64,000 nucleotides of DNA from a virus. A program made the position numbers and the translations under genes. Location of the stretch: positions 1 to 64,000 of the IMG/VR virus record IMGVR_UViG_3300033155_000498; one strand, written 5' to 3'. Positions 1 through 64,000 of the stretch are shown in pieces (positions within the stretch are counted from its first letter, which is position 1; each line of letters begins with the position of its first letter). Below the pieces are notes generated by a model, which did no database searches, was not told the DNA's origin, and saw only the letters and a program-made list of their open reading frames with translations.

Positions 1-1041
1 GCTGAATTTGCGTGTATCTGTAGCATACGCTTTGTCATCAGCAGTGGGACTCATTCGATATGACCATTTACCGCTTTTATTCTTCTTTGTAAGAGTTCTA
101 TAGTCCGGGGTAACGGTCTCGTGATATATCTGCCCATTGGCAGTAGCAAGGAACGGGCTTGCACAATCAAAACTAATTGTAAAATCAGGATTATGTGTGC
201 GTCGAACTGCGCGTTGCAATGCTGTTAGTAATACCGCCCATTCTAGTTTACTTGTTCCTAAGAAATGCATCCAATCTTGTTTGCCTTCTTCAAGTAAACC
301 ATCATGTATCAATGTTATTACTCTTTTAATAGCTAGGTGTGGATCTGCCATGTTAGCACCACCCATTGCCCAGCCTTTAAAATACTTTTCGTGTTTGGTC
401 GGATCGCTGTACTCTTTCATTTCTTCGTACCAACGATCTGCTTCACTATGGTTACCACCTTGTAACACGTTAAGAAACTTTGCATCGTTTGTTGCATGTT
501 TCATAAAGTATTCGTGATTATACCTTGTTGCTTGTACTGCATCATCGTAACTATGTATGCCTGACTTCTTAGCAGACTCTGGATTAGTAAATGTCCACGT
601 CGGAATATCAAGTGTCATGCTATAATCACTAATGCTGCATAACCATTTTAATACAGTGCTTCTGTACTTCTCAGCTTTAGGACAATTAGGATTGTTCCAT
701 TCGCCTTCCCATACGCCCTTTGCAATTTGGAATCCGCCGGAGTCAGCTAACAATAATGTATCGCTGCTACGCTTACGGATCATATCTTCTTTAGCTACTT
801 CCTTGGTTAGATCAAGGTTGGCGTGGCCCGCCGAGTAAAGTGCCTGGTTGTACTTAAATAGACCCTTTTGGTTATTAAAGAAGTTCATCATCTCCATGTC
901 TGGAATGCCGGCTGGCATACGACTTGGTGGTACGTAGTTCGGATCGGATTGTTGCTTGCCTATATACGTGCTGTAGAAGCTACTAATGGCTGGCAGAAAT
1001 ACTGCATAATCTTTTTGTTCGTTAGTTAAGTCTTTTTTCAT
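1..1041 (-). CDS. dpdA: DpdA-like tRNA-guanine transglycosylase family protein, 3' end outside window
   Basis: The frame is open from an ATG at 1041 to base 1, so 347 codons are visible and the C-terminus is missing. Blocks of the TGT superfamily occur in order: DSGGFQ (Asp100), LQGG (about 193-196), GWAMGG (about 223-228) and FDCASP (Asp292). In bacterial TGT the first Asp helps catalysis and the second is the nucleophile in FDCVxPTR. TGT enzymes swap guanine for a 7-deazaguanine; the phage and genomic-island branch called DpdA does this in DNA. The replication-gene neighbourhood makes DNA modification more likely than tRNA modification, but that is inference. No preQ0 synthesis gene (FolE, QueD, QueE, QueC) is in the window. 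It overlaps the upstream gene by ATGA. Confidence 0.77.
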   Translation of the reverse strand, partial: MKKDLTNEQKDYAVFLPAISSFYSTYIGKQQSDPNYVPPSRMPAGIPDMEMMNFFNNQKGLFKYNQALYSAGHANLDLTKEVAKEDMIRKRSSDTLLLADSGGFQIAKGVWEGEWNNPNCPKAEKYRSTVLKWLCSISDYSMTLDIPTWTFTNPESAKKSGIHSYDDAVQATRYNHEYFMKHATNDAKFLNVLQGGNHSEADRWYEEMKEYSDPTKHEKYFKGWAMGGANMADPHLAIKRVITLIHDGLLEEGKQDWMHFLGTSKLEWAVLLTALQRAVRRTHNPDFTISFDCASPFLATANGQIYHETVTPDYRTLTKKNKSGKWSYRMSPTADDKAYATDTRKFS

Positions 1042-1292
1042 GATTTATATTTTAACATAAACATTGTTTTATTGCTATCTTTATGGAACTTTACTCCTTG
1101 AATGCCGTAGTAACCGTTGTCTACGATAAGTTTACACCCAAACTCTTCTTCAAACTGCTGTGTTGTCTTTCCGCCTGCGGTATACGCCCTGAGTGCCTTT
1201 GCTAGTAACGCCATGGATAACTCATCGCCTTCTAATATAAACGGGTAAAGGTGTTCATCTACTACATCTGCTGTTAGTTGTACTTGTTCCAT
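1038..1292 (-). CDS. Small protein of unknown function, 84 aa
   Basis: Unrecognised acidic protein without membrane segment. It ends in the ATGA that starts the DpdA-like gene and begins right at the end of the upstream small gene, so it is part of the same tightly coupled operon. The C-terminal half reads like a short beta-rich domain (GYYGIQGVKFH, MFMLKY). Confidence 0.65.
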   Translation of the reverse strand: MEQVQLTADVVDEHLYPFILEGDELSMALLAKALRAYTAGGKTTQQFEEEFGCKLIVDNGYYGIQGVKFHKDSNKTMFMLKYKS

Positions 1293-1495
1293 TATTCACA
1301 GTTCCATGTTAATCTTGTTGCTGTTTCTGCTTCTTCGGTATACACTTCCACAAACATTAATAACGATCCTACAATGTCTCTAGGCCTAGACTCGTATGGA
1401 ATTAGTGCGTATTTGTATTCGTTAAGTTCTAACCATGCTACTACCTGTTCTAAGTCAACTTTCATGTAGTTTATTTTTATACGTCTTTTATCCAT
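1292..1495 (-). CDS. Small paralogous protein A1, 67 aa
   Basis: The start is taken at the ATG at 1495, which forms TAATG with the stop of the upstream gene; a longer frame to 1537 would overlap that gene. The protein shares a spaced pattern with the product of 2221-2403: V-x-AW, then N-x-YK-x-x-L, and near the end EEA-x-x-A-x-(+)-L-x-W. The two look like copies of one gene. Function unknown. Confidence 0.62.
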   Translation of the reverse strand: MDKRRIKINYMKVDLEQVVAWLELNEYKYALIPYESRPRDIVGSLLMFVEVYTEEAETATRLTWNCE

Positions 1496-1686
1496 TATGT
1501 TTCGGCTAGTTTGTGATACGTTGACATAGCGCAACAATGATCAAACGCTGCCTGTAGTTCCGGAAACGCTTTCATTACACTAACTCTGTCATACATTCTA
1601 GCATTTGGAATACTATCCAATACACAATCGTACTCGCGCCATGCTTCTTGTTCGTACTCGGTTAGTGTTCGGTCGCCGCTTATCAT
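1495..1686 (-). CDS. Small protein of unknown function, 63 aa
   Basis: Mostly helical-looking acidic protein, linked to its neighbours by an ATGA start and a TAATG end. No known motif was recognised. Confidence 0.6.
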   Translation of the reverse strand: MISGDRTLTEYEQEAWREYDCVLDSIPNARMYDRVSVMKAFPELQAAFDHCCAMSTYHKLAET

Positions 1687-1976
1687 TTGCGTTTTATGAA
1701 TTGTCTTACTTCGCCTGTTTTCTTAGCTGGCTTCTTTCGTTTAAGCCGACGTTTGAACACGCGGCCAAACATGCCCGCGAACATAGCTTTAATTTCATAC
1801 CATGAGGCCCACCATCCGCCCATTTGATATGCACTACTATACATTATCAATCCGCCAACTGCGACAGTTAATAGTGAACTGATGTGACCGTGCCATAGTA
1901 CATTGTAGGATCCTATTCCTAGGAAAATTAAACCTAGTAGAAACCAAATCTTAGTAAGTTTGCTTGGATGAATCAT
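1683..1976 (-). CDS. Small membrane protein with basic tail, 97 aa
   Basis: Two hydrophobic stretches (about residues 9-27 and 32-48) suggest two membrane passes, followed by a strongly basic, Lys/Arg-rich C-terminus of about 30 residues (FKRRLKRKKPAKK). Starts in a TAATG junction. Function unknown; the basic tail should be cytoplasmic by the positive-inside rule. Confidence 0.62.
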   Translation of the reverse strand: MIHPSKLTKIWFLLGLIFLGIGSYNVLWHGHISSLLTVAVGGLIMYSSAYQMGGWWASWYEIKAMFAGMFGRVFKRRLKRKKPAKKTGEVRQFIKRK

Positions 1977-2224
1977 TATTCTTTATCCTTTAGTTCTGAG
2001 CTTTTAATTAATTCTACCTGCATACCGTGTGGTATTACGATAATCTTAATGTGTTTATCTTCAAATGCATCGTGGAACACTCTTGAAACATTCTCTATGA
2101 ATTTCCCAAGGGCTGCACTTGGCATATTTGCCGATCCCTCAGGTAATGTTACCAATAATGCATCGCCGTCATCAACATTTATTTTTACTACGTCATCTAG
2201 TGTAACGTTAAATTCGTCTGTCAT
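1976..2224 (-). CDS. Small protein of unknown function, 82 aa
   Basis: The ATG at 2224 is preferred over the one at 2236 because it makes an ATGA overlap with the stop of the upstream gene, the usual junction in this operon. Acidic protein with a central VTLPEGSANMPS stretch and a likely beta strand IKIIVIP. Not recognised. Confidence 0.62.
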   Translation of the reverse strand: MTDEFNVTLDDVVKINVDDGDALLVTLPEGSANMPSAALGKFIENVSRVFHDAFEDKHIKIIVIPHGMQVELIKSSELKDKE

Positions 2225-2403
2225 ATTGTTTTCCATTTTAGTTTAAATGCTACTTGTGCTTCTTCGTCCGGGACTTTCCATGCGCTAATAGGTACGAATA
2301 ATGTAGGATGAGTTACTGACTGTCCCATTAACGTACATTTGTAATTATTAGCTTGCATCCAAGCTGTAACTTCGAGCGCATTAGCAGATGTCTTAAAAAT
2401 CAT
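2221..2403 (-). CDS. Small paralogous protein A2, 60 aa
   Basis: Paralogue of the product of 1292-1495 by the shared AW...NxYK...EEA...W pattern with nearly the same spacing (44-45 residues from AW to the last W). The start at 2403 follows the upstream stop by 4 nt; a start at 2430 would overlap more. Function unknown. Confidence 0.58.
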   Translation of the reverse strand: MIFKTSANALEVTAWMQANNYKCTLMGQSVTHPTLFVPISAWKVPDEEAQVAFKLKWKTI

Positions 2404-2407
2404 TATA

Positions 2408-2746
2408 CTACGAAGCGCCGCCTGTTCCAACTATTAAATTCTTTAACAGGTAATACCGTTCCCATGCATCTTTTAAGGATTCGTTGTCGGTTTCTACGCC
2501 TTCAACAACTTCGAAGTAGTGCCGTTCCCAAGCTGGCTTTCTATCTATTTGTGCTTGTTGTTTCTCGGTGAGATTGCGGATTGTTTTAATCTGTTCCCAT
2601 GCATCGTTTAACGCAGGATTATCCCGTCGAATCTTTTCCATCGCGCTCAATGAGTTTTCAATCATCTCAGCTTCAATCTTAGCTGCAATTTCTTCTTCAG
2701 TTAACCCTTCTAACGAATCTATGTCTGGTATCACTTGTTGATTCAT
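2408..2746 (-). CDS. DAWxKYQ-family small protein with two repeats, 112 aa
   Basis: First gene downstream in a tandem array of related genes. It has two copies of the family signature: RRDNPALNDAWEQIKTIRNL near residues 40-60 and a second, weaker DNESLKDAWERYYLLKNL near the C-terminus. The start is the ATG of a TAATG junction at 2746. A longer frame starting MGEISNYIKV at 2788 is only the upstream signature read in another frame. Largely helical; function unknown. Confidence 0.65.
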   Translation of the reverse strand: MNQQVIPDIDSLEGLTEEEIAAKIEAEMIENSLSAMEKIRRDNPALNDAWEQIKTIRNLTEKQQAQIDRKPAWERHYFEVVEGVETDNESLKDAWERYYLLKNLIVGTGGAS

Positions 2747-2961
2747 TATTTCCTTGCTAACTTTAATGTAATTTGATATTTCTCCCATGCGTCTTGGACT
2801 GCTGGGTGTGTTAAGCGCATTATTTCTTCTGCTTGGTCAGCCACTTCTCGCACTAACAACTTATTTTCAAGATCATCAATCTTTTGAGAGTCACCCGCTT
2901 CTACTTCGTACATTTCTTCAATCATATCTGTATCGATTTCTTTATACGTATAAACGTTCAC
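2746..2961 (-). CDS. DAWxKYQ-family small protein, 71 aa, GTG start
   Basis: The likely start is GTG at 2961, forming GTGA with the upstream stop; the apparent ATG at 3000 lies inside the neighbour's signature. A Met/Glu-rich helical N-terminal part precedes the C-terminal signature LTHPAVQDAWEKYQITLKL. Function unknown. Confidence 0.6.
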   Translation of the reverse strand: MNVYTYKEIDTDMIEEMYEVEAGDSQKIDDLENKLLVREVADQAEEIMRLTHPAVQDAWEKYQITLKLARK

Positions 2962-3194
2962 GGCTTCACCATCTTTAAAACAGTTTGATATTTGTCCCAT
3001 GCATCTTTCAATGCTGGGTATGATAATCTCAATAACTCTGCTTCTTTCTGTTCTAATTTTGCTGATAGTATTTCATTGCGGAGTTTAGCATTTTCTATCT
3101 TGTTTAGATCAGCTGCTGGGTCGAGTCGAGCCTTAGCTTCTTCTAACTCTTTATGCATTCGCTGTTCAAGTACCCATGGATCTGTAGTGCTCAT
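2958..3194 (-). CDS. DAWxKYQ-family small protein, 78 aa
   Basis: Starts with ATGA at 3194. A coiled-coil-like charged segment (KLRNEILSAKLEQKEAELL) leads into the C-terminal signature YPALKDAWDKYQTVLKM. The shape, helix then signature at the extreme C-terminus, is that of the neighbouring genes. Function unknown. Confidence 0.65.
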   Translation of the reverse strand: MSTTDPWVLEQRMHKELEEAKARLDPAADLNKIENAKLRNEILSAKLEQKEAELLRLSYPALKDAWDKYQTVLKMVKP

Positions 3195-3394
3195 TCTACT
3201 AACCTTAATATAGTTTGATATTTGTCCCAAGCATCCAGCAATGCTGGATTTTCATCTCGCAATTTTGCCTGGCCCGACGATTTCATCTTGTATTCTAAAA
3301 GCTCAAGTTTAAGAGAGTGTATTTTATTGTCACGCTTATCAATGATATCGCCATCTACATCGTATTCCATACCATCTGCTAACCATTCACTCAT
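3191..3394 (-). CDS. DAWxKYQ-family small protein, 67 aa
   Basis: ATGA start at 3394. Predicted helix (IHSLKLELLEYKMKSSG) followed by the signature RDENPALLDAWDKYQTILRL at the end. Function unknown. Confidence 0.65.
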   Translation of the reverse strand: MSEWLADGMEYDVDGDIIDKRDNKIHSLKLELLEYKMKSSGQAKLRDENPALLDAWDKYQTILRLVE

Positions 3395-3600
3395 TTTGCT
3401 GACAACCTTTTAGTTGCTTGAAACTTTTCATACAAATCTTGCAATGCAGGGTTTTGTCTGCGTAACTCTGCATCCCATTCCAGATGTTGTTCAAGTGTAT
3501 CAATACGTTCTTCAAGCATTTTAAAAACACTTTCGTAAGAGTCACCTGCTGAAACACCTGAAAGTCTATTAGTAGCCATATGAGTAACAGTGTTAGCCAC
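3391..3600 (-). CDS. DAWxKYQ-family small protein, 69 aa
   Basis: A divergent member: the signature reads RRQNPALQDLYEKFQATKRL, with LYEKF replacing AWDKY. It starts at 3600, overlapping the upstream gene by 8 nt; a second ATG at 3579 is possible. A heptad-like segment (MLEERIDTLEQHLEW) precedes the signature. Confidence 0.6.
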   Translation of the reverse strand: MANTVTHMATNRLSGVSAGDSYESVFKMLEERIDTLEQHLEWDAELRRQNPALQDLYEKFQATKRLSAK

Positions 3601-3907
3601 TATTTTCTAGTTCACCTAGAGCGTCGTCTGATTTCTTAACTAATGTGTACACCATTTGATACTGATCATACAACTCCTGCAATGCAGGATTGTTCTTGCG
3701 AAGTACTGCTTCGGTATCTTGCTGAAATGTCATCGCTTCGAGTTGTAACTTTAGATTATCAACTGTTAATTTTAATTCCGTTAGTTCATACCCGGGTTGT
3801 ATATCAATTACTAGCTTGTTGCCACCCTGGTGATTGTTTAAGGTTCCGTCGTACTCTTGTCGATGCTCAACATTAATAAACTGCTGGTCTCCCCTAATAT
3901 CAATCAT
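3593..3907 (-). CDS. DAWxKYQ-family protein, 104 aa
   Basis: First gene after the sliding clamp. The start at 3907 is one base beyond the clamp stop codon. The signature is RKNNPALQELYDQYQMVYTL (about residues 70-90), followed here by an extra tail. A heptad-like helix (LTELKLTVDNLKLQLEAM) precedes it. Its position suggests co-transcription with the clamp; function unknown. Confidence 0.62.
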   Translation of the reverse strand: MIDIRGDQQFINVEHRQEYDGTLNNHQGGNKLVIDIQPGYELTELKLTVDNLKLQLEAMTFQQDTEAVLRKNNPALQELYDQYQMVYTLVKKSDDALGELENSG

Positions 3908-3908
3908 G

Positions 3909-4631
3909 TTACTTACTCTGCGCTGGCAGAATGTATGTGTATTCTGCAATACCGCTATCAACAATAATTTGTGCTGCGCCGTCATCACTGATGCGTAGTA
4001 CCTTATCGCCCGGAAGGCCAAGAATGTTAATAACGTGTGCAATAGGCCAGTGCCAGCTACGTTTTAATTCGCCTTCAACACCAGCTGCAAATATAAAGTT
4101 ACCAGCATGTGTGCTGTGGTCGCCAAAGTAAAATACAAGGTTGCTGTCTTCTGTCTTTGCAATAAAAGTACTTTCGTTTGGGTTAGCCATTGCTTGAAAC
4201 TTCAAACGCTGAATGCTTGCAACTGTTGGTTCAAGCTCAACGTTCCATGACACACCTTTAAACTTAACGGTTTTAAGTTGGTCTTCAACAATCTCTTTAC
4301 TCATAAACCTGTAGTCGTTTGTAAAGTCGCCTGCTGCGTTCTTGAAGTTCATGCTAACTGGACCTTTAACTGCATCCTGTTTAACAGTAATAGTAGCATT
4401 TGTTAAGTACTCGTCAATGCCAAGAATCGTTTTAAGCGTTGACATGTTTGGCATACCAAACGTTCCCTTAAACTCTGAAATTGGATTATGAAATGTTGCC
4501 GTAATAACTACGCTATGATCTTCTGCTAGACCCTCAACGGTTGTTTCGGTGTCTGTACCATTAACCTTAACTAGGTCAATACAACCCAAATCGTGTGTAT
4601 GGGTAATTAAATCTTTTAAATTATCAATCAT
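3909..4631 (-). CDS. 45: Sliding clamp, T4 gp45-like, 240 aa
   Basis: Matches the T4 gp45 clamp in size (T4: 228 aa) and overall pattern: strand-rich, with FKGTFGMPNMSTLKTIL near residue 55 and the clamp-like ending ISDDGAAQIIVDSG. gp45 is a trimeric ring that tethers DNA polymerase and, in T4, also activates late transcription through gp33/gp55. The gene is preceded by AGAGGA and a sigma-70 promoter (4655-4683). Nearby gp43 and distant gp44 support the call. I did not see gp62. Confidence 0.8.
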   Translation of the reverse strand: MIDNLKDLITHTHDLGCIDLVKVNGTDTETTVEGLAEDHSVVITATFHNPISEFKGTFGMPNMSTLKTILGIDEYLTNATITVKQDAVKGPVSMNFKNAAGDFTNDYRFMSKEIVEDQLKTVKFKGVSWNVELEPTVASIQRLKFQAMANPNESTFIAKTEDSNLVFYFGDHSTHAGNFIFAAGVEGELKRSWHWPIAHVINILGLPGDKVLRISDDGAAQIIVDSGIAEYTYILPAQSK

Positions 4632-4654
4632 TATTATTCCTCTTATATTCTACA

Positions 4655-4683
4655 ATTATACTTGAATTAGTAAATTTAATCAA
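4655..4683 (-). promoter_or_regulatory. Sigma-70 promoter of the clamp operon
   Basis: On the minus strand TTGATT (4683-4678), 17 nt, TATAAT (4660-4655). It overlaps the last codons of the methyltransferase gene and lies just upstream of gp45. Confidence 0.7.
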
Positions 4684-5696
4684 GGCTTTTGATTAAATTT
4701 TTTATTATACTCGATAGATCTGGTTGGGTCGTATTCGGGTTTTACTATCGGGTCACGTTTTATCTCCCCTACTGTCTTACCGCTTTTTATTGATGTAAGC
4801 TCGCCGGGCTTCTTAAGTGCAAGCCAAGAAACACTATCGGTTGCTACTGCATCAATAATTTTAAAATCATAACATTCGCATATTTTCTCTAGCATAGCGC
4901 CGGGTGTGAAACAATAGTTGCCACTTTCAAAAAGTCTCGCTCCAGCAGGTAAATCACAATTGTTGTATGTAAACATTAAATGACCACCTGGTTTCAATAA
5001 CTCAAATGATTCAGTTAAATATTGCTTAATAACGTCCAGTGGTTTAAAGTGCATAAAGTGTTCCATAACTATTAATCCCACTTGCCCTGAGGGAATCGAA
5101 TTAGTAAGAAACTGTTCTTTATTCTCATCGATCGCTTTAAAACGAATTTCGTTATACAGCCCATCTTCTAAATTCTCTTTAAGCCAGTTAGTAATATCAC
5201 ACTGTTCTGCAACATATAAAATGCTTGTGGCTTTCATAGCGTCGAAGAACCTAAGTGAATTGGGTCTAACGTATAATGTTGGATACTGCCATGACGAGAA
5301 TTTACGTATTAACGTATTGAACTTATGGGCAGCTACACTGTCATCAGCAAATTGATCTAGGTCACGACACTTCTGTGCTTGCTCCTGATTAAACCAATTC
5401 TTACTCTCGTCATACATATCATAACTATCGCCGAGCGGCTCTTTAGCTAACTCTTGCATTAAGTCATGCGCGGTTGCTTGCGTTTCGTTGATATGTTCGA
5501 CTAATGATGTAACATCGTTAAGGATATCGTCAATGTCGTTACTAACTAGATCGGCTTCCACTAAGTGTTCACCAGCACCAAATTTATCGATGTTGTCTCT
5601 AATTTGCGAAAGTTTATTGCTAAGTTCTAATAGCTCTGGAGTAACATTCCATGCATCAATAGTTCGCTTTTGTAATAGTAGATCGCTTAATTTCAT
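4680..5696 (-). CDS. Class I SAM-dependent methyltransferase-like protein, 338 aa
   Basis: The start at 5696 is one base beyond the gp43 stop. The N-terminal 120 residues are helical and charged. The C-terminal half has the late part of a Rossmann methyltransferase: a VGLIVMEHFMHF strand/helix and LLKPGGHLMFTYNN, the typical post-motif III 'LkPGG' turn. The early SAM-binding glycine motif is not clear (TSILYVAEQC occupies that place), so activity is uncertain. Lying between polymerase and clamp, it may modify DNA or a protein; no target is visible. Confidence 0.62.
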   Translation of the reverse strand: MKLSDLLLQKRTIDAWNVTPELLELSNKLSQIRDNIDKFGAGEHLVEADLVSNDIDDILNDVTSLVEHINETQATAHDLMQELAKEPLGDSYDMYDESKNWFNQEQAQKCRDLDQFADDSVAAHKFNTLIRKFSSWQYPTLYVRPNSLRFFDAMKATSILYVAEQCDITNWLKENLEDGLYNEIRFKAIDENKEQFLTNSIPSGQVGLIVMEHFMHFKPLDVIKQYLTESFELLKPGGHLMFTYNNCDLPAGARLFESGNYCFTPGAMLEKICECYDFKIIDAVATDSVSWLALKKPGELTSIKSGKTVGEIKRDPIVKPEYDPTRSIEYNKKFNQKP

Positions 5697-5697
5697 T

Positions 5698-8454
5698 TTA
5701 AAACTCGAATAAGTTACTAAATGTACTTGTTGTGTCTGTATGTGCTCCAAGGTCCCAATTCAACACGCCAAGTAGGTTATCAACCTTTTGATCAACAACC
5801 GTTGCTTCCATTAATGCATCATCAAATGGTAAGTCTTTAAACCATTGCGGAATCTGTGTTTCATCAGTAGGCCGCGCTACGCTTGTTATATTAAGTGGAT
5901 TGTCTTTTAATTTACATATGATTGCTTTGCTACCATCTATAATAGACATTGTAAAGTTATCGTTGTGCATCTTACGTAGATTATTATAATTAAATCCTGC
6001 TCGTACATGCCCTGGTAACCTAGCACTCTCACCTTTCTTCCGTGCGTGGATTTCCTGTGCTGTATACATAGTTAAATTATTAATACGCTTGGGTGATCCT
6101 TTCTCCCATGATGGCAATGCACTAAACTCTTTCTTAAAGGCAAGTATTTGTTCGATTACTTTTTCCTTACCAAGTTCGTTTAGCGTTGAGTCAAGTATCT
6201 CCTTAAGGAACTCCTGAACAACCGGTGGAGTATCACTACGTTTTAAGTCTAATCCCATTGCTTTAACTTTACCGGGTTTGTCGTCAACATCAAGACGTTC
6301 GCCTTCATTGTCGATTACCATAAGTGCATAACGTTTCTTAGTAATGAACAGCCCGATATTTGCAACTGCTTCTCTTCCACACTTAATAAGGTCGCCGTAA
6401 TGTTTCGGACAACCAAATGCCTTGTGCATAAAGCCTGGAAAACTCTTATTAGCTTCAACAGCCAGGCTATCGTATAACGCAATAGCAATGTCTGCATCCC
6501 ACTCCTGCTCGCCTGCTTCAACTGCATCTTTAACCACAGGCCATGCTGTAAAGTAGGCAGAGTCAGTATCGCCATATATAATACATTCGCCGACGTGGTT
6601 GTATTCGCCGGTTAGACATTGGTTGACGTGTGCATCCATATGTTGTGCGATAGCTCTGCCCGTTAATGTAGTTGACTGCCCGATCCGTTTATCAAAGAAA
6701 CGACAGTGCTGATTCAGAATAGCGCCGTACAGTGAGTTCAAGTTGATCTTTTTAACAAGCTGTCGCTTGTCCCAGTACTCAATGTCAGCTGTTAACCCTG
6801 CTGCAATTGCTTGTTTAAGTTTCTTCTGCATTTCCTTACGTTCAGCATACCAACGTTTAAGTAAGCCTGGAATGATGCCCGGGTTCTTCAAACTAAAGAT
6901 AGTACCGTTTGCAGTTACTACCCATGGTTGATCACTGTTAAAGATTAAATCGTATGCGTCCTTGGCAGATATCGTAGAGTCGCCTGCTATCTTAGTAAAC
7001 GATGACAAGTTACTAGATGTTTTTGGTTCCCAGTCAATTGTAACTTGGAAGTCATCGCGTCGATCCATAACTGCCGTGTATTCTAAACTACCAAACAAGC
7101 CTTCCCAGGCCGCTGCGAAACTGCAACCCTTCTTCTTTTTAGTTTTACCACTTGGCAGAGTTATTATCTTGTCTGCCATCTTATCAGCAATGTACTTGTC
7201 TGTTTCAATTGGGCGTAACTGGCCAACAATAGTTTCTGGTGCCATGTTACATGCTTGAATAGCAGACGGATACAGACTGTTAATATCAACAGAACCGATC
7301 CATTTGTGTAATCCTTTCTTCGGGTATGCTACGTATGCACCTGCTGCCTGTGTATGTTCATCTGGACCGTAACGTACCTTGTCCGGAACAACGAAACCTT
7401 TTTCGTGTGCTTCGTTAATAATTGCTTGTTCTGTAACTGCAACCGCTCCCATTGTCTTAGGCAATAGTACAGTGTTTTCGTGTGCAACTGAGTTAGCTAA
7501 GTCAATAAACTTCAGCTTCTGATCTAGCTTATGTAGTAGCAGTGTATCTTGTTGGTTGTACTCAATGAACTTCGGAAAGTCATTGTTGTACAAATCATCA
7601 AGCGATCCATCGTATGCAACTTTGCGTTCGTTTAGCTCGTACTCACCAATTGCATCCAAGCTGTACGAATGCATTTCGTGATATGTGTACTTGCGGTACA
7701 ACTGCATGTAATCTAGATGTATACGACCAATTAAATCGTATGTAATGTTCTCTGCGCCAAATCGTTCAAACGTGCGCTTCTTAGGAAGTTTATTCCATAA
7801 GCAGAAACGGCGCGTATCATCTTTAGATAACGTTCGTGTAATACGATTAACCATATATGGAATATCGTAACCTTCGCTGTTCCAACCACTTAGTACATCT
7901 GCATCTTCAATAATGTCAAGAAAGTCTTTAAACATTTCCTTTTCATCTGTATACAGAATTGTGTTATCGTACCGACTGCAAATTTCCTTTGCTTCTTGTG
8001 GCGACATGTGTCGCGGTGCGATAACTTGTGTAACTAGTGTATTGGACCAATTTAGATAAGTTGAAATTGCCGTTACTTTGTTAAAGGGATCAGTCACAGG
8101 ACTAAACCCTTTTTCCTTGTCGAAGTCTACTTCAATATCAAAGAATGCCGTTTGAAGTACAGGAAATTCTGCTCCCTTGTAGTTTCTTTCTAAACAACGT
8201 GCAATGGGTTGGAAGTCGCTTTCATACAACTTCGAACCCATGTGCATACGTTTTTCTTTTTGATATTCTTTGTGTGAGTTTGATGTAAACTTACCAACCG
8301 GTTTGTCGTACACCGTGCTATGCTTCCCGCGTCGGTCATCATAATAAAATGTGTACTCCGCAGGATACTCAACAAAGACACGCTTGCCATGTAATCGTTC
8401 TACAACATAAACGGTGTCTTTATCTTTGTCGTAGCGGGCGTCGACAAAACTCAT
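5698..8454 (-). CDS. 43: Family B DNA polymerase, T4 gp43-like, 918 aa
   Basis: Replicative polymerase with proofreading exonuclease. Exo I FFDIEVDF (Asp106, Glu108), Exo II SGWNSEGYDIPY, Exo III YNQQD. Polymerase motif A DINSLYPSAI (about residue 390), motif B KKINLNSLYG (about 566), motif C YGDTDS (about 626). Length is close to T4 gp43 (898 aa). The last residues, SNLFEF, match the C-terminal clamp-binding peptide of T4 gp43 (DLFDF). All catalytic aspartates are present. It overlaps DsbA upstream and is followed immediately by a methyltransferase-like gene and gp45. Confidence 0.96.
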   Translation of the reverse strand: MSFVDARYDKDKDTVYVVERLHGKRVFVEYPAEYTFYYDDRRGKHSTVYDKPVGKFTSNSHKEYQKEKRMHMGSKLYESDFQPIARCLERNYKGAEFPVLQTAFFDIEVDFDKEKGFSPVTDPFNKVTAISTYLNWSNTLVTQVIAPRHMSPQEAKEICSRYDNTILYTDEKEMFKDFLDIIEDADVLSGWNSEGYDIPYMVNRITRTLSKDDTRRFCLWNKLPKKRTFERFGAENITYDLIGRIHLDYMQLYRKYTYHEMHSYSLDAIGEYELNERKVAYDGSLDDLYNNDFPKFIEYNQQDTLLLHKLDQKLKFIDLANSVAHENTVLLPKTMGAVAVTEQAIINEAHEKGFVVPDKVRYGPDEHTQAAGAYVAYPKKGLHKWIGSVDINSLYPSAIQACNMAPETIVGQLRPIETDKYIADKMADKIITLPSGKTKKKKGCSFAAAWEGLFGSLEYTAVMDRRDDFQVTIDWEPKTSSNLSSFTKIAGDSTISAKDAYDLIFNSDQPWVVTANGTIFSLKNPGIIPGLLKRWYAERKEMQKKLKQAIAAGLTADIEYWDKRQLVKKINLNSLYGAILNQHCRFFDKRIGQSTTLTGRAIAQHMDAHVNQCLTGEYNHVGECIIYGDTDSAYFTAWPVVKDAVEAGEQEWDADIAIALYDSLAVEANKSFPGFMHKAFGCPKHYGDLIKCGREAVANIGLFITKKRYALMVIDNEGERLDVDDKPGKVKAMGLDLKRSDTPPVVQEFLKEILDSTLNELGKEKVIEQILAFKKEFSALPSWEKGSPKRINNLTMYTAQEIHARKKGESARLPGHVRAGFNYNNLRKMHNDNFTMSIIDGSKAIICKLKDNPLNITSVARPTDETQIPQWFKDLPFDDALMEATVVDQKVDNLLGVLNWDLGAHTDTTSTFSNLFEF

Positions 8455-8717
8455 TATTCAGTGCGGCCGACTGTTTCCAATATATTTTCTAACAGTTCAT
8501 AATCTGTAGTAGTTTGATGGAAGGTAGACTTGTGTGCTGTTTTAATAGCTTTATTAAGCACGGAAGGCTTAATGTCCATTTCTTCTGCAATTGCTTTTAC
8601 AGTGTCTTTGAGACCACCACTTAACACTTCAATTTCTGATAATACTGATAGACCTTCACTCATCAAATGCTTGAGTTTGGCTTTTTCTTCTGGGTTAAAA
8701 ATTTTTGTATCTGACAT
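8454..8717 (-). CDS. dsbA: DsbA-like double-stranded DNA-binding protein, 87 aa
   Basis: Size and helical pattern resemble T4 DsbA (89 aa), a dsDNA-binding late-transcription factor: a first helix around KLKHLMSEGLSVLSEI, a helix-turn-helix-like DTVKAIAEEMDIKPSVLNKA and an acidic C-terminal helix. It has AGGAGA 7 nt before the ATG and is the first gene after a consensus sigma-70 promoter. Identity rests on pattern only. Confidence 0.58.
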   Translation of the reverse strand: MSDTKIFNPEEKAKLKHLMSEGLSVLSEIEVLSGGLKDTVKAIAEEMDIKPSVLNKAIKTAHKSTFHQTTTDYELLENILETVGRTE

Positions 8718-8741
8718 CTATAATTCTCCTTTCAATGCGTT

Positions 8742-8770
8742 ATTATACTGCATTACTTAACAAATGTCAA
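8742..8770 (-). promoter_or_regulatory. Sigma-70 promoter of the dsbA-gp43 operon
   Basis: Consensus on the minus strand: TTGACA (8770-8765), 17 nt, TATAAT (8747-8742), 24 nt from the DsbA start codon. Confidence 0.82.
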
Positions 8771-8780
8771 TACACAAGCC

Positions 8781-8807
8781 AAAAAAATAGGCCCCTAAGG
8801 ACCTATT
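8781..8807 (-). terminator. Rho-independent terminator of the late block
   Basis: Minus strand: AATAGGTCC, 8-nt loop region, then GGGCCTATT followed by a run of Ts. It ends the late transcript of 8826-12407 just before the early promoter for dsbA and gp43. Confidence 0.75.
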
Positions 8808-8825
8808 GAACTATGGTTGTTTATT

Positions 8826-9218
8826 TTAGAATTCAGTAGTGCCTACTGCTAAACCTAAAATAGTTTTTGGAGTTGGGCTTAACTCAAACCCACGTTTGTC
8901 AGCTTCTGCGGCTAACTTCTTTAAATACGGAACTAATTTCTTTTTATCTTCCGGACCCATACTTTTTGCTTTGGCTAAAAGTCGCTGCCATGTTTTATTC
9001 AACTTAACACCTGACTGTTTACGTGCTGCGTCTTTAGCGGCCTTGATTCCGTATCCAGAGTCTGATGATTTACCAGTACCTTTGAATTCTGGCTGTGGCT
9101 CCCATTCAAGTTCGCCTGCTTCTAATAGTGCTATAGCTGATTTACACAACTTAATTGACTCCTTAAGGGTCTTTGATTTACGTCGTGGACGCTGACTGTA
9201 TAGTTCAAATAATTTCAT
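8826..9218 (-). CDS. Basic protein with possible capsid-targeting N-terminus, 130 aa
   Basis: Starts MKLFELYSQ, similar to the MKLFELFEKA of the next gene upstream, and is rich in Lys/Arg (PRRKSKTLKES, KDAARKQSG), with short helical repeats. Basic, small and N-terminally related to the neighbours, it resembles T4 internal head proteins, though the cleavage site I/L-x-E-A is only partly matched. Late promoter TAAATA at 9237-9242 and GGAG before the start. Last gene before a terminator. Function unknown. Confidence 0.62.
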   Translation of the reverse strand: MKLFELYSQRPRRKSKTLKESIKLCKSAIALLEAGELEWEPQPEFKGTGKSSDSGYGIKAAKDAARKQSGVKLNKTWQRLLAKAKSMGPEDKKKLVPYLKKLAAEADKRGFELSPTPKTILGLAVGTTEF

Positions 9219-9244
9219 TCTTAACTCCGATGCTTATATTTAGC

Positions 9245-10237
9245 TTAAAAGTACTTTGCATTATGTTCTGAGTATTCAAGCCAGTTTTTACCTGCTCGTA
9301 TACGGCGGTGGGTGCCTAATCTACCTAATTCTGCTGCTAGTCCTGGGGTCATTTCAAACCCAGCTATGCTGGCTGCTGTTGACAAGTTCATGTGTCCAAG
9401 CATACCCGGACCTTGTTCGTGATCCCAAACAACAACTAATGGATTTTGACTTGTTGTTTCTGGTTTGCCATCTTCTGTAACTTTGCCACGGGACTTGCGT
9501 ACTGCATTAACAGCATTAATAACCTTCTTTGCTAGTGCAACGAATGTCTCACCGTTGTTAACTTTAAATTCTTCTTCTACATCGGATATATGGCTAGCAA
9601 ACAATCCCATGCGTTTAATCTGTGCTATCAGCTCTTGCATATTAATATCAATTGGCTTGCTTTCGGTAACGGCTTTAGATTCAAATGCTGATTGATGTAG
9701 CTGTTGATTTGTGGCTGCGTCTGGAATAGGTATACGATTTGCTGCTTGATATGCAATTTTATTCCACATGTGTTCTGGTGCATCTAGTTCGTGTGCAATG
9801 TCCTTAAGATACATGTGTAGTGCTGTATCCTCATCACCGCCCATAACAACAGACATTAACATCTCTTGGTCTTGTGACCCGGTTAGTATAACTAGTTCTA
9901 CCCAGTCATCAAATGACTTTGTATCGTTCTCTTCTCTAACGGGCCTATTTTGTAATTTGTTGATACGATCTCTAAGATCATTTAACTCGGATTCTTGATC
10001 GTTGTTTACTCTTTCGTTGTCATCAATTTCAACGTCCTGATCCTTATTGTAAATATCCAAAGAATTAAGTTCTTTGTCTTGAACTTGTTGTTCATCGCCC
10101 ATCATACTAACCAATGCGCCCAAATCATCATCAGCTGAACCGTGATATTTTGATCTTGCTCTTAGGAGTGTTTGTATAACTCGAGGATCTTTTGACTTAA
10201 TATTGTCGGCTTTTTCAAATAGTTCAAATAGTTTCAT
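9245..10237 (-). CDS. Protein with possible capsid-targeting N-terminus, 330 aa
   Basis: Begins MKLFELFEKADN. The middle part (residues about 45-95) is a long acidic helical stretch with a predicted coiled coil (NDQESELNDLRDRINKLQN). The C-terminal part ends in a compact GLAAELGRLGTHRRIRAG segment. No enzyme motif was recognised. TAATG overlap with the gene upstream. The N-terminal peptide and the gene block suggest a capsid-packaged protein (inference). Confidence 0.62.
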   Translation of the reverse strand: MKLFELFEKADNIKSKDPRVIQTLLRARSKYHGSADDDLGALVSMMGDEQQVQDKELNSLDIYNKDQDVEIDDNERVNNDQESELNDLRDRINKLQNRPVREENDTKSFDDWVELVILTGSQDQEMLMSVVMGGDEDTALHMYLKDIAHELDAPEHMWNKIAYQAANRIPIPDAATNQQLHQSAFESKAVTESKPIDINMQELIAQIKRMGLFASHISDVEEEFKVNNGETFVALAKKVINAVNAVRKSRGKVTEDGKPETTSQNPLVVVWDHEQGPGMLGHMNLSTAASIAGFEMTPGLAAELGRLGTHRRIRAGKNWLEYSEHNAKYF

Positions 10238-11538
10238 TATTTTCTGCCTGTGCGTGGAAAGCTATCTTGGTGTAGTTCTTTATATTCTTCACGGACATTT
10301 GCCATAATTTCGCGCTGGTATGATGGATCAAGGAATTTTTTCGTGGCTTGCTCAACATACTCTTTTTCGTTCTGTGCATTGGTCCTGCCAGGTCCTTCAT
10401 CTTCCCAGACTTCTTTAGCTAGCCGCACACCTTCTTGGAATAACTCTTCTGCTAATGCAGATACTAATTGATCAATTTTAGCATCTTGACCGCTGCTAAT
10501 AGTATTCGAACCGTCTTCCTGGAATGCGTCATCTGACAATTCGTCACCTGGTAATCCTGCTGCGTCTATCATATCGTTAGTTACACCAAAGCCTATATCG
10601 TTTGATTCTATTTCAATCGAATACGAAACAATCTCGCCTTTGTAACGGTCGCTTACATGTGATTCTTTAGCAGTAACATGAATTGTGTTGCCCTGGGCCA
10701 TTAAACGTTTCATGTCGCTAACCATACCATCGAAGTTTGCTGTTGTATCTGTGCCGCCTTCTTTAACTGGCTCTTCGGCTAAGTCAAACTTACCGTTTTC
10801 ACCTTTGTTTAATGAACCTTTTTCTTTTAATTTACTGTAGAATTCTTTTTCTAAGCGTGAAGTCTTATCTGCTTCAGCTTCATCCATTGAACGGAAAATG
10901 TCTGCTAATGATTGTTTCTTAGGTGCAACTGTATCTTCGTGTATCTCACCATGACCTTTGCATGTTGGGCATGTATCGCCGTATGCTGTGCCGTCACCAT
11001 TACAGTCTGGGCACGTTGTAGTTGCTGGTTCAAATTTAGCTTTGTCGCGTTTAAGTTTGTTTGTTCTAGCGTCTGCGTCAAACGGAACAACTAATGAATC
11101 TGGTTCTTCCTTTAAATCTTTATTTTGATCGTCTAGATCTATGGAACCCATTGACTGATGGCCCATTGCTTGTTGCCTGCGTTTGTCACGCTTATCTTGC
11201 ATCACATCTTTAATTTTAGCAGTAACCACGCCAGTCATATTTTCCTGGTCCCATCTATGATCTAGTTCGTCTGCGTTTGGCTCATCATCGTATTCACCGC
11301 CTACTAGGAATTTACTTGCTGGGTGCTTTGTGGCTGTATTCTTTGCCATTTTATGTTGCGCTGGCATTTGGTTAACACTTTTCTGCGCTGAGTCTAAACC
11401 TTCGAGAATGTTTTTCATTGCTGCATTATCGGTGATTTTATTCTTAGTTGGTGTGACTTCTGTTAAAGGCTTATCCTTGTCAGGCGTTGCTGCTTTATCA
11501 AACCCCTTTAAGATATCTGTCATTTTAAAATCGTTCAT
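10237..11538 (-). CDS. Acidic late protein with zinc-ribbon (DnaJ-type CxxCxGxG pair), 433 aa
   Basis: The start at 11538 has AAGGA; a longer frame to 11664 would run into the neighbouring short gene. The protein is acidic and low in complexity. Two motifs, CPDCNGDG and CPTCKGHG (near residues 178-200), form a four-cysteine zinc site like half of a DnaJ zinc finger. No J-domain is present. It may be a scaffold or internal head protein. It lies inside the capsid-targeting block but its own N-terminus (MNDFKMTDIL) does not match that peptide. Confidence 0.62.
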   Translation of the reverse strand: MNDFKMTDILKGFDKAATPDKDKPLTEVTPTKNKITDNAAMKNILEGLDSAQKSVNQMPAQHKMAKNTATKHPASKFLVGGEYDDEPNADELDHRWDQENMTGVVTAKIKDVMQDKRDKRRQQAMGHQSMGSIDLDDQNKDLKEEPDSLVVPFDADARTNKLKRDKAKFEPATTTCPDCNGDGTAYGDTCPTCKGHGEIHEDTVAPKKQSLADIFRSMDEAEADKTSRLEKEFYSKLKEKGSLNKGENGKFDLAEEPVKEGGTDTTANFDGMVSDMKRLMAQGNTIHVTAKESHVSDRYKGEIVSYSIEIESNDIGFGVTNDMIDAAGLPGDELSDDAFQEDGSNTISSGQDAKIDQLVSALAEELFQEGVRLAKEVWEDEGPGRTNAQNEKEYVEQATKKFLDPSYQREIMANVREEYKELHQDSFPRTGRK

Positions 11539-11539
11539 A

Positions 11540-11710
11540 TTAATCCTTGCCTGCGCTGTTAGCGTATTTACCGGTTTTCTTGGCTTTACTCTTCTTTTTG
11601 GTATTACCGTATACAGATGCATTACGTGTAAATGCTGGCGCAAGGGCAGACGATACTGTAGCAATGCCGCCTGCGGAAGTTGTTTCTGTTATAAATTCAT
11701 TTGCTCTCAT
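11540..11710 (-). CDS. Short capsid-targeting-peptide protein, 56 aa
   Basis: A 57-codon frame from ATG at 11710, with ATGA overlap to the upstream gene and its stop 1 nt before the next start. It begins MRANEFITET, very close to the T4 internal-protein leader MKTYQEFIAEA, and ends in a basic tail (NTKKKSKAKKTGKYANS). The pattern, leader plus small basic body, is that of T4 internal head proteins. The predicted prohead-protease cut would follow ITE. Confidence 0.68.
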   Translation of the reverse strand: MRANEFITETTSAGGIATVSSALAPAFTRNASVYGNTKKKSKAKKTGKYANSAGKD

Positions 11711-12123
11711 TCGTATGGTTTCCGTTTTTGTATATCGCCGAAATCAACCCTTAATAGATTCAAGACCTTTGTTAAACGCTCGTCGTCAAGTTTATCCCAG
11801 TCGTAACCTTTAAGATACTTTCTTCTCTGCTTATCGTGTGCATTATCAAGCTCTTTTTGTGTTACATGTCTAGCAGAAACAATCTTTCCCGTCGAGCCTG
11901 CTAGTTGATAGCCCTTGCGTCTAAATATTATTCCGTCACGGCCAAACACATTACCTTCTTCATCTTGTAGCCTATTACTTGAAACTACCCTTGCAATTTT
12001 TGTAACAAGTTTTTGGGGCATACCCTGAATCCCAATTTGTATAATATCACCAACTTTGGCATCATGCAGGCCTGTAATAGACTTGTCAGCTGCGCCGTTT
12101 GTTGTTACTTCGGATAAGTTCAT
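11707..12123 (-). CDS. Late protein of unknown function, 138 aa
   Basis: Begins MNLSEVTTNG. Residues about 20-80 are strand-rich with a VGDIIQIG turn and could form a small barrel (KOW/SH3-like); the rest is basic and helical (KQRRKYLKGYDWDKL). ATGA at both ends ties it to its neighbours. Not recognised. Confidence 0.6.
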   Translation of the reverse strand: MNLSEVTTNGAADKSITGLHDAKVGDIIQIGIQGMPQKLVTKIARVVSSNRLQDEEGNVFGRDGIIFRRKGYQLAGSTGKIVSARHVTQKELDNAHDKQRRKYLKGYDWDKLDDERLTKVLNLLRVDFGDIQKRKPYE

Positions 12124-12407
12124 TCTAATATCTCAAATCTAGTATCGTCTAGTACAATGGCGTCACCTTGCTCGATATACGGACTGCCAATTGTAAATTT
12201 ACCTGGCGCCGGGGCTAATTGTTCAAAATAGATCTGGTATACGCCGGGCTTGGCCTTAATCTGGAGCATTTCATTAATATAAAAACCATCATGGTATTTA
12301 AATGTGCGCTCTGTAAAAAGTTCGTCGTTAACATAAATGCGATACTCCGGGTAAAATCCCTGCCATTTGCATTTAACATCAAACTTGACTGTAACAAACT
12401 TTTCCAT
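12120..12407 (-). CDS. Small beta-rich late protein, 95 aa
   Basis: Alternating hydrophobic and polar residues over most of the length (VTVKFDVKCKW, YRIYVNDELFTERTF, GVYQIYFEQL) suggest an all-beta domain. First gene of a late transcript: TAAATA lies 5 nt before its ATG and there is no Shine-Dalgarno. Possibly a virion component. Function unknown. Confidence 0.62.
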   Translation of the reverse strand: MEKFVTVKFDVKCKWQGFYPEYRIYVNDELFTERTFKYHDGFYINEMLQIKAKPGVYQIYFEQLAPAPGKFTIGSPYIEQGDAIVLDDTRFEILE

Positions 12408-12412
12408 AATAG

Positions 12413-12418
12413 TATTTA
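12413..12418 (-). promoter_or_regulatory. T4-type late promoter, leaderless spacing
   Basis: AATAAATA, then CTATT, then the ATG at 12407. In T4 the late -10 is centred about 10 nt before +1, which puts +1 on the A of this ATG. Confidence 0.62.
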
Positions 12419-12481
12419 TTCGGATTGGGATGATTTGAAATGAATTCTACGTTCGCATCTTGTTACTGCATATATAATTGT

Positions 12482-13369
12482 ATGGATACACTCTTCCACC
12501 TCGAATTAACCAATCTATGTACACTTAAATGCCCGGGTTGCCACAGAACGCAACTAAAGAATGAAGGCGTTAAGTGGGAAAATCATTCGGTTACACTTGA
12601 TGATTTGAAGCAGTTCATTGATGTTGATATATCAGGTAAGCAGATTAATATGTGTGGAACATATGGTGATGCTTTGTACCACCCAGACTTGATTAACATA
12701 GTTAAATGGATTAAAGAAAGCGGAGCATGTATACAGCTAACTACAAACGGCAGCCACAAGTCCTTGGCGTTCTGGGCAAGTTTAGCAGAACAGTTGGATA
12801 GCAATGACGAAGTAATATTCAGTATTGACGGCACGCCAGAGAACTTTACAGAGTACAGGATCAACGGCGATTGGAAAACTACGCTAAATGGTATAACAGC
12901 CATTGACGTTTCACCTGCTAAAATGAGTTGGAAATATATTGTATTCAACTACAACGAAAACGATATTGATGCAACAGAAGCGTTAGCATACAAACTAGGG
13001 TTTGATTCGTTTAGTACACACCTGTCTAATAGATACACAGATGACTTCAACCTAAAGTATATGCCATCCGAAAAGTTTATTAACAAGGAAGAACTTGAAG
13101 CTAGAGATAAAGTAATGTCTAATGTAGACACTGATTTTACACCTAGTTGTCGGGGAGAATCTCCAGCGTTTAACTATTATATTAGTGCTGAGGGATATTT
13201 TACGCCGTGTTGTTTATTAGCAGATAAAAGGTTTTATTATGATACGGAGTTCAGTAACGAAGATTATAATATTCGCAAGACAACATTTTCTAAGGTATTA
13301 AAAATGACTGAGGAATTCTATAAGTTCGATAATCCAACGGACGGGTGTAGGTTCTTCTGCGGTAGTTAG
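12482..13369 (+). CDS. Radical SAM protein with C-terminal cysteine (SPASM-like) region, 295 aa
   Basis: CTLKCPGC near residue 14 (CxxxCxxC) binds the SAM 4Fe-4S cluster in this superfamily. Further typical points are NMCGTYGDALYHPDL (glycine-rich SAM contact), LTTNGS and FSIDGTPENF. C-terminal cysteines (PSCRGES, TPCCLL, DGCRFFC) suggest a second, SPASM-like cluster. Such enzymes often modify peptides or sugars; the substrate is unknown. QueE is unlikely because the cysteine spacing and length differ. The start at 12482 fits the family (short lead before the Cys motif); an ATG at 12440 would add 14 residues. One of few plus-strand genes, convergent with 13366-13605. Confidence 0.8.
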   Translation: MDTLFHLELTNLCTLKCPGCHRTQLKNEGVKWENHSVTLDDLKQFIDVDISGKQINMCGTYGDALYHPDLINIVKWIKESGACIQLTTNGSHKSLAFWASLAEQLDSNDEVIFSIDGTPENFTEYRINGDWKTTLNGITAIDVSPAKMSWKYIVFNYNENDIDATEALAYKLGFDSFSTHLSNRYTDDFNLKYMPSEKFINKEELEARDKVMSNVDTDFTPSCRGESPAFNYYISAEGYFTPCCLLADKRFYYDTEFSNEDYNIRKTTFSKVLKMTEEFYKFDNPTDGCRFFCGS

Positions 13370-13605
13370 AGTTTTGCGTTAGCTAGTCTAGTATAATAGT
13401 CTGGCTTTTCAAGTAAGTGATCCAGCGCAATTTCTATTGCCATTGCATCATCATTAGTGTGTTCCAGTTCAACTTTAATCCCCATACGTAACTGAGCAAG
13501 AATTTCTTTAAGAGGCACTCCGTGCTTTCTAGCTAGTTCACTAGGTGAGTATGTTCTAACATCTGGGAACCGTTCGGCTTCTGATATAAACTCAATTGCT
13601 TTCAT
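13366..13605 (-). CDS. Capsid-targeting-peptide protein, 79 aa
   Basis: The start at 13605 is preferred to 13629 because it is 5 nt from a late TAAATA and yields MKAIEFISEAERF, nearly the T4 IPIII leader MKTYQEFISEA. Predicted cleavage after ISE. The mature part looks like a small helical domain (SPSELARKHGVPLKEILAQL is helix-turn-helix-like, followed by LEHTNDDAMAIEIALDHL). It could be a DNA-binding internal protein; inference only. Confidence 0.7.
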   Translation of the reverse strand: MKAIEFISEAERFPDVRTYSPSELARKHGVPLKEILAQLRMGIKVELEHTNDDAMAIEIALDHLLEKPDYYTRLANAKL

Positions 13606-13610
13606 AGTAC

Positions 13611-13616
13611 TATTTA
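13611..13616 (-). promoter_or_regulatory. T4-type late promoter, leaderless spacing
   Basis: CTAAATA, GTACT, ATG (13605). The stop codon TAA of the upstream gene is part of the promoter element. Confidence 0.6.
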
Positions 13617-14219
13617 GCCGTATGTCCAATCGTTAACCAGTTTGTATTTAATGTTAAATGCGTTCATTAATAATTCCAATTCGCGCAAACATTCATGTCT
13701 ACCGCCGCCACCCATTAACGAACCACTTAATGCTTTAAGATCGCCAATGCTGATGTCAGGCAAGTATATGTTCATTTCCCTATTATCGTAGTACTCGAAG
13801 TCTTCGCCTACTAGCTTTAACCATGCTTCGTCTTCTATTTCTCTACTGTCGTTTAAATTATTTGTTACAAGGTAACGTATAACTCTGATAGTCATACTAT
13901 CGTCAACGCCTTCGTCCATCCATTGCCTTAACCATGCATACGACTTTTCTTTAAACGTAAATAGATGTGTTAAATCTTCGTCAAGTCCTTGTTCGATGTA
14001 ATGCCACATCACCTCGTTCTTTGTGTCTTCAATCCCAACGTCTTGCCCATTATAAAACACTGTAACATTCGGTTTCTTTTTGTTTATGTATTGTATAGCC
14101 TGTTGCATTGCTTCATTGTAGCCAAATCCGTCTGAATCTGCGCCTTGATGATCAGGACTATACGCAGGCTGGAAGTCTACTAGTATAAGACTGTTGCCGC
14201 GCGCCTCAACTAACTTCAT
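13614..14219 (-). CDS. Possible isochorismatase-like (cysteine hydrolase fold) protein with short targeting N-terminus, 201 aa
   Basis: MKLVEARGNS contains L-V-E-A, a possible prohead-protease site right at the N-terminus. What follows, SLILVDFQPAYSPDHQ, resembles the first strand and catalytic Asp of isochorismatase-like hydrolases (VDxQ). Near the C-terminus, GGRHECLRELELLMNAFNI places a Cys at the start of a helix before a strand, as the family nucleophile is. The catalytic Lys was not identified. The long insert between them is unusual. Could also be an unrelated alpha/beta fold. Confidence 0.52.
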   Translation of the reverse strand: MKLVEARGNSLILVDFQPAYSPDHQGADSDGFGYNEAMQQAIQYINKKKPNVTVFYNGQDVGIEDTKNEVMWHYIEQGLDEDLTHLFTFKEKSYAWLRQWMDEGVDDSMTIRVIRYLVTNNLNDSREIEDEAWLKLVGEDFEYYDNREMNIYLPDISIGDLKALSGSLMGGGGRHECLRELELLMNAFNIKYKLVNDWTYG

Positions 14220-15151
14220 TCGTCTGTGCTCGTTACTATTAATACTGGGACTTCGTTTACGCCAGCTTTAATAGCTGCCATTGAACGATGTACGCCTTCC
14301 TGCGACACTCGTGGACCACGTGAATAATCTAATGTAAGGATCGGAAACTGCTCTCCGTCTATCATCTTTTGTGTATATTTCTCAACTAACTCCGCATCAC
14401 GCTGTTTTGTAACTTGCTCAACAGTTTTACCAAACCCGTCTGCAACTCGATTTAAATATTCGCTTGGAGACATGTTAACTAACTCTGATACTAGGCCTTT
14501 TGCTCTTTCAAAGTATTCTGGATTTTGCATCATGTTATCGTAAAATGGCATTTCTGTTGTGTCTTTATGGAATGCATTTTGTATATCTTCGTTAGTTGGA
14601 TCGCCTTTGTCAACATCATCTTCAGCTGGTACTGGTGGCTTATTATGCCAAACTGATGTGTCGCTTATCCTACTCATGCTACCATAATCAATATAGCGAT
14701 TGTTACGCTTCACCCAAAGCAAGCCGCCTGCACGTAACGCTGGTTCGTACTTGTCTGACCCAAACTCCCCGGAAACTGTGCCGAGGTCTTTCGAACGTGG
14801 TTTACTTTTAAGTACTTCCCAAACGTGTTCTATTACAGATTCAACAGTTGGGAATAATGTTTTAATTGTTGAATATTTTCGTCCCAAGCGTCTAAGATCA
14901 CTATCGTTAACATAAAAATAACCAGGATCTTTATATCGAACGCCATCACCACGTGTCCAAACGCGCATGCCAGGATCTTTAACGTGTATTAGTGCAAGGT
15001 TAACTTTTTGATCTTTGAGTGCTAACATTGTTCTACGCTTGCCAGTCATTTTTTCTAAAACTGTGCGACTAATCTCTTTGTTTAGAGCGTCAGCAATAGC
15101 ATTAACTTTACTAAACATACTGGCTTCTGTTATAAAATCATTTGCCTTCAT
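14216..15151 (-). CDS. Capsid-targeting-peptide protein with ParB-like C-terminal region, 311 aa
   Basis: Begins MKANDFITEASMF: targeting leader with predicted cut at ITE/A. The middle is unrecognised (KNNRYIDYG, GDGVRYKDPGYFYV). The C-terminus, FPILTLDYSRGPRVSQEGVH then RSMAAIKAGVNEVPVLIV, matches the ParB/Srx-type nuclease pattern where a substrate loop (GxHR) is followed by helix AAxxAG and strand xxPVxV. This suggests a nuclease or NTP-binding role inside the capsid, or after injection. ATGA overlap with both neighbours. Confidence 0.65.
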   Translation of the reverse strand: MKANDFITEASMFSKVNAIADALNKEISRTVLEKMTGKRRTMLALKDQKVNLALIHVKDPGMRVWTRGDGVRYKDPGYFYVNDSDLRRLGRKYSTIKTLFPTVESVIEHVWEVLKSKPRSKDLGTVSGEFGSDKYEPALRAGGLLWVKRNNRYIDYGSMSRISDTSVWHNKPPVPAEDDVDKGDPTNEDIQNAFHKDTTEMPFYDNMMQNPEYFERAKGLVSELVNMSPSEYLNRVADGFGKTVEQVTKQRDAELVEKYTQKMIDGEQFPILTLDYSRGPRVSQEGVHRSMAAIKAGVNEVPVLIVTSTDE

Positions 15152-18100
15152 TGTGGGTAGTGTCCTATATTTTTCATTAAGTTTTTAAATACTTCTTCAG
15201 CGGCAGATGCCTCATTGCCGTGTATGTCACGCTCAACTTCCATTCCTTCCAACCAGCGCATGTTTGCATCCATATCTTCTACACTGTGCCTATCAGCAAT
15301 CATTTGTATTGCGTCACGATGTGACTTTGGTATAGCCGGAGTGCCGTCGTCAACTGCTGGAGCGGCTTGTTTAGCACGTCTACTCTTTAGCTGATTAATT
15401 AATTCTTCCTTGGTAATCATACCTGCGTTAAATGCTGCAAATAAAGTAAACGCTGGTTTGTCTGCTTCGCCCTGTCCTACATTGGATGCTAACTTATATA
15501 ACTTCTTAGCGTATTCTTTCTTGTACGCTGCTGGATCTGCTGCTACTGCATACGCAACAATAAAGCGGTTTATAGCTGCAAAGATAGCTTCAATATCGTG
15601 GAAGTAGTCTTCGCCGCCTGCGGATCTAAACTCGATCCAGCCATCCCTAACACCCACTGACGCAAATTTACCAAAGCTAATATTGTTAAAGGAATTACTA
15701 ACTGCATGACTCAGATCACCTTTCATTTTAGACATTAGCATTGCAAGTGATTTTTCCTTGCCTGGTTTATCTCTTTCGAAACCTTGTCGTGCATCCATCA
15801 TATCACTTAGTTGTGTGAGTGAGTGTACTGCATATTCGTTAAACTCGCGCCCAAAATGTTTTAATATATGTGCGTCACCTAGCATAATAACTAACTTCGC
15901 ATAATCCAATTTAGATTGATCCACTTTAGCAAGGCTTACGTTAATATGTAAACCTGTTGATTCGTTTGCATACGCGCCCTTGCCCTTTAGATATTCAATA
16001 ACTGCTTCAACATTCTCAATACCATCTACATAATTCATTTTTGATGTGACTATTTCCAAACCACTATCACCATCGTTATTCGGCTTAATGGACGCATCGC
16101 TTGTAACTGACCACGTTGTACTTGTATCAGTATCACCGTAACTGTCGCCGCCATCTACCGAAACACTTTCACCGGATATGTCTTCTAAGTCGCTTGCAAC
16201 TTGATGTGCAAGTTCTTCGTCAAAATCTTCTTGGTACAATGGACCACCGGGCCAAGTTAAATCACCGGACCATTCGTTATATACATCGCCCATGCTGTTT
16301 AAATGTACCTGGCGTAACCACGTACCAACAGAATAATCATAATCATTGACTGCTATTTCTGTCTCATAGAATTCTTGCTGATAAAATTCATTTAATGCTT
16401 CTATAGCTTCCACATTGTCAGCAACGAAAACTTCATAGTATAAAAGTAAGTACGGGTCGGTGGCTTCCTGCACAGGCCACTGTTCAGCATCGCCGTCTGT
16501 TTTATATGCATCGTGTGCCACACGTAACACTTCATTGGCAATCTCTTCTGTTATCTCAAGATCGTCTTCGTCTACTTTCTCACCTGCTTTATCAGCAAGA
16601 TCGTTTTTAATTCTAATAATAGCATCGTCTGCATCACTTGAGTTAACATACAGGTCTGTCATTATTTCTACTTTCTTAGTGTCTTCAACAGTTGGATTAT
16701 TAAGAGCATCGTCTACTTCACTTGTCTGCCAAGCTGATGCCCGTTCGTCTATCCATTCTTGATGCGCTGCCATCATAGTTTCAAACGCTTCGTCGTTGTC
16801 TGTGTCGTATGTAAAGAATTCGCGTATGTCGTCAAATGATGTGTGTTTAGTAATGTCCGGATTTGCTTCTGTGTCTCGCTGAATTATAACTTCAAACTCA
16901 AGTCCAATCATTGGATCAACTGATTGTATAATACTGTTTACATGCTTCTGCAATCCGCCCGGTGACATGTTAAGCTCGTTAACAAGCCCTTCGAATATAT
17001 TATTAACTGTTTTAGTTTTGCCGTTTGTTTTTAGTATTGGCGGTACACCACCTACTGTTACCGTGTGCCCTAATTTTGCTGCTTCTATTTTAGTTTGGTT
17101 AACTCCAACATCGCATGTTGTGTTAACACCTTGAACAATGCGGCCTTGTTCATTAATCTGTGTGCCTACAACTTTATGTACTAATCGTTTCGCTTCTTTA
17201 GTTCTGTCTGCTGCTATTAAACGTGTAAGTAAATCAATCTGTGCTTTTGGTGCTATTTTATAAAATTGACTGATTTCGTTAGGGCCGGTATCTGTAGCGA
17301 ACTTAGTAAGATTTGATGCTGCTTCGTAGATATAGTCATAATCAAAATCATCAAACAGGCTTTCTCTCGCTGCCATTAAACGTTTGACCATTCCTTCTGT
17401 TGCTTGTGTTGTTGTACCTGTTTCAAGCTCTGCACGTAGCTCTTGTGCTAATGTATCGGGTTCGTCTTTCTTTTGCTCAAGACTTAACTTACTGTCTTCG
17501 TGCCCGCGCCTCTTAGCCCAAAGTTTTGCAAAGTAACCATCTGTGCGTAGCATTTTAAATGCTAAGTTCTCAGGTCCAAACTCTCCAAACTCGTCTAGTC
17601 CAGCGGATCTGTACTTCTTAACTAGATCTAAAACACTGTTTAAATATTCTGAATCGTCGGAGGCCAATGCACGAATAGCAAGGTTCTTTAGTTTGTCGTA
17701 TTTTAATAAGGTTGCAGTATCGTTAAGGTTTGCACGTTGCTTAGATGGAATCTTATTCCACTCATCCTTCATAACACTGTAGCTACCTAAGGAATGATGT
17801 GGTTCTGCTGCATCTTGTACGTACAGCTCAACTTCATATCCTTTAATTTTAATATCGTGGTTGTGATTGTATTGATACTTCTTAGCATCAAACATTTCTT
17901 TATAAACTTCGTTATTTGGAAGTTTTGTAAAGTCTACTATAAGGTGTAAGTCAACATCTGAGTGTGGTGTATAACTATATGCTGCATTAGATCCACTTAC
18001 TTCGATATCAACTAATGCGATGTTCTGTACGCCTAAGAACTCGCGGAAATGATCCGCAATCTCTATTAGTTTATTACGTACCAGCGGGCGCATCTTGTCA

Positions 18101-18183
18101 TTCATAAAGATTTGTGGATTCAAATCAGTATTAAAGTTTATGGCCTTCGTTAGTTGGAAGTTGTCGAGTTCTTCTAAATTCAT
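15148..18183 (-). CDS. Large nucleotidyltransferase and amidoligase-like fusion protein, 1011 aa
   Basis: N-terminus: a polymerase-beta-type nucleotidyltransferase signature, GSNAAYSYTPHSDVDLHLIV, with Gly64-Ser65 and Asp76/Asp78. C-terminal half: a set of motifs like the Amidoligase_2 (COOH-NH2 ligase, glutamine-synthetase-like) family: IGLEFEV (about 425), GLEIVTSKM (about 706), TGLHINVSL (about 741) and WIEFRSAGGEDYF (about 847). The middle, residues about 250-420, resembles phage structural linkers. Amidoligases join amino groups to carboxylates using ATP; no substrate can be read here. Leaderless-type late promoter. It precedes the ParB-like capsid-targeted gene by an ATGA overlap. Confidence 0.68.
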   Translation of the reverse strand: MNLEELDNFQLTKAINFNTDLNPQIFMNDKMRPLVRNKLIEIADHFREFLGVQNIALVDIEVSGSNAAYSYTPHSDVDLHLIVDFTKLPNNEVYKEMFDAKKYQYNHNHDIKIKGYEVELYVQDAAEPHHSLGSYSVMKDEWNKIPSKQRANLNDTATLLKYDKLKNLAIRALASDDSEYLNSVLDLVKKYRSAGLDEFGEFGPENLAFKMLRTDGYFAKLWAKRRGHEDSKLSLEQKKDEPDTLAQELRAELETGTTTQATEGMVKRLMAARESLFDDFDYDYIYEAASNLTKFATDTGPNEISQFYKIAPKAQIDLLTRLIAADRTKEAKRLVHKVVGTQINEQGRIVQGVNTTCDVGVNQTKIEAAKLGHTVTVGGVPPILKTNGKTKTVNNIFEGLVNELNMSPGGLQKHVNSIIQSVDPMIGLEFEVIIQRDTEANPDITKHTSFDDIREFFTYDTDNDEAFETMMAAHQEWIDERASAWQTSEVDDALNNPTVEDTKKVEIMTDLYVNSSDADDAIIRIKNDLADKAGEKVDEDDLEITEEIANEVLRVAHDAYKTDGDAEQWPVQEATDPYLLLYYEVFVADNVEAIEALNEFYQQEFYETEIAVNDYDYSVGTWLRQVHLNSMGDVYNEWSGDLTWPGGPLYQEDFDEELAHQVASDLEDISGESVSVDGGDSYGDTDTSTTWSVTSDASIKPNNDGDSGLEIVTSKMNYVDGIENVEAVIEYLKGKGAYANESTGLHINVSLAKVDQSKLDYAKLVIMLGDAHILKHFGREFNEYAVHSLTQLSDMMDARQGFERDKPGKEKSLAMLMSKMKGDLSHAVSNSFNNISFGKFASVGVRDGWIEFRSAGGEDYFHDIEAIFAAINRFIVAYAVAADPAAYKKEYAKKLYKLASNVGQGEADKPAFTLFAAFNAGMITKEELINQLKSRRAKQAAPAVDDGTPAIPKSHRDAIQMIADRHSVEDMDANMRWLEGMEVERDIHGNEASAAEEVFKNLMKNIGHYPQ

Positions 18184-18188
18184 ATCAG

Positions 18189-18194
18189 TATTTA
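18189..18194 (-). promoter_or_regulatory. T4-type late promoter, leaderless spacing
   Basis: CATAAATA, CTGAT, ATG (18183). Heads the 1011-aa gene. Confidence 0.65.
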
Positions 18195-18201
18195 TGAAGA
18201 T

Positions 18202-18792
18202 CTACGAGCGTGTGATGTTTACGGACTTGTGTGACCATACGTGCCCGCCGATATCACGCCAGCGGTTGCAAAATTCCCAGGACTCATCCTGCTCTATATT
18301 TTTGCGTACTGTGGTTTCGAAATATGATCTTAGTAAGGAATCATCGCTAAATGCAGATACACGTGGGTGGTCTTTTAGGTGTTCAAATGCTTCGCGGCTT
18401 ATCATCATAAATCCGCCATCAACGTTATCAACTTCTCTAGTGTCAACTTCGTCTAGCATTTTAGTGGTACAGTATTGATTGACTGGACCAATTATATGTT
18501 TCTTAGCTGAAAGTAACGCTAATACTTGCCATGGTTCAAATCTAACATCTGCGTCAATGAATAACAAATGTGTTAGTTTAGGGAAGTTTAAGAACGTTGA
18601 TACTAGAGTATTTTTTAAGCCTGGAACGAGTACAGCGGCTTCAGCTGTATGTCCAATGCCAATTTGTGTTGCTGTTTCGCTCCACATAACATAACTTTGA
18701 AATGTGTGAGTGGATATACCGGGTTGGGAGAATATGCAGGTGTGTACGTGTTGTTCTTTAAGGTAGTCAATGGGTGCTAAATTTATGTTCAT
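18202..18792 (-). CDS. Glycosyltransferase-like protein (GT-A fold), 196 aa
   Basis: THLLFIDADVRFEPWQVL gives the DxD metal-binding strand of GT-A enzymes; a later GGFMMISREAFEHL and DESWEFCNRWRDIGG are typical of compact phage and marine bacterial GT2-related enzymes (D/E-x-x-F-C). Likely adds sugar to a phage or host molecule. It has its own late promoter. At 196 aa it is a minimal version of the fold. Substrate unknown. Confidence 0.72.
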   Translation of the reverse strand: MNINLAPIDYLKEQHVHTCIFSQPGISTHTFQSYVMWSETATQIGIGHTAEAAVLVPGLKNTLVSTFLNFPKLTHLLFIDADVRFEPWQVLALLSAKKHIIGPVNQYCTTKMLDEVDTREVDNVDGGFMMISREAFEHLKDHPRVSAFSDDSLLRSYFETTVRKNIEQDESWEFCNRWRDIGGHVWSHKSVNITRS

Positions 18793-18797
18793 AACTG

Positions 18798-18803
18798 TAT
18801 TTA
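18798..18803 (-). promoter_or_regulatory. T4-type late promoter, leaderless spacing
   Basis: ATTAAATA, CAGTT, ATG (18792). Confidence 0.6.
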
Positions 18804-18822
18804 ATACAATTATGTACGTAGT

Positions 18823-19479
18823 TTAAAATTTCGTAATAAACTCTACAAATTCGCGTATTAGATCTTCTGTTTGTACTACGCCTAGTTTCTTATCAAACAA
18901 GTTGCGTAGTCCTTGTGGTACATCACCATAAAGGTCTGCAAGGATTTTGCCACGATTCTTATCTGTTGCTGTAGCATACATGTCGCGTATTTGAGTTGCG
19001 CCTTTTACCTTCTTGCCTGCTACTGGAAACTCGATAGTTGGTGTTACATACGCATACATATGGCCTGATGAAACTGGCTGCGCGTCTTTGCGTAACCACT
19101 GTATGGCTGCGCGTTCTCCGTTCTTTTTAACGGCGTACCCTTCTGCGTCTGTATTTGCGCCAACTAAACGATCACCATCTTTTTGGCTTACTGCAAGAAT
19201 TATAACAGTATCAGTATCACTAAATGGAATTGCATCTTTAATAAACTTTTCGACGTACGGACTCTTAACTTTAACGAACTTATTAGCTGGAATGCCCATT
19301 GCCGTTGCAATACGTTTCTTTTCGTTCCATGAAAATGGATCTCTTGGACCAGTTGCTTTTTCAGCTGATGCCATGAATACGCTATTAGCACCAAACTTTT
19401 GAGCTAGGTGATCGTAGGATGATTTATGGCCTTTGTGTGGCGGTTGGAATCGGCCGCCATATACAACTAATGTCTTCAT
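18823..19479 (-). CDS. Nucleotidylyltransferase (cytidylyltransferase/NMNAT superfamily), 218 aa
   Basis: GGRFQPPHKGH at residues 9-19 is the HxGH nucleotide-binding motif of this superfamily. Further along, DPFSWNEKKRIATAMG matches the adenylylating branch. The C-terminal ISTxxR-like element is replaced by GATQIRDMY. Products could be NAD-related or CDP/ADP-linked; the sequence cannot decide. The last 20 residues (EDLIREFVEFITKF) are a helical extension. Leaderless-type late promoter. Confidence 0.75.
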   Translation of the reverse strand: MKTLVVYGGRFQPPHKGHKSSYDHLAQKFGANSVFMASAEKATGPRDPFSWNEKKRIATAMGIPANKFVKVKSPYVEKFIKDAIPFSDTDTVIILAVSQKDGDRLVGANTDAEGYAVKKNGERAAIQWLRKDAQPVSSGHMYAYVTPTIEFPVAGKKVKGATQIRDMYATATDKNRGKILADLYGDVPQGLRNLFDKKLGVVQTEDLIREFVEFITKF

Positions 19480-19484
19480 AGCTG

Positions 19485-19490
19485 TATTTA
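19485..19490 (-). promoter_or_regulatory. T4-type late promoter, leaderless spacing
   Basis: AATAAATA, CAGCT, ATG (19479). It overlaps the end of the upstream gene by a few bases. Confidence 0.62.
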
Positions 19491-19823
19491 TTTCTTTTTA
19501 GGGAATGTTAAGATATTTGCATTTTGGTGTGCTTCTTCAAGTACCGTTTGCATAGCTAATGATTTTTGGAATTCTTCTACTTGTTTGTAGAATATTGTAA
19601 CCATTGCGTTATAACGTGCAACAGGGTCTTTATATTTGGATAGGTCTTGCTCTAAGCGCCACTGTACTCCCCTGAGTCTTTCTTCTTTCTTAGGATCGCC
19701 TTCGGAAATACGAATAATTTCTTTATCTAATAAGTCTTTGCGGTAGTCTTCAAATGCTTCAGGATCAATCTTGGCCATCTCTACTAGCTGTGCAAACTTA
19801 GTATCAAAATCGTCGCCAAACAT
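19488..19823 (-). CDS. DUF3135-like protein, 111 aa
   Basis: The FDTKFAQLVEMAKIDPEAFEDYR start and later RLRGVQWRLEQDL fit DUF3135, a small helical domain in proteobacteria and their phages. No catalytic residues. It starts directly at the end of the structural gene upstream and probably shares its late transcript. Role unknown. Confidence 0.65.
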   Translation of the reverse strand: MFGDDFDTKFAQLVEMAKIDPEAFEDYRKDLLDKEIIRISEGDPKKEERLRGVQWRLEQDLSKYKDPVARYNAMVTIFYKQVEEFQKSLAMQTVLEEAHQNANILTFPKKK

Positions 19824-20195
19824 TTAATACCCGACTGATACTTTGTTAATAGTTCCTGCTGTAAACTGAGTTACAGTGGCTCGAAGCCATGTGTAGTTGC
19901 CTTCAAGATTAGCGAAGTTATTTTCGGTTAAAGGATTAATACCATCGCCGATTGTTTGGATTGGAAAATAATTGGGTGTGGTGTTATCTGCATCTAGTGT
20001 AGCTTCAATAGTAATAATAGCTATTACGCCGGTTAAATACCAGGACAATGTTTGAACGCTCTTATCCTTAGAATAATATGCTGCGGCTTTTTGTGGTGGG
20101 CCACTAAAGTCTCCGCTATCAACAAGCGGATCATAGTTTCCGTTGGCTGTGGCAAACGTTGTTGATGGGATTAAATTGTACGATGATGTTTTCAT
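19824..20195 (-). CDS. Probable virion structural protein, 123 aa
   Basis: Thr/Asn/Tyr-rich and strand-rich, with almost no charged helices (SWYLTGVIAIITIEATLDAD, FTAGTINKVSVGY), as in phage tail or decoration proteins. Leaderless-type late promoter. Exact role not recognisable. Confidence 0.6.
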   Translation of the reverse strand: MKTSSYNLIPSTTFATANGNYDPLVDSGDFSGPPQKAAAYYSKDKSVQTLSWYLTGVIAIITIEATLDADNTTPNYFPIQTIGDGINPLTENNFANLEGNYTWLRATVTQFTAGTINKVSVGY

Positions 20196-20196
20196 A

Positions 20197-20646
20197 TCAG
20201 TATTTATCTGTTATTTCAAACAATGGTTCTTGATCTTCTAACCAGTCTTTTATCATTTGTAGCTCTGTACGTGTTTTGACTGGATTATTAGGAAAGACCA
20301 ACCCATCTATAGTTAGATCATATATGATACCGTCTCCGCTATCCTTACCACTGGATATCGGCACCAGCTGAAGATCAGTTTCTTCAATTAATTGAGATGC
20401 AATCTTACCCATTGGCGTTGGAAGCATTTCTACATGAGCTACAACATAGTCACCCTCTATAGAAAGGATCGCTTTAGCTGCAATGCGATCCATAGTAGAC
20501 GACTTAGGCACCGGGTATTCATCAAACGTAACAATACCAAGACCTTTGTTGAATTCTTCAACTGCTTTAACTAGTTCGTCTCTGGGGTAGATTCTACCTC
20601 TGCCATTGCCTGATACGACATCGCATTTGTAAATCTTTGCTTTCAT
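20197..20646 (-). CDS. Degenerate prohead core protease (gp21)-like protein, 149 aa
   Basis: The layout follows T4-type prohead proteases: an NGRGRIYPRDELVKAVEEFN start, DR(I)AAKAILSIEG, then LPTPMGKIASQLIEETDLQL followed by VPISSGKDSG, where active enzymes have VSxRGxG. The usual GE(L)xHP that supplies the catalytic His reads FDEYPVPK here, so the His is absent, and the protein is shorter than gp21 (about 210 aa). It may be an inactive paralogue or a diverged member; the active gp21 that would cut targeting peptides is probably elsewhere. Confidence 0.5.
   Translation of the reverse strand: MKAKIYKCDVVSGNGRGRIYPRDELVKAVEEFNKGLGIVTFDEYPVPKSSTMDRIAAKAILSIEGDYVVAHVEMLPTPMGKIASQLIEETDLQLVPISSGKDSGDGIIYDLTIDGLVFPNNPVKTRTELQMIKDWLEDQEPLFEITDKY
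20201..20206 (-). promoter_or_regulatory. T4-type late promoter, leaderless spacing
   Basis: GATAAATA, CTGAT, ATG (20195). The same six-plus-five bases as the promoter at 18189. Confidence 0.64.
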
Positions 20647-22964
20647 TACTTGTCAGGTTTAAATTGATCTAAAATAATATACCCATCATCGTCTGTGCCG
20701 CCAGGCTCTGGAGTGCCAGCTAATGGCTTAGGCAATGCTGCTGGCTGGATACCTTGCTTATTAAGGAATATAATCTCATCATCTTTTAAGTCTGCTACTA
20801 TGGAACAATGACTTAAACCTTCAAACAAGATGCGCTTGCTAAGTGGTTTCTTAAGCAATTCAGAAATTTCACGCTTAATAGGTCTAGCACCAAGAGCTGC
20901 ATCATAACCAACTGATGCGATGTGTGTAATTACAGTCTCATTAACGTGCAAATCGATCTTCTTAGATTTAAGGTTGTCTTTAAGTTCTTTGATAAACTTA
21001 ATAACAATCTTCTTGATATCCATATCTTCAAGTTTCTTAAATTTAGCAATACCATCAAGTCTGTTACGGAACTCTGGGCGGAAGAACTCTTTAACTGCTT
21101 TATCTTCTTCACCTGTGCGTTCCATATCTGTAAAGCCGATACGGTTCTTTTCATTCTCAGCGGCACCAAGGTTGGATGTTAGTATAATAATACAGTTACG
21201 TAGACTAACTTCCTTACCACTACGACTAGTAATCTTGCCTTCGTCTAGTACCTGTAACATTACGTTCATAACGTCCGGGTGTGCCTTTTCTACTTCGTCA
21301 AATAGTAGTACAGAGAATGGGTGTTTGCTAACATCTGAAATTAACTTACCACCACCGCCTGCATCTTCAAATCCAACATAGCCTGGTGGAGCACCAATTA
21401 ATGATGCCACTGTGTGCTTCTCCATGTATTCTGACATGTCGTAACGTAGCAGTTCCATATCCAAATTATCACTAATTAACTTAGCAAGTTCTGTTTTGCC
21501 TGTGCCTGTTGGGCCAAGGAATAAGAAACTTGCGACCGGTTTGTTCTCTTCTGAAAGTCCACTAAAGTTAACATAGATCTTATCTAGTACTTCATCGACG
21601 GCTTGTTCCTGACCGTACAGCTTGTCATCTATGTTATGCCTAAGCGAGATGAGTGATGCACTCTTTTCGTTACTTAGACGCTCAACTGGAACACCTGTTA
21701 TTTTACTAACTTGAACAATAACTTTATCTTCCGTTATAATTGCGGCCTGGGTATCATTTGCGCGTTCCTTAGCACATGCGGCATCGAGAATGTCAATTGA
21801 TTTATCAGGGTTCTTTCTATTGTGTATGTAACGACTGCTTAAATCAACCGATGCCTCGATGGCTTCTTTATTAATTCGCACCTTGTGGAATTCACTTAAT
21901 CGATCGGCAACACCTGTTAGTATCTTGATCGTAGTTTCGTGATCTGGTTCATCAATTGTTAAGTTGTAGAACCTACGCATTAATGCTTTATCTTTTTCAA
22001 AGGACTCGTAGTATTCGTCCCATGTAGTGTTCGCAACAACCTTAATCTTGCCGCGTGTGATTACTGGTTTTAACATGTTTGCAAAGTCTAAGTTAGAACC
22101 TCCTCCTGCACCAGCACCTTTCATTGTGTGCGCTTCGTCAATAAACAAAATGCCGTTACCAGATGCTTCAAGTGCATTAATAACTTTCTTAAATTTATCT
22201 TCAAAGTCGCCCCTGTACTTACTACCGGCTAGCATATCGCTAATATTGAGTTCCCATACAGTGTGATCATGTAAGAACGCAGGAACTGTCTTGGCAATAA
22301 TTTGTTGTGCTAGGCCTTCAACGATTGCAGTTTTACCTACGCCCGGATCGCCTATCATTAGCACATTAGACTTAAATTTCTTAGCAAGGATTTCAATTGC
22401 GTCTCTGACTTCTTCAGTACGACCAATAAGCGGTTCTAACTCGCCCTTCTCGGCTCTAGCTGATAAGTTAGTGCAATGTTCTTCAAGCAACTCTGCAGAC
22501 TGTACATCTGACAAGCCGCCTGTTGCATTGTTATAATGTTCGTTCCAGTATTCAGCAAAGTTTTCTTTGTCGTCAATGCCGTACTTTAAAATAAAGTAGT
22601 GTGCATGGCTGTTAGTTTCGCTTGAGATACTTAGAAATAAATCAATTGTTGTAACATAACGTCTGCCGCTGAATAACACTTGTGTCACAGCACGGTTAAA
22701 TACGCGCTCTAGACTATTTGTTCTTTTTGGTGCTTCTTCAGTTGGCTGGCCCTGAGTTGTTGGCAATAATCCATCTAGATATTCTTCAATGTCTCCAATT
22801 AAATCATCTATTTTAACGCCGTAACCTTTAGCGCAAAAGTAGAATGGTTCATAGCTTAGAAGTGCGACAAGCAAGTGTTCGAGTAATACGTATTCGTGTC
22901 CTCGTTTTTTTGCTAGGGCAATTGCATAGTCTGTGATTTGTTCGATTTCTGGATTAATTTGCAT
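20646..22964 (-). CDS. clpA: ClpA-type AAA+ unfoldase, 772 aa
   Basis: The start at 22964 has AAAAGG; the frame to 23018 overlaps the upstream gene. N-terminal Clp-N helices (ALAKKRGHEYVLLEHLLVAL), D1 Walker A GDPGVGKT (about 204) with LFIDEAH, D2 Walker A GPTGTGKT (about 484), sensor region and FRPEFRNRLDGI arginine finger. There is no ClpB middle coiled coil. NRIGFTD at about 607 corresponds to the IGF/IGL loop by which ClpA and ClpX dock on ClpP. A ClpP is encoded at 46291. Together they should form an ATP-dependent protease; the target is unknown. Confidence 0.9.
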   Translation of the reverse strand: MQINPEIEQITDYAIALAKKRGHEYVLLEHLLVALLSYEPFYFCAKGYGVKIDDLIGDIEEYLDGLLPTTQGQPTEEAPKRTNSLERVFNRAVTQVLFSGRRYVTTIDLFLSISSETNSHAHYFILKYGIDDKENFAEYWNEHYNNATGGLSDVQSAELLEEHCTNLSARAEKGELEPLIGRTEEVRDAIEILAKKFKSNVLMIGDPGVGKTAIVEGLAQQIIAKTVPAFLHDHTVWELNISDMLAGSKYRGDFEDKFKKVINALEASGNGILFIDEAHTMKGAGAGGGSNLDFANMLKPVITRGKIKVVANTTWDEYYESFEKDKALMRRFYNLTIDEPDHETTIKILTGVADRLSEFHKVRINKEAIEASVDLSSRYIHNRKNPDKSIDILDAACAKERANDTQAAIITEDKVIVQVSKITGVPVERLSNEKSASLISLRHNIDDKLYGQEQAVDEVLDKIYVNFSGLSEENKPVASFLFLGPTGTGKTELAKLISDNLDMELLRYDMSEYMEKHTVASLIGAPPGYVGFEDAGGGGKLISDVSKHPFSVLLFDEVEKAHPDVMNVMLQVLDEGKITSRSGKEVSLRNCIIILTSNLGAAENEKNRIGFTDMERTGEEDKAVKEFFRPEFRNRLDGIAKFKKLEDMDIKKIVIKFIKELKDNLKSKKIDLHVNETVITHIASVGYDAALGARPIKREISELLKKPLSKRILFEGLSHCSIVADLKDDEIIFLNKQGIQPAALPKPLAGTPEPGGTDDDGYIILDQFKPDK

Positions 22965-22965
22965 A

Positions 22966-23340
22966 TTATACCTTTTTCTTTCGTTTGGCACGTTTGATGC
23001 CGTTATGCAGACGATCAATGGCTTTTCCTATCTCGCCATCCTCGTCTGAGATTGTAATCTGCTTCTCATTACCTAAATAATTTGTATAACTTATATGTAT
23101 TGTACTGTCTTCTTGATCTTTTTGCAAGTCTTTTATAGATGGATTGAAGAAAAAATGCGGTTTTATTTTGGTTACAAGTATTTTGGCATCAAGCCCAACG
23201 TCCGGACCAGTCAATGCTGACCTAGGAGTTAGGTTAAGTGCAATTAGCATCTCAATCCCTTGTTTTTGATTTGTAGTAGGAGCACTATATGTTACATCCT
23301 TGGCTGGTTTCTTCTGTGGTTTATCTTTTATTTTTAGCAT
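22966..23340 (-). CDS. Basic protein of unknown function, 124 aa
   Basis: Basic at both ends (KIKDKPQKKPAKD; GIKRAKRKKKV). The middle contains a predicted alpha/beta segment. Sits between the J-protein and ClpA genes, so a part in proteostasis or assembly is possible. Late TAAATA with 6-nt spacing to its ATG. Confidence 0.58.
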   Translation of the reverse strand: MLKIKDKPQKKPAKDVTYSAPTTNQKQGIEMLIALNLTPRSALTGPDVGLDAKILVTKIKPHFFFNPSIKDLQKDQEDSTIHISYTNYLGNEKQITISDEDGEIGKAIDRLHNGIKRAKRKKKV

Positions 23341-23346
23341 ATAAAA

Positions 23347-23352
23347 TATTTA
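23347..23352 (-). promoter_or_regulatory. T4-type late promoter, near-leaderless spacing
   Basis: CTAAATA, TTTTAT (6 nt), ATG (23340). Confidence 0.52.
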
Positions 23353-24090
23353 GTCCTTATCCTTCCGAATCAGTGCTAAAAGTGACTCGGAAATATCGTC
23401 TGGAATCTTCCCAACCAAGCGGACTAACAGGTCACCTTTTACTAAATGGTTTGATCTTGATTGTATTCCATTGCCCTTTACGCGCATATGAGTGCCAGGA
23501 TTTGTTCTCGGTGGGACCTTCAATCTTATTGTGCTGCCGTCTATTGTCCTAACATCTAATTCTGTTCCAGTAATTAAGTCCCAGATGCTTATGTCCTCAC
23601 CCTTAATTAAATCAAGATTTTGTACTTCCCATATAGTATCAGGTTGAATTCTAAATTTAATAACAACATCAATATTGTTTGCTAACTTTGGATATCTGAT
23701 TGCTTCGCCATTACGTATACCAGGCGGAATAGTTATTTCAACATTCTCATTTTTGCCATGTACTGGAATTTGCATTAGATGGTCGCCACCGAGAACTGCA
23801 TCTTTAAGTGATATTAGCATTGATAGACTAACTTGCATCTGATGGCGGAATCTTGCTTCTCGCAAGAAATCATTGATGTCGCCGGGTGTTTTAAAATTGA
23901 AACTTGCTGCTGTGAAGTCTGGTGGTCCGTCTTTAACTTGGTCGTATGCTGTTTGAAGTTCTTTAAACTTTTCGTCCCTGCCACCATTGCGGTCAGGATG
24001 AAGCTTCATAGCAAGACGTTTGTATGCTTTTTTAACTTCTTCTGTTGTGGCGTTTGATTCTAAACCAAGAACCTTATACGGATCACTCAT
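23350..24090 (-). CDS. dnaJ: DnaJ/CbpA-like J-domain protein, 246 aa
   Basis: The J-domain at residues 1-65 has the HPD motif (LHPDRNGG) needed to stimulate Hsp70. The Gly/Phe and zinc-finger parts are missing. The rest matches the C-terminal substrate-binding domains of CbpA-type proteins (MLISLKDAVLGGDHLMQIPV; TIPPGIRNGEAIRYP; LKVPPRTNPGTHMRVKGNGI). Presumably recruits host DnaK for virion assembly. Leaderless-type late promoter overlapping a hairpin. Confidence 0.88.
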   Translation of the reverse strand: MSDPYKVLGLESNATTEEVKKAYKRLAMKLHPDRNGGRDEKFKELQTAYDQVKDGPPDFTAASFNFKTPGDINDFLREARFRHQMQVSLSMLISLKDAVLGGDHLMQIPVHGKNENVEITIPPGIRNGEAIRYPKLANNIDVVIKFRIQPDTIWEVQNLDLIKGEDISIWDLITGTELDVRTIDGSTIRLKVPPRTNPGTHMRVKGNGIQSRSNHLVKGDLLVRLVGKIPDDISESLLALIRKDKD

Positions 24091-24095
24091 ACTAA

Positions 24096-24101
24096 TATTT
24101 A
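24096..24101 (-). promoter_or_regulatory. T4-type late promoter, leaderless spacing
   Basis: TTAAATA, TTAGT, ATG (24090). Confidence 0.6.
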
Positions 24102-24120
24102 AGCGGCCTTGCGACCGCTT
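24101..24120 (-). terminator. Hairpin terminator after the tctC-like gene
   Basis: AAGCGG, 8-nt loop, CCGCTT, then AAATATT on the minus strand. The T-run is weak on this strand; on the other strand it is followed by GCATATTTTT, so it may work in either direction. Confidence 0.45.
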
Positions 24121-24135
24121 GCATATTTTTAGTTC

Positions 24136-25194
24136 TTATTTAACTAGTTCTGGTTTGTAAACTGAACGTAAGCCAAGTGCTTCTGTGTTGAACTTAACAA
24201 GAGCTTTAAGTGCTGGCTCTGTAATAAGTCCATGTAAGATATCAACTGTCTTGTTACCATTCTGTCCAATTACCCAATCGTACTTGCCAATCTTCTTTTC
24301 TAAGATAGCAATTGATTCTGGATTCTTTGACATTTGCTCACATGCTGTACGGAACTTTTCAGTATTAGGATTGCCTTTGTTAACCCATAACGCTTTCTGA
24401 ATACTATCGCGCCATGTTTTAATAAGTAGGTACGCATCGTATAACTCACCACTCGGATATACACCGTGCTTCGCTTTAAATACATCTCTGAACAATTTAC
24501 CAGGATAGTTAATATCGTCTTCAGTTTTACCTGTTGCAATATTAAGTACACCATGATGGAACCAAGTTTCAGCTGAATTCACGTCAATGAATGGAACTAC
24601 CTTAGACTTATATGCTGCTGGATTTTCACGTGTGCCAAGTAGCTCACCTTTAGCAAATGCTAAACGTCTGCCTTTACCGTTTACCCATGTAACTTTGTCT
24701 TTAAAGATTGCAATGTACTCATCAACAGTTTTACCTGGACCACCAATCATCATAGCAATAGATAATCCTTCCGGTACCATACCACTACCAGCTGAGAAAC
24801 TAAATCCGTTATCTTCGTTAACGCCTGTGCGCTTTGCGACAATGATGTTTAAGTTTTGATGGCAAATTGAATCGTATTCTTTGTAGTCGTACTTTACTTT
24901 TTCTTGTACGTACGAAATACCGTTGCCGCCATGTGATACCATAATTGTGTTGTTATCAAAACGACTTGTTTTATGGAACTTGTTGAAACCTGCTTGATCA
25001 CGTGCGCCAGGATTGTAAGAAATAATAACATTCTCATCCTTAAGTGCTGGTGTCTTGGCTAGTTCCGTTGCAATGATGCCTGCCCATTGACTTGTACCTT
25101 TACCTGGTTTCTGTGGTACCATTAAAGTAACATCTGCAAATGCTGATGTGGTAATTGCTAATAACATTACTGCTATTATAGTTTTAATTTTCAT
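24136..25194 (-). CDS. tctC: TctC-like periplasmic tripartite-tricarboxylate binding protein, 352 aa
   Basis: A signal peptide is clear: [19 protein letters not shown] then DVTLMVPQKPGKGTS, the family start after cleavage. NPGARDQAG matches the GA-G motif that TctC/Bug proteins use. Such proteins deliver carboxylates (citrate, tartrate, malonate-like) to TctA/TctB. A transporter binding protein in a phage is an auxiliary metabolic gene. AGGAAA precedes the start. Divergent from canonical TctC in mid-region, so ligand cannot be guessed. Confidence 0.72.
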   Translation of the reverse strand: MKIKTIIAVMLLAITTSAFADVTLMVPQKPGKGTSQWAGIIATELAKTPALKDENVIISYNPGARDQAGFNKFHKTSRFDNNTIMVSHGGNGISYVQEKVKYDYKEYDSICHQNLNIIVAKRTGVNEDNGFSFSAGSGMVPEGLSIAMMIGGPGKTVDEYIAIFKDKVTWVNGKGRRLAFAKGELLGTRENPAAYKSKVVPFIDVNSAETWFHHGVLNIATGKTEDDINYPGKLFRDVFKAKHGVYPSGELYDAYLLIKTWRDSIQKALWVNKGNPNTEKFRTACEQMSKNPESIAILEKKIGKYDWVIGQNGNKTVDILHGLITEPALKALVKFNTEALGLRSVYKPELVK

Positions 25195-25251
25195 TCTAAT
25201 TCTAATTTTCCTGGTGTTACGATCAAGTCCTTTAGCTAACTTGCCGGGTTA

Positions 25252-26823
25252 CTACGAGTAATCAACAATGCCCTTGTTCTTCCAGCCCCATATAGAGACT
25301 ACAACAATAACAAGTGCAATGCCAATAAATGTTGGGTGGTTAAGTAAGTCATTGCTCGGTAATGACGCAATAGCTAGTTGACCTTCACCAACGTGATACC
25401 CGAATATCTCTTTAAGCCTAAGTAAGGGATATCCAGCTATATTAAATAATTGAAAAGTTTGTATCGTTAACTCTTCAATTTTGTATCCTAATATAAACCC
25501 GATCATCAATGCGGGCCTACTAAATTCGTATACCTTCGCCATGTAGCCTACTATTGTAAATACAATTAGTAGCACGACATTTTCTATACCGTAAGTTCCA
25601 AAGCCTGATGTGTATGTTGCCCATACTATTAAAGATAGTATTATGGGAAAGTAATATTTATATGGCACATAGACTATGCGGGAAATATATTTAATTGTGA
25701 ACAGGCAAATGATTCCTGTTAGTAAAGTTGCTGCCAAAAAGCCTAAACTCATAGCATTAAAGAAGAGCGGATCTTTAAGAACATTTTCACTGTCTAATGA
25801 CAGGTCAAAACCGATAGCAGTAAACAATCCTATTATAACAGCGGCAAACGGTGCGCCAGGTATTCCAAATAATACTGTTGGGATCATACTTGTTGCTTTC
25901 TGTGCGTTGTTGCTACCTTCTGGCCCAATGACACCTTTAATATTGCCATTGCCGAATTCCTCTTTTGGGTTCGTTGCAACGGTTTGTCCGTATGCTAACC
26001 AGTCACTTACTGTGCCGCCTATGCCTGGTAAAAATCCAACAACAGAACCAATCGCACCACCCTTTAACGATAGTTTCCATTCTTTAAAAGATATTGTAAA
26101 TCCATCTTTGACTTGTTGCCAATCGTCTACTTTATGATGCTTGGAGAATATCGATTCTTTTTGTAACGCAATTATCATTTCAGGCATTGCAAATATACCT
26201 GCCATAAGTGGAATTAACGGAATACCTTGACCACCATCGCCTTCTAAGAATTCCCAGCCCATTGTAAAACGTGGCGCTGCCGTAATCGGATCTGTTCCTA
26301 TTAGGCTTAAAAATATACCAACCCCAAGTGCAATTAATGAACGTAACCAAAACTTATTAGACACGAAGCTAACTGTTATAAATGCAAGTATACAAAATGC
26401 AAAAAGTTCAGACTGTCCAATGCCGCCCTGACTAGCAGGTAGTAATAAGAAGTCTTTGTAATAAGGTAATAACAAGAATGTTAACGCGCCGAACAATAGT
26501 CCGTTGATAGTTGATGTTGTAATGGCTGCTGATAGTGCATAACTTGCCTTGCCTTGTTGTGCAAGTGGAAAGCCGTCTACCATTGTTGCTGCTGAACTGT
26601 TCGAGCCAGGTATCCCTAGTAAAATAGCTGCGAATGTATCACCTGTTGTACTCGACGCGACTACTGCCATTATGAATACAACTGAAAGATAAGGGTCAAC
26701 ACTTTGTAACATAATTATAAAAGGAAATAGTGCAACTAATCCTGTAGTCGCGCCTGCTGCTGGCACAAGTCCTATAAACAATCCGTAAAATGTTCCTGCT
26801 AATAAAGCTAATAAGTATGTCAT
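25252..26823 (-). CDS. tctA: TctA-like tripartite tricarboxylate transporter permease, 523 aa
   Basis: Eleven or twelve hydrophobic segments and the family signatures: GLVPAAGATTGL at about residue 18, LLGIPGSNSSAATMVDGFPL at about 68, GDGGQGIPLIPLMAGIFAMPE, GFLPGIGGTVSDWLAYGQ and GPEGSNNAQKATSMIPTVLF with FGIPGAPFAAV. This is the large permease of the TTT family, which imports carboxylates with the help of TctC and TctB. No clear TctB is present; a 78-aa membrane protein is at 28129. Full length, with no frame damage. Confidence 0.9.
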   Translation of the reverse strand: MTYLLALLAGTFYGLFIGLVPAAGATTGLVALFPFIIMLQSVDPYLSVVFIMAVVASSTTGDTFAAILLGIPGSNSSAATMVDGFPLAQQGKASYALSAAITTSTINGLLFGALTFLLLPYYKDFLLLPASQGGIGQSELFAFCILAFITVSFVSNKFWLRSLIALGVGIFLSLIGTDPITAAPRFTMGWEFLEGDGGQGIPLIPLMAGIFAMPEMIIALQKESIFSKHHKVDDWQQVKDGFTISFKEWKLSLKGGAIGSVVGFLPGIGGTVSDWLAYGQTVATNPKEEFGNGNIKGVIGPEGSNNAQKATSMIPTVLFGIPGAPFAAVIIGLFTAIGFDLSLDSENVLKDPLFFNAMSLGFLAATLLTGIICLFTIKYISRIVYVPYKYYFPIILSLIVWATYTSGFGTYGIENVVLLIVFTIVGYMAKVYEFSRPALMIGFILGYKIEELTIQTFQLFNIAGYPLLRLKEIFGYHVGEGQLAIASLPSNDLLNHPTFIGIALVIVVVSIWGWKNKGIVDYS

Positions 26824-27410
26824 GGTCTATATATTGTTACTAGCGTGTCTAAATTTGATCTTGGTAAAATTGCTCCTTTAATACCAAAGTTCTCATCTAT
26901 CCACTTCGATGTAAAGTAGTCCCACTTAAGGTTTTTATAAAATGCAAAACGTAACATCGCTTCGTTCTGCTCACGTATGCAATATGTCATCCTAGAATTA
27001 TCGATATAATGTTTATAATCAGGATATGTAATGCCAAAGCCGCCAGCCGCTTGCCACCATTCCATGCAAAGGTCATTCGGCCTATACACTAGCATTGTCC
27101 ATGCATTGTGCTTAACAGAGTGAGCTTCTAGATAACCCGGGATGCCGAACAACCACTCGTGACTCTTAGCAATCATTGTCCCTGCGGCAGGATCTTTGTA
27201 CGCTTGTGGAACTAGATAGGGGTCTGCTTCAAACTCCATCCCAGTACCGAAGTATGCTCCTGTGTGTCCTGAATACGAATGATGTGTGTATGTACGTTCG
27301 GGGGTTCTATCTGTTGTATTAAATTGCGGATGTTCTTCTAACACCTGTGCGATCCCGCTCCACTTAGAGCCAGGTGCACCTGTAAAGAATATTTTCTTAG
27401 GTAATATCAC
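26820..27410 (-). CDS. Sulfotransferase-like protein, 196 aa
   Basis: KIFFTGAPGSKWSGIAQVL near the start fits the PAPS-binding P-loop of sulfotransferases (TGxPRSGTS type), with strand-loop-helix in the right place. The second motif (3'-phosphate binding, RxxxD..S) could be LVYRPNDLCMEWW. Sulfotransferase genes of this size occur in aquatic T4-like phages. Overlaps TctA by ATGA. Acceptor unknown. Confidence 0.6.
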   Translation of the reverse strand: MILPKKIFFTGAPGSKWSGIAQVLEEHPQFNTTDRTPERTYTHHSYSGHTGAYFGTGMEFEADPYLVPQAYKDPAAGTMIAKSHEWLFGIPGYLEAHSVKHNAWTMLVYRPNDLCMEWWQAAGGFGITYPDYKHYIDNSRMTYCIREQNEAMLRFAFYKNLKWDYFTSKWIDENFGIKGAILPRSNLDTLVTIYRP

Positions 27411-28141
27411 TATACAAATTTCCCGTACACTCTGTGATTCATTTCAGTCCAGTGCATTAGTATATAATCTAGTGCTGCTTCGTGTGCTTTTTCTAGTGGG
27501 TGCCACATTGGGCTAATAGGATATTTGTAATCCTTACTCCACTGGTAAAATCCTCTACTCTCAAACCATTTAATATCATTTCCGTGTACGTTTTGCAAGG
27601 TTTGCATTAGCGGCGTTTTGTAGTGTGGATCAAAATAAATCATATCATCAATACACGTTGCAATATAATCTATGTCATTTAGTTTAAGGTAATCTAGTAC
27701 TAAGTTAATAGCTTTTAACGATTCAATCTGATCCCAAGTAGAATTGTGTAAGTGCTTATAATATAGCTCGTGGTAGTCTGAGTCTTCTGTACCAGAAGGG
27801 CGAACTGTATGCCATTGCTGTTCTTCATCATTGTAAAAATCATAACGGTCGCGCCATGTAAAATTAATACTAACTAGATCACCCGGTTGTATTCGTTGAA
27901 CGTTTTCAAAGAAACGTCTAACAATCGATTGATTACTGCATCCTTGTTCAGCTAAACATACATAGTTCAATTCTAGTTTGTTTGCTAATAGTGCTTGCCA
28001 AGTGAAACGCGAATACAACGTGTCAAATGGTTTTTGCCTGCGTTCTTCTTTTGACAATTTGTTCCATTCAAAATCGCGCATGGTATCGGACATATCCGAC
28101 CCCCATGTAAAGCTATCTCCAAACGCTATCATTTTAGCCAT
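27410..28141 (-). CDS. SGNH/GDSL hydrolase-like protein, 243 aa
   Basis: The N-terminus MIAFGDSFTWGSD is block I of SGNH hydrolases (catalytic Ser). EQGCSNQSIVRRF gives block II-like Gly/Asn, and PMWHPLEKAHEAAL near the C-terminus matches block V (DxxH: here WHP...AH). Usually an esterase or acetyl-hydrolase acting on carbohydrates. Groups with sulfotransferase and methyltransferase genes, suggesting surface or glycan modification. Confidence 0.7.
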   Translation of the reverse strand: MAKMIAFGDSFTWGSDMSDTMRDFEWNKLSKEERRQKPFDTLYSRFTWQALLANKLELNYVCLAEQGCSNQSIVRRFFENVQRIQPGDLVSINFTWRDRYDFYNDEEQQWHTVRPSGTEDSDYHELYYKHLHNSTWDQIESLKAINLVLDYLKLNDIDYIATCIDDMIYFDPHYKTPLMQTLQNVHGNDIKWFESRGFYQWSKDYKYPISPMWHPLEKAHEAALDYILMHWTEMNHRVYGKFV

Positions 28142-28365
28142 AGATAAATTAATCCTGGTATGATAATAAAAAACTGTGGCAGGAAGTTCAGCATCATTGC
28201 TTTCTCATTCCATCTATATGCAACATAGACCCAACCACTTGCACCTAGCAATTGAAGATAACTGTTGTATGGTGTGATTCCTAACACATGGAAGACCATA
28301 GCGATAAGTATAATAGTGGCAGACGTCCACTTAATAAAAACGGTTAATTTATCATCATCATGCAT
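28129..28365 (-). CDS. Small membrane protein, DUF6552-like, 78 aa
   Basis: Three hydrophobic segments (about 10-28, 33-50, 57-75) with YNSYLQLLGASGWVYVAYRW between them, a pattern seen in short marine phage and alphaproteobacterial membrane proteins. The start codon forms the 6-bp palindrome ATGCAT with the start of the plus-strand gene at 28360. May be a transport accessory; too short for TctB. Confidence 0.55.
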   Translation of the reverse strand: MHDDDKLTVFIKWTSATIILIAMVFHVLGITPYNSYLQLLGASGWVYVAYRWNEKAMMLNFLPQFFIIIPGLIYLWLK

Positions 28366-28896
28366 AATCAGAAATTCCTAAATAAGTACTTCGCCAACAC
28401 GTGGTGTTCTAGCACAAGTAAGTATATTTACAGTGGCTACACCATCCTTGACAAATTATCCGACTCGGATAACGTCATTGACGTTGGGTGTGGATCAAAT
28501 CCGTTTAAGGGTAAAATCAAAAACTTAATTGGTATAGATCCCACGGATGTTGGTGCTGATGTTGTTACTACAATTGAAAACTTTACACCCAATACAAAGT
28601 TCAACGTAGCATTATGTCTTGGTTCCATCAACTTCGGCGATGAACACATTATAGCAAACCAAATTAAAAAAGTCAATGATTTATTATTACCTAGTGCCAG
28701 GGTCTTTTGGCGACTTAATCCAGGACAACACGATCACAATAACGAGTTATGCAACGACATAGATTTCTATCCATGGACTTTTGAAGAACTAAATATGTAC
28801 GCGATCAAATACAACTTTAAACAAATAAACTGTGCTTTTGACAGTAACGGACAACACATGCGTCTATACGCAGAATGGATAAGACATGACAACTAA
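28360..28896 (+). CDS. Class I SAM-dependent methyltransferase, copy 1, 178 aa
   Basis: NVIDVGCGSNPFKG at residues about 38-51 is motif I, LIGIDPTDV the motif II acidic strand, and NVALCLGSINFG the motif IV region. 178 aa is the bare Rossmann core, and no target-recognition domain is present. The next gene is a paralogue. No convincing Shine-Dalgarno precedes it, and its start overlaps that of a minus-strand gene. Confidence 0.75.
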   Translation: MHNQKFLNKYFANTWCSSTSKYIYSGYTILDKLSDSDNVIDVGCGSNPFKGKIKNLIGIDPTDVGADVVTTIENFTPNTKFNVALCLGSINFGDEHIIANQIKKVNDLLLPSARVFWRLNPGQHDHNNELCNDIDFYPWTFEELNMYAIKYNFKQINCAFDSNGQHMRLYAEWIRHDN

Positions 28897-29422
28897 AGGC
28901 TGGACTGGTGATAACACATGGAGACTAAAAATTTGGTCTCCCGAATGGACATACGAGTATAGCCATTATGCTATACTAGATAAAATAAATCCAGACACAG
29001 ACTCGGTTGTGGATGTCGGTTGTGGAACTAACATGTTTCACGGTAAGATTAAACACTTAGTTGCATTTGATCCTACGCCTTGCAGTGATGATAGCATCGC
29101 TCCGTATATTATATCAACACTTGAAAATTTTGAAACAACTGAAAAGTTTGATGTTGCGTTATGCTTAGGGTCTATTCAATTCGGCACTGATGATGATATG
29201 ATTAGGCAAATTGAAAAAATAAACGGTATGCTAAAACCATCATGTAAAGTATTTTGGAGATTTAGACTCGAAGATGATAGTCCTGAAAAATACCTGTATA
29301 ATTGGACCTTATCTAGATTACAAGAGTTTGCCGATCAGTACGGATTCACGCAACAAGAAGAACACGTCGATACTAATATTAAAGGTGTCTTGCCTAGGCA
29401 ATATGTTGAATGGGTTAGATAA
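28886..29422 (+). CDS. Class I SAM-dependent methyltransferase, copy 2, 178 aa
   Basis: Same length as copy 1, and the motifs line up: SVVDVGCGTNMFHGKIKHLV, FDPTP and FDVALCLGSIQFG. Clearly a tandem duplication followed by divergence. It overlaps copy 1 by 11 nt. A conserved C-terminal end (LYAEWIRHD versus QYVEWVR) is shared. Acceptor unknown. Confidence 0.75.
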   Translation: MTTKGWTGDNTWRLKIWSPEWTYEYSHYAILDKINPDTDSVVDVGCGTNMFHGKIKHLVAFDPTPCSDDSIAPYIISTLENFETTEKFDVALCLGSIQFGTDDDMIRQIEKINGMLKPSCKVFWRFRLEDDSPEKYLYNWTLSRLQEFADQYGFTQQEEHVDTNIKGVLPRQYVEWVR

Positions 29423-29980
29423 TTATTTTTTAACTGGTAAGTGTGCTAACGTACGAAACGCATTCATTTCATCATCAGTACTTCTGTAAATATTCTTATG
29501 TGGTAAGCCAGATGCTAAACGCATTTCATTTAATTCCATCTCGTGAGTTTCGCGATATGATTGCGGGCTTAGAATTAACTCTCTTGCTAGTACTTCTTCA
29601 TCAAATCCAAATTCATTACCATCGTATGTGACAGTCCAATCTGTTATTTCTAAATCAGTTAGTGTATTAAAATCTTCTAGCATCTCTTTCATTTGTGCAA
29701 TTAATTGAGTCCTACGTTGAATTTCAACAAATACCAAATACCTGTTTGGTTCAATCTCGCCAGGTGAACGATCAGCATCAATTACCCATGTGTAGCCGGT
29801 TTCAAACCACTTAACTAAGTCTTCTGCTACAACAATATTATGTACGTAAAAGCTCAATACAACATAAGCATCATCGTCACCAACTTTGCTTTTAAACTCG
29901 TCAACATATACAGTAGGCTTAATCATGTCTACCATATCTTTGTATTCTAGGCCTTCGTTAAGCGAATGGGTTTTCTTCAT
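29423..29980 (-). CDS. Protein of unknown function, possible capsid-targeting N-terminus, 185 aa
   Basis: Begins MKKTHSLNEGLEYKD, where L-N-E-G would fit the prohead-protease consensus (L/I-x-E before A/G). Then a ferredoxin-like alternation of strands and helices (AYVVLSFYVHNIVVAEDLVKW; RYLVFVEIQRRTQLIAQM). Overlaps 29958-30551 by 23 nt, so the two are probably translated together. Not recognised. Confidence 0.55.
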   Translation of the reverse strand: MKKTHSLNEGLEYKDMVDMIKPTVYVDEFKSKVGDDDAYVVLSFYVHNIVVAEDLVKWFETGYTWVIDADRSPGEIEPNRYLVFVEIQRRTQLIAQMKEMLEDFNTLTDLEITDWTVTYDGNEFGFDEEVLARELILSPQSYRETHEMELNEMRLASGLPHKNIYRSTDDEMNAFRTLAHLPVKK

Positions 29981-30551
29981 CTTCTAAGTCCTGTTGTTCT
30001 GCTGCTTCATCGGCAAACTCTTCTTCGTCGTTGTCAATATTAGCATCCTGATCGAGATCTTCCTCATAACCAAGATCCAAGTCTTCAAGATCAATTTCTT
30101 GTCCTTCAAGCTCAATACTACCACTACGTATATCTGCGATAAGATCCTTTGGCATTGTAATCTCAACTAACCAAATTGGCATATCGTCTAAGATAGGTTT
30201 CTTTGTACCGGACCTAAAGTCGTCTTTATCTTCAACTTTACGTGGTATTTTCATTGTGGTTTTCTTAAATTTAATCTTACAATCAAATGGAAGTAACCGT
30301 CTAGCACCCTTTGGGTCTGGCATTAAGTGCCCGGGCCACATAAATGTACACGCTACGGTATATCGAGTAACTTCTGGGCCTTCGACCAATTCACCTAGTA
30401 TCCAGTTTTTAAATGCATACAAGTCAATTTCGTCAAGCACACCTTCAAAGTCTAGTAAGGTAGTTAAGCTACCATCACTCATGTAAATGTCTTTGATAGT
30501 GTCGGCTATTGCCCAGTAATCGGTATCTTTTGAAAAGAGTTCATCATTCAT
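29958..30551 (-). CDS. Protein with very acidic C-terminus, 197 aa
   Basis: A folded N-terminal part (to about residue 145) is followed by about 50 residues dominated by Asp/Glu (YEEDLDQDANIDNDEEEF). Such tails mimic DNA or bind basic partners. Leaderless-type late promoter. Function unknown; a scaffold or assembly role is possible. Confidence 0.58.
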   Translation of the reverse strand: MNDELFSKDTDYWAIADTIKDIYMSDGSLTTLLDFEGVLDEIDLYAFKNWILGELVEGPEVTRYTVACTFMWPGHLMPDPKGARRLLPFDCKIKFKKTTMKIPRKVEDKDDFRSGTKKPILDDMPIWLVEITMPKDLIADIRSGSIELEGQEIDLEDLDLGYEEDLDQDANIDNDEEEFADEAAEQQDLEDEENPFA

Positions 30552-30556
30552 AGTGT

Positions 30557-30562
30557 TATTTA
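30557..30562 (-). promoter_or_regulatory. T4-type late promoter, leaderless spacing
   Basis: CATAAATA, ACACT, ATG (30551). Confidence 0.62.
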
Positions 30563-30668
30563 TGACTATCTAATAGGATGGGAGTAATTGACTAGTTGTA
30601 AATCAACCGTGTTATTTATCTTAAAATAATCCAGAATATGTACATATACTCGTGCCTGGTTGTTGAAG

Positions 30669-30690
30669 TAAATATTATTGCAAAGAGGAG
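30669..30690 (+). promoter_or_regulatory. Probable late promoter and strong ribosome site of phoH
   Basis: TAAATA (30669-30674) lies upstream of AGAGGAG (30684-30690), 9 nt before a TTG start codon. The 148-bp gap from 30552 to 30699 otherwise holds a weak TTGACT at about 30588 without a clear -10. Confidence 0.5.
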
Positions 30691-30699
30691 ATTTTCGAT

Positions 30700-31428
30700 T
30701 TGACAAAGAAACAAAAAGCAAAACTTAAAAAGAAAGGCAGTGTAGTTAGTTTTAATGACGCATTGAAAGTAAAAGCAAAAACAAGAGATATAAAATTAAT
30801 ACCTAAATCAGTAAATCAAGAGAAGTACATTTTTAGTTTATTGGACGACCAGCAAGATATAGTCATTGCATACGGTCCAGCCGGAACTGGCAAAACTTAC
30901 CTAGCGATGCAAGCCGCTATAAAGAACTTGCGAAACGGGCTATGCGAACGCATAGTTTTAACCAGACCAGCAGTGGGAGTAGAAGACGAAAAACATGGAT
31001 TCTTGCCAGGCACCCTAGAGGAGAAGATGGCACCATGGACGCGTCCATTACTTGATGTAATGAGAGAATATTATACACCACTCGAAATAACGAGAATGCT
31101 AGAAAACCAAATAGTCGAGATAGCACCCCTAGCGTTTATGCGTGGTCGTACGTTTAAAGACTCGTGGATTATTGGCGACGAGATGCAAAATGCAACTCCA
31201 GGCCAAATGAAGATGCTACTAACCCGCATTGGCGAAGGGAGCAAGATTATAATTACAGGCGATATCGAACAAACGGATAAGCGCAAGAAAGACAACGGTC
31301 TTATTGACTTATGTAATCGACTAGAAGAATCAGTTGATGGTATTTCACAATGTGAACTAACTAAGAAGGATATCCAACGCCACAGAATTATTGAATCTGT
31401 GTTAGGAATGTATAACGACGTTACGTAA
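30700..31428 (+). CDS. phoH: PhoH-like P-loop ATPase, 242 aa
   Basis: Walker A GPAGTGKTYLA at about residue 66, Walker B region SWIIGDEMQNATPGQMKMLL and sensor KIIITGDIEQTD are the full PhoH pattern. The start is TTG, supported by a strong Shine-Dalgarno and the lysine-rich N-terminus. PhoH is very common in marine phages; its cellular role (RNA-related ATPase) is still unclear. Convergent with the HAD gene, overlapping by 8 nt. Confidence 0.93.
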   Translation: MTKKQKAKLKKKGSVVSFNDALKVKAKTRDIKLIPKSVNQEKYIFSLLDDQQDIVIAYGPAGTGKTYLAMQAAIKNLRNGLCERIVLTRPAVGVEDEKHGFLPGTLEEKMAPWTRPLLDVMREYYTPLEITRMLENQIVEIAPLAFMRGRTFKDSWIIGDEMQNATPGQMKMLLTRIGEGSKIIITGDIEQTDKRKKDNGLIDLCNRLEESVDGISQCELTKKDIQRHRIIESVLGMYNDVT

Positions 31429-32002
31429 GAATCTTATAGATTTCTTTCCAGTTTTTAACTAAAGGAATGTCTGGGTTTTTATAATTCATGTTAAACCCGT
31501 GCTCCATGAGTATTGGCTTAAGGCCAAATGTCAGGCCGTCTTCTGCGTTTTGAATATTGTCTTCAATCCAGTAGTCACCAGAGTTAACAAAATCAATCAG
31601 ATACTTCTTTTTAGGAGCGCCAATCGGCAGACATTCGATGTGTTCAAATGTGCTCTCACCGAACAGTTTGTTTAGATTCATTATACGTAGTCTAGCGACA
31701 TTCTCATCTTCGCTAACACTTGTAATAACGTGGAATACATATCCGTGGTCTTCATGCAACATTCTAACATACTGCATTGCATCACGCAAGGGCGGTAGGA
31801 AACCTATTGAGGCAGACTCATTAAAGTTTTTAACAAGCCGTATTACTTTCTTATCCTCAAGACCATACTGATCAGCAACTTTATAAAACAATCCTTGATC
31901 CATTACAACAGGATCATGGCCGTGATGATCTAGCCATACATGGAAAGCAAATTCCCAATTCAACAAAACGCCATCAGCATCAACTAGAATTCGTTTGTTC
32001 AT
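31421..32002 (-). CDS. HAD-superfamily phosphatase, possibly 5'(3')-deoxynucleotidase, 193 aa
   Basis: KRILVDADGVLLNW is HAD motif I (DxDG), HVITSVSED motif II (Thr/Ser), and KKKYLIDFVN...DYWIEDNIQNAED supplies motif III Lys and motif IV acid pair. The size fits phage 5'(3')-nucleotidases that trim nucleotide pools. Overlaps the next membrane gene. Confidence 0.75.
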   Translation of the reverse strand: MNKRILVDADGVLLNWEFAFHVWLDHHGHDPVVMDQGLFYKVADQYGLEDKKVIRLVKNFNESASIGFLPPLRDAMQYVRMLHEDHGYVFHVITSVSEDENVARLRIMNLNKLFGESTFEHIECLPIGAPKKKYLIDFVNSGDYWIEDNIQNAEDGLTFGLKPILMEHGFNMNYKNPDIPLVKNWKEIYKILT

Positions 32003-32267
32003 TTTTCACCTTTTTTACGAAGAACTTCTTATGTAATAGTAAAGCACATATAAACCCAAGTGCTCCACCTGTGCCAATCCACAGTGCGGAAGCCCATCCT
32101 ATCTTAACAACATACAAAATTAATGCTATGTCTGCAAATGCAATAGCATAACTCGTTACAGCACCCCAAACAAAAAGTCTATGTATGACGTTCTGCTGTT
32201 GAAGTACTCTTAACGTGACAAGGCAGAATGCTGCCAATGTCATTAATAGACCGCTAGTCAGATCCAT
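31980..32267 (-). CDS. Small membrane protein, 95 aa
   Basis: Three hydrophobic stretches (about 5-19, 28-52, 58-75) and a basic C-terminal tail (KKFFVKKVKN). No family recognised; a phage membrane protein with no visible lysis signature. Overlaps both neighbours by about 14-23 nt. Confidence 0.58.
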   Translation of the reverse strand: MDLTSGLLMTLAAFCLVTLRVLQQQNVIHRLFVWGAVTSYAIAFADIALILYVVKIGWASALWIGTGGALGFICALLLHKKFFVKKVKNEQTNSS

Positions 32268-32652
32268 CTTCAGTCTTGGCTTCTACTGCCGCAGCTACTT
32301 CTGCTTTTAACTCAGCTTCAACACCTTCAACAATTTCAGCAGGTACATCATCATTAATAATGGTGCTTGCCATTTCTGTTGCTGCTGTTAATACCTCGTA
32401 CTTCGCTTCTAACTGGCTAATAACCTGTGTGTAATGTGTCTTGTAAAAGTTATTGATAGTGGCAAAGTCTTTGCTATCCACTTCATCGCCAAGCTCACCT
32501 TGGAAGCGTGACTTAATAATTTTGCGATCCTTGTAATCAATAATAACAGATGCAGTATTTAAATACTTGTTTCTAATTTTATTATCAACTTTAATTGTTT
32601 CGTTGTATTTCCCAAGTGGTGTCTGGTGATACGTTACTATAAAATATCTCAT
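32254..32652 (-). CDS. Conserved-looking protein of unknown function, 132 aa
   Basis: Strand-rich start (MRYFIVTYHQTPLGKYNETI) and central KIIKSRFQGELG; the last 45 residues are Ala/Glu-rich and helical. Co-directional with gp44 and separated from the next gene by one base, so it belongs to the clamp-loader operon. Role unknown. Confidence 0.58.
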   Translation of the reverse strand: MRYFIVTYHQTPLGKYNETIKVDNKIRNKYLNTASVIIDYKDRKIIKSRFQGELGDEVDSKDFATINNFYKTHYTQVISQLEAKYEVLTAATEMASTIINDDVPAEIVEGVEAELKAEVAAAVEAKTEDGSD

Positions 32653-32942
32653 TATGTCTCCTTAAAATTTAATCCCCGTGTCCATAACTCTTTAATAATC
32701 TCCGAGCTTACATTATCTGGGTGTTCCGGGGAATAGTCCACGCCGTCGATAAATTTAGGTTCCCATGAGATTTCCCATAAGTTATAATTATTGCGAATTT
32801 CCCTACCAAGTGTATGATGGTATTGCGACAAAGCCCTATCATCCCATCCTGTCTTAAAGAACCAATCTCTATCGTCCTCAGTCCACTCTTCCTTAACAAT
32901 TCGTTGCAGATCCTTAATTATTTTTTCGTGTTCTTCTCTCAT
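32652..32942 (-). CDS. DUF6794-like protein, 96 aa
   Basis: The core HHTLGREIRNNYNLWEIS, followed by HPDNVSSEIIKELW, fits the DUF6794 pattern (GLG-IRN-LW then HPDxMS-II). It directly follows gp44 by ATGA, the place of gp62 in T4, but it shows no resemblance to gp62. Function unknown. Confidence 0.6.
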   Translation of the reverse strand: MREEHEKIIKDLQRIVKEEWTEDDRDWFFKTGWDDRALSQYHHTLGREIRNNYNLWEISWEPKFIDGVDYSPEHPDNVSSEIIKELWTRGLNFKET

Positions 32943-33865
32943 TTAGCACCTTGCACCAACTCTATTAACGTTGCCGACAAGTTAATTTCTGGATCAGCAA
33001 CTAACGCATGGTTTACTAACCCTGTACGAATTGTTAAGATAGCTGCATCTTGTTCTTCTTCTGTATCGCCCCATAAGCCAATTGAATCATACATCCAACG
33101 GTAAACACTTTCGATCTCTTCTGGTCTGATACTTGCACAAATAACTTCGCGCGCCTTTGTGTACTGTTGTTTCTTCATTAAGTCAATGACTGCCACCTTC
33201 CAATCATCACCTGCGCCGCTTTCATCACCGTGCGGTTGGACAAGTGTACCTGTGGTGCTGTTCATTTGCACAAGGTTTAAACACTTACGTAAATCTGGAT
33301 AGGTCGCTTTTACATAATTGTCAAGCGTATCGATATCAAACTCAACTTCTTCTGTGATTAATACTTCTGCTACTCTTGCAGTAAACTCAGTTGCATCAAT
33401 CTTGTTAATGTGGAAACCCTGGCAACGTGAATGCAGTGGTCCGATAATCTTATTTGCAAGATTACATGTTAGAATAAAACGGGCAGACGTTGCGTATGTT
33501 TCCATAACACCACGTAACATACCTTGAGCATTAGGTGATAAGTAGTCTGCTTCATCTAACAACACAACTTTGAAATCACCAAATGGCATTGTTTGTACAA
33601 AACCTATAATCCTTTCACGTATATGGTCTACACCAGTCTCACGGCTTGCATTAACTTCCATTAAATCATAATCATCAACACCGCATTGGTTAATTAAGAT
33701 CTTCGCAAGCGTTGTTTTTCCTGTACCAGGTGGCCCACTGAATAATAAATGTGGAATAGATTTTTCTTCGATCCACGTTTGAATTTGTTTCTTTTGCGCT
33801 TCATCTCTAAATACGTAACCTTCAATTGAATCCGGTCTGTACTTCTCAGTCCATAGTTCTTGCAT
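32939..33865 (-). CDS. 44: Clamp loader ATPase, T4 gp44-like, 308 aa
   Basis: AAA+ protein of the RFC/gp44 type: ELWTEKYRPDSIEGYVF start, Walker A SGPPGTGKTT at about residue 43, DEADYLSPNAQGMLRGVME (Walker B DEAD), SARFILTCN sensor 1 and PLHSRCQGF (SRC motif). gp44 with gp62 loads the gp45 clamp. Length matches T4 gp44 (319 aa). No gp62 is visible beside it. Confidence 0.93.
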   Translation of the reverse strand: MQELWTEKYRPDSIEGYVFRDEAQKKQIQTWIEEKSIPHLLFSGPPGTGKTTLAKILINQCGVDDYDLMEVNASRETGVDHIRERIIGFVQTMPFGDFKVVLLDEADYLSPNAQGMLRGVMETYATSARFILTCNLANKIIGPLHSRCQGFHINKIDATEFTARVAEVLITEEVEFDIDTLDNYVKATYPDLRKCLNLVQMNSTTGTLVQPHGDESGAGDDWKVAVIDLMKKQQYTKAREVICASIRPEEIESVYRWMYDSIGLWGDTEEEQDAAILTIRTGLVNHALVADPEINLSATLIELVQGAK

Positions 33866-34265
33866 TAACTGTTCTCTCTCTTAAATTGGTTGTGCTAAAC
33901 GAGTGCTTTCTACTATTATACACAAGTTCAATGCCATTGTCTAGGCAAATCTGTTTTCCGGTGAAGTCCATATCTTTATATTCTTCACCTATAAATCGTT
34001 TATTAATATGATATGTGCGTAGGATATCTAAAACTTCAGCTTCAGTAGCATACGGAATAATCTCGTCTACGTATTTGCAGCCTTCTAACTGTACATAACG
34101 CTCAAACACGGATTGAATTGGTTTGTTCTTTCCCGGTCTGTCTAACGTAGGATCCGTTTGTAAGCATACAATCATATGGTCGCATTGTGCATGAGCTTCT
34201 TTAAGCATCGCAACATGACCAGCATGGAACAGATCAAACGCAGAAAATACTATTCCTACTGTCAT
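33846..34265 (-). CDS. TagD-like cytidylyltransferase (glycerol-3-phosphate type), 139 aa
   Basis: GIVFSAFDLFHAGHVAMLKE has the HxGH site, and KHSFSTTNLRER is the RTxGISTTxI-like ending. The length (about 130 aa) is that of glycerol-3-phosphate cytidylyltransferase, which makes CDP-glycerol. Possible role in surface polymers or lipid precursors. Overlaps the gp44 gene by 20 nt. Confidence 0.8.
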   Translation of the reverse strand: MTVGIVFSAFDLFHAGHVAMLKEAHAQCDHMIVCLQTDPTLDRPGKNKPIQSVFERYVQLEGCKYVDEIIPYATEAEVLDILRTYHINKRFIGEEYKDMDFTGKQICLDNGIELVYNSRKHSFSTTNLRERTVNARTMD

Positions 34266-34444
34266 CGGTATATCACCCTTGTTACTCTCTTATAAGGAAA
34301 ATATGGCTTGACCAACGATTGTATGCTAACCTTAGGATTGTAATTATGTTGCTTTCCCCAAATATCGAATAGTCGTAATTGTTCTTCATCTCGGATACAA
34401 ATAATGTTACTAGCAATTTCTTTATCTAATAACTCAGTGTTCAT
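34262..34444 (-). CDS. Small protein of unknown function, 60 aa
   Basis: Fills the space between the cupin and cytidylyltransferase genes, with ATGA overlaps at both ends, which supports coding. Contains ICIRDEEQLRLFDIWGKQH; not recognised. Confidence 0.55.
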   Translation of the reverse strand: MNTELLDKEIASNIICIRDEEQLRLFDIWGKQHNYNPKVSIQSLVKPYFPYKRVTRVIYR

Positions 34445-34776
34445 TTGGTGCCTCTAGATCCGTCAAATATACATATGAAATACAGTTCAATTCTTTCGCT
34501 GTTGAATACTTTATGGAATACGCCGTCTTCGATTGTTACTATATCGCCGGGCCTAACTGAGAATGTTTCATCGTCTAACTGCATCATACCTTCACCTCGT
34601 ACAAAGATATATACTTCTTCTTGTCCTTCGTGTTTGTGGCCGGTTGTGCATTGATTTGGGTGTAGCATTGTGCTACTTAAAACTAGATTATTAAGTTCGG
34701 TATTGTCTTGGACAATGTAAGTATCGTTATCTCTAACTAGCTCACCGCCAATGTTTAGTGTTGTGTGTTTTGCCAT
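34441..34776 (-). CDS. Cupin-fold protein, 111 aa
   Basis: Cupin motif 1 is GHKHEGQEEVYIFVRGEG (two His and Glu for metal) and motif 2 RPGDIVTIEDGVFHKV (His). Start at 34776 with GGAGG 7 nt upstream. Small cupins often bind sugar nucleotides or isomerise sugars. Own sigma-70 promoter. Function cannot be fixed. Confidence 0.83.
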   Translation of the reverse strand: MAKHTTLNIGGELVRDNDTYIVQDNTELNNLVLSSTMLHPNQCTTGHKHEGQEEVYIFVRGEGMMQLDDETFSVRPGDIVTIEDGVFHKVFNSERIELYFICIFDGSRGTK

Positions 34777-34797
34777 TAAAAAACCTCCGCATGGATA

Positions 34798-34826
34798 ATT
34801 ATACAATTATTCACGTCGAAGGTCAA
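34798..34826 (-). promoter_or_regulatory. Sigma-70 promoter of the cupin-cytidylyltransferase-gp44 operon
   Basis: TTGACC (34826-34821), 17 nt, TATAAT (34803-34798). Confidence 0.8.
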
Positions 34827-34841
34827 GTGGGTTTGGTTATA

Positions 34842-35174
34842 TTATAATTCTTCTTGGTGGCCTGGTTGCCAAATTTCTGAGGCTGTGCCGCCTGTTGTGT
34901 GTACTCTAATTGGGCCCGGTGCTTCACGGTGATAGTAGCGTGTCCAGGTAGTGTCGTAATCGTCATAACCTGTTCTTTCGGTATGATAATCTTTAGTCAT
35001 CCAACCCAAAGCTTCTACATCACCCATTGTGTAAATCGGGTCTGATGCGCTTGAAGCATTGTGTACAGTCGGCATCATGCCAGCTTCAATTTCTGCTTTT
35101 AAACGTGCTTGACGTTTTTTGGTATCGTGCATGTCGCTGTCGACATCTTCTGTAATAAACTCTGATGATTTCAT
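34842..35174 (-). CDS. Capsid-targeting-peptide protein, 110 aa
   Basis: Starts MKSSEFITEDVDSD: the same leader as the block at 8826-15151, with predicted cut after ITE. The mature part is charged and Thr/Tyr-rich (YHTERTGYDDYDTTWTRYYH) and unlike any enzyme I know. Leaderless-type late promoter, far from the other leader genes, which makes the leader's recurrence more telling. Confidence 0.68.
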   Translation of the reverse strand: MKSSEFITEDVDSDMHDTKKRQARLKAEIEAGMMPTVHNASSASDPIYTMGDVEALGWMTKDYHTERTGYDDYDTTWTRYYHREAPGPIRVHTTGGTASEIWQPGHQEEL

Positions 35175-35179
35175 AACGT

Positions 35180-35185
35180 TATTTA
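35180..35185 (-). promoter_or_regulatory. T4-type late promoter, leaderless spacing
   Basis: AATAAATA, ACGTT, ATG (35174). Confidence 0.62.
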
Positions 35186-35599
35186 TTAAAAATCGTCGCT
35201 ACCATCTCTGTGCAATGAACCTTCAATCCTGTGTAGATCGGATTTACCTGTAATAGCTGTTGACCATGTCTCATCGCTCTGCGGTTCGTCACTAACTAAT
35301 ATAATGTCATTAACATCAACTCGTCTAAGAACAAGTTCTTCATCTGCAATTACCAGCTTCATACCGCGTGTCCAGCGACCGTGTTCAACAAGTACCCATT
35401 CGCCTACTTCAATATCCGTTTGCTCTGGTCCAATTGCAACTACTTCGCCCCAGCGAGGTTTAATTCCCTCGGACTTACCATCGTTGCCCGGTACAATAAT
35501 GCCGCCGTTTGTGATCCTTTCGTGGAACTCCATGCCTTTAACTAAGACATGGTCTTTAATTGCTTCTATACCGTTAGCTTTATAGGTTAATGATGACAT
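35186..35599 (-). CDS. GroES-fold co-chaperonin, gp31-like, 137 aa
   Basis: IKDHVLVKGMEFHERITNGG then IIVPGN (the GGIIVP of the GroES mobile loop), RWGEVVAIGP, VGEWVLVEHGRWT and EELVLRRVDVNDI follow GroES order. It is longer than GroES and has a 30-residue charged C-terminal tail, as T4-type gp31 co-chaperonins differ from GroES. T4 gp31 replaces GroES for folding the capsid protein. A second, canonical GroES is at 42824. Confidence 0.8.
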   Translation of the reverse strand: MSSLTYKANGIEAIKDHVLVKGMEFHERITNGGIIVPGNDGKSEGIKPRWGEVVAIGPEQTDIEVGEWVLVEHGRWTRGMKLVIADEELVLRRVDVNDIILVSDEPQSDETWSTAITGKSDLHRIEGSLHRDGSDDF

Positions 35600-36045
35600 T
35601 AAATTTTCTTAACACCGTCAACCGCACGTTCTTCTTCACGTGCTGACTGCTGTGGTTCTTGTTTAACTTCTCTCGCCTTTGCAATTGCGGCAGCTAGACC
35701 ACCTGTTGGTGCTTCTTCAGCTTGTGTTTCTACTGGAGCAATAGTTGGTGCTTCGTCAAGTCCTACAATCTCTGTAGAGCCTTCATTACGTGCTGCAATG
35801 TCCTTGGCTGCTTTCTTGCTAGTAGCAACAGGTAAATCTCTTGCAACATTACCAATTTGCTTACGATAATTTTTGTTAACTTGTGCTGAACGTGTGGCTG
35901 TAGTCTTGTTAGTGTTATCAAGTACATCTCCGCGAGCATTAACATTCATATTGCCAACGGCACGAACAGTTTCGTTCTTTAATATTAGTTTCTGAAAATC
36001 AATTTCTTGCCCAGACGCTGATCTATAAATTTTGTTTCCTGCCAT
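35599..36045 (-). CDS. Conserved T4-like phage protein, probable virion component, 148 aa
   Basis: The start MAGNKIYRSASGQEIDFQKL and GNMNVNARGDVLD resemble a small protein conserved in cyanophage-type T4-like phages. The C-terminal half is Ala/Glu-rich and disordered. Late TAAATA (36072-36077) and AGAGGA precede the start. Exact role unknown. Confidence 0.58.
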   Translation of the reverse strand: MAGNKIYRSASGQEIDFQKLILKNETVRAVGNMNVNARGDVLDNTNKTTATRSAQVNKNYRKQIGNVARDLPVATSKKAAKDIAARNEGSTEIVGLDEAPTIAPVETQAEEAPTGGLAAAIAKAREVKQEPQQSAREEERAVDGVKKI

Positions 36046-36074
36046 AATTTATTCCTCTAGTTATATACGCATAT

Positions 36075-36599
36075 TTAGCGTAAAAATTCCTTGGGATCAA
36101 GTTTATAAAACATACTATCAATCCTATGTACTTTTAATTTGTACAATACATAGCTTGATACACTAGATCCTCGTCCAACGCCCCAAACTACGTTATTCAA
36201 TTCCATAATATCTACTAAGTATTTCATATAACGCAACAGGTCAAACAGATCCCGGTCCATGTACAATAATAGTTCTTCGCCGCATCTTTGCAATTCTGCT
36301 TCGGTATCACACAAACTTAGAATATATTCAGCAATGTCCATCTCTTTATAGCTATCGGGCATGTACCATTGTTCTTGATTTTGCTTATCAAAATCTTCTA
36401 CAGATAAATCGTTTTCTAAATGAATAACCAGTGCTTCGTACCCGGCAGCTTTATTTGTGTTGCTGACATCTATTGTCTGCCCATCCTCTATTTGGAACGG
36501 TCCAGGACGATAAGCAGGGTCAGGATTTATGTCATGCATGAGTATATCAAACACTTCGGCTTGATCATAAATCATTTGTCCAAATTTATCTGTTTTCAT
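36075..36599 (-). CDS. Short DnaE-like (bacterial polymerase III alpha) fragment, 174 aa
   Basis: The C-terminal 60 residues align with the active-site approach of C-family polymerases: VVWGVGRGSSVSSYVLYKL then RIDSMFYKLDPKEFL match GxGRGSxxxSxVxYxL...D...L...FL. The metal-binding PDxDxD that follows in DnaE is absent because the protein ends there. The N-terminal part is acidic and unrelated-looking. So it carries the nucleotide-binding GRGS loop without catalysis; perhaps a dNTP-binding or regulatory remnant. Confidence 0.68.
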   Translation of the reverse strand: MKTDKFGQMIYDQAEVFDILMHDINPDPAYRPGPFQIEDGQTIDVSNTNKAAGYEALVIHLENDLSVEDFDKQNQEQWYMPDSYKEMDIAEYILSLCDTEAELQRCGEELLLYMDRDLFDLLRYMKYLVDIMELNNVVWGVGRGSSVSSYVLYKLKVHRIDSMFYKLDPKEFLR

Positions 36600-37297
36600 T
36601 TTTTAGGTTTTTTAGGCTTCTTTGATTTCTTGCCTGTGAAGTCAGCTTTAATAACTGTGCCCGCACCTTCCTTAGGTGCTTTCAATGAAGATGGAAGAAT
36701 AAATTTATCTTCCTCTTCATCTGTCTCTTCATCTGCTAGCCAACCTAAGTTTAACAGATCCCAAGTCAAAGGAAAAGGTTTAGCTTCTTCGATTTCTTCT
36801 ACATCTGTGCCCGCTGGATATGATGCGAAGCGCGGAGCAGGTGATGCCCACCATTTTGTATCATCTTCATCATTTACTAATTCATGTACTTCGTCATCTT
36901 CGTCAGCGGAATCCCAAACGTATGTAAGCAATCCGCCCACTGCGCTCGTAATTTCGGCGTCAGATATAACAAGCGTATCTTCTAAGATGACATTCATCTT
37001 TGTAACTAGTGTAGCTAATATTATTGGATCAAATGGGCCTGGTGCAGGAACCGATAATACAGGCACTCCCATTTTCATAAATGACTTCATGGTTGCATGA
37101 TCATTTTCTTGAACAAAAATACTACGTTGAACTGTCTCGTATATAAAATACGATATGCGTTCTACGCCGGTATTCTGATCTTTCATTGCATCACCTAAGG
37201 TGTAGAAATCTATTATTAACGAATATTTGTTAAAATACAACTCACCATCTAAGTATATGCCTGCCATAAAATCATATTGGTTCTTCATTCTTGCCAT
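36596..37297 (-). CDS. Protein of unknown function with acidic middle and Lys/Pro tail, 233 aa
   Basis: A folded N-terminal part (to about residue 130) is followed by an acidic stretch (DEDDEVHELVNDEDD) and a basic end (GKKSKKPKKPKK). Co-translated with the DnaE-like fragment by ATGA. Not recognised. Confidence 0.56.
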   Translation of the reverse strand: MARMKNQYDFMAGIYLDGELYFNKYSLIIDFYTLGDAMKDQNTGVERISYFIYETVQRSIFVQENDHATMKSFMKMGVPVLSVPAPGPFDPIILATLVTKMNVILEDTLVISDAEITSAVGGLLTYVWDSADEDDEVHELVNDEDDTKWWASPAPRFASYPAGTDVEEIEEAKPFPLTWDLLNLGWLADEETDEEEDKFILPSSLKAPKEGAGTVIKADFTGKKSKKPKKPKK

Positions 37298-37312
37298 CTA
37301 AACTAAATTCCT

Positions 37313-37786
37313 CTAATGTAACTCTACTACAATACCCACGCTGACAGTTTCCTTAAACATAGCATAAACATTGAAGTGAGTGTCAGGCTGCCCATCAAAT
37401 ATAACAAAAGATCTATATTCCACGGGCTTGAGATTCGTTAATGCATTTGGACTAAGCGGTACTATAGCATTGTTTATTCTGTCACGAAGTGCTTGATTTG
37501 AGGTGTAATCCCTAATCATATTTTGCATATCATCTTTGCGACTGTGCTTAGTTACAAATAACAATGCATCTGGGTGTTCGCATAATAATTGAAGAGCTGC
37601 TGTAGAATGTCCCGACCGCCTTGGTAGAAATATTCTTACTGTACCAAAATCTTCACGGAATGCCCGTCTTGGCATATTGCGCTTCATGCTTACAATTTGC
37701 GGTGCCTTTAGATTCTCTAGTGCTTGCATACATAAATCAACTATCAACTGTGAGTTGACTTTCGCTGCGGTATCATCAACTATCAT
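37313..37786 (-). CDS. Degenerate P-loop NTPase-like protein, 157 aa
   Basis: VRIFLPRRSGHSTAALQLL sits where a Walker A strand-loop-helix is expected, but the loop reads RRSGHST instead of GxGKT; the Lys is replaced by His. DALLFVTKH and RSFVIFDGQ could be the following strands, the latter a weak Walker B. Similar to a truncated helicase or terminase ATPase core; probably inactive as an ATPase. Confidence 0.5.
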   Translation of the reverse strand: MIVDDTAAKVNSQLIVDLCMQALENLKAPQIVSMKRNMPRRAFREDFGTVRIFLPRRSGHSTAALQLLCEHPDALLFVTKHSRKDDMQNMIRDYTSNQALRDRINNAIVPLSPNALTNLKPVEYRSFVIFDGQPDTHFNVYAMFKETVSVGIVVELH

Positions 37787-38025
37787 GAAATATCAATCTT
37801 CTCGTCTAAATCCGGACCATCTTTATTGCCATACATTTCTTCAAGCACCTCATATTGTGCCCTTCTATAAACTTCAATCACCATTTCAAGCTGATTGATG
37901 AGAGATTGATTGCCTGTCCTGTACACAAATGTAATTCGTTTTTGGAGATCCATAATCTTTGCTTGAATCTCTTCAAGGTTTAAATCATTCTTTATTTGAT
38001 GTATATCTACGCCTGGGTGTTCCAT
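37783..38025 (-). CDS. Small helical protein, 80 aa
   Basis: One long helix (LNLEEIQAKIMDLQKRITFVYR) and a second (LINQLEMVIEVYRRAQYEVLEEMY). ATGA with the downstream gene. TAAGTA variant of the late promoter 5 nt before the ATG. Function unknown. Confidence 0.58.
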   Translation of the reverse strand: MEHPGVDIHQIKNDLNLEEIQAKIMDLQKRITFVYRTGNQSLINQLEMVIEVYRRAQYEVLEEMYGNKDGPDLDEKIDIS

Positions 38026-38030
38026 AATAG

Positions 38031-38036
38031 TACTTA
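38031..38036 (-). promoter_or_regulatory. Variant late promoter (TAAGTA), leaderless spacing
   Basis: ACTAAGTA, CTATT, ATG (38025). One base differs from the TAAATA consensus; CTATT is identical to the spacer at 12408. Confidence 0.45.
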
Positions 38037-38037
38037 G

Positions 38038-38448
38038 TTATAGATCGCCTTCTGCACGATTTTCTGATTCCTCAACTGTAAAGCCTTCCTTATAACGACC
38101 GTCTAGCTTATCTCTGTTCATTTCGATAATTTCATCACCTGTAATGCCCAGTGCCACACATGCAACCATAACGTAAAACATTAAATCACCAAGCTCTTTT
38201 TGTAGATGGAGTTTGTTGGCTAGATCAAGTGGTTTGCCCTGAAAGATCATTTTCTTAACAATCTCATCAAACTCTCCTGCTTCCGCAGTAAGGCCAACTG
38301 CCGCTGTAAGTAACTCCGGAATTTGCACTCCGATACCATCGCCATCTTCTTTAAGAGCTACTAAGCTCTCAATCATTGTATCAAAGTCTTTACTTTGCTT
38401 TGATAGTTTGCTTTGCACAAACATTTCGTAATCTTGTAAATCTGCCAT
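38038..38448 (-). CDS. mazG: MazG-like NTP pyrophosphohydrolase, 136 aa
   Basis: The metal-binding EExxE/ExxD pattern is present: GLTAEAGEFDEIVKK and LQKELGDLMFYVMVACVALG, then NRDKLDGRY, the usual MazG ending. MazG hydrolyses nucleoside triphosphates and, in some bacteria, has been linked to ppGpp levels; phage copies are widespread. One-base overlap with the gene upstream. Confidence 0.87.
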   Translation of the reverse strand: MADLQDYEMFVQSKLSKQSKDFDTMIESLVALKEDGDGIGVQIPELLTAAVGLTAEAGEFDEIVKKMIFQGKPLDLANKLHLQKELGDLMFYVMVACVALGITGDEIIEMNRDKLDGRYKEGFTVEESENRAEGDL

Positions 38449-38825
38449 TATTCCTCCTCAGGAAACCATACGTTCATAGCTGCTTCAATAACAGCTTCGT
38501 TTAAATTTATTCTATGTGCAATTGCCGGCTCCGTTTCCGGACCTGGAATGTATCGGTAAATGAAGTATTCCCCTACACCATCATCGTAGAATAGTTTACA
38601 ATCAACATCAGCAATTATTACATCTAGAAGTTTATGATTCTGGTCAAGTCTGTTGAGCGGATCCCACTGTACTGCGGGGTTATTGGATAACATTACCTTG
38701 CCGTCGATAATTTCTACATCACAGGCACAATGCTTGGCAAATGTTACAAGCTGGATAGGGGTAGGTTCCCTAAGCTTCAACATCTCATTCCAATCATCTA
38801 TTTGTTCTTGGGTCATTTCTCGCAT
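38448..38825 (-). CDS. Small phage protein, ABA-sandwich-like, 125 aa
   Basis: Start at 38825, with GGAG 6 nt upstream; the ATG at 38837 would lie before that site. Pattern AWxPxx-like core: AVQWDPLNRLDQNHKLLDVI, then CKLFYDDGVGEYFI and NLNEAVIEAAMNVW resembles the phage ABA sandwich domain (helix-strand-helix with WDP...D). Function unknown. First gene after a sigma-70 promoter, followed by MazG. Confidence 0.6.
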   Translation of the reverse strand: MREMTQEQIDDWNEMLKLREPTPIQLVTFAKHCACDVEIIDGKVMLSNNPAVQWDPLNRLDQNHKLLDVIIADVDCKLFYDDGVGEYFIYRYIPGPETEPAIAHRINLNEAVIEAAMNVWFPEEE

Positions 38826-38856
38826 GACTATCTCCACAATCGTTAGTTATGGTAGT

Positions 38857-38885
38857 AGTATAAACGAATCTTAGTGGAAAATCAA
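38857..38885 (-). promoter_or_regulatory. Sigma-70 promoter before the ABA-sandwich/MazG genes
   Basis: TTGATT (38885-38880), 17 nt, TATACT (38862-38857). Confidence 0.7.
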
Positions 38886-38894
38886 GCTATTCGG

Positions 38895-39197
38895 TTACCA
38901 AGTAGCGGCTGCTGTACGAACCCAAATATTAGCAATGCCATCATATTCGGCTGTACAAAGATACATATATGTTCCATCGTATGCAAGCTGACCTGGGAGA
39001 TCACCTATTGCACCAATAGTGGTGGGCGGCACTGCAACTAAATTTTGTTTATCTTGTAACGCTTCGATTTCCGTCTTTGCTGCTTCAAAGTTAGTATTGA
39101 TGTTCGTGAAATTATCACGAAATCCTTGACTGTCGTTGTCTTGTCCTGCAATTGGAAAATCTGTGTCGATATTAGTTGTGTTTATAGTGCTAGCCAT
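38895..39197 (-). CDS. Tail-fibre-related protein, 100 aa
   Basis: FRDNFTNINTNFEAAKTEI is the common phage fibre start and IGAIGDLPGQLAYDGTYMYL then CTAEYDGIANIWVRTAAATW is a small domain also found at 42495-42770 and 41594-42484. Late TAAATA at 39221-39226, with AAGGAT before the start. Confidence 0.7.
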   Translation of the reverse strand: MASTINTTNIDTDFPIAGQDNDSQGFRDNFTNINTNFEAAKTEIEALQDKQNLVAVPPTTIGAIGDLPGQLAYDGTYMYLCTAEYDGIANIWVRTAAATW

Positions 39198-39229
39198 ATT
39201 ATTTTAATCCTTAGTAACTGTATTTATTG

Positions 39230-41581
39230 TTATTGTTCGTTATTTATTATTAATGTCTTAGGGAACTTAACATATTGGTTATTCGTGTCAGTGCTGTCGT
39301 ATACATCCACTGGTGATATAAATCGACAACTGCCACCATCAAACACTGTTTCAAGTTCGATGCCGTCGTCCCTATTAAACGTTGTCTGAACACCGCGTTT
39401 CCATATATTAGAGTCCGATACTAACATCTCTGAATCAGCTGTTAAATTCACTGAATCAGCTGTAATACCCCAGTACTGCGACAACTTAGAATCTAATATG
39501 TATCTATCTATTTCAAAATCTATTAAGTTAAGTTGTGTTCCAAAGAACTCTGTAATGTTGTATTGTAATAATTTTGATTTGCTTGGTATAGTGTAAGCAA
39601 TAACCCAAGCAGGTGTGAATCCTAGTACCTCACCGTCTTCTTGCTTTGAGAGCATCCATCGAGGTAATAATTTTGATTGTTGACCTATCTGATCGACAAT
39701 CTCTTCGCGCATATTTTCTAAGCTATTTGGATACACTGTATTTGTTAGTACGCCATCATCAATTGCTGGATACTTAATATTAACTTCCGGTGGAATACTT
39801 TCACCTGTGCTGCTAACAAGGTTATCAATAATCTGACTATAAACAACTTCATACAATATGTTATCATTATCGTCTAACGCCCTAGCTGTTTTAAACTCAC
39901 CAAGTACTACTTGCCTATTATAATGGTTTAATTCTAATGCTGCAAAGTAATCTTCAAGTGTTGCTGGTGTTAGCCCAAATGCATGTTGGTATATAACTTT
40001 CTTAGCTGATCCAAAATTTGGATCGTCAGCTCTATATAAAATAGCCGGATCAATAATTTGATTTAATAATAAACTATCCAACAACTCTCTATCTGCTAGT
40101 GGCGGCATAGCCTTACAATATATTGTATTGTGAGGTCCATTAAACCTCTTGTTAACTAAAATTGTAAATTCTTTAGTAACCGACACAATGCCATTTGAGC
40201 TGTAAGCTTCAATTGTAAATGTATATGTTGAATCGAATGTAGTAGGGGTCACCTCTAATCTAGTGCTGAACTCTTCGTCAAACGTTGTGGTATCACCATC
40301 CAAACTAAATGTCTTAAAACTAACCTGACCTACGATGTTACCGCTTGGTAACAATTTCAACCCTTGTGGTAACTTACTGTTTAGTCCACCTTCTTTAAAT
40401 CTGTAGCTTAATATTGAATCTGTGTGTTCTGCTTCAACATATAATGTACTAATAGCACCGTTATTAATTGTGCCCAGTACTGGATCTGTTAACCATAAAA
40501 CATTTGTATCTATGTCGCCAACTAATGTCATTGACGTTAGATATAACACTGATTCAATTAATGGATCAACTGCTTTAAATACCTTAACACCAAAGTTATA
40601 TTCTACTTCAGTTAATCCAACAGCTGGTAAGTTACCAGACAACCAGCCGGTAATAGGATCTAATGTAAGACCAGGTGGTAAACTTCCAGACGCAATATAG
40701 TATTGAACTTGGTCACCGTTTGGATCTTCGCCATTGAACTTATGTGCAAAATAGTTATCATGTCTGAAACGGCCTAAATCGGATACGTTGTTAGTAATGT
40801 AAGGTGAGCGTACTGCAATACTATCTGCTGTAATATTAATATGGTCTGCTGTAAATTCAATAGTGTCAGCCGTCATACTATTTCGACTGTATATGAATAT
40901 TTCAAATGTTCGCATGACGATATCTTTACCGTCTGTTACTTGTAATGTAAATTGAAGATTCTGACTAATGGAAGTAGTGCTAAAATCATATGGGAACTCA
41001 TCGAACCCTGTGTCGTCCACATCAAACCCTGGTACTGCACCACCTATGCCAATAAGTGGTGTTGCAAATCCGCTTAGGAGACCGTCAGTTGTAAGTGTTA
41101 ATCCTTCTGGCAGTGAGCCAGACACCAATGAAATTTCAATTTCGTCTGCTGGATCTATATCTACTGCTTCAAACTGAAAAGATACTTCACCACCGTCAAA
41201 CCATTTACCAATTAGGCCGCCGGGTGTAATCCATTCTGGTTTATCTTGACCGGTAACTGTAAGGGTGAATGTTCTATCCGCAATGCGGTCGGGGTCATCA
41301 AAATCTGTAACACGTATCGCAAATTTGGACGTTGTGTTCTCTGCTACGTCAGTTGGCACACCTTTAAAGTCTGCTACCGAAACTGGGATACCTTCGATAG
41401 TACCGTTTGTGCTTACTTGCACACCGGCAGGAAGTTCACCTGCTATAACTGAATAAGTTACTTTAGTTGGATCGCCAGGCCAGTCGGGATCAAATGCTTC
41501 TAGGAATATCCTATAGAACCTTCCCTCGGGTACAACCCCTAAACTACCGGGCTCTGTTATCCAAATTGGTGCCTGCGACAT
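39230..41581 (-). CDS. Large tail fibre / adhesin with Ig-like repeats, 783 aa
   Basis: A chain of putative-Ig (cadherin-like He_PIG) domains, each ending in the GxLPxGLxLxxxGxxxG pattern: AGELPAGVQVSTNGTIEG, SGSLPEGLTLTTDGLLSG, SGSLPPGLTLDPITGWLSG and EGGLNSKLPQGLKLLPSGNI. The C-terminal third differs and likely attaches to the virion. Sits in a fibre cluster with 38895, 41594 and 42495. Likely host-recognition or structural fibre. Confidence 0.77.
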   Translation of the reverse strand: MSQAPIWITEPGSLGVVPEGRFYRIFLEAFDPDWPGDPTKVTYSVIAGELPAGVQVSTNGTIEGIPVSVADFKGVPTDVAENTTSKFAIRVTDFDDPDRIADRTFTLTVTGQDKPEWITPGGLIGKWFDGGEVSFQFEAVDIDPADEIEISLVSGSLPEGLTLTTDGLLSGFATPLIGIGGAVPGFDVDDTGFDEFPYDFSTTSISQNLQFTLQVTDGKDIVMRTFEIFIYSRNSMTADTIEFTADHINITADSIAVRSPYITNNVSDLGRFRHDNYFAHKFNGEDPNGDQVQYYIASGSLPPGLTLDPITGWLSGNLPAVGLTEVEYNFGVKVFKAVDPLIESVLYLTSMTLVGDIDTNVLWLTDPVLGTINNGAISTLYVEAEHTDSILSYRFKEGGLNSKLPQGLKLLPSGNIVGQVSFKTFSLDGDTTTFDEEFSTRLEVTPTTFDSTYTFTIEAYSSNGIVSVTKEFTILVNKRFNGPHNTIYCKAMPPLADRELLDSLLLNQIIDPAILYRADDPNFGSAKKVIYQHAFGLTPATLEDYFAALELNHYNRQVVLGEFKTARALDDNDNILYEVVYSQIIDNLVSSTGESIPPEVNIKYPAIDDGVLTNTVYPNSLENMREEIVDQIGQQSKLLPRWMLSKQEDGEVLGFTPAWVIAYTIPSKSKLLQYNITEFFGTQLNLIDFEIDRYILDSKLSQYWGITADSVNLTADSEMLVSDSNIWKRGVQTTFNRDDGIELETVFDGGSCRFISPVDVYDSTDTNNQYVKFPKTLIINNEQ

Positions 41582-41593
41582 TAATTATCTTCC

Positions 41594-42484
41594 TTAAATT
41601 TTCTTCCATTCATCGCCAGTCCAAACTAATCCAAAGTTATCATTGTTTGAAGTAACAACTAACGGGCCAGCTGATCCATTAATTGTCATACTAGCATCAC
41701 CAATTGATATATTGTTTGCTGTAAACGAAGCTTCCTGGTCAGCAATATAAAAGTGATCGCCTTGTGTAAACGGACCAATTAAATTTATAGTGAAACTACC
41801 ACCCGACGTATTAATAAGATACTTCCCACCGTTTAGTGCTGTAAAGTTTGCACTCTTTGAAACATATCTTGCGTCTGCTGGTGCATAGTCTGCATCGTGA
41901 TTATGTGATGTAGTAGAATACGTTCCGAGGTCGCTTATCTGACTCTCAGTTAACGATAAAGATGCTTGAAATTGTGTTACGTTAGTTTCTGCAAAACGAG
42001 CATCATCAAACGTACCGCTTATAATATGACTTGTATCGTGGTCATGAATAATTGGTGAATACGTTAAATCGTGATCGTGTGCTGTAGTAGAATACGCTCC
42101 GAGATCGCTAATTTGCGATTCGGTAATAACAATAGTTGCTTGATCATAATGCACATCTGTATCTGCAATATGCGTGTCAATTGCGGCATGATCGTTAGTA
42201 CCGATATTGCTGAGCAATAAGTGATCTGCGCTTAATGTCCAAATATCAGTTACACCATCATAGTCTGCTGAGCAGACATATACTGTGCCATTATCCATAG
42301 CAATCATACCAGCAATATCGCCTGTAGCACCTTTAAGTGTTGGGGGCGGAGTAGTTCTAACTACTGATGCAGTACCATTGTAAACTTCATCAAAATTATC
42401 ATTAATTTTAGTGCCAGTGACTCGCAATGTGTCGCCGGTGCTGTCGTTTGGTTTTATACCAATATTGATTGTTTGTTTTGACAT
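41594..42484 (-). CDS. Tail fibre protein with internal repeats, 296 aa
   Basis: Starts QTINIGIKPNDSTGDTLRVT, the phage baseplate/fibre attachment pattern, then ATGDIAGMIAMDNGTVYVCS. Two copies of TESQISDLGxYSTTxHxHD (about residues 122-145 and 180-205), a typical fibre shaft repeat. The C-terminal part (GGSFTINLIGPFTQGDHFYI) ends in a domain usual for such fibres. Confidence 0.75.
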   Translation of the reverse strand: MSKQTINIGIKPNDSTGDTLRVTGTKINDNFDEVYNGTASVVRTTPPPTLKGATGDIAGMIAMDNGTVYVCSADYDGVTDIWTLSADHLLLSNIGTNDHAAIDTHIADTDVHYDQATIVITESQISDLGAYSTTAHDHDLTYSPIIHDHDTSHIISGTFDDARFAETNVTQFQASLSLTESQISDLGTYSTTSHNHDADYAPADARYVSKSANFTALNGGKYLINTSGGSFTINLIGPFTQGDHFYIADQEASFTANNISIGDASMTINGSAGPLVVTSNNDNFGLVWTGDEWKKI

Positions 42485-42494
42485 TGGCTACACC

Positions 42495-42770
42495 TTAAAC
42501 CCAAGTAGCGGCTGCGGCTCTAGTCCAAATGTCTGTAATACCATCGTAGTCTATTGTGCAAACATAGATATAGCTTGCATCAAACGCAACCATCCCAGCG
42601 ACATCGCCAGTAGCACCAATAGATGCGGCTGGAGCCGTTGGACGCGCAACAGGTACAAGACCTGTGTAAGATTCGGTGGTGTTATCGTTTATTTTATCAA
42701 AAGCGTCACGAAGTTGATCGCCTGTGCCATCATTCGCTACTGCTCCGATATTAATTAATTGTTGAGACAT
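42495..42770 (-). CDS. Short tail-fibre-like protein, 91 aa
   Basis: INIGAVANDGTGDQLRDAFD plus IGATGDVAGMVAFDASYIYV and DYDGITDIW: the N-terminal and first domain of the larger fibre at 41594, without its shaft. A third version is at 38895. Late TAAATA (42797-42802) with AGAGGA. May be a separate capping or adaptor protein. Confidence 0.7.
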   Translation of the reverse strand: MSQQLINIGAVANDGTGDQLRDAFDKINDNTTESYTGLVPVARPTAPAASIGATGDVAGMVAFDASYIYVCTIDYDGITDIWTRAAAATWV

Positions 42771-42823
42771 ATACTGTTCCTCTGTAAGTTACAGTATATT
42801 TATCAACTTAGGAGGGTGTCTAA

Positions 42824-43120
42824 CTAAACAAGAATTCCTATGATCTCTTCTTCGTTTAAAATTAGCAGATCTTCATTATCGACATTAATTTCTTGTCCAA
42901 CATATTGTCCAAATAGTACTTTATCACCTACTGTCACACCCATTGGCTGGATGTCACCGTTTGGTAGGGTTTTGCCACTTCCGATTGCAAGTACAATACC
43001 TTCGTGTGGTTTCTCTGCTACGGCGCCCGGAATTACAATTCCACCCGCGGATGTTGTTTCTGCTTCTAACTGGCGTACAACGACGCGGTCGTGTAAGGGA
43101 CGGATTCCTATTTCGCTCAT
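42824..43120 (-). CDS. groES: Canonical GroES co-chaperonin, 98 aa
   Basis: Complete GroES: IRPLHDRVVVRQLEAET, mobile loop TSAGGIVIPGAVAEKPHEG, VLAIGSGK, VGDKVLFGQYVGQEI, EDLLILNEEEIIGIL. Length (98) equals bacterial GroES (97). Pairs with the host GroEL. A longer gp31-like copy is encoded at 35186. Confidence 0.95.
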   Translation of the reverse strand: MSEIGIRPLHDRVVVRQLEAETTSAGGIVIPGAVAEKPHEGIVLAIGSGKTLPNGDIQPMGVTVGDKVLFGQYVGQEINVDNEDLLILNEEEIIGILV

Positions 43121-43141
43121 GTGTTTTTCCTATTTTAATTC

Positions 43142-43417
43142 TTATCCTAGAGCTATAAAAAAGCCTACGATGTTAATAACTACAAAATATGCAGTTAACA
43201 CAATAGTCCATACCATCTCTCTACGATAATAAGCATACAGACCTGTCGCTGCCCCAACTAAAAACAGTGGGTAAACGATAAGCATGTTTGGATCTTTTGC
43301 TGTAAGTGCTAATACTAATGAACCAGCAACTGTAAATAACATGCCAACCATTTCAAACATAAATGCGGTACGGTCATGTTCCCAGCTTCGCACTAATGCG
43401 TTTTTTATTCGTTCCAT
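43142..43417 (-). CDS. Small membrane protein, 91 aa
   Basis: Three hydrophobic segments: about 18-40 (FEMVGMLFTVAGSLVLALTA), 45-62 and 68-90. The order, basic N-terminus then FE-G-F and PLFLVGA, resembles short half-transporter-like proteins. Leaderless-type late promoter. Function unknown. Confidence 0.6.
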   Translation of the reverse strand: MERIKNALVRSWEHDRTAFMFEMVGMLFTVAGSLVLALTAKDPNMLIVYPLFLVGAATGLYAYYRREMVWTIVLTAYFVVINIVGFFIALG

Positions 43418-43422
43418 ATATT

Positions 43423-43428
43423 TATTTA
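43423..43428 (-). promoter_or_regulatory. T4-type late promoter, leaderless spacing
   Basis: AGTAAATA, AATAT, ATG (43417). Confidence 0.57.
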
Positions 43429-43439
43429 CTGCTGGCGGG

Positions 43440-43769
43440 CTAATGTATCTTTCTGTCCGAATCTAAATCGCTGGAATCAGCAAAATCATCGGAATCAACT
43501 AGTTCATCTAATTCGTCTAATTCATCTAACCCTTCGTCGTATTGCCGAACACGCTCTCTTTCTGCATCTTTAAAAGCTAGGTATTCAGTAATCCAGTCTG
43601 GGTCATCAAATAAAAACCCGGTTGTTTTGTCTCCGGGAAAATTGTCTGGTACCCCAAACAACCGTAATACATCGCCAAGTGCAACTTCTTCAACCATTCC
43701 ACTTTCGTAGAGTGCTGATAAAATTCTTAATATGGCGATGCGTACGGTTGGTTCGAGATTGTCAAGCAT
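43440..43769 (-). CDS. Protein with acidic repeat tail, 109 aa
   Basis: Short folded part (VRIAILRILSALYESGMVEEV, FGVPDN) and an Asp/Glu/Leu tail with repeated DELDELDEL. It ends just before a late promoter of the next gene. Not recognised. Confidence 0.57.
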   Translation of the reverse strand: MLDNLEPTVRIAILRILSALYESGMVEEVALGDVLRLFGVPDNFPGDKTTGFLFDDPDWITEYLAFKDAERERVRQYDEGLDELDELDELVDSDDFADSSDLDSDRKIH

Positions 43770-44156
43770 TTACTCTGTTGCTTCAACTTCGCTATTTGCT
43801 TCCACAAACTTTTCGACGCGTGGGTCAGTTGGTGCTTTGTCAGCAATGCGGGTTTTGACATTCTTAGTCAAAGTGGTCTTCATGTTTGCACGTTTTGAAG
43901 CTTTGCTCTTTTCAGCAATCTTAACTTCAAGAATTTCTTTTTGTGCGCCATCCAGGCCGTCTTTGTTGTCCAAGAAATACTGAGCTGCGTCAAGTTTTGT
44001 CATACCTTTAGACAGTTCAATAAGGTCAATGCCAGTACAGCCGGCCTTGTTCAAAATCTTGATGCGCGAAACAAGATCGTTCGCCCAACGGACTTTGATA
44101 GTGCCGTTTGCATTAACCGCAGTACCTACGATTGTAAAAGTTTTCTCTTTACTCAT
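43770..44156 (-). CDS. Protein of unknown function, 128 aa
   Basis: Strand-rich start (FTIVGTAVNANGTIKVRWAND) and LSKGMTKLDAAQYFLDNKDG; the C-terminus is Lys/Arg-rich then acidic. Its ribosome site GAGGAGG lies in a small hairpin at 44162-44177, which may control translation. Not recognised. Confidence 0.58.
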   Translation of the reverse strand: MSKEKTFTIVGTAVNANGTIKVRWANDLVSRIKILNKAGCTGIDLIELSKGMTKLDAAQYFLDNKDGLDGAQKEILEVKIAEKSKASKRANMKTTLTKNVKTRIADKAPTDPRVEKFVEANSEVEATE

Positions 44157-44161
44157 GTTTT

Positions 44162-44177
44162 AATCCTCCTCAGGATT
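44162..44177 (-). promoter_or_regulatory. Hairpin around the ribosome site of 43770-44156
   Basis: AATCC, TGAGGA, GGATT on the minus strand. The Shine-Dalgarno bases are in the loop and the right arm, so pairing could limit initiation. Confidence 0.35.
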
Positions 44178-44194
44178 GTTGTTTTAGGTTAGGT

Positions 44195-44413
44195 TTAGTT
44201 TAGCCGTTCAAGATTGGCTAGGTTGGAAGATTCCATGCAGTGTTTAAAATCAGACTTTCCATCAATTACATCAATAATTGATTCAAGGTGCTCGCACATA
44301 TCATCAACTGATAATATTGCATCGCTTTCCCAAACATTGCCAACGAGTGTTAATGCACGTTCTACTTCAGCAGTTTGGATTTCATCTGTACGCTTGTTTG
44401 TCTGAGTATTCAT
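44195..44413 (-). CDS. Small protein of unknown function, 72 aa
   Basis: Start at 44413 with GGAGAGGA before it. Helical, acidic (MCEHLESIIDVIDGKSDF). Driven by its own sigma-70 promoter; likely early. Confidence 0.58.
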   Translation of the reverse strand: MNTQTNKRTDEIQTAEVERALTLVGNVWESDAILSVDDMCEHLESIIDVIDGKSDFKHCMESSNLANLERLN

Positions 44414-44443
44414 TATATCCTCTCCAACCATTTTGCAGCGTTA

Positions 44444-44472
44444 ATTATATTAGTTTGTTTAGGGTAGGTCAA
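44444..44472 (-). promoter_or_regulatory. Sigma-70 early promoter
   Basis: TTGACC (44472-44467), 17 nt, TATAAT (44449-44444), reading into 44195-44413. Confidence 0.77.
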
Positions 44473-44490
44473 CCGATATTTGGTATCAAT

Positions 44491-44694
44491 TTAACCGATT
44501 TTAATCATCCACGGTGAAGAACTTGTTGAATTTGATGCTCTTATTTCGGTTGGGACCGAAATAACGTTAGCGGAACCGTATTGTGCCGCGCACATCTGTT
44601 GAGCTGCAAAGCTAGACTCTGCATTAAATTGGACAGTATGTGGTACACGGGCGTTGCCGTTGCGTACATATACTTTGGCTTGAAAGGTTTTCAT
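44491..44694 (-). CDS. Small protein of unknown function, 67 aa
   Basis: MKTFQAKVYVRNGNARVPHT start and AESSFAAQQMCAAQYG; strand then helix, like a very small ferredoxin-like or ssDNA-binding fold. Leaderless-type late promoter within an otherwise early block. Confidence 0.57.
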   Translation of the reverse strand: MKTFQAKVYVRNGNARVPHTVQFNAESSFAAQQMCAAQYGSANVISVPTEIRASNSTSSSPWMIKIG

Positions 44695-44698
44695 ATAC

Positions 44699-44920
44699 TT
44701 ATTTATCGTAAACCAACCGGTCTACTGTGTCCTTTGTGAGCGTTGCAAATGTGCGTCTGGCTTTGTAAAAATATGCAGGTTTGGTAAACATTTTGATATC
44801 TGTTGTACCATCCTTGATATACCCAACCATATTCTCACCTTCAATTAAGTAGATGTGATTTGGAACCTTAGCTTCGCAATTCCAGGTTTTGGTTGTTTCT
44901 TTTAGAAAGACAATGCTCAT
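44699..44920 (-). CDS. Small protein of unknown function, 73 aa
   Basis: Strand-rich (NHIYLIEGENMVGYIKDG; KPAYFYKARRTF). ATGA overlap with the gene upstream. The stop sits next to a late promoter of the next gene. Confidence 0.56.
   Translation of the reverse strand: MSIVFLKETTKTWNCEAKVPNHIYLIEGENMVGYIKDGTTDIKMFTKPAYFYKARRTFATLTKDTVDRLVYDK
44700..44705 (-). promoter_or_regulatory. T4-type late promoter, leaderless spacing
   Basis: GATAAATA, AGTAT, ATG (44694). Confidence 0.58.
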
Positions 44921-45252
44921 ACAATACCTTGTACTTCATTAAAACCAAATCCAGCTACACCGTATTGTACACCAGCGCCGTCAACAATAACATCTCCAAC
45001 GCTAATGGAATGCATTTTTGCAATACGGTTAATGTTTTCTTCTGGTCCCATGTTTCCCACGTGGAAAACATTTTCAAGGTCCGTAGCTTCAATTTCTGCT
45101 ACTTTTTCATAGAAGCCTTTAGCTTTATCAAATTCTTCTATTTTGCAATCGTGATATGCTTTAAACTTTGGATGGGTATATGGATCTTCCATACCGTTAA
45201 TTACATCACGTTCTAATTTAGTAAGTCTAATTTGGTAAATGCTGTATTTCAT
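44917..45252 (-). CDS. YodL-like early protein, 111 aa
   Basis: NRIAKMHSISVGDVIVDGAG near the end (with GVAGFGFNEV) matches the R-x-M-x-S-(V/I)-S-V-G-D-V pattern of YodL-like domains found in phage and plasmid small proteins. First gene of an early operon: consensus promoter and AAAGG. Function unknown. Confidence 0.62.
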   Translation of the reverse strand: MKYSIYQIRLTKLERDVINGMEDPYTHPKFKAYHDCKIEEFDKAKGFYEKVAEIEATDLENVFHVGNMGPEENINRIAKMHSISVGDVIVDGAGVQYGVAGFGFNEVQGIV

Positions 45253-45282
45253 AATTTTGACCTTTCTTTAATTTATGTACTA

Positions 45283-45311
45283 ATTATAGTTTCTTTTGCC
45301 CAAAAGGTCAA
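45283..45311 (-). promoter_or_regulatory. Sigma-70 early promoter
   Basis: TTGACC (45311-45306), 17 nt, TATAAT (45288-45283). The core and flanks (GACCTTTxGGCxxA and CTATAATTAGTACATAA) are repeated at 45823-45850. Confidence 0.85.
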
Positions 45312-45341
45312 CCAAAATGCTAAATTTATTTGCATCTATAT

Positions 45342-45521
45342 AAATCAATGACTTACATTAAACCGCCTGTTTAATGTGGTTTTAAGCTGTTTAAGCGGTA
45401 CTGTTACACATTATATCATTATATGCGCCGTTTTTCAGCGTTTTACTATATAAATCAACGACTTAGCGGTTTAAGTGAATAGGTTTACAGTTGGTTTAAC
45501 TCTATATAAATCAATGACTTA
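45342..45521. repeat. Cluster 1 of a 14-bp direct repeat
   Basis: AAATCAATGACTTA at 45342-45355 and 45508-45521, with one-base variant AAATCAACGACTTA at 45452-45465; all three are preceded by CTATAT. The intergenic stretch 45312-45540 also holds GTTTAAGCGG and AGCGGTTTAAG elements, partly inverted, and no gene. A second cluster is at 54871. Suggests iterated binding sites. Confidence 0.75.
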
Positions 45522-45540
45522 GTAAGCCTCCCAGTAAAAC

Positions 45541-45792
45541 CTATGCTTTATTTAATAACTTGTGTGTCATTAAGAATGCTGTCATTTGCGCTGGGGGTAT
45601 TACTACAAACTCGCTGGCGTTGTGTATCTGTGGACTTGTCCACAGATACGGATAGATAATATCTACTTTGATCCGAATAGAATTGTATCTGCCAGGTTTT
45701 GCCAGTGCTAACACTTTATGGAGTTTTTCGTTGCGATATACGTGATCACCAATACTAATCGGAACGCCCATAAAATCAACATAATTATTCAT
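45541..45792 (-). CDS. Small early protein, 83 aa
   Basis: ATG at 45792 with GAGG 8 nt before it. Strand-rich (GVPISIGDHVYRNEKLHKVL, IRIKVDIIYPYLW) with the VxIGDxV look of SH3-like small phage proteins. Unknown function. Confidence 0.6.
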   Translation of the reverse strand: MNNYVDFMGVPISIGDHVYRNEKLHKVLALAKPGRYNSIRIKVDIIYPYLWTSPQIHNASEFVVIPPAQMTAFLMTHKLLNKA

Positions 45793-45822
45793 ATGCAAAA
45801 CCTCGCGATAAGTTATGTACTA

Positions 45823-45850
45823 ATTATAGCAGGTATTCGCCAAAGGTCTA
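45823..45850 (-). promoter_or_regulatory. Sigma-70 early promoter (TAGACC variant)
   Basis: TAGACC (45850-45845), 16 nt, TATAAT (45828-45823). Confidence 0.7.
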
Positions 45851-45869
45851 CCTTTATTTGCACCCAATA

Positions 45870-45894
45870 AAAAGCCCGCATTGCGCGGGCTTTT
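45870..45894. terminator. Bidirectional rho-independent terminator
   Basis: AAAAGCCCGC, loop ATTGC, GCGGGCTTTT. Ends the transcript of 45952-46179 on the minus strand. Confidence 0.88.
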
Positions 45895-45951
45895 AGTATT
45901 TCCTTATGCGCTTAGTAGATAAGCGATAATTCCATATTTTACCAGGGGTGT

Positions 45952-46179
45952 TTAGCCAAGCACTTTAGCACGGCTTCCAGCTACGTCACGTGAAGACACG
46001 GAATACTTTCCGGCCTTAACACTAACGTTCAAACCTAACTGACGCAAATCAAAAACGCGAGCGGTTAAGTTCAAAATACCATAACGGTTAGCTGCTTGTG
46101 AAGCTGTAAGAGTACGGCCGGTACCACGTAAGTGGGTTTCCAAGAAACGTGATTGTCCCTTTACTTTATAATATGCCAT
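45952..46179 (-). CDS. Helix-turn-helix-like small protein, 75 aa
   Basis: Start at 46179, 7 nt from AGAGGA; the ATG at 46185 is too close to it. GRTLTASQAANRYGILNLTA then RVFDLRQLGLNV looks like a winged-helix segment often used in phage DNA-binding proteins, and YKVKGQSRFLETHL leads it. Sits alone between a consensus promoter and a terminator, as a regulator often does. Confidence 0.67.
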   Translation of the reverse strand: MAYYKVKGQSRFLETHLRGTGRTLTASQAANRYGILNLTARVFDLRQLGLNVSVKAGKYSVSSRDVAGSRAKVLG

Positions 46180-46236
46180 TTTCATTTCCTCTAATTTTCA
46201 CTGAGAAGGTCTTACTCTTCACAATGTATGCTGGCT

Positions 46237-46265
46237 ATTTTACACTCATCGTTATAGACTGTCAA
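46237..46265 (-). promoter_or_regulatory. Sigma-70 promoter of the HTH gene
   Basis: TTGACA (46265-46260), 17 nt, TAAAAT (46242-46237). Confidence 0.7.
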
Positions 46266-46290
46266 TAGTCAGTTTTGCCAGAAAAGCTAG

Positions 46291-46878
46291 TTAAGCTCTC
46301 TTTAGGATAACCTCGTCTGCTAGACCGTATGCTACAGATTCATCTGCTGTCATAAAATTGTCACGATCTGTATCTGCGTAGATAGTTTTATAAGGCTTTC
46401 CGGTTACAGTAACGTACACATCATTTAATGCTTTCTTCCAACGCAAGGTTTCATTAGTATGAATTTCCATATCAGATGCTTGACCTTTATAGCCAGCTAG
46501 AACCTGATGTATCATATGCGTACTATGTTTCAACATCATGCGCTTGCCTTTGGTACCACTTGCTGCTAACAATGATCCCATGCTACATGCCTCGCCAGCA
46601 ACAATAGTCCTAACATCACACTTGATGAAGTTCATAGTGTCGATTACTGACATACCTGCTGTAACTGAGCCGCCTGGGCTGTTAATGTAAAAAAGGATTT
46701 CTGCATCTGGCGCTTCACTTTCCAAAAACAACATTTGAGCGACAATAACATTACAGCTATTATCGTCAACTACACCGTTAAGCATGATAATTCGTTCTTT
46801 GAGCAAGCGACTGTAGATATCATAACTACGTTCGCCGTTTGGTGTCTTTTCGATCACCATTGGTATTAATCCAGACAT
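46291..46878 (-). CDS. clpP: ClpP serine protease, 195 aa
   Basis: Start at 46878 with AGAGGAG; an upstream hydrophobic extension to 46950 lacks a ribosome site. Catalytic triad Ser99 (GEACSMGS), His124 (MIHQ), Asp173 (DRDNFM) with spacings 25 and 49, the same as in bacterial Clp[15 protein letters not shown] is the usual substrate-channel segment. No propeptide. Pairs with the ClpA-type unfoldase at 20646. Divergent from 46953. Confidence 0.95.
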
Positions 46879-46914
46879 ATAAACTCCTCTTTTAAGTATG
46901 AACACATAATAGCA

Positions 46915-46920
46915 TAAATA
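46915..46920 (+). promoter_or_regulatory. Late promoter for the 505-aa protein
   Basis: CATAAATA at 46913-46920, 32 nt before the ATG at 46953, so this late gene has a leader, unlike many others here. Confidence 0.5.
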
Positions 46921-46952
46921 GTAGAAAGAAAGCAATAGCAATTGGACCAATT

Positions 46953-48470
46953 ATGAGATTTAGAGAGTTTAACATATTAACCGAAGCACGTGGATTAGCA
47001 AGTCGTACAATCGGTGACAAGTTTGAATCAGACGGCGCTGAGGATATGTCCTTTGAAGGAATTGCCTTCTACCCACAATCAGGTAAGTTTGAAACCCCAG
47101 AAGAACTTGCAGACGAAATAGAAAATGCTGAATATGAATACGGTGCAATTATATGGTTGAACCAAGTACCCAAATCAGGTGGGTTTGGTGTTGTTAGCTT
47201 TGAAACAAAAAATGGCGGGGTTGTACACTACGGGCGTTTCTTTAAAATTATTAAAGCTATGCATGATCAAATGGCATGGACCAATAAGGATATTCCAGGG
47301 TACAGTCTTGCAACTAAGTCTGGCGCTAAAGAAACCGCCGGAATGCAACCATCAGATGTGTTAACACAAACCGATAACCTTACTCCAGCATCTATTGTTA
47401 AACAGATTGCCGTTAAGTTCGGTAAGAATAATCCACTAACTAAAGTGGCTGCTTCTGTTGCACGTGGTAAGAAATTTCCAATTACAATACTAAAACAAGA
47501 AGGCTTGAGTTTTGAAGCGTTCCGTGATTACTTCTGCGAAATGTTACACCCAATTGCATTAATGAAACACACTACCACCGGTAATGCTGTTGAAGCTGAA
47601 AAGCAATTCCTTCCAGGTAGTAGCTTTGCTGAATGTTCTATTAGTTTCAGCACTTCCAAAACAGAAGGATTAAGCGATAGCATCCTTGTTAACCCAACTG
47701 GACAGAACGTTAAAGTTAGCAGTAAAGGTAAATCAGGCGGTGCCCAAGCAGGCGTTAAGAACCTAACAGATGCAATACACGAATTAAAGGATCCAAAGCT
47801 AGTAAGAAAACACAAAGACATTATTGAGCTTATTGATCGTATCACAACCGCTGGCGCAAAAGAAGCACCATCTGAACTTGCAATGCATTATAAAATGATT
47901 AACCAAAAGGAAGCAGGTTTAGTTACTAGATTGCAAACAATGGTTAATTCAGGACTAACACACAAGCAGGTCCTTAAGGGTGGTTACCTAACAAAACGTT
48001 TACAAAAGATTTACGCGAACCGTAATGCAAAGGATCCATCTAAAGTAAATCCACATGCACACATGGTTGCTGCGCTTGCTTTCTTAGTAAGCGATTATAT
48101 TAACAGCAAGACTACATTTGGTAAGTCCGCTGCTAATATACTTAATAATGCTGGCTTAGTTACTGTTGATACTAAAGCTAAGGAAACAGCTAAAGAATGG
48201 ATACTTGAAGATTTTGTATCTAAATTCCCAGGCGATTCTATTACAGGTGTGTTGTTATCAGCACAAAAGAACTACGCGAGTACTACGTTCCGCGGTAACT
48301 TTACATTTAAGATACTTAAGAACAATGCTGATCCAAAGGCGTTTGCTGATGTTAAAATGGATAAGGCTCCGGACGTTAAGAAGAAACCTAAAAAGAAAAA
48401 GTTATCTGCTGCTAGTGGTGGTACTAAGAAACCTGCTAAGAAAGGCACTACACAAAGAAGTAAACGTTAA
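46953..48470 (+). CDS. Large capsid-targeting-peptide protein, 505 aa
   Basis: N-terminus MRFREFNILTEARGLASR: the same leader logic, with L-T-E-A as predicted cut. The middle contains SILVNPTGQNVKVSSKGKSG followed by GAQAGVKNLTDAI, which resembles the E/D-x-K core of restriction-type nucleases but lacks the preceding acid in clear form. The C-terminus is Lys-rich (DVKKKPKKKKLSAASG; KKPAKKGTTQRSKR), suited to DNA binding. Probably packed with the DNA; function unknown. On the plus strand, convergent with 48467-48715. Confidence 0.62.
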   Translation: MRFREFNILTEARGLASRTIGDKFESDGAEDMSFEGIAFYPQSGKFETPEELADEIENAEYEYGAIIWLNQVPKSGGFGVVSFETKNGGVVHYGRFFKIIKAMHDQMAWTNKDIPGYSLATKSGAKETAGMQPSDVLTQTDNLTPASIVKQIAVKFGKNNPLTKVAASVARGKKFPITILKQEGLSFEAFRDYFCEMLHPIALMKHTTTGNAVEAEKQFLPGSSFAECSISFSTSKTEGLSDSILVNPTGQNVKVSSKGKSGGAQAGVKNLTDAIHELKDPKLVRKHKDIIELIDRITTAGAKEAPSELAMHYKMINQKEAGLVTRLQTMVNSGLTHKQVLKGGYLTKRLQKIYANRNAKDPSKVNPHAHMVAALAFLVSDYINSKTTFGKSAANILNNAGLVTVDTKAKETAKEWILEDFVSKFPGDSITGVLLSAQKNYASTTFRGNFTFKILKNNADPKAFADVKMDKAPDVKKKPKKKKLSAASGGTKKPAKKGTTQRSKR

Positions 48471-48715
48471 CTACAATATTCGTGTGCTAATTCGTTTATT
48501 AGATCATCACACTGCTCGTTAAGCTCATCCATTTGTTCATCCGGCACAACCGTACCATCATTGAATTCTGCATACCCAATAAAAGCGTCACAGAAGTCTG
48601 GATAGTCGTTCATGTTAACATCTTCAATTTCAAAAGTGCTTTCATTGACATTGTTAATATCAAATGGAATTCTCTTTAATGCTTCGAATGTATCTTCTGC
48701 TGTATAGTCTGTCAT
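48467..48715 (-). CDS. Small acidic protein, 82 aa
   Basis: Acidic (DVNMNDYPDFCDAFIGY; DEQMDELNEQCDDLINEL). Preceded by GGAGAG and by a stable hairpin in the leader. Could be a mimic-type inhibitor; no direct evidence. Confidence 0.57.
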   Translation of the reverse strand: MTDYTAEDTFEALKRIPFDINNVNESTFEIEDVNMNDYPDFCDAFIGYAEFNDGTVVPDEQMDELNEQCDDLINELAHEYCS

Positions 48716-48730
48716 GGTATTCTCTCCAGT

Positions 48731-48757
48731 TGGAAAGGACCTTATCAGTCCTTTCCA
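48731..48757 (-). promoter_or_regulatory. Perfect hairpin in the leader of 48467-48715
   Basis: TGGAAAGGAC, 7-nt loop, GTCCTTTCCA. It begins about where the transcript from the promoter at 48763-48791 would start, and has no T-run. It ends a few bases before the ribosome site, so it may stabilise the 5' end. Confidence 0.5.
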
Positions 48758-48762
48758 GTGGG

Positions 48763-48791
48763 ATTGTAAATCTCTATAGGGCTATTGTCAT
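48763..48791 (-). promoter_or_regulatory. Probable sigma-70 promoter
   Basis: ATGACA (48791-48786), 17 nt, TACAAT (48768-48763). Confidence 0.5.
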
Positions 48792-48823
48792 CCCCTCTTA
48801 GTTCTTAATGAGTATTTAAAGTT

Positions 48824-48865
48824 TTAGTTAGGGGAATCTCGAATATTTGGAATATTATTATTCAT
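48824..48865 (-). CDS. Possible 13-codon leader ORF
   Basis: MNNNIPNIRDSPN with AAAGGAG 7 nt before its ATG, an ideal ribosome site in the 48716-48976 gap. It is followed by TAAATA and a sigma-70 promoter. May be a leader peptide or chance. The remaining 48866-48976 holds short hairpins (CCTTGTACGCTCTGCAAGG) and no gene. Confidence 0.3.
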   Translation of the reverse strand: MNNNIPNIRDSPN

Positions 48866-48976
48866 AGCATAACTCCTTTGTTGAGGGTAACCGTCATACC
48901 TTGCAGAGCGTACAAGGATGAGCGGGTTCTACTTTCTATTATCTCTTAGTTTATTGTTTTAAAGGCCTTTATCAGC

Positions 48977-49345
48977 TTATTGCATCTGTGCCTGCCGGCT
49001 CCTATCACACCCGTGAATTCTTTCGTACTGTTCAATATTACTTAGTGCCTGTTCATAATATGAACAAGTTTTTTCTTTGTTCTTTACGTACATCTTTGAG
49101 ATTAAGTATTGCTCCTCACGCAAGAGTTCGCTTTCGCCACAGTTTTCTAATGGCTCTACATTCAAAGTCGTAAAGTTAGGATCGACTAATCCTGATCTAC
49201 TTTTATAGGTTGGATCTTTGAAGTTTAATATAAGCGATCCTGCTATATACGAGAAACTTCCGTTTTCGAGATGCTTTTTCATAATCGGAATAGAGAGCGT
49301 TGCTCGTTCAAGTCGACGAATTGGATCAATAAGTTCTTTACTCAT
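48977..49345 (-). CDS. Small protein of unknown function, 122 aa
   Basis: Start at 49345 with AAAGGAAG. Helical ends and a Cys-containing tail (CSYYEQALSNIEQYERIHGC). Unrecognised member of the early cluster read from the promoter at 54816. Confidence 0.56.
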   Translation of the reverse strand: MSKELIDPIRRLERATLSIPIMKKHLENGSFSYIAGSLILNFKDPTYKSRSGLVDPNFTTLNVEPLENCGESELLREEQYLISKMYVKNKEKTCSYYEQALSNIEQYERIHGCDRSRQAQMQ

Positions 49346-49349
49346 AATC

Positions 49350-49994
49350 TTATCTTCCTTTCCAACCCTTAAGGGCGGCAAATGTTAGTAATTGAACATG
49401 CTCATCGTTTGGCATTGTAAACGTTTCCGTTATACTGTCAAACTTAAATTCTTTAGATTTATCGGTTAGGTCATCGCCTGTGATTGCCCAAACATTATGA
49501 TTGGTCCAGCGTGTAATACGACCGATGCCTAATCTTTTACCTGGCATAACACCAATAACCCAATCACCTTTTTGAAGTTCCTGCATGTACTTGTTAACAG
49601 GATTCGTAACTTCTACTTTCTCGTGCGTTTCAGTATTGCGAATGTATTCAGTTTGGTGCTGGCCAACAAGTGCTTTTGTATACGAAGCGTTAATACGACC
49701 TTTTTGTTTGCGTCCATCCACTTTATATATAAAAGTGCCACCATATGTTATGATCTGGTTTGCTTTATGGTACTTAGTTTCATCATCGTACGTGTCAACT
49801 TCTATATCTACTACTCTAGCAATAGTGCCTTTAGTTGCAGTAGACGTGATTTCAATAAAAGTATCTTCTGGAACGACAATGTCGCCAACTTTAATAAGTG
49901 TATCCACGAAGCCTTTTTTGCCCTGCCAATCTGTAGTCTCTCTTGTTCTAGCTTCAACACCAGAACAACTTTTTAAAATAGTACTTAATGACAT
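49350..49994 (-). CDS. Beta-rich protein of unknown function, 214 aa
   Basis: Start in a TAATG junction at 49994. Strands throughout, with VGDIVVPEDTFIEITSTATK and KGDWVIGVMPGKRLGIGRIT suggesting two KOW/SH3-like barrels. Function unknown. Confidence 0.58.
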   Translation of the reverse strand: MSLSTILKSCSGVEARTRETTDWQGKKGFVDTLIKVGDIVVPEDTFIEITSTATKGTIARVVDIEVDTYDDETKYHKANQIITYGGTFIYKVDGRKQKGRINASYTKALVGQHQTEYIRNTETHEKVEVTNPVNKYMQELQKGDWVIGVMPGKRLGIGRITRWTNHNVWAITGDDLTDKSKEFKFDSITETFTMPNDEHVQLLTFAALKGWKGR

Positions 49995-50236
49995 TATGTT
50001 TTCCTTGTTAATCCTAATACTGTTTGGTATTTGTCCCACGCATCTTTAAGAGTAGGGTTTCTATCGCGGAGACGAAGTTCTTCAAGTTCTAGATGTATTG
50101 CATCTTTTTCAGCATCCGCTACCTTCTTCCTTAATTTAAGAATTGTTTGGCCAATATCATTAAGGGCGCCGCCTGTGATAGTATACGTCTTTTCGTCGTA
50201 TACTCTTTTTGGATCAAAAGTGGAGTCCTTAGGCAT
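49994..50236 (-). CDS. DAWxKYQ-family small protein, distant copy, 80 aa
   Basis: C-terminal RDRNPTLKDAWDKYQTVLGL is the signature of the array at 2408-3907, 46 kb away. Before it runs a coiled-coil-like helix (KKVADAEKDAIHLELEELRL). Overlaps its neighbours by one base. The separated copy shows the family is not only a local duplication. Confidence 0.65.
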   Translation of the reverse strand: MPKDSTFDPKRVYDEKTYTITGGALNDIGQTILKLRKKVADAEKDAIHLELEELRLRDRNPTLKDAWDKYQTVLGLTRKT

Positions 50237-50664
50237 TAGTCTTTAACCGCCTTCAAGAAAGCGTATGCCTTGTGATACTTCGTAATACGATCGTGATCCT
50301 TAGGACGGAGACCCTTAAGACGATGTGCATCACTGTTATGACGTAAGTCAGCCATCTTAATTGCACGGGCAATTGGACTAACTGAAATCCGCATAATGTA
50401 ATCATCGTAACTTTCACCCTTTCGATGTGTAAGTAGAACAATTATATTAACCGTATGCGGATTAAAGCCTGTTTCGATTAGCTTCTCTGCTGTCCAGGTT
50501 GTGTCTTCAATTAGGTCGTGTAGCACCGCGGCAATCATTGCTTCAACGCCAAGATGCCTTACCTTATACATCACATGTAAGCAATGCATAATATATGGAG
50601 TGCCACCCTTATCAAACACATTTGTGAATGCTGTGGCTGCGATTGCGATTGCTTTATCTAACAT
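50236..50664 (-). CDS. RelA/SpoT-type HD hydrolase, MESH1-like, 142 aa
   Basis: Hydrolase half of SpoT in miniature: GGTPYIMHCL (His27), VLHDLIEDT (His49-Asp50 with Glu53-Asp54), THRKGESYDDYI and KMADLRHNSD (Asp106, Asn110). These match the Mn-binding residues of (p)ppGpp hydrolases (SpoT, MESH1). No synthetase domain. Predicted to remove (p)ppGpp, blunting the stringent response; HD hydrolases can have other nucleotide substrates. Has AAGGAAA before the start. Confidence 0.82.
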   Translation of the reverse strand: MLDKAIAIAATAFTNVFDKGGTPYIMHCLHVMYKVRHLGVEAMIAAVLHDLIEDTTWTAEKLIETGFNPHTVNIIVLLTHRKGESYDDYIMRISVSPIARAIKMADLRHNSDAHRLKGLRPKDHDRITKYHKAYAFLKAVKD

Positions 50665-50911
50665 TTTCTGTTTCCTTAATTTTGTTCACTGTCATTATCT
50701 TAATAGCTTCCCTAACTTCATCAATATCTAAATTGAATGCTGTCGCTAGGGTTGCGGCATAGGTATGAAAACTAATACTTTCCATTGGTTTCTCTTTACC
50801 CATTGACGTATTTCTTTGAATCTCTTGAGCTGCTGCTTCAGCAATACGTTCAGCTGCAAATGTAAAATTCACATACGTGTCTGCACCAATTATTAACTTA
50901 TTCGATGTCAT
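50654..50911 (-). CDS. Small helical protein, 85 aa
   Basis: NKLIIGADTYVNFTFAAERI start, then helices with an AATLATAFNLDIDEVREAIK segment. GAGGAAA before the ATG. Overlaps the HD gene by 11 nt, so co-translated. Unknown function. Confidence 0.58.
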   Translation of the reverse strand: MTSNKLIIGADTYVNFTFAAERIAEAAAQEIQRNTSMGKEKPMESISFHTYAATLATAFNLDIDEVREAIKIMTVNKIKETENVR

Positions 50912-51563
50912 GGATCATTTTCCTCATCTGTTTTCTGCTGCGCTTTGTTTTAATACGGTCATCGTCCGTTTGCATCATGCTTAATACTTTGCGGCACAAC
51001 TCGTAATTTGATTTAACACGTGGATCACTTATAAGATCTACGTTCGGATCTTTCCTGTCAGGATCATCATAGCATCCATAATACCCATTTACAAGTGGCA
51101 GGTACCAATGTATTAACTCTCGTATTCCAGCGCGCCAATCTGGATGAATGCTTTCTGGGTTGTCTGCTGCCTTGCCCATCGCACAATAATCCCAGCTTAA
51201 TGGATACATGGAGGTAAATGACATTCTACAATTTGTGTGGTGAATGTCCTGGCACAGATAATCAATATGCTTCTCTGTAAAGTCACGCACAACACCTTCG
51301 TACTCCAGTCGGATCTTTTCGCTCTCTTCCATTACGTCAGAACATTTAGCAAAATTGTATGGCTCGGGCGGATCAATGTGTTCTGGCATTACTTCGTCTG
51401 CTTCCCACGGGTTAACAAGTTTACCATCTACCCATGTGCAAGCGTTACCATTAACTGCAAACAGGTGATGTAGACATTCTAAACGCGAAGGGAAAATGCT
51501 TGGATGGGCAAGCATCATACGCTTAACCTCTAGATCCAAACTGTTTAGTTCTTCACTTTGCAT
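50898..51563 (-). CDS. Protein of unknown function, 221 aa
   Basis: Cys- and Trp-rich helical protein (NGNACTWVDGKLVNPW; DIHHTNCRMSFTSMYPLSWD; GYYGCYDDPDR) with a basic C-terminus (KTKRSRKQMRKM). AAGGAT precedes the start. No family recognised. Confidence 0.6.
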   Translation of the reverse strand: MQSEELNSLDLEVKRMMLAHPSIFPSRLECLHHLFAVNGNACTWVDGKLVNPWEADEVMPEHIDPPEPYNFAKCSDVMEESEKIRLEYEGVVRDFTEKHIDYLCQDIHHTNCRMSFTSMYPLSWDYCAMGKAADNPESIHPDWRAGIRELIHWYLPLVNGYYGCYDDPDRKDPNVDLISDPRVKSNYELCRKVLSMMQTDDDRIKTKRSRKQMRKMIHDIE

Positions 51564-51996
51564 TACTTGATCCTTGCTTAAGGTTTTTCAGTACCAAGTT
51601 CTTTGGAATGTCGCGGAGTTCTTTTCCTACAAATATTGATATTATATAAAAGAACGCTAGTACATAATGACCAAACCAAATAAACACACATGTCACGCAT
51701 AAATCATACATTAAGTCGATTGGAAATGGTATCACTGATTTTGGCATTTCCCTAGCCAACTTTTCCTTTATCTTACCTTTATCTTCATTAGCTTCAGCAC
51801 CATCAACCATTAAAGCGACCATAAACAAAAGACTAATTACTGCCGTAACCCAACCCATAAACAAGGCAATGTTCTTTGCGCCTTCTATAGGCTCTTCAAC
51901 TATAAAGCCATAATACAGAGCGGCTGCAAAGATGCTATTAATTACAATATATCTTAGACCGCGATATACTGGATGATTTGATATAGTTTTCCACAT
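51553..51996 (-). CDS. Membrane protein, 147 aa
   Basis: Start at 51996 in a TAATG junction. Hydrophobic stretches at about 16-31, 42-64 and 93-120; a charged loop between them (EANEDKGKIKEKLAREM). Not recognised. Confidence 0.58.
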   Translation of the reverse strand: MWKTISNHPVYRGLRYIVINSIFAAALYYGFIVEEPIEGAKNIALFMGWVTAVISLLFMVALMVDGAEANEDKGKIKEKLAREMPKSVIPFPIDLMYDLCVTCVFIWFGHYVLAFFYIISIFVGKELRDIPKNLVLKNLKQGSSNAK

Positions 51997-52199
51997 TATA
52001 CGAATACTCCTAACTTGTCTGCCCAAAAATAAACTTGGAACAGAGCTGATGGATACCAAATTAAAAAGTGGCCCGGAGAGCAGATGCCCGGAATGAGATA
52101 CGGTAAGGTCATGTCGTTACCAAGTATCAAACCCATGAACTTGATCGTTGCTGTAATAACCATTACGGCTGTAAAAATAAATAGTATTTCAATTATCAT
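51996..52199 (-). CDS. Small membrane protein, 67 aa
   Basis: One strong N-terminal hydrophobic helix (IIEILFIFTAVMVITATIKF) and a weaker one. ATGA with the HNH gene upstream. Function unknown. Confidence 0.55.
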   Translation of the reverse strand: MIIEILFIFTAVMVITATIKFMGLILGNDMTLPYLIPGICSPGHFLIWYPSALFQVYFWADKLGVFV

Positions 52200-52657
52200 G
52201 CTGCTTGCTCCATATCTGTTGTGTCATTATACACATATTCTTGGATTAAATCATCCACTGTTTTACCAATTTGCATCGCATATCGGGCAACAATAAAACC
52301 GTTCTTTATTAAGTTCGCTTTCTTTTTAGCTGCATCACGTGCCGGCTTCTCAAGAAGGTTTTGCAGTAATTCATCGTAGTGTTCGAAAAACTCTTCTAGC
52401 GACAGATCTGCTTTTAATGTATTGCACCTGCTACATGCACAAACACCATTTTCCATTGTAACTTTACCGCCCTGGCAATCCGGTACAACATGATCGAATG
52501 TTGCCATTAAAGGCCTGTGCGCTATATAGAATCCTTTTGATACTTCGCTACGTAAAAACATGTCTGGTGTTCCGCAGTATCCACATAGACCATTTTGGCG
52601 TTGATACAGGCGGATTACCCTTTCTTGTGTGTAACCCGCTATCCATTCCTTTCTCAT
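52196..52657 (-). CDS. HNH endonuclease-like protein, 153 aa
   Basis: CGYCGTP, then TFDHVVPDCQGG, then NGVCACSRCNTLKAD: the zinc CxxC pair and H-D-H...N layout of an HNH nuclease. May be a free-standing phage endonuclease in host DNA degradation or a homing enzyme. C-terminal helical part (LIKNGFIVARYAMQIG) is unlike common HNH proteins. Confidence 0.8.
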   Translation of the reverse strand: MRKEWIAGYTQERVIRLYQRQNGLCGYCGTPDMFLRSEVSKGFYIAHRPLMATFDHVVPDCQGGKVTMENGVCACSRCNTLKADLSLEEFFEHYDELLQNLLEKPARDAAKKKANLIKNGFIVARYAMQIGKTVDDLIQEYVYNDTTDMEQAA

Positions 52658-52968
52658 TATATCGATTCTCCGGCTGCGTCTTCATGCATACCTTCAATTT
52701 CGTTTCGTAAGCGTTCAATCTCTTTTGCTGCTTCGTTGCTCAGATTTTTTTCAATAATTTGAACGGTGAGCGGATCAGTATCGGCAGCGTCTTTTATGCA
52801 GTGCAAAAGATATTCGCGTGATTCCAATTGTGCCCGGAGGCGCTCAATTTCTTTTGCTGCTTCTTCGCAATAAGAAGGGTGCCAATGGTCGCCACAGATG
52901 TTGGTTTTACCGTCGGCAATATCCCTAAGAATTTCTGTAATGTCAGGATTGTATATTTTCTGTTTCAT
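52657..52968 (-). CDS. Coiled-coil small protein with two EAAKEIERLR repeats, 103 aa
   Basis: EEAAKEIERLRAQLESRE and NEAAKEIERLRNEIEGM are near-identical heptad segments 40 residues apart. N-terminal HWHPSYC could bind metal. Start at 52968, 6 nt from AGGAAG. This repeat type is frequent in small phage proteins (Ea22-like). Function unknown. Confidence 0.6.
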   Translation of the reverse strand: MKQKIYNPDITEILRDIADGKTNICGDHWHPSYCEEAAKEIERLRAQLESREYLLHCIKDAADTDPLTVQIIEKNLSNEAAKEIERLRNEIEGMHEDAAGESI

Positions 52969-53260
52969 TTGCATCTTCCTGGGCCATCTCCGTTGTCAGC
53001 TGTATTAGATCTTCGTCTGTTACACCTTCAAACATAGTCGGTGAAAACTTTTTGTAGTACACAATAGCCGAACCAATTGTATGATTAAGAAGTTTGCTTG
53101 CTACACGTTGTTTGACATACTTCTTAATTTTATTAATCCGTTTTGTTTTTGCTGCCTTACGTGCTGCATGTAGTTTTGGCAGACGGAATATATAATAACA
53201 CGACATCCATCCTGCGCCAAATCCAAACAGTGCGCCAATTATAAGTGGTGTGTGATCCAT
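52943..53260 (-). CDS. N-terminally anchored small membrane protein, 105 aa
   Basis: One hydrophobic segment (PLIIGALFGFGAGWMSCYYI) followed by a very basic stretch (KLHAARKAAKTKRINKIKK) and an acidic end. Starts in the usual one-base overlap. Unknown. Confidence 0.57.
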   Translation of the reverse strand: MDHTPLIIGALFGFGAGWMSCYYIFRLPKLHAARKAAKTKRINKIKKYVKQRVASKLLNHTIGSAIVYYKKFSPTMFEGVTDEDLIQLTTEMAQEDANETENIQS

Positions 53261-53751
53261 TATATCGTATCCTTCTTGCCATTAATGATAACGAAACGGT
53301 GCGCGCCTTCTGCGCTCGATGAGTTATCGTAATAATAATTTACTGTGCCTGTGTTGGTTGCCACACCTTCAATTAACACGTCAGCACCAAGCACAATGTC
53401 TTCATGATAACGAGTATAAACATATTTGTACACGAACGTCATCTTGCCCCAGTACACTTTCTCGCCTATCTTCTCTTCAATGTCACGCATTGCATTAGCA
53501 ATCGTCCTGCGACGCTGTGGCATGAACTTATGTAATTCTTCTATACCATCTTCCCACTTACTATATGTTTTGCCTGGACCTGCCCTAACGGCTTTTACAG
53601 GTTGGAATGATGCCCGCGGTAGATTCAGTGCGCGTTGTATCCTAAGATACTTTGCTTGGTTTGTTTTGCCATCGGCATATACTCTAACAGTAGGATCAGT
53701 AATACCTTTAAGTGTATCCCATGTATCTTGCTGTTCTGCTACTAGGCTCAT
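53260..53751 (-). CDS. Protein of unknown function, 163 aa
   Basis: MRDIEEKIGEKVYWGKMTFV and VYTRYHEDIVLGADVLI show a mixed fold; no catalytic motif. One of the longer genes of the early block. Confidence 0.58.
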   Translation of the reverse strand: MSLVAEQQDTWDTLKGITDPTVRVYADGKTNQAKYLRIQRALNLPRASFQPVKAVRAGPGKTYSKWEDGIEELHKFMPQRRRTIANAMRDIEEKIGEKVYWGKMTFVYKYVYTRYHEDIVLGADVLIEGVATNTGTVNYYYDNSSSAEGAHRFVIINGKKDTI

Positions 53752-53990
53752 TTCACTTCCTCTGCGCTAACCAGGACACGTTCCTGCTCGCCCGGTTTAA
53801 GTGTATCGTTAAAATAGTCAATTACCATCTGAGCATATTCTCTAGCGGGTAAACCTTTTGGCGCGCCAGCTATGCAACCACAACTGGTATCAAACTCTTC
53901 TTCCCAGGTGTCTTTCCACGTTTTATCATTTTGTAAACGTTTGAAAGTTATGTATGCATCACAGAACTGTACTGTCATTTTAACTAGCAT
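53748..53990 (-). CDS. Small protein with CGC motif, 80 aa
   Basis: DTSCGCIAGAPKGLPAREYA lies in the middle; N-terminal strand/helix (VQFCDAYITFKRLQND). ATGA overlap downstream. Not recognised. Confidence 0.55.
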   Translation of the reverse strand: MLVKMTVQFCDAYITFKRLQNDKTWKDTWEEEFDTSCGCIAGAPKGLPAREYAQMVIDYFNDTLKPGEQERVLVSAEEVK

Positions 53991-54192
53991 TTGATAACCT
54001 CTTAAATACTTTCTGGTAATTTAATCCTTCATCAAATCCTTCAAACCAAGCCTTGGATTCTGCTGCATCACGCTCCACGGTAGCTGGGTAACGAATTCGG
54101 TCTGTACAACGATATGGTCCACCCGGACGATAATTCTCGTTCCAGGTCTTACCAGTCATGTATCCGTCTTTGAAAGAGTTACGTTTGTCCAT
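53980..54192 (-). CDS. Small protein, 70 aa
   Basis: YMTGKTWNENYRPGGPYRCT and SKAWFEGFDEGLNYQ; the repeated aromatic G-x-x-W pattern resembles small proteins that bind nucleic acid. Unknown. Confidence 0.55.
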   Translation of the reverse strand: MDKRNSFKDGYMTGKTWNENYRPGGPYRCTDRIRYPATVERDAAESKAWFEGFDEGLNYQKVFKRLSNAS

Positions 54193-54464
54193 TATTCGTT
54201 CCAGTGAAAACCTTTAAAATATGAAACCTGGATTTCAGCAGTTGAGCTTCCAGGATAGTAACCAGACTGTACGTTAAAACCTTCGCGTACTAAAAAGCGT
54301 TCTGTGGTTTGACGTTCCTCTGGTGTTTTCAAACTAATGTAAACCATGCTACGTCTACCATATGTTTCATCTGAGACGTTGCTATGCTTCAATCCTTTAG
54401 CTGACCACAATGTGGTTTTGAAATGTGTGTCAAGTGCTGCAAACAATTTTTTCTTGGATTTCAT
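54192..54464 (-). CDS. Small basic protein, 90 aa
   Basis: KKKLFAALDTHFKTTLW start; strands VYISLKTPEE and AEIQVSYFKGF. Starts one base before the upstream stop. Unknown. Confidence 0.55.
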   Translation of the reverse strand: MKSKKKLFAALDTHFKTTLWSAKGLKHSNVSDETYGRRSMVYISLKTPEERQTTERFLVREGFNVQSGYYPGSSTAEIQVSYFKGFHWNE

Positions 54465-54776
54465 TTAGCTGCTCCAGTAGTTTTCGGAAGCTGGTGAAGT
54501 GCTAAAATTTGCATTTACACTTTCTTCGAAATCTTCGCCTGTCATTGCATTTTTACGTGTAACTGTTTTTTCAATGTTAGCGTGGAAGTCACTGGACTCA
54601 GCAACTGCAAAGTCTGCTTTAACTAAGTTGTCACCCAACTTACCTTTATTGTCCTGGCGTGTCAATGCTGCTTTAGCTGCGCCTTCGCTTTTAAATGATT
54701 CTTTATAACAACCTACTGAACGAGCTGGTATGCTCAAAATCTGTGTAGTTGCTTTGTTGTATATTACATGTGACAT
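54465..54776 (-). CDS. First gene of the early operon, 103 aa
   Basis: Ser/Ala/Lys-rich (AAKAALTRQDNKGKLG) with a VTRKNAMTGEDFEESV core. AGGAA lies 8 nt before the ATG. It is directly downstream of the promoter at 54816-54843, and about 13 genes follow in the same direction. Confidence 0.58.
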   Translation of the reverse strand: MSHVIYNKATTQILSIPARSVGCYKESFKSEGAAKAALTRQDNKGKLGDNLVKADFAVAESSDFHANIEKTVTRKNAMTGEDFEESVNANFSTSPASENYWSS

Positions 54777-54815
54777 AGTTGAATTCCTGTTTAGTTTTAT
54801 ATTTTGTATACTGTA

Positions 54816-54843
54816 AGTATAGCAGATATGCTCAAAAGGTCTA
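54816..54843 (-). promoter_or_regulatory. Sigma-70 early promoter of the 49-54 kb operon
   Basis: TAGACC (54843-54838), 16 nt, TATACT (54821-54816). GTAGACCTTTTGAGC resembles the 45845 promoter (GTAGACCTTTGGCG). Confidence 0.7.
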
Positions 54844-54870
54844 CCTTTTGGTAAAATTCGTTATCTAATA

Positions 54871-54944
54871 AAATCAATGACTTACAAAATAGTTGTACGT
54901 GTTGTAAAATCAATGACTTAGCACCTATATGAATCAATGACTTA
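54871..54944. repeat. Cluster 2 of the 14-bp direct repeat
   Basis: AAATCAATGACTTA at 54871-54884 and 54907-54920, plus GAATCAATGACTTA at 54931-54944. It lies between the early promoter and the plus-strand EAL gene, in the 54844-54975 stretch that has no gene. Confidence 0.75.
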
Positions 54945-54975
54945 GCTTAACTAGTGTTTACGCGGGTCTTAGACA

Positions 54976-54981
54976 TAAATA
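54976..54981 (+). promoter_or_regulatory. T4-type late promoter, near-leaderless spacing
   Basis: CATAAATA, TTATTA (6 nt), ATG at 54988; no Shine-Dalgarno. Confidence 0.55.
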
Positions 54982-54987
54982 TTATTA

Positions 54988-55770
54988 ATGAATAGAGAAA
55001 TAGCACAATACATCAGAGCCTCTATTAGAGACAACTCAATGAATATAAAGTACCAGCCACAGTTTTGTACTGAGGGTGACTATTTTAAGATTACTGGAGT
55101 CGAGGCGTTGCTTCGGCCTGACACATCTGTATGTCATATTGACAAACTAATCAGGGTTGCTGTTGATACCGACCAGATGATCGATTTAGGTTACTGGGTA
55201 ATGAGGCGGGCGTGTCATCAGCTTAGATCATGGGTAGATGAGAATCTAGTTACTAGCACATTTTCAATGTCGGTTAACGTATCAGCAGAACAACTGCAAG
55301 ATAAACATTTCTGCACCAGAGTACTAGAAGTAATTCAAGACACAGAAATTAAAGCGCACCAGCTCACACTTGAGCTTACTGAAACATCAATGATTAACGA
55401 TTTGAACATCGCAAAGATATACCAGCTATCAACTAACGGTGTTAATATATCAATTGATGACTTTGGTACTGGATATAGTTCATTGGGCCGACTAAAATTA
55501 CTGCCAATTCACGAAATTAAAATAGACAAGACATTTGTAGATGACGTCACAAAGACGGAGCAGGATATCGCTCTGATCACAGCGATGTATCAACTAACTA
55601 AGGCGTTAAATAAATTTACTATTGTTGAAGGTGTAGAGAATACATGTCAGTATAATATTCTACGTGATATTGGATTTACTTGTTTTCAGGGTTATTATTT
55701 TTGTAAAGCAGAAACTGCTGAAGAGATTGAAGAAACTATTACCCTAATAAATTCTTTACACTGCCAATAG
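54988..55770 (+). CDS. Stand-alone EAL-domain cyclic di-GMP phosphodiesterase, 260 aa
   Basis: The whole protein is one EAL domain. All catalytic and metal residues can be placed: Glu39 (VEALLRP), Asn97 (VNVSAEQL), Glu129 (LELTET), Asp157-Asp158 (IDDFGTGYSS), Lys178 (KIDKTF), Glu214 (VEGVEN) and Gln234 (FQGYYF). No GGDEF, sensor or membrane part. Predicted to hydrolyse c-di-GMP to pGpG and shift the host toward motility. Late promoter with no leader. Convergent with 55739-56278, overlapping by 32 nt. Confidence 0.93.
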   Translation: MNREIAQYIRASIRDNSMNIKYQPQFCTEGDYFKITGVEALLRPDTSVCHIDKLIRVAVDTDQMIDLGYWVMRRACHQLRSWVDENLVTSTFSMSVNVSAEQLQDKHFCTRVLEVIQDTEIKAHQLTLELTETSMINDLNIAKIYQLSTNGVNISIDDFGTGYSSLGRLKLLPIHEIKIDKTFVDDVTKTEQDIALITAMYQLTKALNKFTIVEGVENTCQYNILRDIGFTCFQGYYFCKAETAEEIEETITLINSLHCQ

Positions 55771-56278
55771 TATCCAACGTTAAATTATCAAGGTCCCGTG
55801 TCCAGCTTGCCAACTCGTGTGTGTAATCAACTAATACAAATTGTGTTGTATCATTGGCTTTAATTAACTCGCGTATATTGAAATAATATTCTTCTTGTGA
55901 TGGATTTGTTTCTGTAATAGGACTAAAATTAAATCCTGTCATTAGCACAATATCAGATTGCGGTACTGCAAGGTTCAAGGCGACAATATCGTCTTTGTTA
56001 CCAACTGAACTATTTTTGAATTGCCCGTTGAATAGTTTGACCCCAGATGGGTTGCCAACTACGGAATAACTTTCTTGCATGATATATAAAGTACAAACGG
56101 CATGGAAAGCACGTTGGATTAAATTCTTAGCTTCGTTGGTGTCGGAACAAACACAATTGTCTGGGCGAAATTCTTTCCACGTTTTCCAACTGCCCCAAGA
56201 TACTGCTGTATTCTTAATGTCTTTTGGATCTATTAAACCTGATGGGATATCTTCACTAATTATCCAGCATACTTTCAT
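55739..56278 (-). CDS. Protein of unknown function, 179 aa
   Basis: Alpha/beta look (KVCWIISEDIPSG; SDIVLMTGFNFSPI; TTQFVLVDYTHELASW), as in small Rossmann-like or SGNH-type domains, but no motif was confirmed. Directly downstream of the tail fibre with an ATGA overlap. Confidence 0.55.
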   Translation of the reverse strand: MKVCWIISEDIPSGLIDPKDIKNTAVSWGSWKTWKEFRPDNCVCSDTNEAKNLIQRAFHAVCTLYIMQESYSVVGNPSGVKLFNGQFKNSSVGNKDDIVALNLAVPQSDIVLMTGFNFSPITETNPSQEEYYFNIRELIKANDTTQFVLVDYTHELASWTRDLDNLTLDTIGSVKNLLG

Positions 56279-57816
56279 ATTGTAGCCTTAAGTGCTATCC
56301 AGCTATAGTCATGCAAACAATACCATGCAAAGATTGGATTGTCTTCTGTTAATGTTGTATTCAGTACTAAATCACCTGACGCACCTGCATATCCAGGCAC
56401 ACTGTTACCATGCTTAATTGTGTGATTACCTAGTTTAAGTTTTCGAATTGTTACTACGCCATCAGTGTCAATAGATATATCATCACGACGTTTAACACCA
56501 ATTGCTAAGTCCTGTGATCTATTAGTACCAATGAATGCAGTTTGTTCTTTAAGTTTGCCTATAATAATTTCAATTTCGTCGTCCCAAACAGCTAATGCTG
56601 AGTTCGGTGTTTTAGTATTAATGCCAACTCTCTTATCTACCGAGTGTATTGCATCTACAGTAGATGTTCCGATTACCTTTAATCCTTTTAATGTACCAAC
56701 TGTGTTTAACGTTGAATTGGTTATTTGGCTGCCTAGTGTGTTACCTGATAATGCTGGTTTTCCATTAATAGATATCTGTGTAAAGTCTAAATCATTAGAT
56801 TGTGATATTACTGCGTCAATCATATCTTGCTTAACTGCAATTATAACTTCATCTACTACTGCAATTTTAATATTCGACGATAACTCATCCCATGCACCTG
56901 TTGTAATATCTATTGATCCATTAACTAGTAGGTCACCACTAATGGTTGCATTCTTAACGGCTAGTTGTTCATATACACTGACATTTGTTGCTGCTATTGT
57001 GTTTTCAACAACAACGGTATCTTCCATTATTGTCATTTCGCGTTTAGTCGCATTACAGTGGAGGCCCATGCCATCAAATTGTTCTGCAAATTGTTCTGCG
57101 ATCTTGTCAGTTATAATTTTTTCAATATCGCTTTCTGCGCTGAGTTGACGTATGAATGATGAAATTGCTTGTGTCTTAAGAGATCCTAACATCTTTGGAT
57201 CATTTTTAATAAGCAATCCGATTTGAGTTGCTGCTCCATCAGCGACGTTTTTTGCAACTGTAGAATTAATAATAGCAGGATCAAATAACCCGGTATCTTC
57301 AGTAACTAAGAGTTTAGCTATTTCTGCTGCTACTTCTCCAGTCATGCTTTGTTTAACTAGTGTGTCAAGATTAAAGTTACGCACTAGAAGAGATACGGCC
57401 TGACTTTGAAGATTCAGTAGTAACTCTTTGTCGTTCTTAAAGAGACCTGCAACTTGCTTGCTGACCGCATCGCTAACATTACCAGTAAGAGATTCTATCA
57501 TTGTTGGATCATTTTTAATAATCGATCCAAGTTGTGTTGCTGTTGCATCACCTATTGCAGAATTAATAATAGCAGGATCAAGTAAATCGGTATTTTTAGT
57601 TACTATAAGTTTAGCCACTTCTGCTGCTACCAGACCGGATATGTTTTGTTTAACTATTGTGTCAAGGTTAAAGTTACGTACCAGAAGAGATACGGCTTGG
57701 CTTCTAAGATTTTCTATTAATTTTGTGTCAGTTTTAAAAAGATTAGCAACTTGCTCTGTTACTGCCTCATTGACTTTAGCTGTTATTGCGGCATTAATTT
57801 CATCTTGGTTAATCAT
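56275..57816 (-). CDS. Tail fibre with internal duplication, 513 aa
   Basis: Residues about 18-110 and 118-215 repeat: SQAVSLLVRNFNLDT then GxVAAExAKLxVTxxTxLxDP and AxQxGxxIKNDPxMxxSL. The middle ISGDLLVNGSIDITTGAW is a typical fibre connector, and the C-terminus (VGINTKTPNSALAVW; LGNHTIKHGNSVPGY) resembles phage long-tail-fibre ends. Late TAAATA (57841-57846) and GGAG before the start. Confidence 0.76.
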   Translation of the reverse strand: MINQDEINAAITAKVNEAVTEQVANLFKTDTKLIENLRSQAVSLLVRNFNLDTIVKQNISGLVAAEVAKLIVTKNTDLLDPAIINSAIGDATATQLGSIIKNDPTMIESLTGNVSDAVSKQVAGLFKNDKELLLNLQSQAVSLLVRNFNLDTLVKQSMTGEVAAEIAKLLVTEDTGLFDPAIINSTVAKNVADGAATQIGLLIKNDPKMLGSLKTQAISSFIRQLSAESDIEKIITDKIAEQFAEQFDGMGLHCNATKREMTIMEDTVVVENTIAATNVSVYEQLAVKNATISGDLLVNGSIDITTGAWDELSSNIKIAVVDEVIIAVKQDMIDAVISQSNDLDFTQISINGKPALSGNTLGSQITNSTLNTVGTLKGLKVIGTSTVDAIHSVDKRVGINTKTPNSALAVWDDEIEIIIGKLKEQTAFIGTNRSQDLAIGVKRRDDISIDTDGVVTIRKLKLGNHTIKHGNSVPGYAGASGDLVLNTTLTEDNPIFAWYCLHDYSWIALKATI

Positions 57817-57854
57817 AGTATCTCCGGGTTAGACTCAGTGTATTTACCACTGCA

Positions 57855-58847
57855 TCAAGTCGCCCGTAGCAAATCAAGAGTTGCACAATGAAACCCACCG
57901 CCCAATGTACGTGCGTGACGCAACTCAAGTGGTATCACATCAAACCCGTGCTTCTTTAATTCAGCATGTATCAGCGGCTGATTAGCATCACAGATTACTG
58001 TCTTGTTGCCTACAGATAACATGTTAATAGCTATCCATTTACTTGCATATGGATAGCCTGTAAACGATTGCGGATTAATCATATCCTCTGTAATATATAT
58101 TTTATTGTAGTCTTGTAAGAATTCTGGTAAATTGTCATCAGTAACGCGATTGGCATTTAACAATATATCGTTTTCACCAATGGGTATAATAGTGCTGTCT
58201 ATGTGCGCTGCATCATAAACATCTGTTGTATGTACCGTGAACATATCACCTAGTACAGTTTGCAGCCATTCGGCTCCACGCTCGTTGGCGGAGTCACTAA
58301 CAAGATACAATATATCAAATCCGAACCTTGCTATGTTTGCAGCATCAAAGATAGGTTCCATATTTGTTAAACTAAAACTGCCAGTGGGCAATACGTTTTC
58401 GCTATATATTAAATCTGGGTGTGGGGCCGCTATCCACTCAACACCTGTGCGTATAGCCCAACGCTTTACTTCTCTATAACATTGTACTTCATGCTGCCTA
58501 GCTCGTACTGACATTGGTGCTTCGATTACCCTGTCGCCAATAACTAGTAAATTGTCGCGTGGGCAATATGCGTACTGCCCATCAGTAAATTGAAAATTAA
58601 TTGGCTCGGGCCTATATACAGTAATACCAAGATCATCAAACGTTTCGCACAGGGTATCCAAGTCACGATTGGTTTCGTCTATTATTTGTTGTGCGACTGG
58701 TCCGGCAGGCGGAGGTGTTTCGGCCCAGCCTGCATCGGCCATTTGTAATTGAAATAGTTTATCTGCGGTTGGAAAATTAGCGTGTGTTGCTGTTCCTACA
58801 AGGACAGTCTTGAGTGGATCGTATTCGTTAAAACTAGAAATTATCAT
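57855..58847 (-). CDS. Amidinotransferase-like protein, 330 aa
   Basis: Starts SSFNEYDPLKTVLVGTATHA and has YCPRDNLLVIGDRVIEAPM, DAAHIDSTI and the C-terminal nucleophile in GGGFHCATLDLLRA (Cys about 321), matching glycine/inosamine amidinotransferases. These move an amidino group from arginine. Might modify sugars or polyamines; within a surface-sugar cluster. Family assignment good, substrate unknown. Confidence 0.82.
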   Translation of the reverse strand: MIISSFNEYDPLKTVLVGTATHANFPTADKLFQLQMADAGWAETPPPAGPVAQQIIDETNRDLDTLCETFDDLGITVYRPEPINFQFTDGQYAYCPRDNLLVIGDRVIEAPMSVRARQHEVQCYREVKRWAIRTGVEWIAAPHPDLIYSENVLPTGSFSLTNMEPIFDAANIARFGFDILYLVSDSANERGAEWLQTVLGDMFTVHTTDVYDAAHIDSTIIPIGENDILLNANRVTDDNLPEFLQDYNKIYITEDMINPQSFTGYPYASKWIAINMLSVGNKTVICDANQPLIHAELKKHGFDVIPLELRHARTLGGGFHCATLDLLRAT

Positions 58848-59379
58848 CTATCATAAACCCTGTTAACTGTAATGTGTATCTATCTTCTAAGCCTAAGTTT
58901 GCTGCCATGTGTGGCACGTCATGTCTGAATCGCACAAAGTCGCCCGCCTTCCATTGCGGGAATTGTTTGTCTGCAACTGTTAATACATGACCAGGCGCCC
59001 AGTCTTCAAGCATTATAACCGCACGATAAATTGGGCTATGGTAATCAGCATGAAGTTCCTTAAAGCGTCTAAATGTGTCTACGTGTTCGGGTAGGATTGT
59101 TCCTGTGGACATCTTGTAGAATGACCAACTTAACTGATACCACGGAAATTCTTTTAAATATGGGTCCATATTAAGCCATGCAGGCCACGGGTGTTGCATG
59201 TCATACATTTCACCTGTGTAGTGTGTATGTGTGTGACCTTGGGCTTGCCATTTATCTATGTCATCCTGATTATTAAATGGTTCACGTCTATATGAAAGCA
59301 ATCGATGACCGTAATTAGTCCACGGTAGATCTATATGCCCAAACTCATAATAGAAATCAGTCACTGCGGGTATCACCAT
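58834..59379 (-). CDS. 2-oxoglutarate/Fe(II) oxygenase-like protein, 181 aa
   Basis: Start at 59379, where translation can be coupled to the dehydrogenase gene. LPEHVDTFRRF gives HxD, APGHVLTVADKQFPQWKAGD is the middle strand and VPHMAANLGLEDRYTLQLTG has the second His and the 2OG-binding Arg. Double-stranded beta-helix pattern like aspartyl/asparaginyl hydroxylases. Substrate unknown. Confidence 0.68.
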   Translation of the reverse strand: MVIPAVTDFYYEFGHIDLPWTNYGHRLLSYRREPFNNQDDIDKWQAQGHTHTHYTGEMYDMQHPWPAWLNMDPYLKEFPWYQLSWSFYKMSTGTILPEHVDTFRRFKELHADYHSPIYRAVIMLEDWAPGHVLTVADKQFPQWKAGDFVRFRHDVPHMAANLGLEDRYTLQLTGFMIDDNF

Positions 59380-60589
59380 AATGTATAATTGTATACATGT
59401 CGTTCTCTTTATTAATTCTGCGCCATGGGTCAATAATAACACAACCAGGTAACATTTCAAAATATGTATTGTCGTCTTGCATGTTGCCTGTGTAGCCGTA
59501 AGTGATGTTCCTGTTGTGTGCCCAAAGAACAACTGCCTGCATGGGTTCTAGTTCGTCGCCTGTAAGCGGATCAGCATAGGATACGCTGTGACCCGTTCCT
59601 TCGATGTAATGTCCAATAAGTGTACTATAGCTGCCTATTGTGTAAGGAACATCAGGCTTGTATGCTTTGCCGTGTATTACAATCGGAAGCTGTTCTTTTT
59701 CTGCTACGTCAACAATAAACTTAGCAAGGTTCTCTGCTTGTACTTCACGTGCGCCCATAATGGTCTGGAACATGTCGTAACCAATTTCATATTCTTGCGC
59801 GAGCCAACGCAATGCAATATTATCACGTGGGTGACATGCTCCCGAGTCGCCCATGCCAGGTACCATGTACTGTGGACTTTGCAGACGCATAGTGCTTCGT
59901 GCTAATGCACTAGCTACAACGTCTGAATTCATGTTGCCAATCTTCATTGCAAAATCTTGTATCATATTAACAATGCCAATCTTTGCGCTTATGTACGTAT
60001 TGTAGAAAATCTTAATACCTTCAGCTTCTTCCCACGTGCCTATTTCTGCACGGGTTTTGTTTCGCATGTGCATTCTACTATAAATTTTAACTAACTCGTC
60101 TACACGAGGATCGTTGCCATCCTTGCTGCCAATTATTAGCATCTCAGGATTAACCATATCCCACTTAGTGGTGCCCATTGCAATTAAATATGGATTGTAA
60201 ATTAATGTGTGACTGTCTAGTAAGTCATCAAACTCCCTGCGGGTGGTGCCTGGCAATACTGTACTGATTAGTACAATGTTCTTTTCTACTGATGCACATC
60301 TGTTGATTTCTTTTAGCACATCTTTAACAATAGTGTAATCAAAATCTTTTGGCTCTAAATGGCATGACGGGATGCCGCCACCGTATTCTTCATCATGTGG
60401 CGTAGGTACTGCAATAAAAATCCATTCACTGTTATCACATACATCTTTAATACTGTCTTTTACATCTACTAGATCAGACTCCACTGGTGCGACATCATAT
60501 CCAACTGTTGGAAATGTCTCTGCAAATACTTCTGCACAATCCATGCCCAATTTGCCTAAGCCAATGAACCCTATTTTTTCTTCTCGCAT
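59357..60589 (-). CDS. UDP-glucose/GDP-mannose dehydrogenase-family protein, 410 aa
   Basis: GFIGLGKLGMDCAEV is the NAD-binding start, AVPTPHDE and ISTVLPGTT match the family, EGIKIFYNTYISAKI has the catalytic Lys region and MGDSGACHPRDNIAL has the active-site Cys in the usual GGxCxPKD slot. KAYKPDVPYTIGS is the C-terminal UDP-binding domain. Likely oxidises a sugar nucleotide to a uronic acid. The start at 60589 has GGAGAG. Confidence 0.86.
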   Translation of the reverse strand: MREEKIGFIGLGKLGMDCAEVFAETFPTVGYDVAPVESDLVDVKDSIKDVCDNSEWIFIAVPTPHDEEYGGGIPSCHLEPKDFDYTIVKDVLKEINRCASVEKNIVLISTVLPGTTRREFDDLLDSHTLIYNPYLIAMGTTKWDMVNPEMLIIGSKDGNDPRVDELVKIYSRMHMRNKTRAEIGTWEEAEGIKIFYNTYISAKIGIVNMIQDFAMKIGNMNSDVVASALARSTMRLQSPQYMVPGMGDSGACHPRDNIALRWLAQEYEIGYDMFQTIMGAREVQAENLAKFIVDVAEKEQLPIVIHGKAYKPDVPYTIGSYSTLIGHYIEGTGHSVSYADPLTGDELEPMQAVVLWAHNRNITYGYTGNMQDDNTYFEMLPGCVIIDPWRRINKENDMYTIIHYGDTRSD

Positions 60590-60600
60590 GTTCTCTCCAC

Positions 60601-60606
60601 TAAGTA
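60601..60606 (+). promoter_or_regulatory. Variant late promoter (TAAGTA), leaderless spacing
   Basis: CTAAGTA, GTATT, ATG at 60612. On the other strand the same bases follow the ribosome site of the dehydrogenase gene. Confidence 0.42.
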
Positions 60607-60611
60607 GTATT

Positions 60612-61901
60612 ATGTTTTCAGTCGACAACTTTTACAACTATTTAAACCAGTATCTCCAGACCAATAAAAAAGATGCAAATATGAAATCGTTTAACGTACA
60701 CGGTTCTCGGTTACTTAAAGATATTATTATACCTTCTTTTAACATTGGTGAATCCAAACCATTCCGGTTTAACGGACAAGTCGCAATGTTTGATCAGGAA
60801 CCAATTGAGCTTTCATATTATGAAGATTGGATTAATTTCGATCCTGAATCTTTTCCCGAGCATTATGAATATAATCAAACTGGCGACTTATACAAAAATC
60901 TTACACCCCAGGAGTTTATCTTTAGACACTTTTCTGGTGTGTATAATCCTATACTTTGCCATTCAGAACGCAATAGCCCAGAAGTAGAATTGTTTAAAGC
61001 TAATCATTTTCATCCTGTACATTATTTCTATCACGGGTTAATTGCACGTGATTGGTTTAGGCATTGGAAACATTATAACATGAAACCAGGTACAGAGTCA
61101 AAACGTCTGGGCATGTATTGCCGTGATGCTACTGGTAGTAGGACATACCGTTTAGATTTACTTAACAAGTTAATTCCGTTAAAAGATGAGTTATATTATA
61201 ATCTGCAGGATCCAATCTTTCAACTTGATCCACAGCTTAACATACATTATCAAAGTGGTGATACTCAATACGATAGTCATGCAAGTGCAACTATTGTACC
61301 TGAGGATTGTCAAGAATTTGATATACAAATTGTGCCCGAAACATTGTTTGATACACAAAAAACACATTTAACCGAAAAGGTATTTAAACCTATTGTAATG
61401 GAACAGCCGTTTATAATCGTTGGTTGTCCGAACAGTCTTGAGTACTTACAGAGTTATGGTTTCCAAACGTTTGGAAGTATTTGGGATGAATCGTATGATA
61501 AAGAAACTGATCCTGCAATCCGCATGGACAAAATAATAAACGTTGTGAAGTCTATAACTTCGCTTAACGAGCGGGAATATAAAAATGCAATGGGCAAAGC
61601 CCGTAGCATCGCAAAGTATAATCGCCAGCGTTTTTTCTCTGGTGTCTTTGAAGATATACTACTTAATGAATTGCACACTAACCTAGATGCTGCAATTGAA
61701 AATCGCAATAAAGAATATGAATCTATGCCTGGTGGCACATGGTTTATGTATTTAGATAAACTAGTTGAAAGTGGTTATACCATTCCAGAATATATCTCAG
61801 AACGCAATCATGAAATTATAAAATATCTATTAACTAACGACCCAATAATGGGCCGCAAGTTAATGATAAAATATAAACACTTATTAAATAGGTGTAATTA
61901 G
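60612..61901 (+). CDS. Glycosyltransferase-like protein (fucosyltransferase-type C-terminus), 429 aa
   Basis: The start at 60612 is preferred; the frame upstream to 60372 lies opposite the dehydrogenase. LTEKVFKPIVMEQPFIIVGC then PNSLEYLQSYGFQTFG and WDESYD match the conserved acceptor/donor end common in phage GT10-like and related glycosyltransferases. The N-terminal half is unrecognised. Lies beside the sugar dehydrogenase. May decorate virion or host surface. Confidence 0.65.
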   Translation: MFSVDNFYNYLNQYLQTNKKDANMKSFNVHGSRLLKDIIIPSFNIGESKPFRFNGQVAMFDQEPIELSYYEDWINFDPESFPEHYEYNQTGDLYKNLTPQEFIFRHFSGVYNPILCHSERNSPEVELFKANHFHPVHYFYHGLIARDWFRHWKHYNMKPGTESKRLGMYCRDATGSRTYRLDLLNKLIPLKDELYYNLQDPIFQLDPQLNIHYQSGDTQYDSHASATIVPEDCQEFDIQIVPETLFDTQKTHLTEKVFKPIVMEQPFIIVGCPNSLEYLQSYGFQTFGSIWDESYDKETDPAIRMDKIINVVKSITSLNEREYKNAMGKARSIAKYNRQRFFSGVFEDILLNELHTNLDAAIENRNKEYESMPGGTWFMYLDKLVESGYTIPEYISERNHEIIKYLLTNDPIMGRKLMIKYKHLLNRCN

Positions 61902-62207
61902 TCCGAAGTGTGTTGCTGCTACAATAGCACCAATAATCAAAGCCATAACAATCAAGGAAACATCGCGTTTCTTTTTCTTCTTAGCTGCTACTTGAACTGG
62001 AGTATCTAGCTCGATTACTTCCGCTTCAGGTTTCTTAGCTTGTTCAGGCATAGCCTTCTTCTTAGCTACTGTTTTCTTTTTAGCTACTGCTTTTTTAGCA
62101 GGTGCTTTCTTTTTAGCAACTGCTTTTTTAGCTGGTGCTTTCTTCGCTACTTTTTTCTTGACCGTTGATTTCTTCTTGGACGGTGTTTTCTTTTTGTCGT
62201 CTGACAT
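61884..62207 (-). CDS. Histone-H1-like lysine/alanine-rich protein with C-terminal membrane helix, 107 aa
   Basis: Start at 62207, 6 nt from AAGGAG. Residues about 5-60 are KKxxxKKAPAKKAVAKKK-type repeats as in histone H1 tails; after an acidic stretch (EAEVIELDTPVQ) and a KKKKKRD block, a hydrophobic helix (VSLIVMALIIGAIVAATHFG) ends the protein. A DNA-binding, membrane-anchored design is suggested. Role unknown. Confidence 0.65.
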   Translation of the reverse strand: MSDDKKKTPSKKKSTVKKKVAKKAPAKKAVAKKKAPAKKAVAKKKTVAKKKAMPEQAKKPEAEVIELDTPVQVAAKKKKKRDVSLIVMALIIGAIVAATHFGLITPI

Positions 62208-62219
62208 TGTCATCTCCTT

Positions 62220-62600
62220 TTAATCATGAATTGAGTTCTTGCCAATTTTCTGTAAGAACCAACCCCACGACGTAACTGATGCAATTAATAACATCTTACG
62301 CCATTTTTTAATGTCCAATACATCAATTTCTTTTTTAAATTGATAATTGGCTTTAGCCCAATCATGTTCTGTTACTATTATATAGTCATGAACTATGGCC
62401 GCACCAAAATATCTTCCTGTTGGCGAAAACCACATACGAGCGTAAAATGGTATGCTCGCGCCGTCAGTAATGAATCCTATCGGAACATTAACTTCTTCAT
62501 TATTAGAAGTATAAACTTCCATTAATTCCCACTTGGCACGTTTGTACCATTTCACTGCTGGGATAAACTTTACTACTACTGTATCTCTCACTGAACACAT
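62220..62600 (-). CDS. DUF1353-like protein, 123-126 aa
   Basis: NVPIGFITDGASIPFYARMW then PTGRYFGAAIVHDYII matches DUF1353 (GFxTDxAS-P, PxGxYxxAAxxHD), a family found in phage lysis or tail regions. The exact start is open: an ATG at 62600 is 2 nt from AGAGGA, a GTG at 62591 is better spaced. Late promoters TAAATA at 62616-62625 are upstream. Confidence 0.72.
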   Translation of the reverse strand: MCSVRDTVVVKFIPAVKWYKRAKWELMEVYTSNNEEVNVPIGFITDGASIPFYARMWFSPTGRYFGAAIVHDYIIVTEHDWAKANYQFKKEIDVLDIKKWRKMLLIASVTSWGWFLQKIGKNSIHD

Positions 62601-62652
62601 TCCTCTATAGGCTATTATTTATTTAAATTTAGTGGGAAATAGTGTGGTTAGA

Positions 62653-63495
62653 TTACCAAGTTATAGCATCAACTGCGGCTTCGTCTGCTGCGGCTAATAC
62701 TTGCGCTTTCTTAACATTGAACTTCTGTAAGACTGTAAGTTTAACATCCTTACCATCGTTAATGACTACTAACAATTCGGTGTTAGTGTGTAACTTGTAT
62801 ATTTTTTCTGACGTGCCCGCTGCTGTTACACCAACAGATGCATCACCAATTGCAACATACCCTGTAATACTACTAAACAATGTAGTATCAACAATGTTGA
62901 TAGATGATGTAACATCATACACACCGCTACCCAACGTTAAGTTACCACCCGACAATACTACGCTTGCGGGATTAGTACCAAGGTCTAAATCACCTTGTAT
63001 TTGTGTAACTAAATCATCAATTGTTTGTGCTGTAGCACCTTCAATACTAACGAAAGTACTCACTCCATCAATAACAATTTCTGCATCATATGTTGTTGCA
63101 TCATTTGCAAATCCTGTAGCATCTGTGCCTACTTTCGTTCCGTTGACATCTATTACTATGGCACTATTAATACCCGGACGACACGAATACGGCATAGTTG
63201 ATTGTGTTGCAACCGCGCCTATTAGGTTCAATTGATCATCACGCTCAGAATCATACCAGTGCGGGGAACCTAGTGCTTCTGATTCGAAACCGTCAATTAT
63301 TTCGGCTTCTGCGTTGGCACCGAATGCCACTAGTTTTATTGTCATGTAATCAAGTAATTGTTTACCGTTTAATTCAGCTTCTGGAATTGGTGTTGTAATC
63401 CAATTAATGTTTGCATACACAGTTGGATTACCACTTGACCATGCTTCAGCTGCTGGATAATATTGACCTATTAGGTTCATGTAGTTCGTTGCCAT
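62653..63495 (-). CDS. Virion or tail structural protein, 280 aa
   Basis: Ala/Thr/Val-rich and strand-rich with Gly turns (SGGNLTLGSGVYDVTSSINI); the N-terminus MNLIGQYYPAAEAWSSGN and a C-terminal LHTNTELLVVINDGKD resemble phage tail-fibre or adaptor parts. Starts at the last base of the upstream gene. Exact role unknown. Confidence 0.62.
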   Translation of the reverse strand: MATNYMNLIGQYYPAAEAWSSGNPTVYANINWITTPIPEAELNGKQLLDYMTIKLVAFGANAEAEIIDGFESEALGSPHWYDSERDDQLNLIGAVATQSTMPYSCRPGINSAIVIDVNGTKVGTDATGFANDATTYDAEIVIDGVSTFVSIEGATAQTIDDLVTQIQGDLDLGTNPASVVLSGGNLTLGSGVYDVTSSINIVDTTLFSSITGYVAIGDASVGVTAAGTSEKIYKLHTNTELLVVINDGKDVKLTVLQKFNVKKAQVLAAADEAAVDAITW

Positions 63496-64000
63496 TATAG
63501 TGTTACCACCTCTTCAATTACGTATGCATTGTTTGTTAATACACTACCAAACACTGTTAGAATGCTATCGTGTTCATTTATATACCATGTTGCATTACCA
63601 CTCTCTTTACCTACACGAACTGAGTATGTAATTGGTGTGGCTGCTACGCCAGCTACTGGATCTTTTACAATGAATGAAATTACCTGGAATGCACCACCAT
63701 TTGTAGCAGAGTCATTCATAACGCCGATACATACGTTATCTCTAAACAATGCCACAATAATTGCTGATGATGCGTTTGTAACTAAGAATGCAAATGACTG
63801 TGATATTTTCAATGATCCGCCTGTTTGGCTTGGCGTAAACACCTGTGACCAAAGTTCAGTGCCTTCTGTAATTAGTGGTGCTGTTGTTGTCTGTACGATA
63901 ATCGTTGTACCTGACAAAGCCGGAACTGTGCCAGAAACTTGTTGAATTGATTGTTCTGTACCTGGCGTAAACAACTGTGTATTCTGCCATTCACCTGCGC
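63495..64000 (-). CDS. Tail-fibre-type structural protein, 5' end outside window
   Basis: The frame is open past base 64000, so only the C-terminal 167 codons are visible; an apparent TTG start at 63974 is probably internal. The sequence (GEWQNTQLFTPGTEQ, TTIIVQTTTAPL, SATNGGAFQVISFIV) is typical of phage fibre or collar domains. Confidence 0.65.
   Translation of the reverse strand, partial: AGEWQNTQLFTPGTEQSIQQVSGTVPALSGTTIIVQTTTAPLITEGTELWSQVFTPSQTGGSLKISQSFAFLVTNASSAIIVALFRDNVCIGVMNDSATNGGAFQVISFIVKDPVAGVAATPITYSVRVGKESGNATWYINEHDSILTVFGSVLTNNAYVIEEVVTL

Follow-up and report, generated by a model that had tools for sequence, protein, structure and literature searches.

Do the proteins encoded around positions 8,826–15,151 of this viral DNA form a set of cargo addressed to the phage head, and what holds such a set together? 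The window analysed here, positions 1–64,000 of IMG/VR record IMGVR_UViG_3300033155_000498 (64,000 nucleotides), is part of a 78,393-bp viral record. A first-pass annotation of the sequence had placed in this region a block of proteins with T4-like capsid-targeting leaders in front of unrelated bodies, and had predicted an unusually large set of DNA-associated cargo injected into the host. We found that the data are best read as a T4-type capsid-targeting and maturation-cleavage system carrying diverse, swappable virion cargo, and we put the probability of this reading at about 85%. The virion location of these exact window proteins, cleavage at each of their sites, injection and a function in the host are what we infer from it.

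Leader-bearing genes in the window and beyond

Six window proteins were found to open with a short leader whose last residues form a site of the T4 gp21 type, [LIVMF]-x-E/ (a slash marks the cut throughout). All six N-termini quoted earlier exist, and the corresponding starts (genes 11540, 13366, 13614, 14216, 34842 and 46953, named by their lower coordinate) are genuine coding starts (Table 1). The likeness to the T4 internal-protein (IP) leader was also borne out, ipII and ipIII opening with MKTYQEFIAE/A and ipI with MKTFKEF...TITE/A. When the first ~16 residues of the called genes were searched for M[KR]..[FL]..[ILV]xE, 5 of 115 genes matched, where interior stretches of these proteins gave an expectation of 0.10 (p=6e-8); MKLVE/A is missing from this count because the leader is too short for the pattern. 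A looser pattern, [ILFV]xE[ASGTN], was not enriched genome-wide over internal segments, and the signal is therefore the full leader, the tripeptide alone not being evidence. A genome-wide search for over-represented tetrapeptides was swamped by repeats such as TGNI/GNIT, which are probably tail fibres.

The supposed block stood in part. Four leader genes lie within 11540–15151, but the other two are at 34842 and 46953, and several genes inside 8826–15151 have no clear leader: 8826 (MKLFELY), 9245 (MKLFELFE), 10237, 11707 and 12120 have at best a doubtful one, and a radical-SAM gene lies there on the + strand (12482–13369).

Table 1. Leaders, leader-bearing genes and neighbouring genes of the locus (window coordinates).
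Feature	Position	Strand	Remarks
Leader MRANEFITE	11684..11710	-	Predicted cut E/T, 56-aa basic protein
56-aa Lys-rich protein	11540..11710	-	SAGGIATV segment like N-arm of mature major capsid protein
Leader MKAIEFISE	13579..13605	-	Predicted cut E/A; G001 orthologue MKSTEFITE/E
79-aa DUF5661 protein with leader	13366..13605	-	Pfam E=2.6e-18; TAAATA at -11
Short leader MKLVE	14205..14219	-	Predicted cut E/A; homologues MKPQEFITE/ARSD, MKASEFITE/GRAH
201-aa isochorismatase/nicotinamidase-like cysteine hydrolase	13614..14219	-	D15, K92, C177 invariant
Leader MKANDFITE	15125..15151	-	Predicted cut E/A
311-aa protein, C-terminal domain 172-310	14216..15151	-	ParB-like motif only, no Pfam match
Leader MKSSEFITE	35148..35174	-	Predicted cut E/D
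110-aa protein	34842..35174	-	G001 orthologue with identical leader
Leader MRFREFNILTE	46953..46985	+	Predicted cut E/A
505-aa putative cargo protein	46953..48470	+	Conserved in 66 IMG/VR loci
1011-aa nucleotidyltransferase and amidoligase protein	15148..18183	-	Without N-terminal leader; late promoter at -11
Cytidylyltransferase/NMNAT-like protein	18823..19479	-	Leader absent in window; late promoter at -11
130-aa Lys-rich protein MKLFELY...	8826..9218	-	Leader doubtful
330-aa protein MKLFELFE/K...	9245..10237	-	Possible leader; internal KAVTE/S, GKVTE/D

The leader was then sought throughout IMG/VR with a degenerate DNA pattern encoding M[K/R][A/S/T]xEFI[A/S/T]E. At least 120 stretches matched, against 2 for a codon-permuted control of equal make-up. 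Among the matches listed (137 sites), all 127 closed ORFs were at least 60 aa long, ~90% of the leader sites had no upstream in-frame ATG, and the bodies behind the leader fell into at least 22 unrelated clusters, confirming that the same tag stands on unrelated bodies as in the T4 internal proteins. The 137 listed sites comprised 130 distinct DNA versions in which the E, F and I codons all vary and every synonymous codon is used, indicating that selection acts on the peptide. This codon freedom, together with distant homologues that retain the site and not the leader, makes it least probable of all that the common 5' end acts at the DNA level, as a recombination or regulatory element for gene swapping, with an incidental peptide, even though bodies do swap behind the same start at syntenic places.

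The predicted cleavage site is the constant part

To follow the leader through evolution we used two protein families. In that of the 505-aa protein (66 IMG/VR loci), the leaders are 6–20 residues long and variable in sequence, and 40 of 40 distinct leaders end in [LIVMF]xE/[SAG]. In the isochorismatase-like family the leader Glu forms an invariant column of the alignment; its offset is identical in 25 of the 29 non-redundant cases and differs by 1–2 in the remaining 4. Here MKLVE/ARGN of the window corresponds to the leaders given in Table 1, to MRANEFLLE/GLNH and to others. The tripeptide is conserved over 66 and ~50 homologues, respectively, in leaders that otherwise diverge. A site of this kind is found in the major capsid proteins (MCPs) of relatives at the position of the T4 gp23 cut (YLKE/NASAGS, and HLAE/SASSG with HLAE/S the site of G001, a contig introduced below); the T4 sites themselves are SFLTE/AEIGG in gp23 and NELLRE/S in gp24. 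The site at the leader end accordingly matches the phage MCP site, the MCPs being those of relatives and not of the window's own genome.

These observations bear on the strongest alternative, that the leader brings proteins to the prohead scaffold without ever being cut, its Glu belonging to a binding helix. The T4 tag does have a separate targeting role, and various residues, among them Q, S, G, D, A and V, follow the Glu (at P1'). Against this alternative, the site persists over leader lengths of 6 to 20 residues, coincides with the position of MCP maturation and reappears inside proteins, at module junctions that have no leader; residues 1–12 of the 505-aa model are disordered, with pLDDT below 50. 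We consider an uncut leader unlikely.

Bodies are exchanged and modules are chained in relatives

A comparison with related contigs showed the locus in three of them, G001, G014 and G018, with its bodies changed. In the interval from the nucleotidyltransferase gene to DNA polymerase there are five leader genes with other bodies in G014 and likewise five in G018 (MRATEFIVE, MRYREILE, MRNFINLLE, MRFNELQE and MRLREITE). The 56-aa window protein gives way in G001 to G001_113746, which starts MRATEFITE/D and has the body that follows the leader in the window (FITE/TTSAGGIATV) behind an internal site (SLNE/TTCAGGMATV). The G001 orthologue of 34842 keeps MKSSEFITE, followed by a 112-aa extra segment ending GLDE/DN and then the shared body. 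The C-terminal domain of 14216 is fused in G001 behind GLNE/S to the nucleotidyltransferase gene.

Relatives further encode short Cys- or Lys-rich modules (CWKGY, DACYHKVK, WFKEKW, FADGK, WSQKY, DUF6321 and AEYQGR), placed either directly after a leader or within long proteins. Four of these modules have a clean register, and at their boundaries [LIVMF]xE stood in 38 of 43 non-redundant junctions compared with 1.1 expected; at nearby offsets it was at or near background. The modules have little in common except the site, which fits the requirement of a common processing protease; one gene with such a chain could yield several cargo proteins once cut. Several effector domains per polypeptide occur in relatives (G014_267433 and G018_82217), and window cargo is mostly single-domain.

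Head protease and late expression

The window genes are collinear with 103–176 kb of G001, a 344,483-bp IMG/VR contig, at protein identities of mostly ~50–90%, and from this collinearity the window record is probably one piece of a giant phage similar in size to G001. A DNA comparison with isolated phages gave a sole match, of 108 bp, to PA5oct-like phages, lying close to the beginning of the DNA polymerase region. G001 has a T4-type head cassette consisting of portal, a small leader-like protein beginning MKINDLTILNE/T, an acidic core-like protein, gp21, a gp22-like protein and gp23, in which the portal, gp22-like and core-like proteins were named by position and sequence, without a family search. 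Its gp21 matches PHROG 207 (head maturation protease) at 2.9e-56 and retains the catalytic His (IDHP) and Ser (GVSSRG) motifs. A gp21-type protease with catalytic motifs is encoded by G001, G014 and G018. The window contig, a fragment, stops short of the head cassette and has only a degenerate gp21 paralogue, the phage's own gp21 and MCP lying off the contig. The gp21-type reading of the site made in the initial annotation gains from the protease in relatives and from the conservation of the tripeptide in otherwise divergent leaders.

Of the 115 genes, 16 are preceded within 30 nt by TAAATA, the T4 late-promoter core, where 1.6 would be expected; its commonest position is -11. The genes so preceded include 12120, 13366, 15148, 18823 and 34842, and late promoters upstream of several locus genes fit late synthesis alongside head proteins.

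Homologues are detected in cyanophage virions

Virion proteomes of cyanophages provided evidence on the location of homologous proteins. For S-SCSM1 (MK867354), mass spectrometry of CsCl-purified virions is reported to have identified 45 proteins (PMC9602691). The annotated virion proteins include S-SCSM1_29, a chain of DACYHKVK, CWKGY-type and WFKG segments with a DUF6321-like C-terminus and internal junctions VSE/GTLH, FNE/DCWD and VSE/GAAW, and the NMNAT S-SCSM1_91, which starts MKSFLQFLKE/A. For S-CREM2, Table 3 of the paper lists ORF154, ORF155, ORF156 and ORF160 as virion proteins (PMC10665884). We found that ORF154 is a cytidylyltransferase starting MKNFSSFLTE/A with weak homology to window 18823 (2e-5), that the N-terminal domain of window 15148 has a homologue in ORF156 (35.5% identity, 1e-31) and that ORF160, with a junction ISE/GKKD, is a polyprotein homologous to the G014 and G018 module chains (51–78%). 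T4-GC190 was found in S-SM1 virions (PMC3037559). Cytidylyltransferase leaders MKKFSAFL[TSN]E/A and MKRYTNFLSE/A recur across other cyanophages, and two homologues (L320 and L321) have no leader as annotated.

In S-SCSM1 a loose leader pattern was not associated with virion status, 1 of 5 matches being a virion protein, and SSCSM1_30 (MKTFKQFMSE/S), flanked on both sides by virion proteins, carries no virion annotation. Since virion-detected S-SCSM1_29 and S-CREM2 ORF156 are leaderless, as are the locus proteins 15148, 18823 and 10237, the leader is not the sole route into virions.

The tag might instead address proteins elsewhere, to a chaperonin, a membrane or degradation, and the virion detection of homologues would then be contamination. 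The N-terminus of T4 gp23 also directs proteins to GroEL, according to a reference cited in PMC10052503, and the S-CREM2 authors raise the point that regulatory proteins might be carried over in CsCl purification (PMC10665884). Against carry-over, cytidylyltransferase/NMNAT proteins appear repeatedly in independent virion proteomes (S-SM1, S-SCSM1, S-CREM2, S-CBWM1 and S-SZBM1), and an FLxE/A leader stands on five cytidylyltransferase/NMNAT proteins plus S-SCSM1_91 and S-CREM2 ORF154. This makes another address very unlikely.

Bodies behind the leader

To gain insight into what the leader-tagged genes encode, we searched PHROGs and Pfam and found that most window cargo proteins had no family there. 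Of the body labels given earlier, HTH-like became DUF5661, isochorismatase-like was upheld by invariant residues and weak fold matches, and ParB-like remained a motif alone. In the isochorismatase-like family D15, K92 and C177 are invariant, the D/K/C order expected in cysteine hydrolases such as nicotinamidase, and isochorismatase-family structures were among the best, weak PDB matches of the window model (pLDDT 88.7). It is a reasonable guess that this protein and the NMNAT-like gene of the same locus affect host NAD. Among leader-tagged bodies of relatives, Pfam recognized ART-PolyVal (just under the cut-off), a NUDIX hydrolase and GNAT acetyltransferases.

The model of the 505-aa protein was confident (pLDDT 83) apart from its leader (1–12) and a disordered Lys-rich tail (468–505). 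Fold similarity was seen to S-PM2 Q5GQJ7 only; searches gave no PDB-like fold, no tblastn match over isolated phages and no profile similarity to the virion protein S-SCSM1_90. The 56-aa protein resembled the MCP N-arm at a shuffle p=0.0065 in the window, with G001's MCP as reference, and its homologues did so at p<0.0005 in G014 and for S-SCSM1_97 and at p=0.15 in G001. The resemblance to a mature capsid N-arm is thus clear for the G014 and S-SCSM1 homologues but weaker for the window protein, and the protein might dock on the inner shell. The predicted 'DNA-associated' cargo fits some of these bodies, but others look enzyme-like.

Proposed mechanism and comparison with known systems

In the preferred reading, of targeting followed by cleavage, the tagged proteins would be produced late in infection together with head proteins, and the amphipathic leader would pull them into the prohead scaffold core. 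A gp21-type protease would cut after [L/I/V/M/F]-x-E, a site like that of the major capsid protein, and the mature cargo would stay inside the head with the DNA and enter the host with the genome at infection. The tag would be constant and the bodies behind it exchangeable, and in related phages small basic or enzymatic modules would be chained with the same site between them. We consider it somewhat better than an even bet that in T4-like jumbo phages and in cyanophages much of the head cargo is produced in the form of shuffled polyproteins, in which basic modules and enzymes (ART, GNAT, NUDIX and NAD-related) are separated by head-protease sites and released by prohead maturation as interchangeable injected effectors, one small protein copying the mature capsid N-arm.

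If this is true, a short searchable N-terminal tag and an internal tripeptide would mark head-carried phage proteins. This would hold for much of the T4-like group, in which the majority of genes lack an assigned function, and many anonymous genes would become testable candidates for injected effectors. The tag would also be a simple route for loading chosen proteins into such heads, a use to which the T4 tag has already been put.

The closest known system is that of T4 IPI, IPII and IPIII, which share with the window a short N-terminal tag (MKTYQEFIAE/A in T4, MKANDFITE/A in the window) and an [LI]xE cut site. T4 has these three IPs plus Alt, and the ~8–10 leader genes found by inspection per ~320–345 kb relative give rough support to an 'unusually large' set. 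The jumbo relatives differ in having more tagged genes, many with enzyme-like bodies; the shortest tag variant here has five residues, chains of several modules with internal sites occur in relatives, and cleavage is predicted. Alt, a packaged ADP-ribosyltransferase, is paralleled in a related contig (L160) by an ART-PolyVal body that follows this leader, but this ART is absent from the window, belongs to a different ART clade by family model and scores slightly below the Pfam cut-off. Polyvalent proteins of phages and conjugative elements are likewise multi-domain effector strings thought to enter with DNA; their separation is ascribed to built-in peptidase domains and, in the accessible text, the tag seen here is not described for them, whereas here a head-protease-type site lies at the junctions (PMC5512222). 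Pfam found no peptidase domain, such as a built-in MPTase, in the leader proteins and polyproteins scanned, which came from the window and some of the relatives. In phiKZ and SPN3US many head proteins also have propeptides cut after a Glu-ended motif (PMC10052503), but these are mostly long and of another phage lineage, whereas the short swappable tag here is T4-like. The S-SCSM1 and S-CREM2 virion proteins have homologous modules, a cytidylyltransferase, a nucleotidyltransferase and a similar gene neighbourhood, and the available portions of those reports mention neither leader nor junction site. T-even IPs have only the CTS in common, and the combination of tag, site and diverse bodies is already known as the T-even internal-protein system (PMC3012670). 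Within the open-licence papers searched, the novelty lies in the extension of this system to jumbo and cyanophage relatives, in cargo rich in enzymes, in a site that stays fixed in families with unrelated leaders and in module chains joined by that site.

Late promoter position and start codons

In four genomes, the window and its relatives G001, G014 and G018, we found 78 genes with TAAATA, the core of the T4 late promoter, at −13 to −10 relative to the ATG, a position from which a T4-type late transcript would begin at or near the start codon. Judged from this spacing, T4-type late promoters at these genes would give leaderless mRNA. A Shine-Dalgarno-like motif was present in only 5 of the 78, a scarcity that is confounded because TAAATA itself fills that space.

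Genes of the cargo locus and its surroundings

When the window genes at 14216-18183 were compared with G001:C1:115345-116928, on a collinear 344,483-bp contig, G001 was found to lack the amidoligase part of the 1011-aa nucleotidyltransferase/amidoligase protein, and the C-terminal domain of the 311-aa leader protein (window 14216) was fused where that part would stand. G001 too carries the TctA-family gene and its possible periplasmic partner. The short paralogue of the head maturation protease gp21, of which the corresponding G001 region holds no copy, has YP in place of the catalytic His motif HP and a changed SSRG motif, and is probably inactive as judged from its sequence. Past the major capsid protein (MCP) gene of G001, several small genes with VWDRLKNG motifs (G001:C1:252000-262000; L084, L085) and an apparent MCP sequence fragment (256994-257419) were seen.

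Features of the window, its relatives and two cyanophage isolates
Feature	Location	Strand	Remark
TctA-family tripartite tricarboxylate transporter gene	window 25252-26823	-	Pfam 7e-92
Possible periplasmic partner of TctA-family gene	window 24136-25194	-	adjoins 25252-26823; no Pfam match
Radical-SAM gene	window 12482-13369	+	within cargo locus, on opposite strand to it
Short gp21-like paralogue	window 20197-20646	-	149 aa; PHROG 207 at 3e-5
Ferritin-like (Dps-type) gene	G014:C1:270896-271336		cargo locus, directly behind small MCP-arm-like protein
Ferritin-like (Dps-type) gene	G018:C1:86452-86892		cargo locus, directly behind small MCP-arm-like protein
Virion protein with capsid N-arm copy	S-SCSM1 MK867354:93121-93306 (L260)
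Virion protein with capsid N-arm copy	S-CREM2 ORF160 (L325:9250-10143)

A ferritin match, and capsid-arm copies and a leader in cyanophages

The N-terminus of the G014 ferritin-like protein matched Pfam Ferritin at 6e-10. In the cyanophages S-SCSM1 and S-CREM2, virion proteins contain a copy of the N-arm of the mature capsid protein (GFTGSSAAEGPTAGYDPL versus GFQGGSADAGPTAGFDPV). SSCSM1_30 (S-SCSM1 MK867354:44215-44535) begins with a classical leader, MKTFKQFMSE|S (bar, predicted cut), and is flanked by two virion proteins, yet carries no virion-protein annotation itself.

Follow-up and report, generated by a model that had tools for sequence, protein, structure and literature searches.

The virus record analyzed here (78,393 bases, the first 64,000 of which constitute the window, that is, the whole stretch of DNA under study) probably encodes a Clp protease and chaperone network that is run by the phage itself and comprises the unfoldases ClpA and ClpX, the peptidase ClpP, the adaptor ClpS, DnaJ, and Hsp20 (Table 1). 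The retained motifs and the co-occurrence of these genes are best explained by a phage ClpAP(S)/ClpXP system; the sequences themselves show the components, the residues of their active and contact sites, and that they occur together in phage records.

Table 1. Genes of the Clp set, their neighbors, and other ORFs of the record
Gene or ORF	Position	Strand	Features
475-aa ORF	10237-11664		Weak lone hit to the DnaJ zinc finger (PF00684, E = 4e-5; under the cut-off)
1011-aa ORF	15148-18183		Amidoligase domain (PF12224, E = 3e-9); matches of relatives come in pieces
149-aa ORF	20197-20646		Start overlaps the clpA stop
clpA	20646..22964	(-)	Two-ring Clp unfoldase, NRIGFTD ClpP-docking loop
124-aa gene	22966..23340	(-)	Predicted degenerate peptide-deformylase fold (jackhmmer and model); between dnaJ and clpA
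dnaJ	23350..24090	(-)	J-domain (HPD; PF00226) and DnaJ C-terminal domain (PF01556); directly upstream, clpA operon
TctA-type region	24136-26823		Membrane protein of a tripartite tricarboxylate transporter (PF01970, E = 7e-92), with a putative TctC-like binding protein
clpP	46291..46878	(-)	Peptidase of 195 aa with a Ser-His-Asp triad; lacks a propeptide
clpS	69313-69630 (past the window)	(-)	ClpS family match
hsp20	69689-70135 (past the window)	(-)	Between clpS and clpX
clpX	70435-71598 (past the window)	(-)	C4 zinc finger, AAA+ ring, IGF loop

The ClpA ORF is one uninterrupted frame of 772 amino acids opening with an ATG at 22964. It matches phrog_4871 (E = 4e-233, covering residues 2 to 736), contains the Pfam domains Clp_N, AAA, AAA_lid_9, AAA_2, and ClpB_D2-small, and aligns with the Escherichia coli ClpA structures over residues 3 to 721 (E = 2.5e-170). 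Both AAA+ rings have intact Walker A/B motifs, arginine fingers, pore loops (KYRG and GYVG), and sensor 2, and almost all of the 87 viral relatives share these ATPase and pore residues. NRIGFTD aligns with the IGL loop of E. coli ClpA; the frame, family matches, and alignment together bear out the initial annotation, which had read the gene as a full-length ClpA with a docking loop. The docking tripeptide is [IV]GF in every one of the 87 aligned metagenomic viral ClpAs (IGF in 81 and VGF in 6), IGF in 60 of 80 bacterial ClpAs, with the remainder showing kindred tripeptides, and IGF, IGV, IGM, LGM, MGM, VGM, VGF, or IGY in the named jumbo phages. With a loop of this type in all 87 viral relatives, the match is not due to chance, and the conservation on which the initial reading had been made to depend was found. 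The N-domain surface that binds ClpS is also retained in the alignment, with H22, E23, E28, T81, and R86, which we take from the ClpA-ClpS crystal structures to be the ClpS contacts, all kept; among the viral relatives, E28 and T81 are present in 87 of 87, R86 in 85, and H22 in 84.

The clpA gene is tightly packed with its neighbors: no more than 9 bases separate any of dnaJ, the 124-aa gene, clpA, and the ORF after it, and the clpA stop codon overlaps the next ATG as TAATG. The J-protein named in the initial annotation belongs to this operon. A J protein bearing the HPD motif lies upstream of clpA at 87 of 91 loci, a few of which are duplicates, and the dnaJ-clpA neighborhood reaches as far as phages Atu_ph07, Phosso, and PAC2. 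Most near relatives keep the order dnaJ, clpA, and ORF19824, and in four of them the 124-aa gene lies between. In a set of 473 ORFs, jackhmmer ties the 124-aa protein to intact deformylases at the same place (E of ~1e-21), and its model, of low-to-moderate confidence (pLDDT 67.6), matches viral deformylases in Foldseek (E = 4e-4). The intact enzyme occupies this place in 13 relatives (Phosso and 12 metagenomic phages), all of which show HExxH and EGCLS and all but one an unaltered GxGxAxxQ; among the named phages and nearest relatives, Phosso was the only one found with an active deformylase. GxGxAxxQ, EGCxS, and HExxH are all absent from the 124-aa protein of the window and from those of L001, L002, L007, and L008, and in the window clade the stretch containing EGCLS has been deleted. 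These comparisons support the descent of the 124-aa protein from a deformylase but not its membership in the enzyme family; at a guess, it could be a pseudoenzyme that binds N termini or ribosomes.

Other features of the surrounding DNA were also recorded. The ORF that follows clpA has a weak match to phrog_207 (head-maturation protease); a prohead-protease reading of it was rejected since the match is weak and the ORF is absent from the clpA loci of relatives. The TctA-type gene is accompanied by a putative TctC-like binding protein, so named by appearance; the pair is conserved, preceding dnaJ in L001 and L002 and lying farther off in L008. RNA families and tRNAs were not found within the window. 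No excess of promoter-like sites was found in the clpA region; the clpP region, about 23 kb away and in a separate operon, holds 10 such sites against a shuffled mean of 3.8, which is suggestive at most for timing.

The ClpP matches PF00574 (E = 9e-71), and the canonical triad attributed to it in the initial annotation is confirmed as S97, H122, and D171; the triad is intact in all primary phage ClpP copies. A TTG start at 46950 was discarded as an artifact of ORF listing, as an AGAGGAG ribosome site precedes the ATG at 46878, from which the product starts MSGLIPMV at the start position of mature E. coli ClpP. At the docking positions (E. coli mature numbering), the window ClpP has L60, Y62, I90, A92, M112, L114, and I189. 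Within the aquatic clade, positions 62, 90, 114, and 189 of this pocket are kept or conservatively changed and positions 60, 92, and 112 are variable, being Leu, Ala, and Met in the window clade, to which the changes M92A and F112M are restricted; the pocket is otherwise mostly hydrophobic. Pocket residues incompatible with ClpA docking, named in the initial annotation as potential counterevidence, were not encountered: judged by its residues, the docking surface stays hydrophobic but differs at M92A and F112M, and nothing among these residues speaks against a possible docking. Some aquatic phages also possess a second, divergent ClpP-like gene (G019 at L345:2452-3674, where it adjoins clpP, as well as G008 and G012).

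A different role for these two proteins has been considered, in which ClpP is the head-maturation (prohead) protease and ClpA is an assembly chaperone only. The PHROG matches of the window ClpP do include head-maturation families, a small gene beside clpA/dnaJ has likely relatives near clpA in Paride and Atu_ph07, by tail-fiber genes, and Iyer et al. suggested that ClpA may aid assembly. This role is nonetheless very improbable: the window ClpP lacks a scaffold extension at 195 amino acids versus the 622 positions of the phrog_94 profile and closely resembles the bacterial enzyme, the genes of its relatives go with clpX and clpS and not with capsid genes, and ClpA retains an intact ClpP-docking loop.

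The linkage to clpX and clpS becomes visible past the window. A search for Clp ATPase C-terminal domains recovered a ClpX of 387 amino acids, 47% identical to E. coli ClpX, with the PF06689 C4 zinc finger, a single AAA_2 ring, and an SQIGFTAD loop. This IGF-bearing ClpX is a second unfoldase that the phage itself supplies for its ClpP; the proposal that ClpA is matched by its own ClpP holds in that the peptidase is present but not in that ClpA would be its sole partner. The record also encodes ClpS, with the ClpS match at 69337-69573(-), which gives phage ClpA its own N-degron adaptor and which is missing from the initial annotation because the gene sits outside the window. Phage Paride and eight further aquatic records keep the order clpX-hsp20-clpS, and several have clpP close by. 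The same domain search detected no ClpX in the Rak2-like clade or in G028 (306,714 bases; L263, L276, and L280), a record that encodes ClpA and ClpS with only a divergent ClpP and may represent a different Clp arrangement.

Of the 14 named jumbo phages with a ClpA-like protein, 13 also have ClpP; the one without it is LR756501, which lacks the IGx loop. ClpS is likewise found in 13 of the 14 (the XaC1 match falls below the curated cut-off). Among 22 further viral records, the ten with ClpP are exactly the ten with ClpS; many of the surveyed records are fragments. The ClpA-bearing records of at least 200 kb number 25 (14 named and 11 metagenomic) and are related, so they are not 25 independent observations: 22 carry both ClpP and ClpS, three (G002, G010, and LR756501) carry neither, and none carries one alone. 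The agreement between ClpP and ClpS is partly due to the closeness of the genes (1.7 to 3.3 kb in several records), so that a fragment tends to include both or neither; G003, a fragment of 70 kb, has ClpP but no ClpS.

This distribution also bears on whether phage ClpA and ClpX hijack the host ClpP, with phage ClpP mixing into host rings and the host protease being tuned as a result. Docking is established in E. coli, where the IGL tripeptide of ClpA and the IGF tripeptide of ClpX enter clefts on ClpP (PMC7707817). Being generic, the IGF loop would fit host ClpP too, so mixed complexes are possible, and the pocket residues of aquatic-phage ClpP are near the bacterial ones. Moreover, the published reading is that jumbo-phage ClpS recruits host ClpAP, inferring that ClpS takes the place of ClpP in several phages and brings targets to the host protease (PMC7824862). 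However, an own ClpP in 22 of the 25 large records would then be needless, and phage CBB, cited for this recruitment, encodes its own ClpA and ClpP. The published inference does not fit its example protein, which we infer from accession series and annotation to be that of CBB, a phage with ClpA, ClpP, and ClpS. A hijacked host ClpP is an unlikely account.

The phage-run network, which we prefer, would work as follows. ClpA hexamers would dock through their IGF loops onto the phage ClpP barrel, for which ClpX hexamers would be a second partner by the same loops. ClpS would bind certain exposed N-terminal residues and pass the proteins bearing them to the ClpA N-domain, and ClpA would unfold the delivered proteins for destruction. 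DnaJ would recruit host DnaK and, together with Hsp20, complete a network of quality control and regulated degradation. The main use may be the clearing of misfolded or excess phage proteins and of selected host proteins during the burst of virion-protein production. We infer the docking of the phage pair, the N-degron delivery, the substrates, the timing, and the benefit.

A scan of viral contigs found at least 586 stretches that encode ClpA relatives, and ClpA is a near-core gene of the moraphages, a recently described aquatic lineage (PMC12619734). Phage ClpA is therefore not rare, and the remark in the initial annotation that a full-length copy is much less frequent finds no support. Matches in the Acinetobacter "phage" MD-2021a were rejected as phage genes because their neighbors mark bacterial contigs. 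In a quick tree with some long branches, phage ClpAs other than that of LR756501 formed a single clade (99* support) sister to bacterial ClpA, and a branch with 100* support set phage and bacterial ClpA apart from ClpB and LR756501, indicating that the gene is old and has been retained. The LR756501 protein (735-kb genome) has QGM in place of IGx and lies outside the ClpA clade, and its genome encodes neither ClpP nor ClpS. Phage ClpPs also stood apart from bacterial ClpP in their own tree, with no starred support. The ClpA tree argues against the genes being recent acquisitions from hosts with no selected joint function: the proteins are of bacterial type and highly similar to bacterial ones, ClpP above all, but the phage ClpAs form one deep clade apart from bacteria, are ~40 to 45% identical to E. 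coli ClpA, and keep all functional residues across very divergent jumbo phages. Recent acquisition is largely refuted by the tree and is extremely improbable.

The record also encodes a family B DNA polymerase along with clpA and clpP. Distances between phages were correlated at 0.84 for ClpA and ClpP, 0.93 for ClpA and the polymerase, and 0.88 for ClpP and the polymerase, and after the removal of the polymerase, the ClpA-ClpP signal was weak (partial r of 0.17, p = 0.045). As the distances follow the polymerase, ClpA and ClpP have been coinherited along the phage backbone with no strong private coevolution, and pair-specific coevolution was rejected given the weak residual. Of the comparison of phylogenies proposed in the initial annotation, the distance matrices show both genes following the phage backbone and each other only weakly.

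The residues N34, D35, and H66 (alpha-amine site), V43 and L99 (pocket), and K84 (ClpA contact) are invariant in 15 of 15 aquatic-phage ClpS proteins. The ClpS encoded by the window's phage has the family match, the alpha-amine site, and K84; in its pocket, Met40 is kept and Met62 is replaced by Ala, so that it lacks the canonical bacterial specificity pocket. Position 62 is Thr in 11, Ala in 3, and Val in 1 of the 15 phage proteins, and Met in none, whereas Met62 is found in 85 of 86 bacterial ClpS proteins, two rhizobial second copies included. The equivalent residue in Caulobacter, Met75, belongs to the specificity pocket (PMC12493166). By alignment, the loss of Met62 is a departure from the canonical N-degron pocket that leaves family membership unaffected; it may go back to a single ancestral change in one clade and so count once rather than 15 times. 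The ClpS of Rak2-like phages has an eroded N-degron site and Phe for K84, so the adaptor function may differ there. One record, G005 (L074 and L078), encodes two ClpS proteins, one of which is more bacteria-like, with Trp in place of the gate residue Met40. None of the 21 records searched encodes a Leu/Phe-tRNA-protein transferase, so the N-degron pathway would be whole only for primary degrons unless the host assists. It is conceivable, if doubtful, that large aquatic phages have an N-degron pathway of their own that follows an altered code, in which the Met62-changed ClpS would feed different N termini to phage ClpAP, normally stable host or phage proteins would become targets, and the inactive deformylase-fold protein would read N termini or nascent chains.

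The phage set shares with bacterial ClpAPS, as in E. coli, the domain order, the ATPase and pore residues, the IGx loop, the ClpP triad, the ClpS alpha-amine site, and the ClpA-contact residues. It differs in being phage encoded, in a ClpP that lacks a propeptide, in having Thr, Ala, or Val (Ala in the window's phage) for Met62 of bacterial ClpS, and in placing clpS beside hsp20 and clpX instead of beside clpA. Among phages, ClpX, ClpA, ClpP, and ClpS have been listed together in the description of Atu_ph07 (PMC6102473), in which ClpA is beside DnaJ as in the window; there the proteins are described gene by gene, and the phage also has ClpB, while the relatives of the window show a conserved package with hsp20 by clpS and a deformylase-fold gene by clpA. 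Rak2-like phages (GAP32, CBB, XbC2, SNUABM_19, and KP13-7) resemble the window's phage in having ClpA, ClpP, and ClpS but have no ClpX, a much more divergent ClpP, and no dnaJ adjoining clpA. Moraphages likewise have ClpA, with DnaJ and HSP20 in some members, and ClpP and ClpS are not discussed in the consulted portion of their description (PMC12619734).

Phage ClpP, ClpA, and ClpS have been reported piecemeal, with reviews mentioning single components, and a literature search that was thin on subscription journals found no paper treating the Clp set as a conserved phage system. What is new, as far as checked, is that the co-occurrence is nearly universal, that clpX, hsp20, and clpS form a cluster, that the ClpS pocket is altered, and that a degenerate deformylase adjoins clpA. 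Most giant phages that bear ClpA carry the whole protease and its adaptor, to which the window clade adds ClpX and Hsp20, and this raises the question of whether a viral N-degron protease is at work during infection and what its degron code would be, for which the clade-wide change in the ClpS pocket offers a simple biochemical handle. A phage-run Clp set may give the virus control over the survival of proteins during infection.
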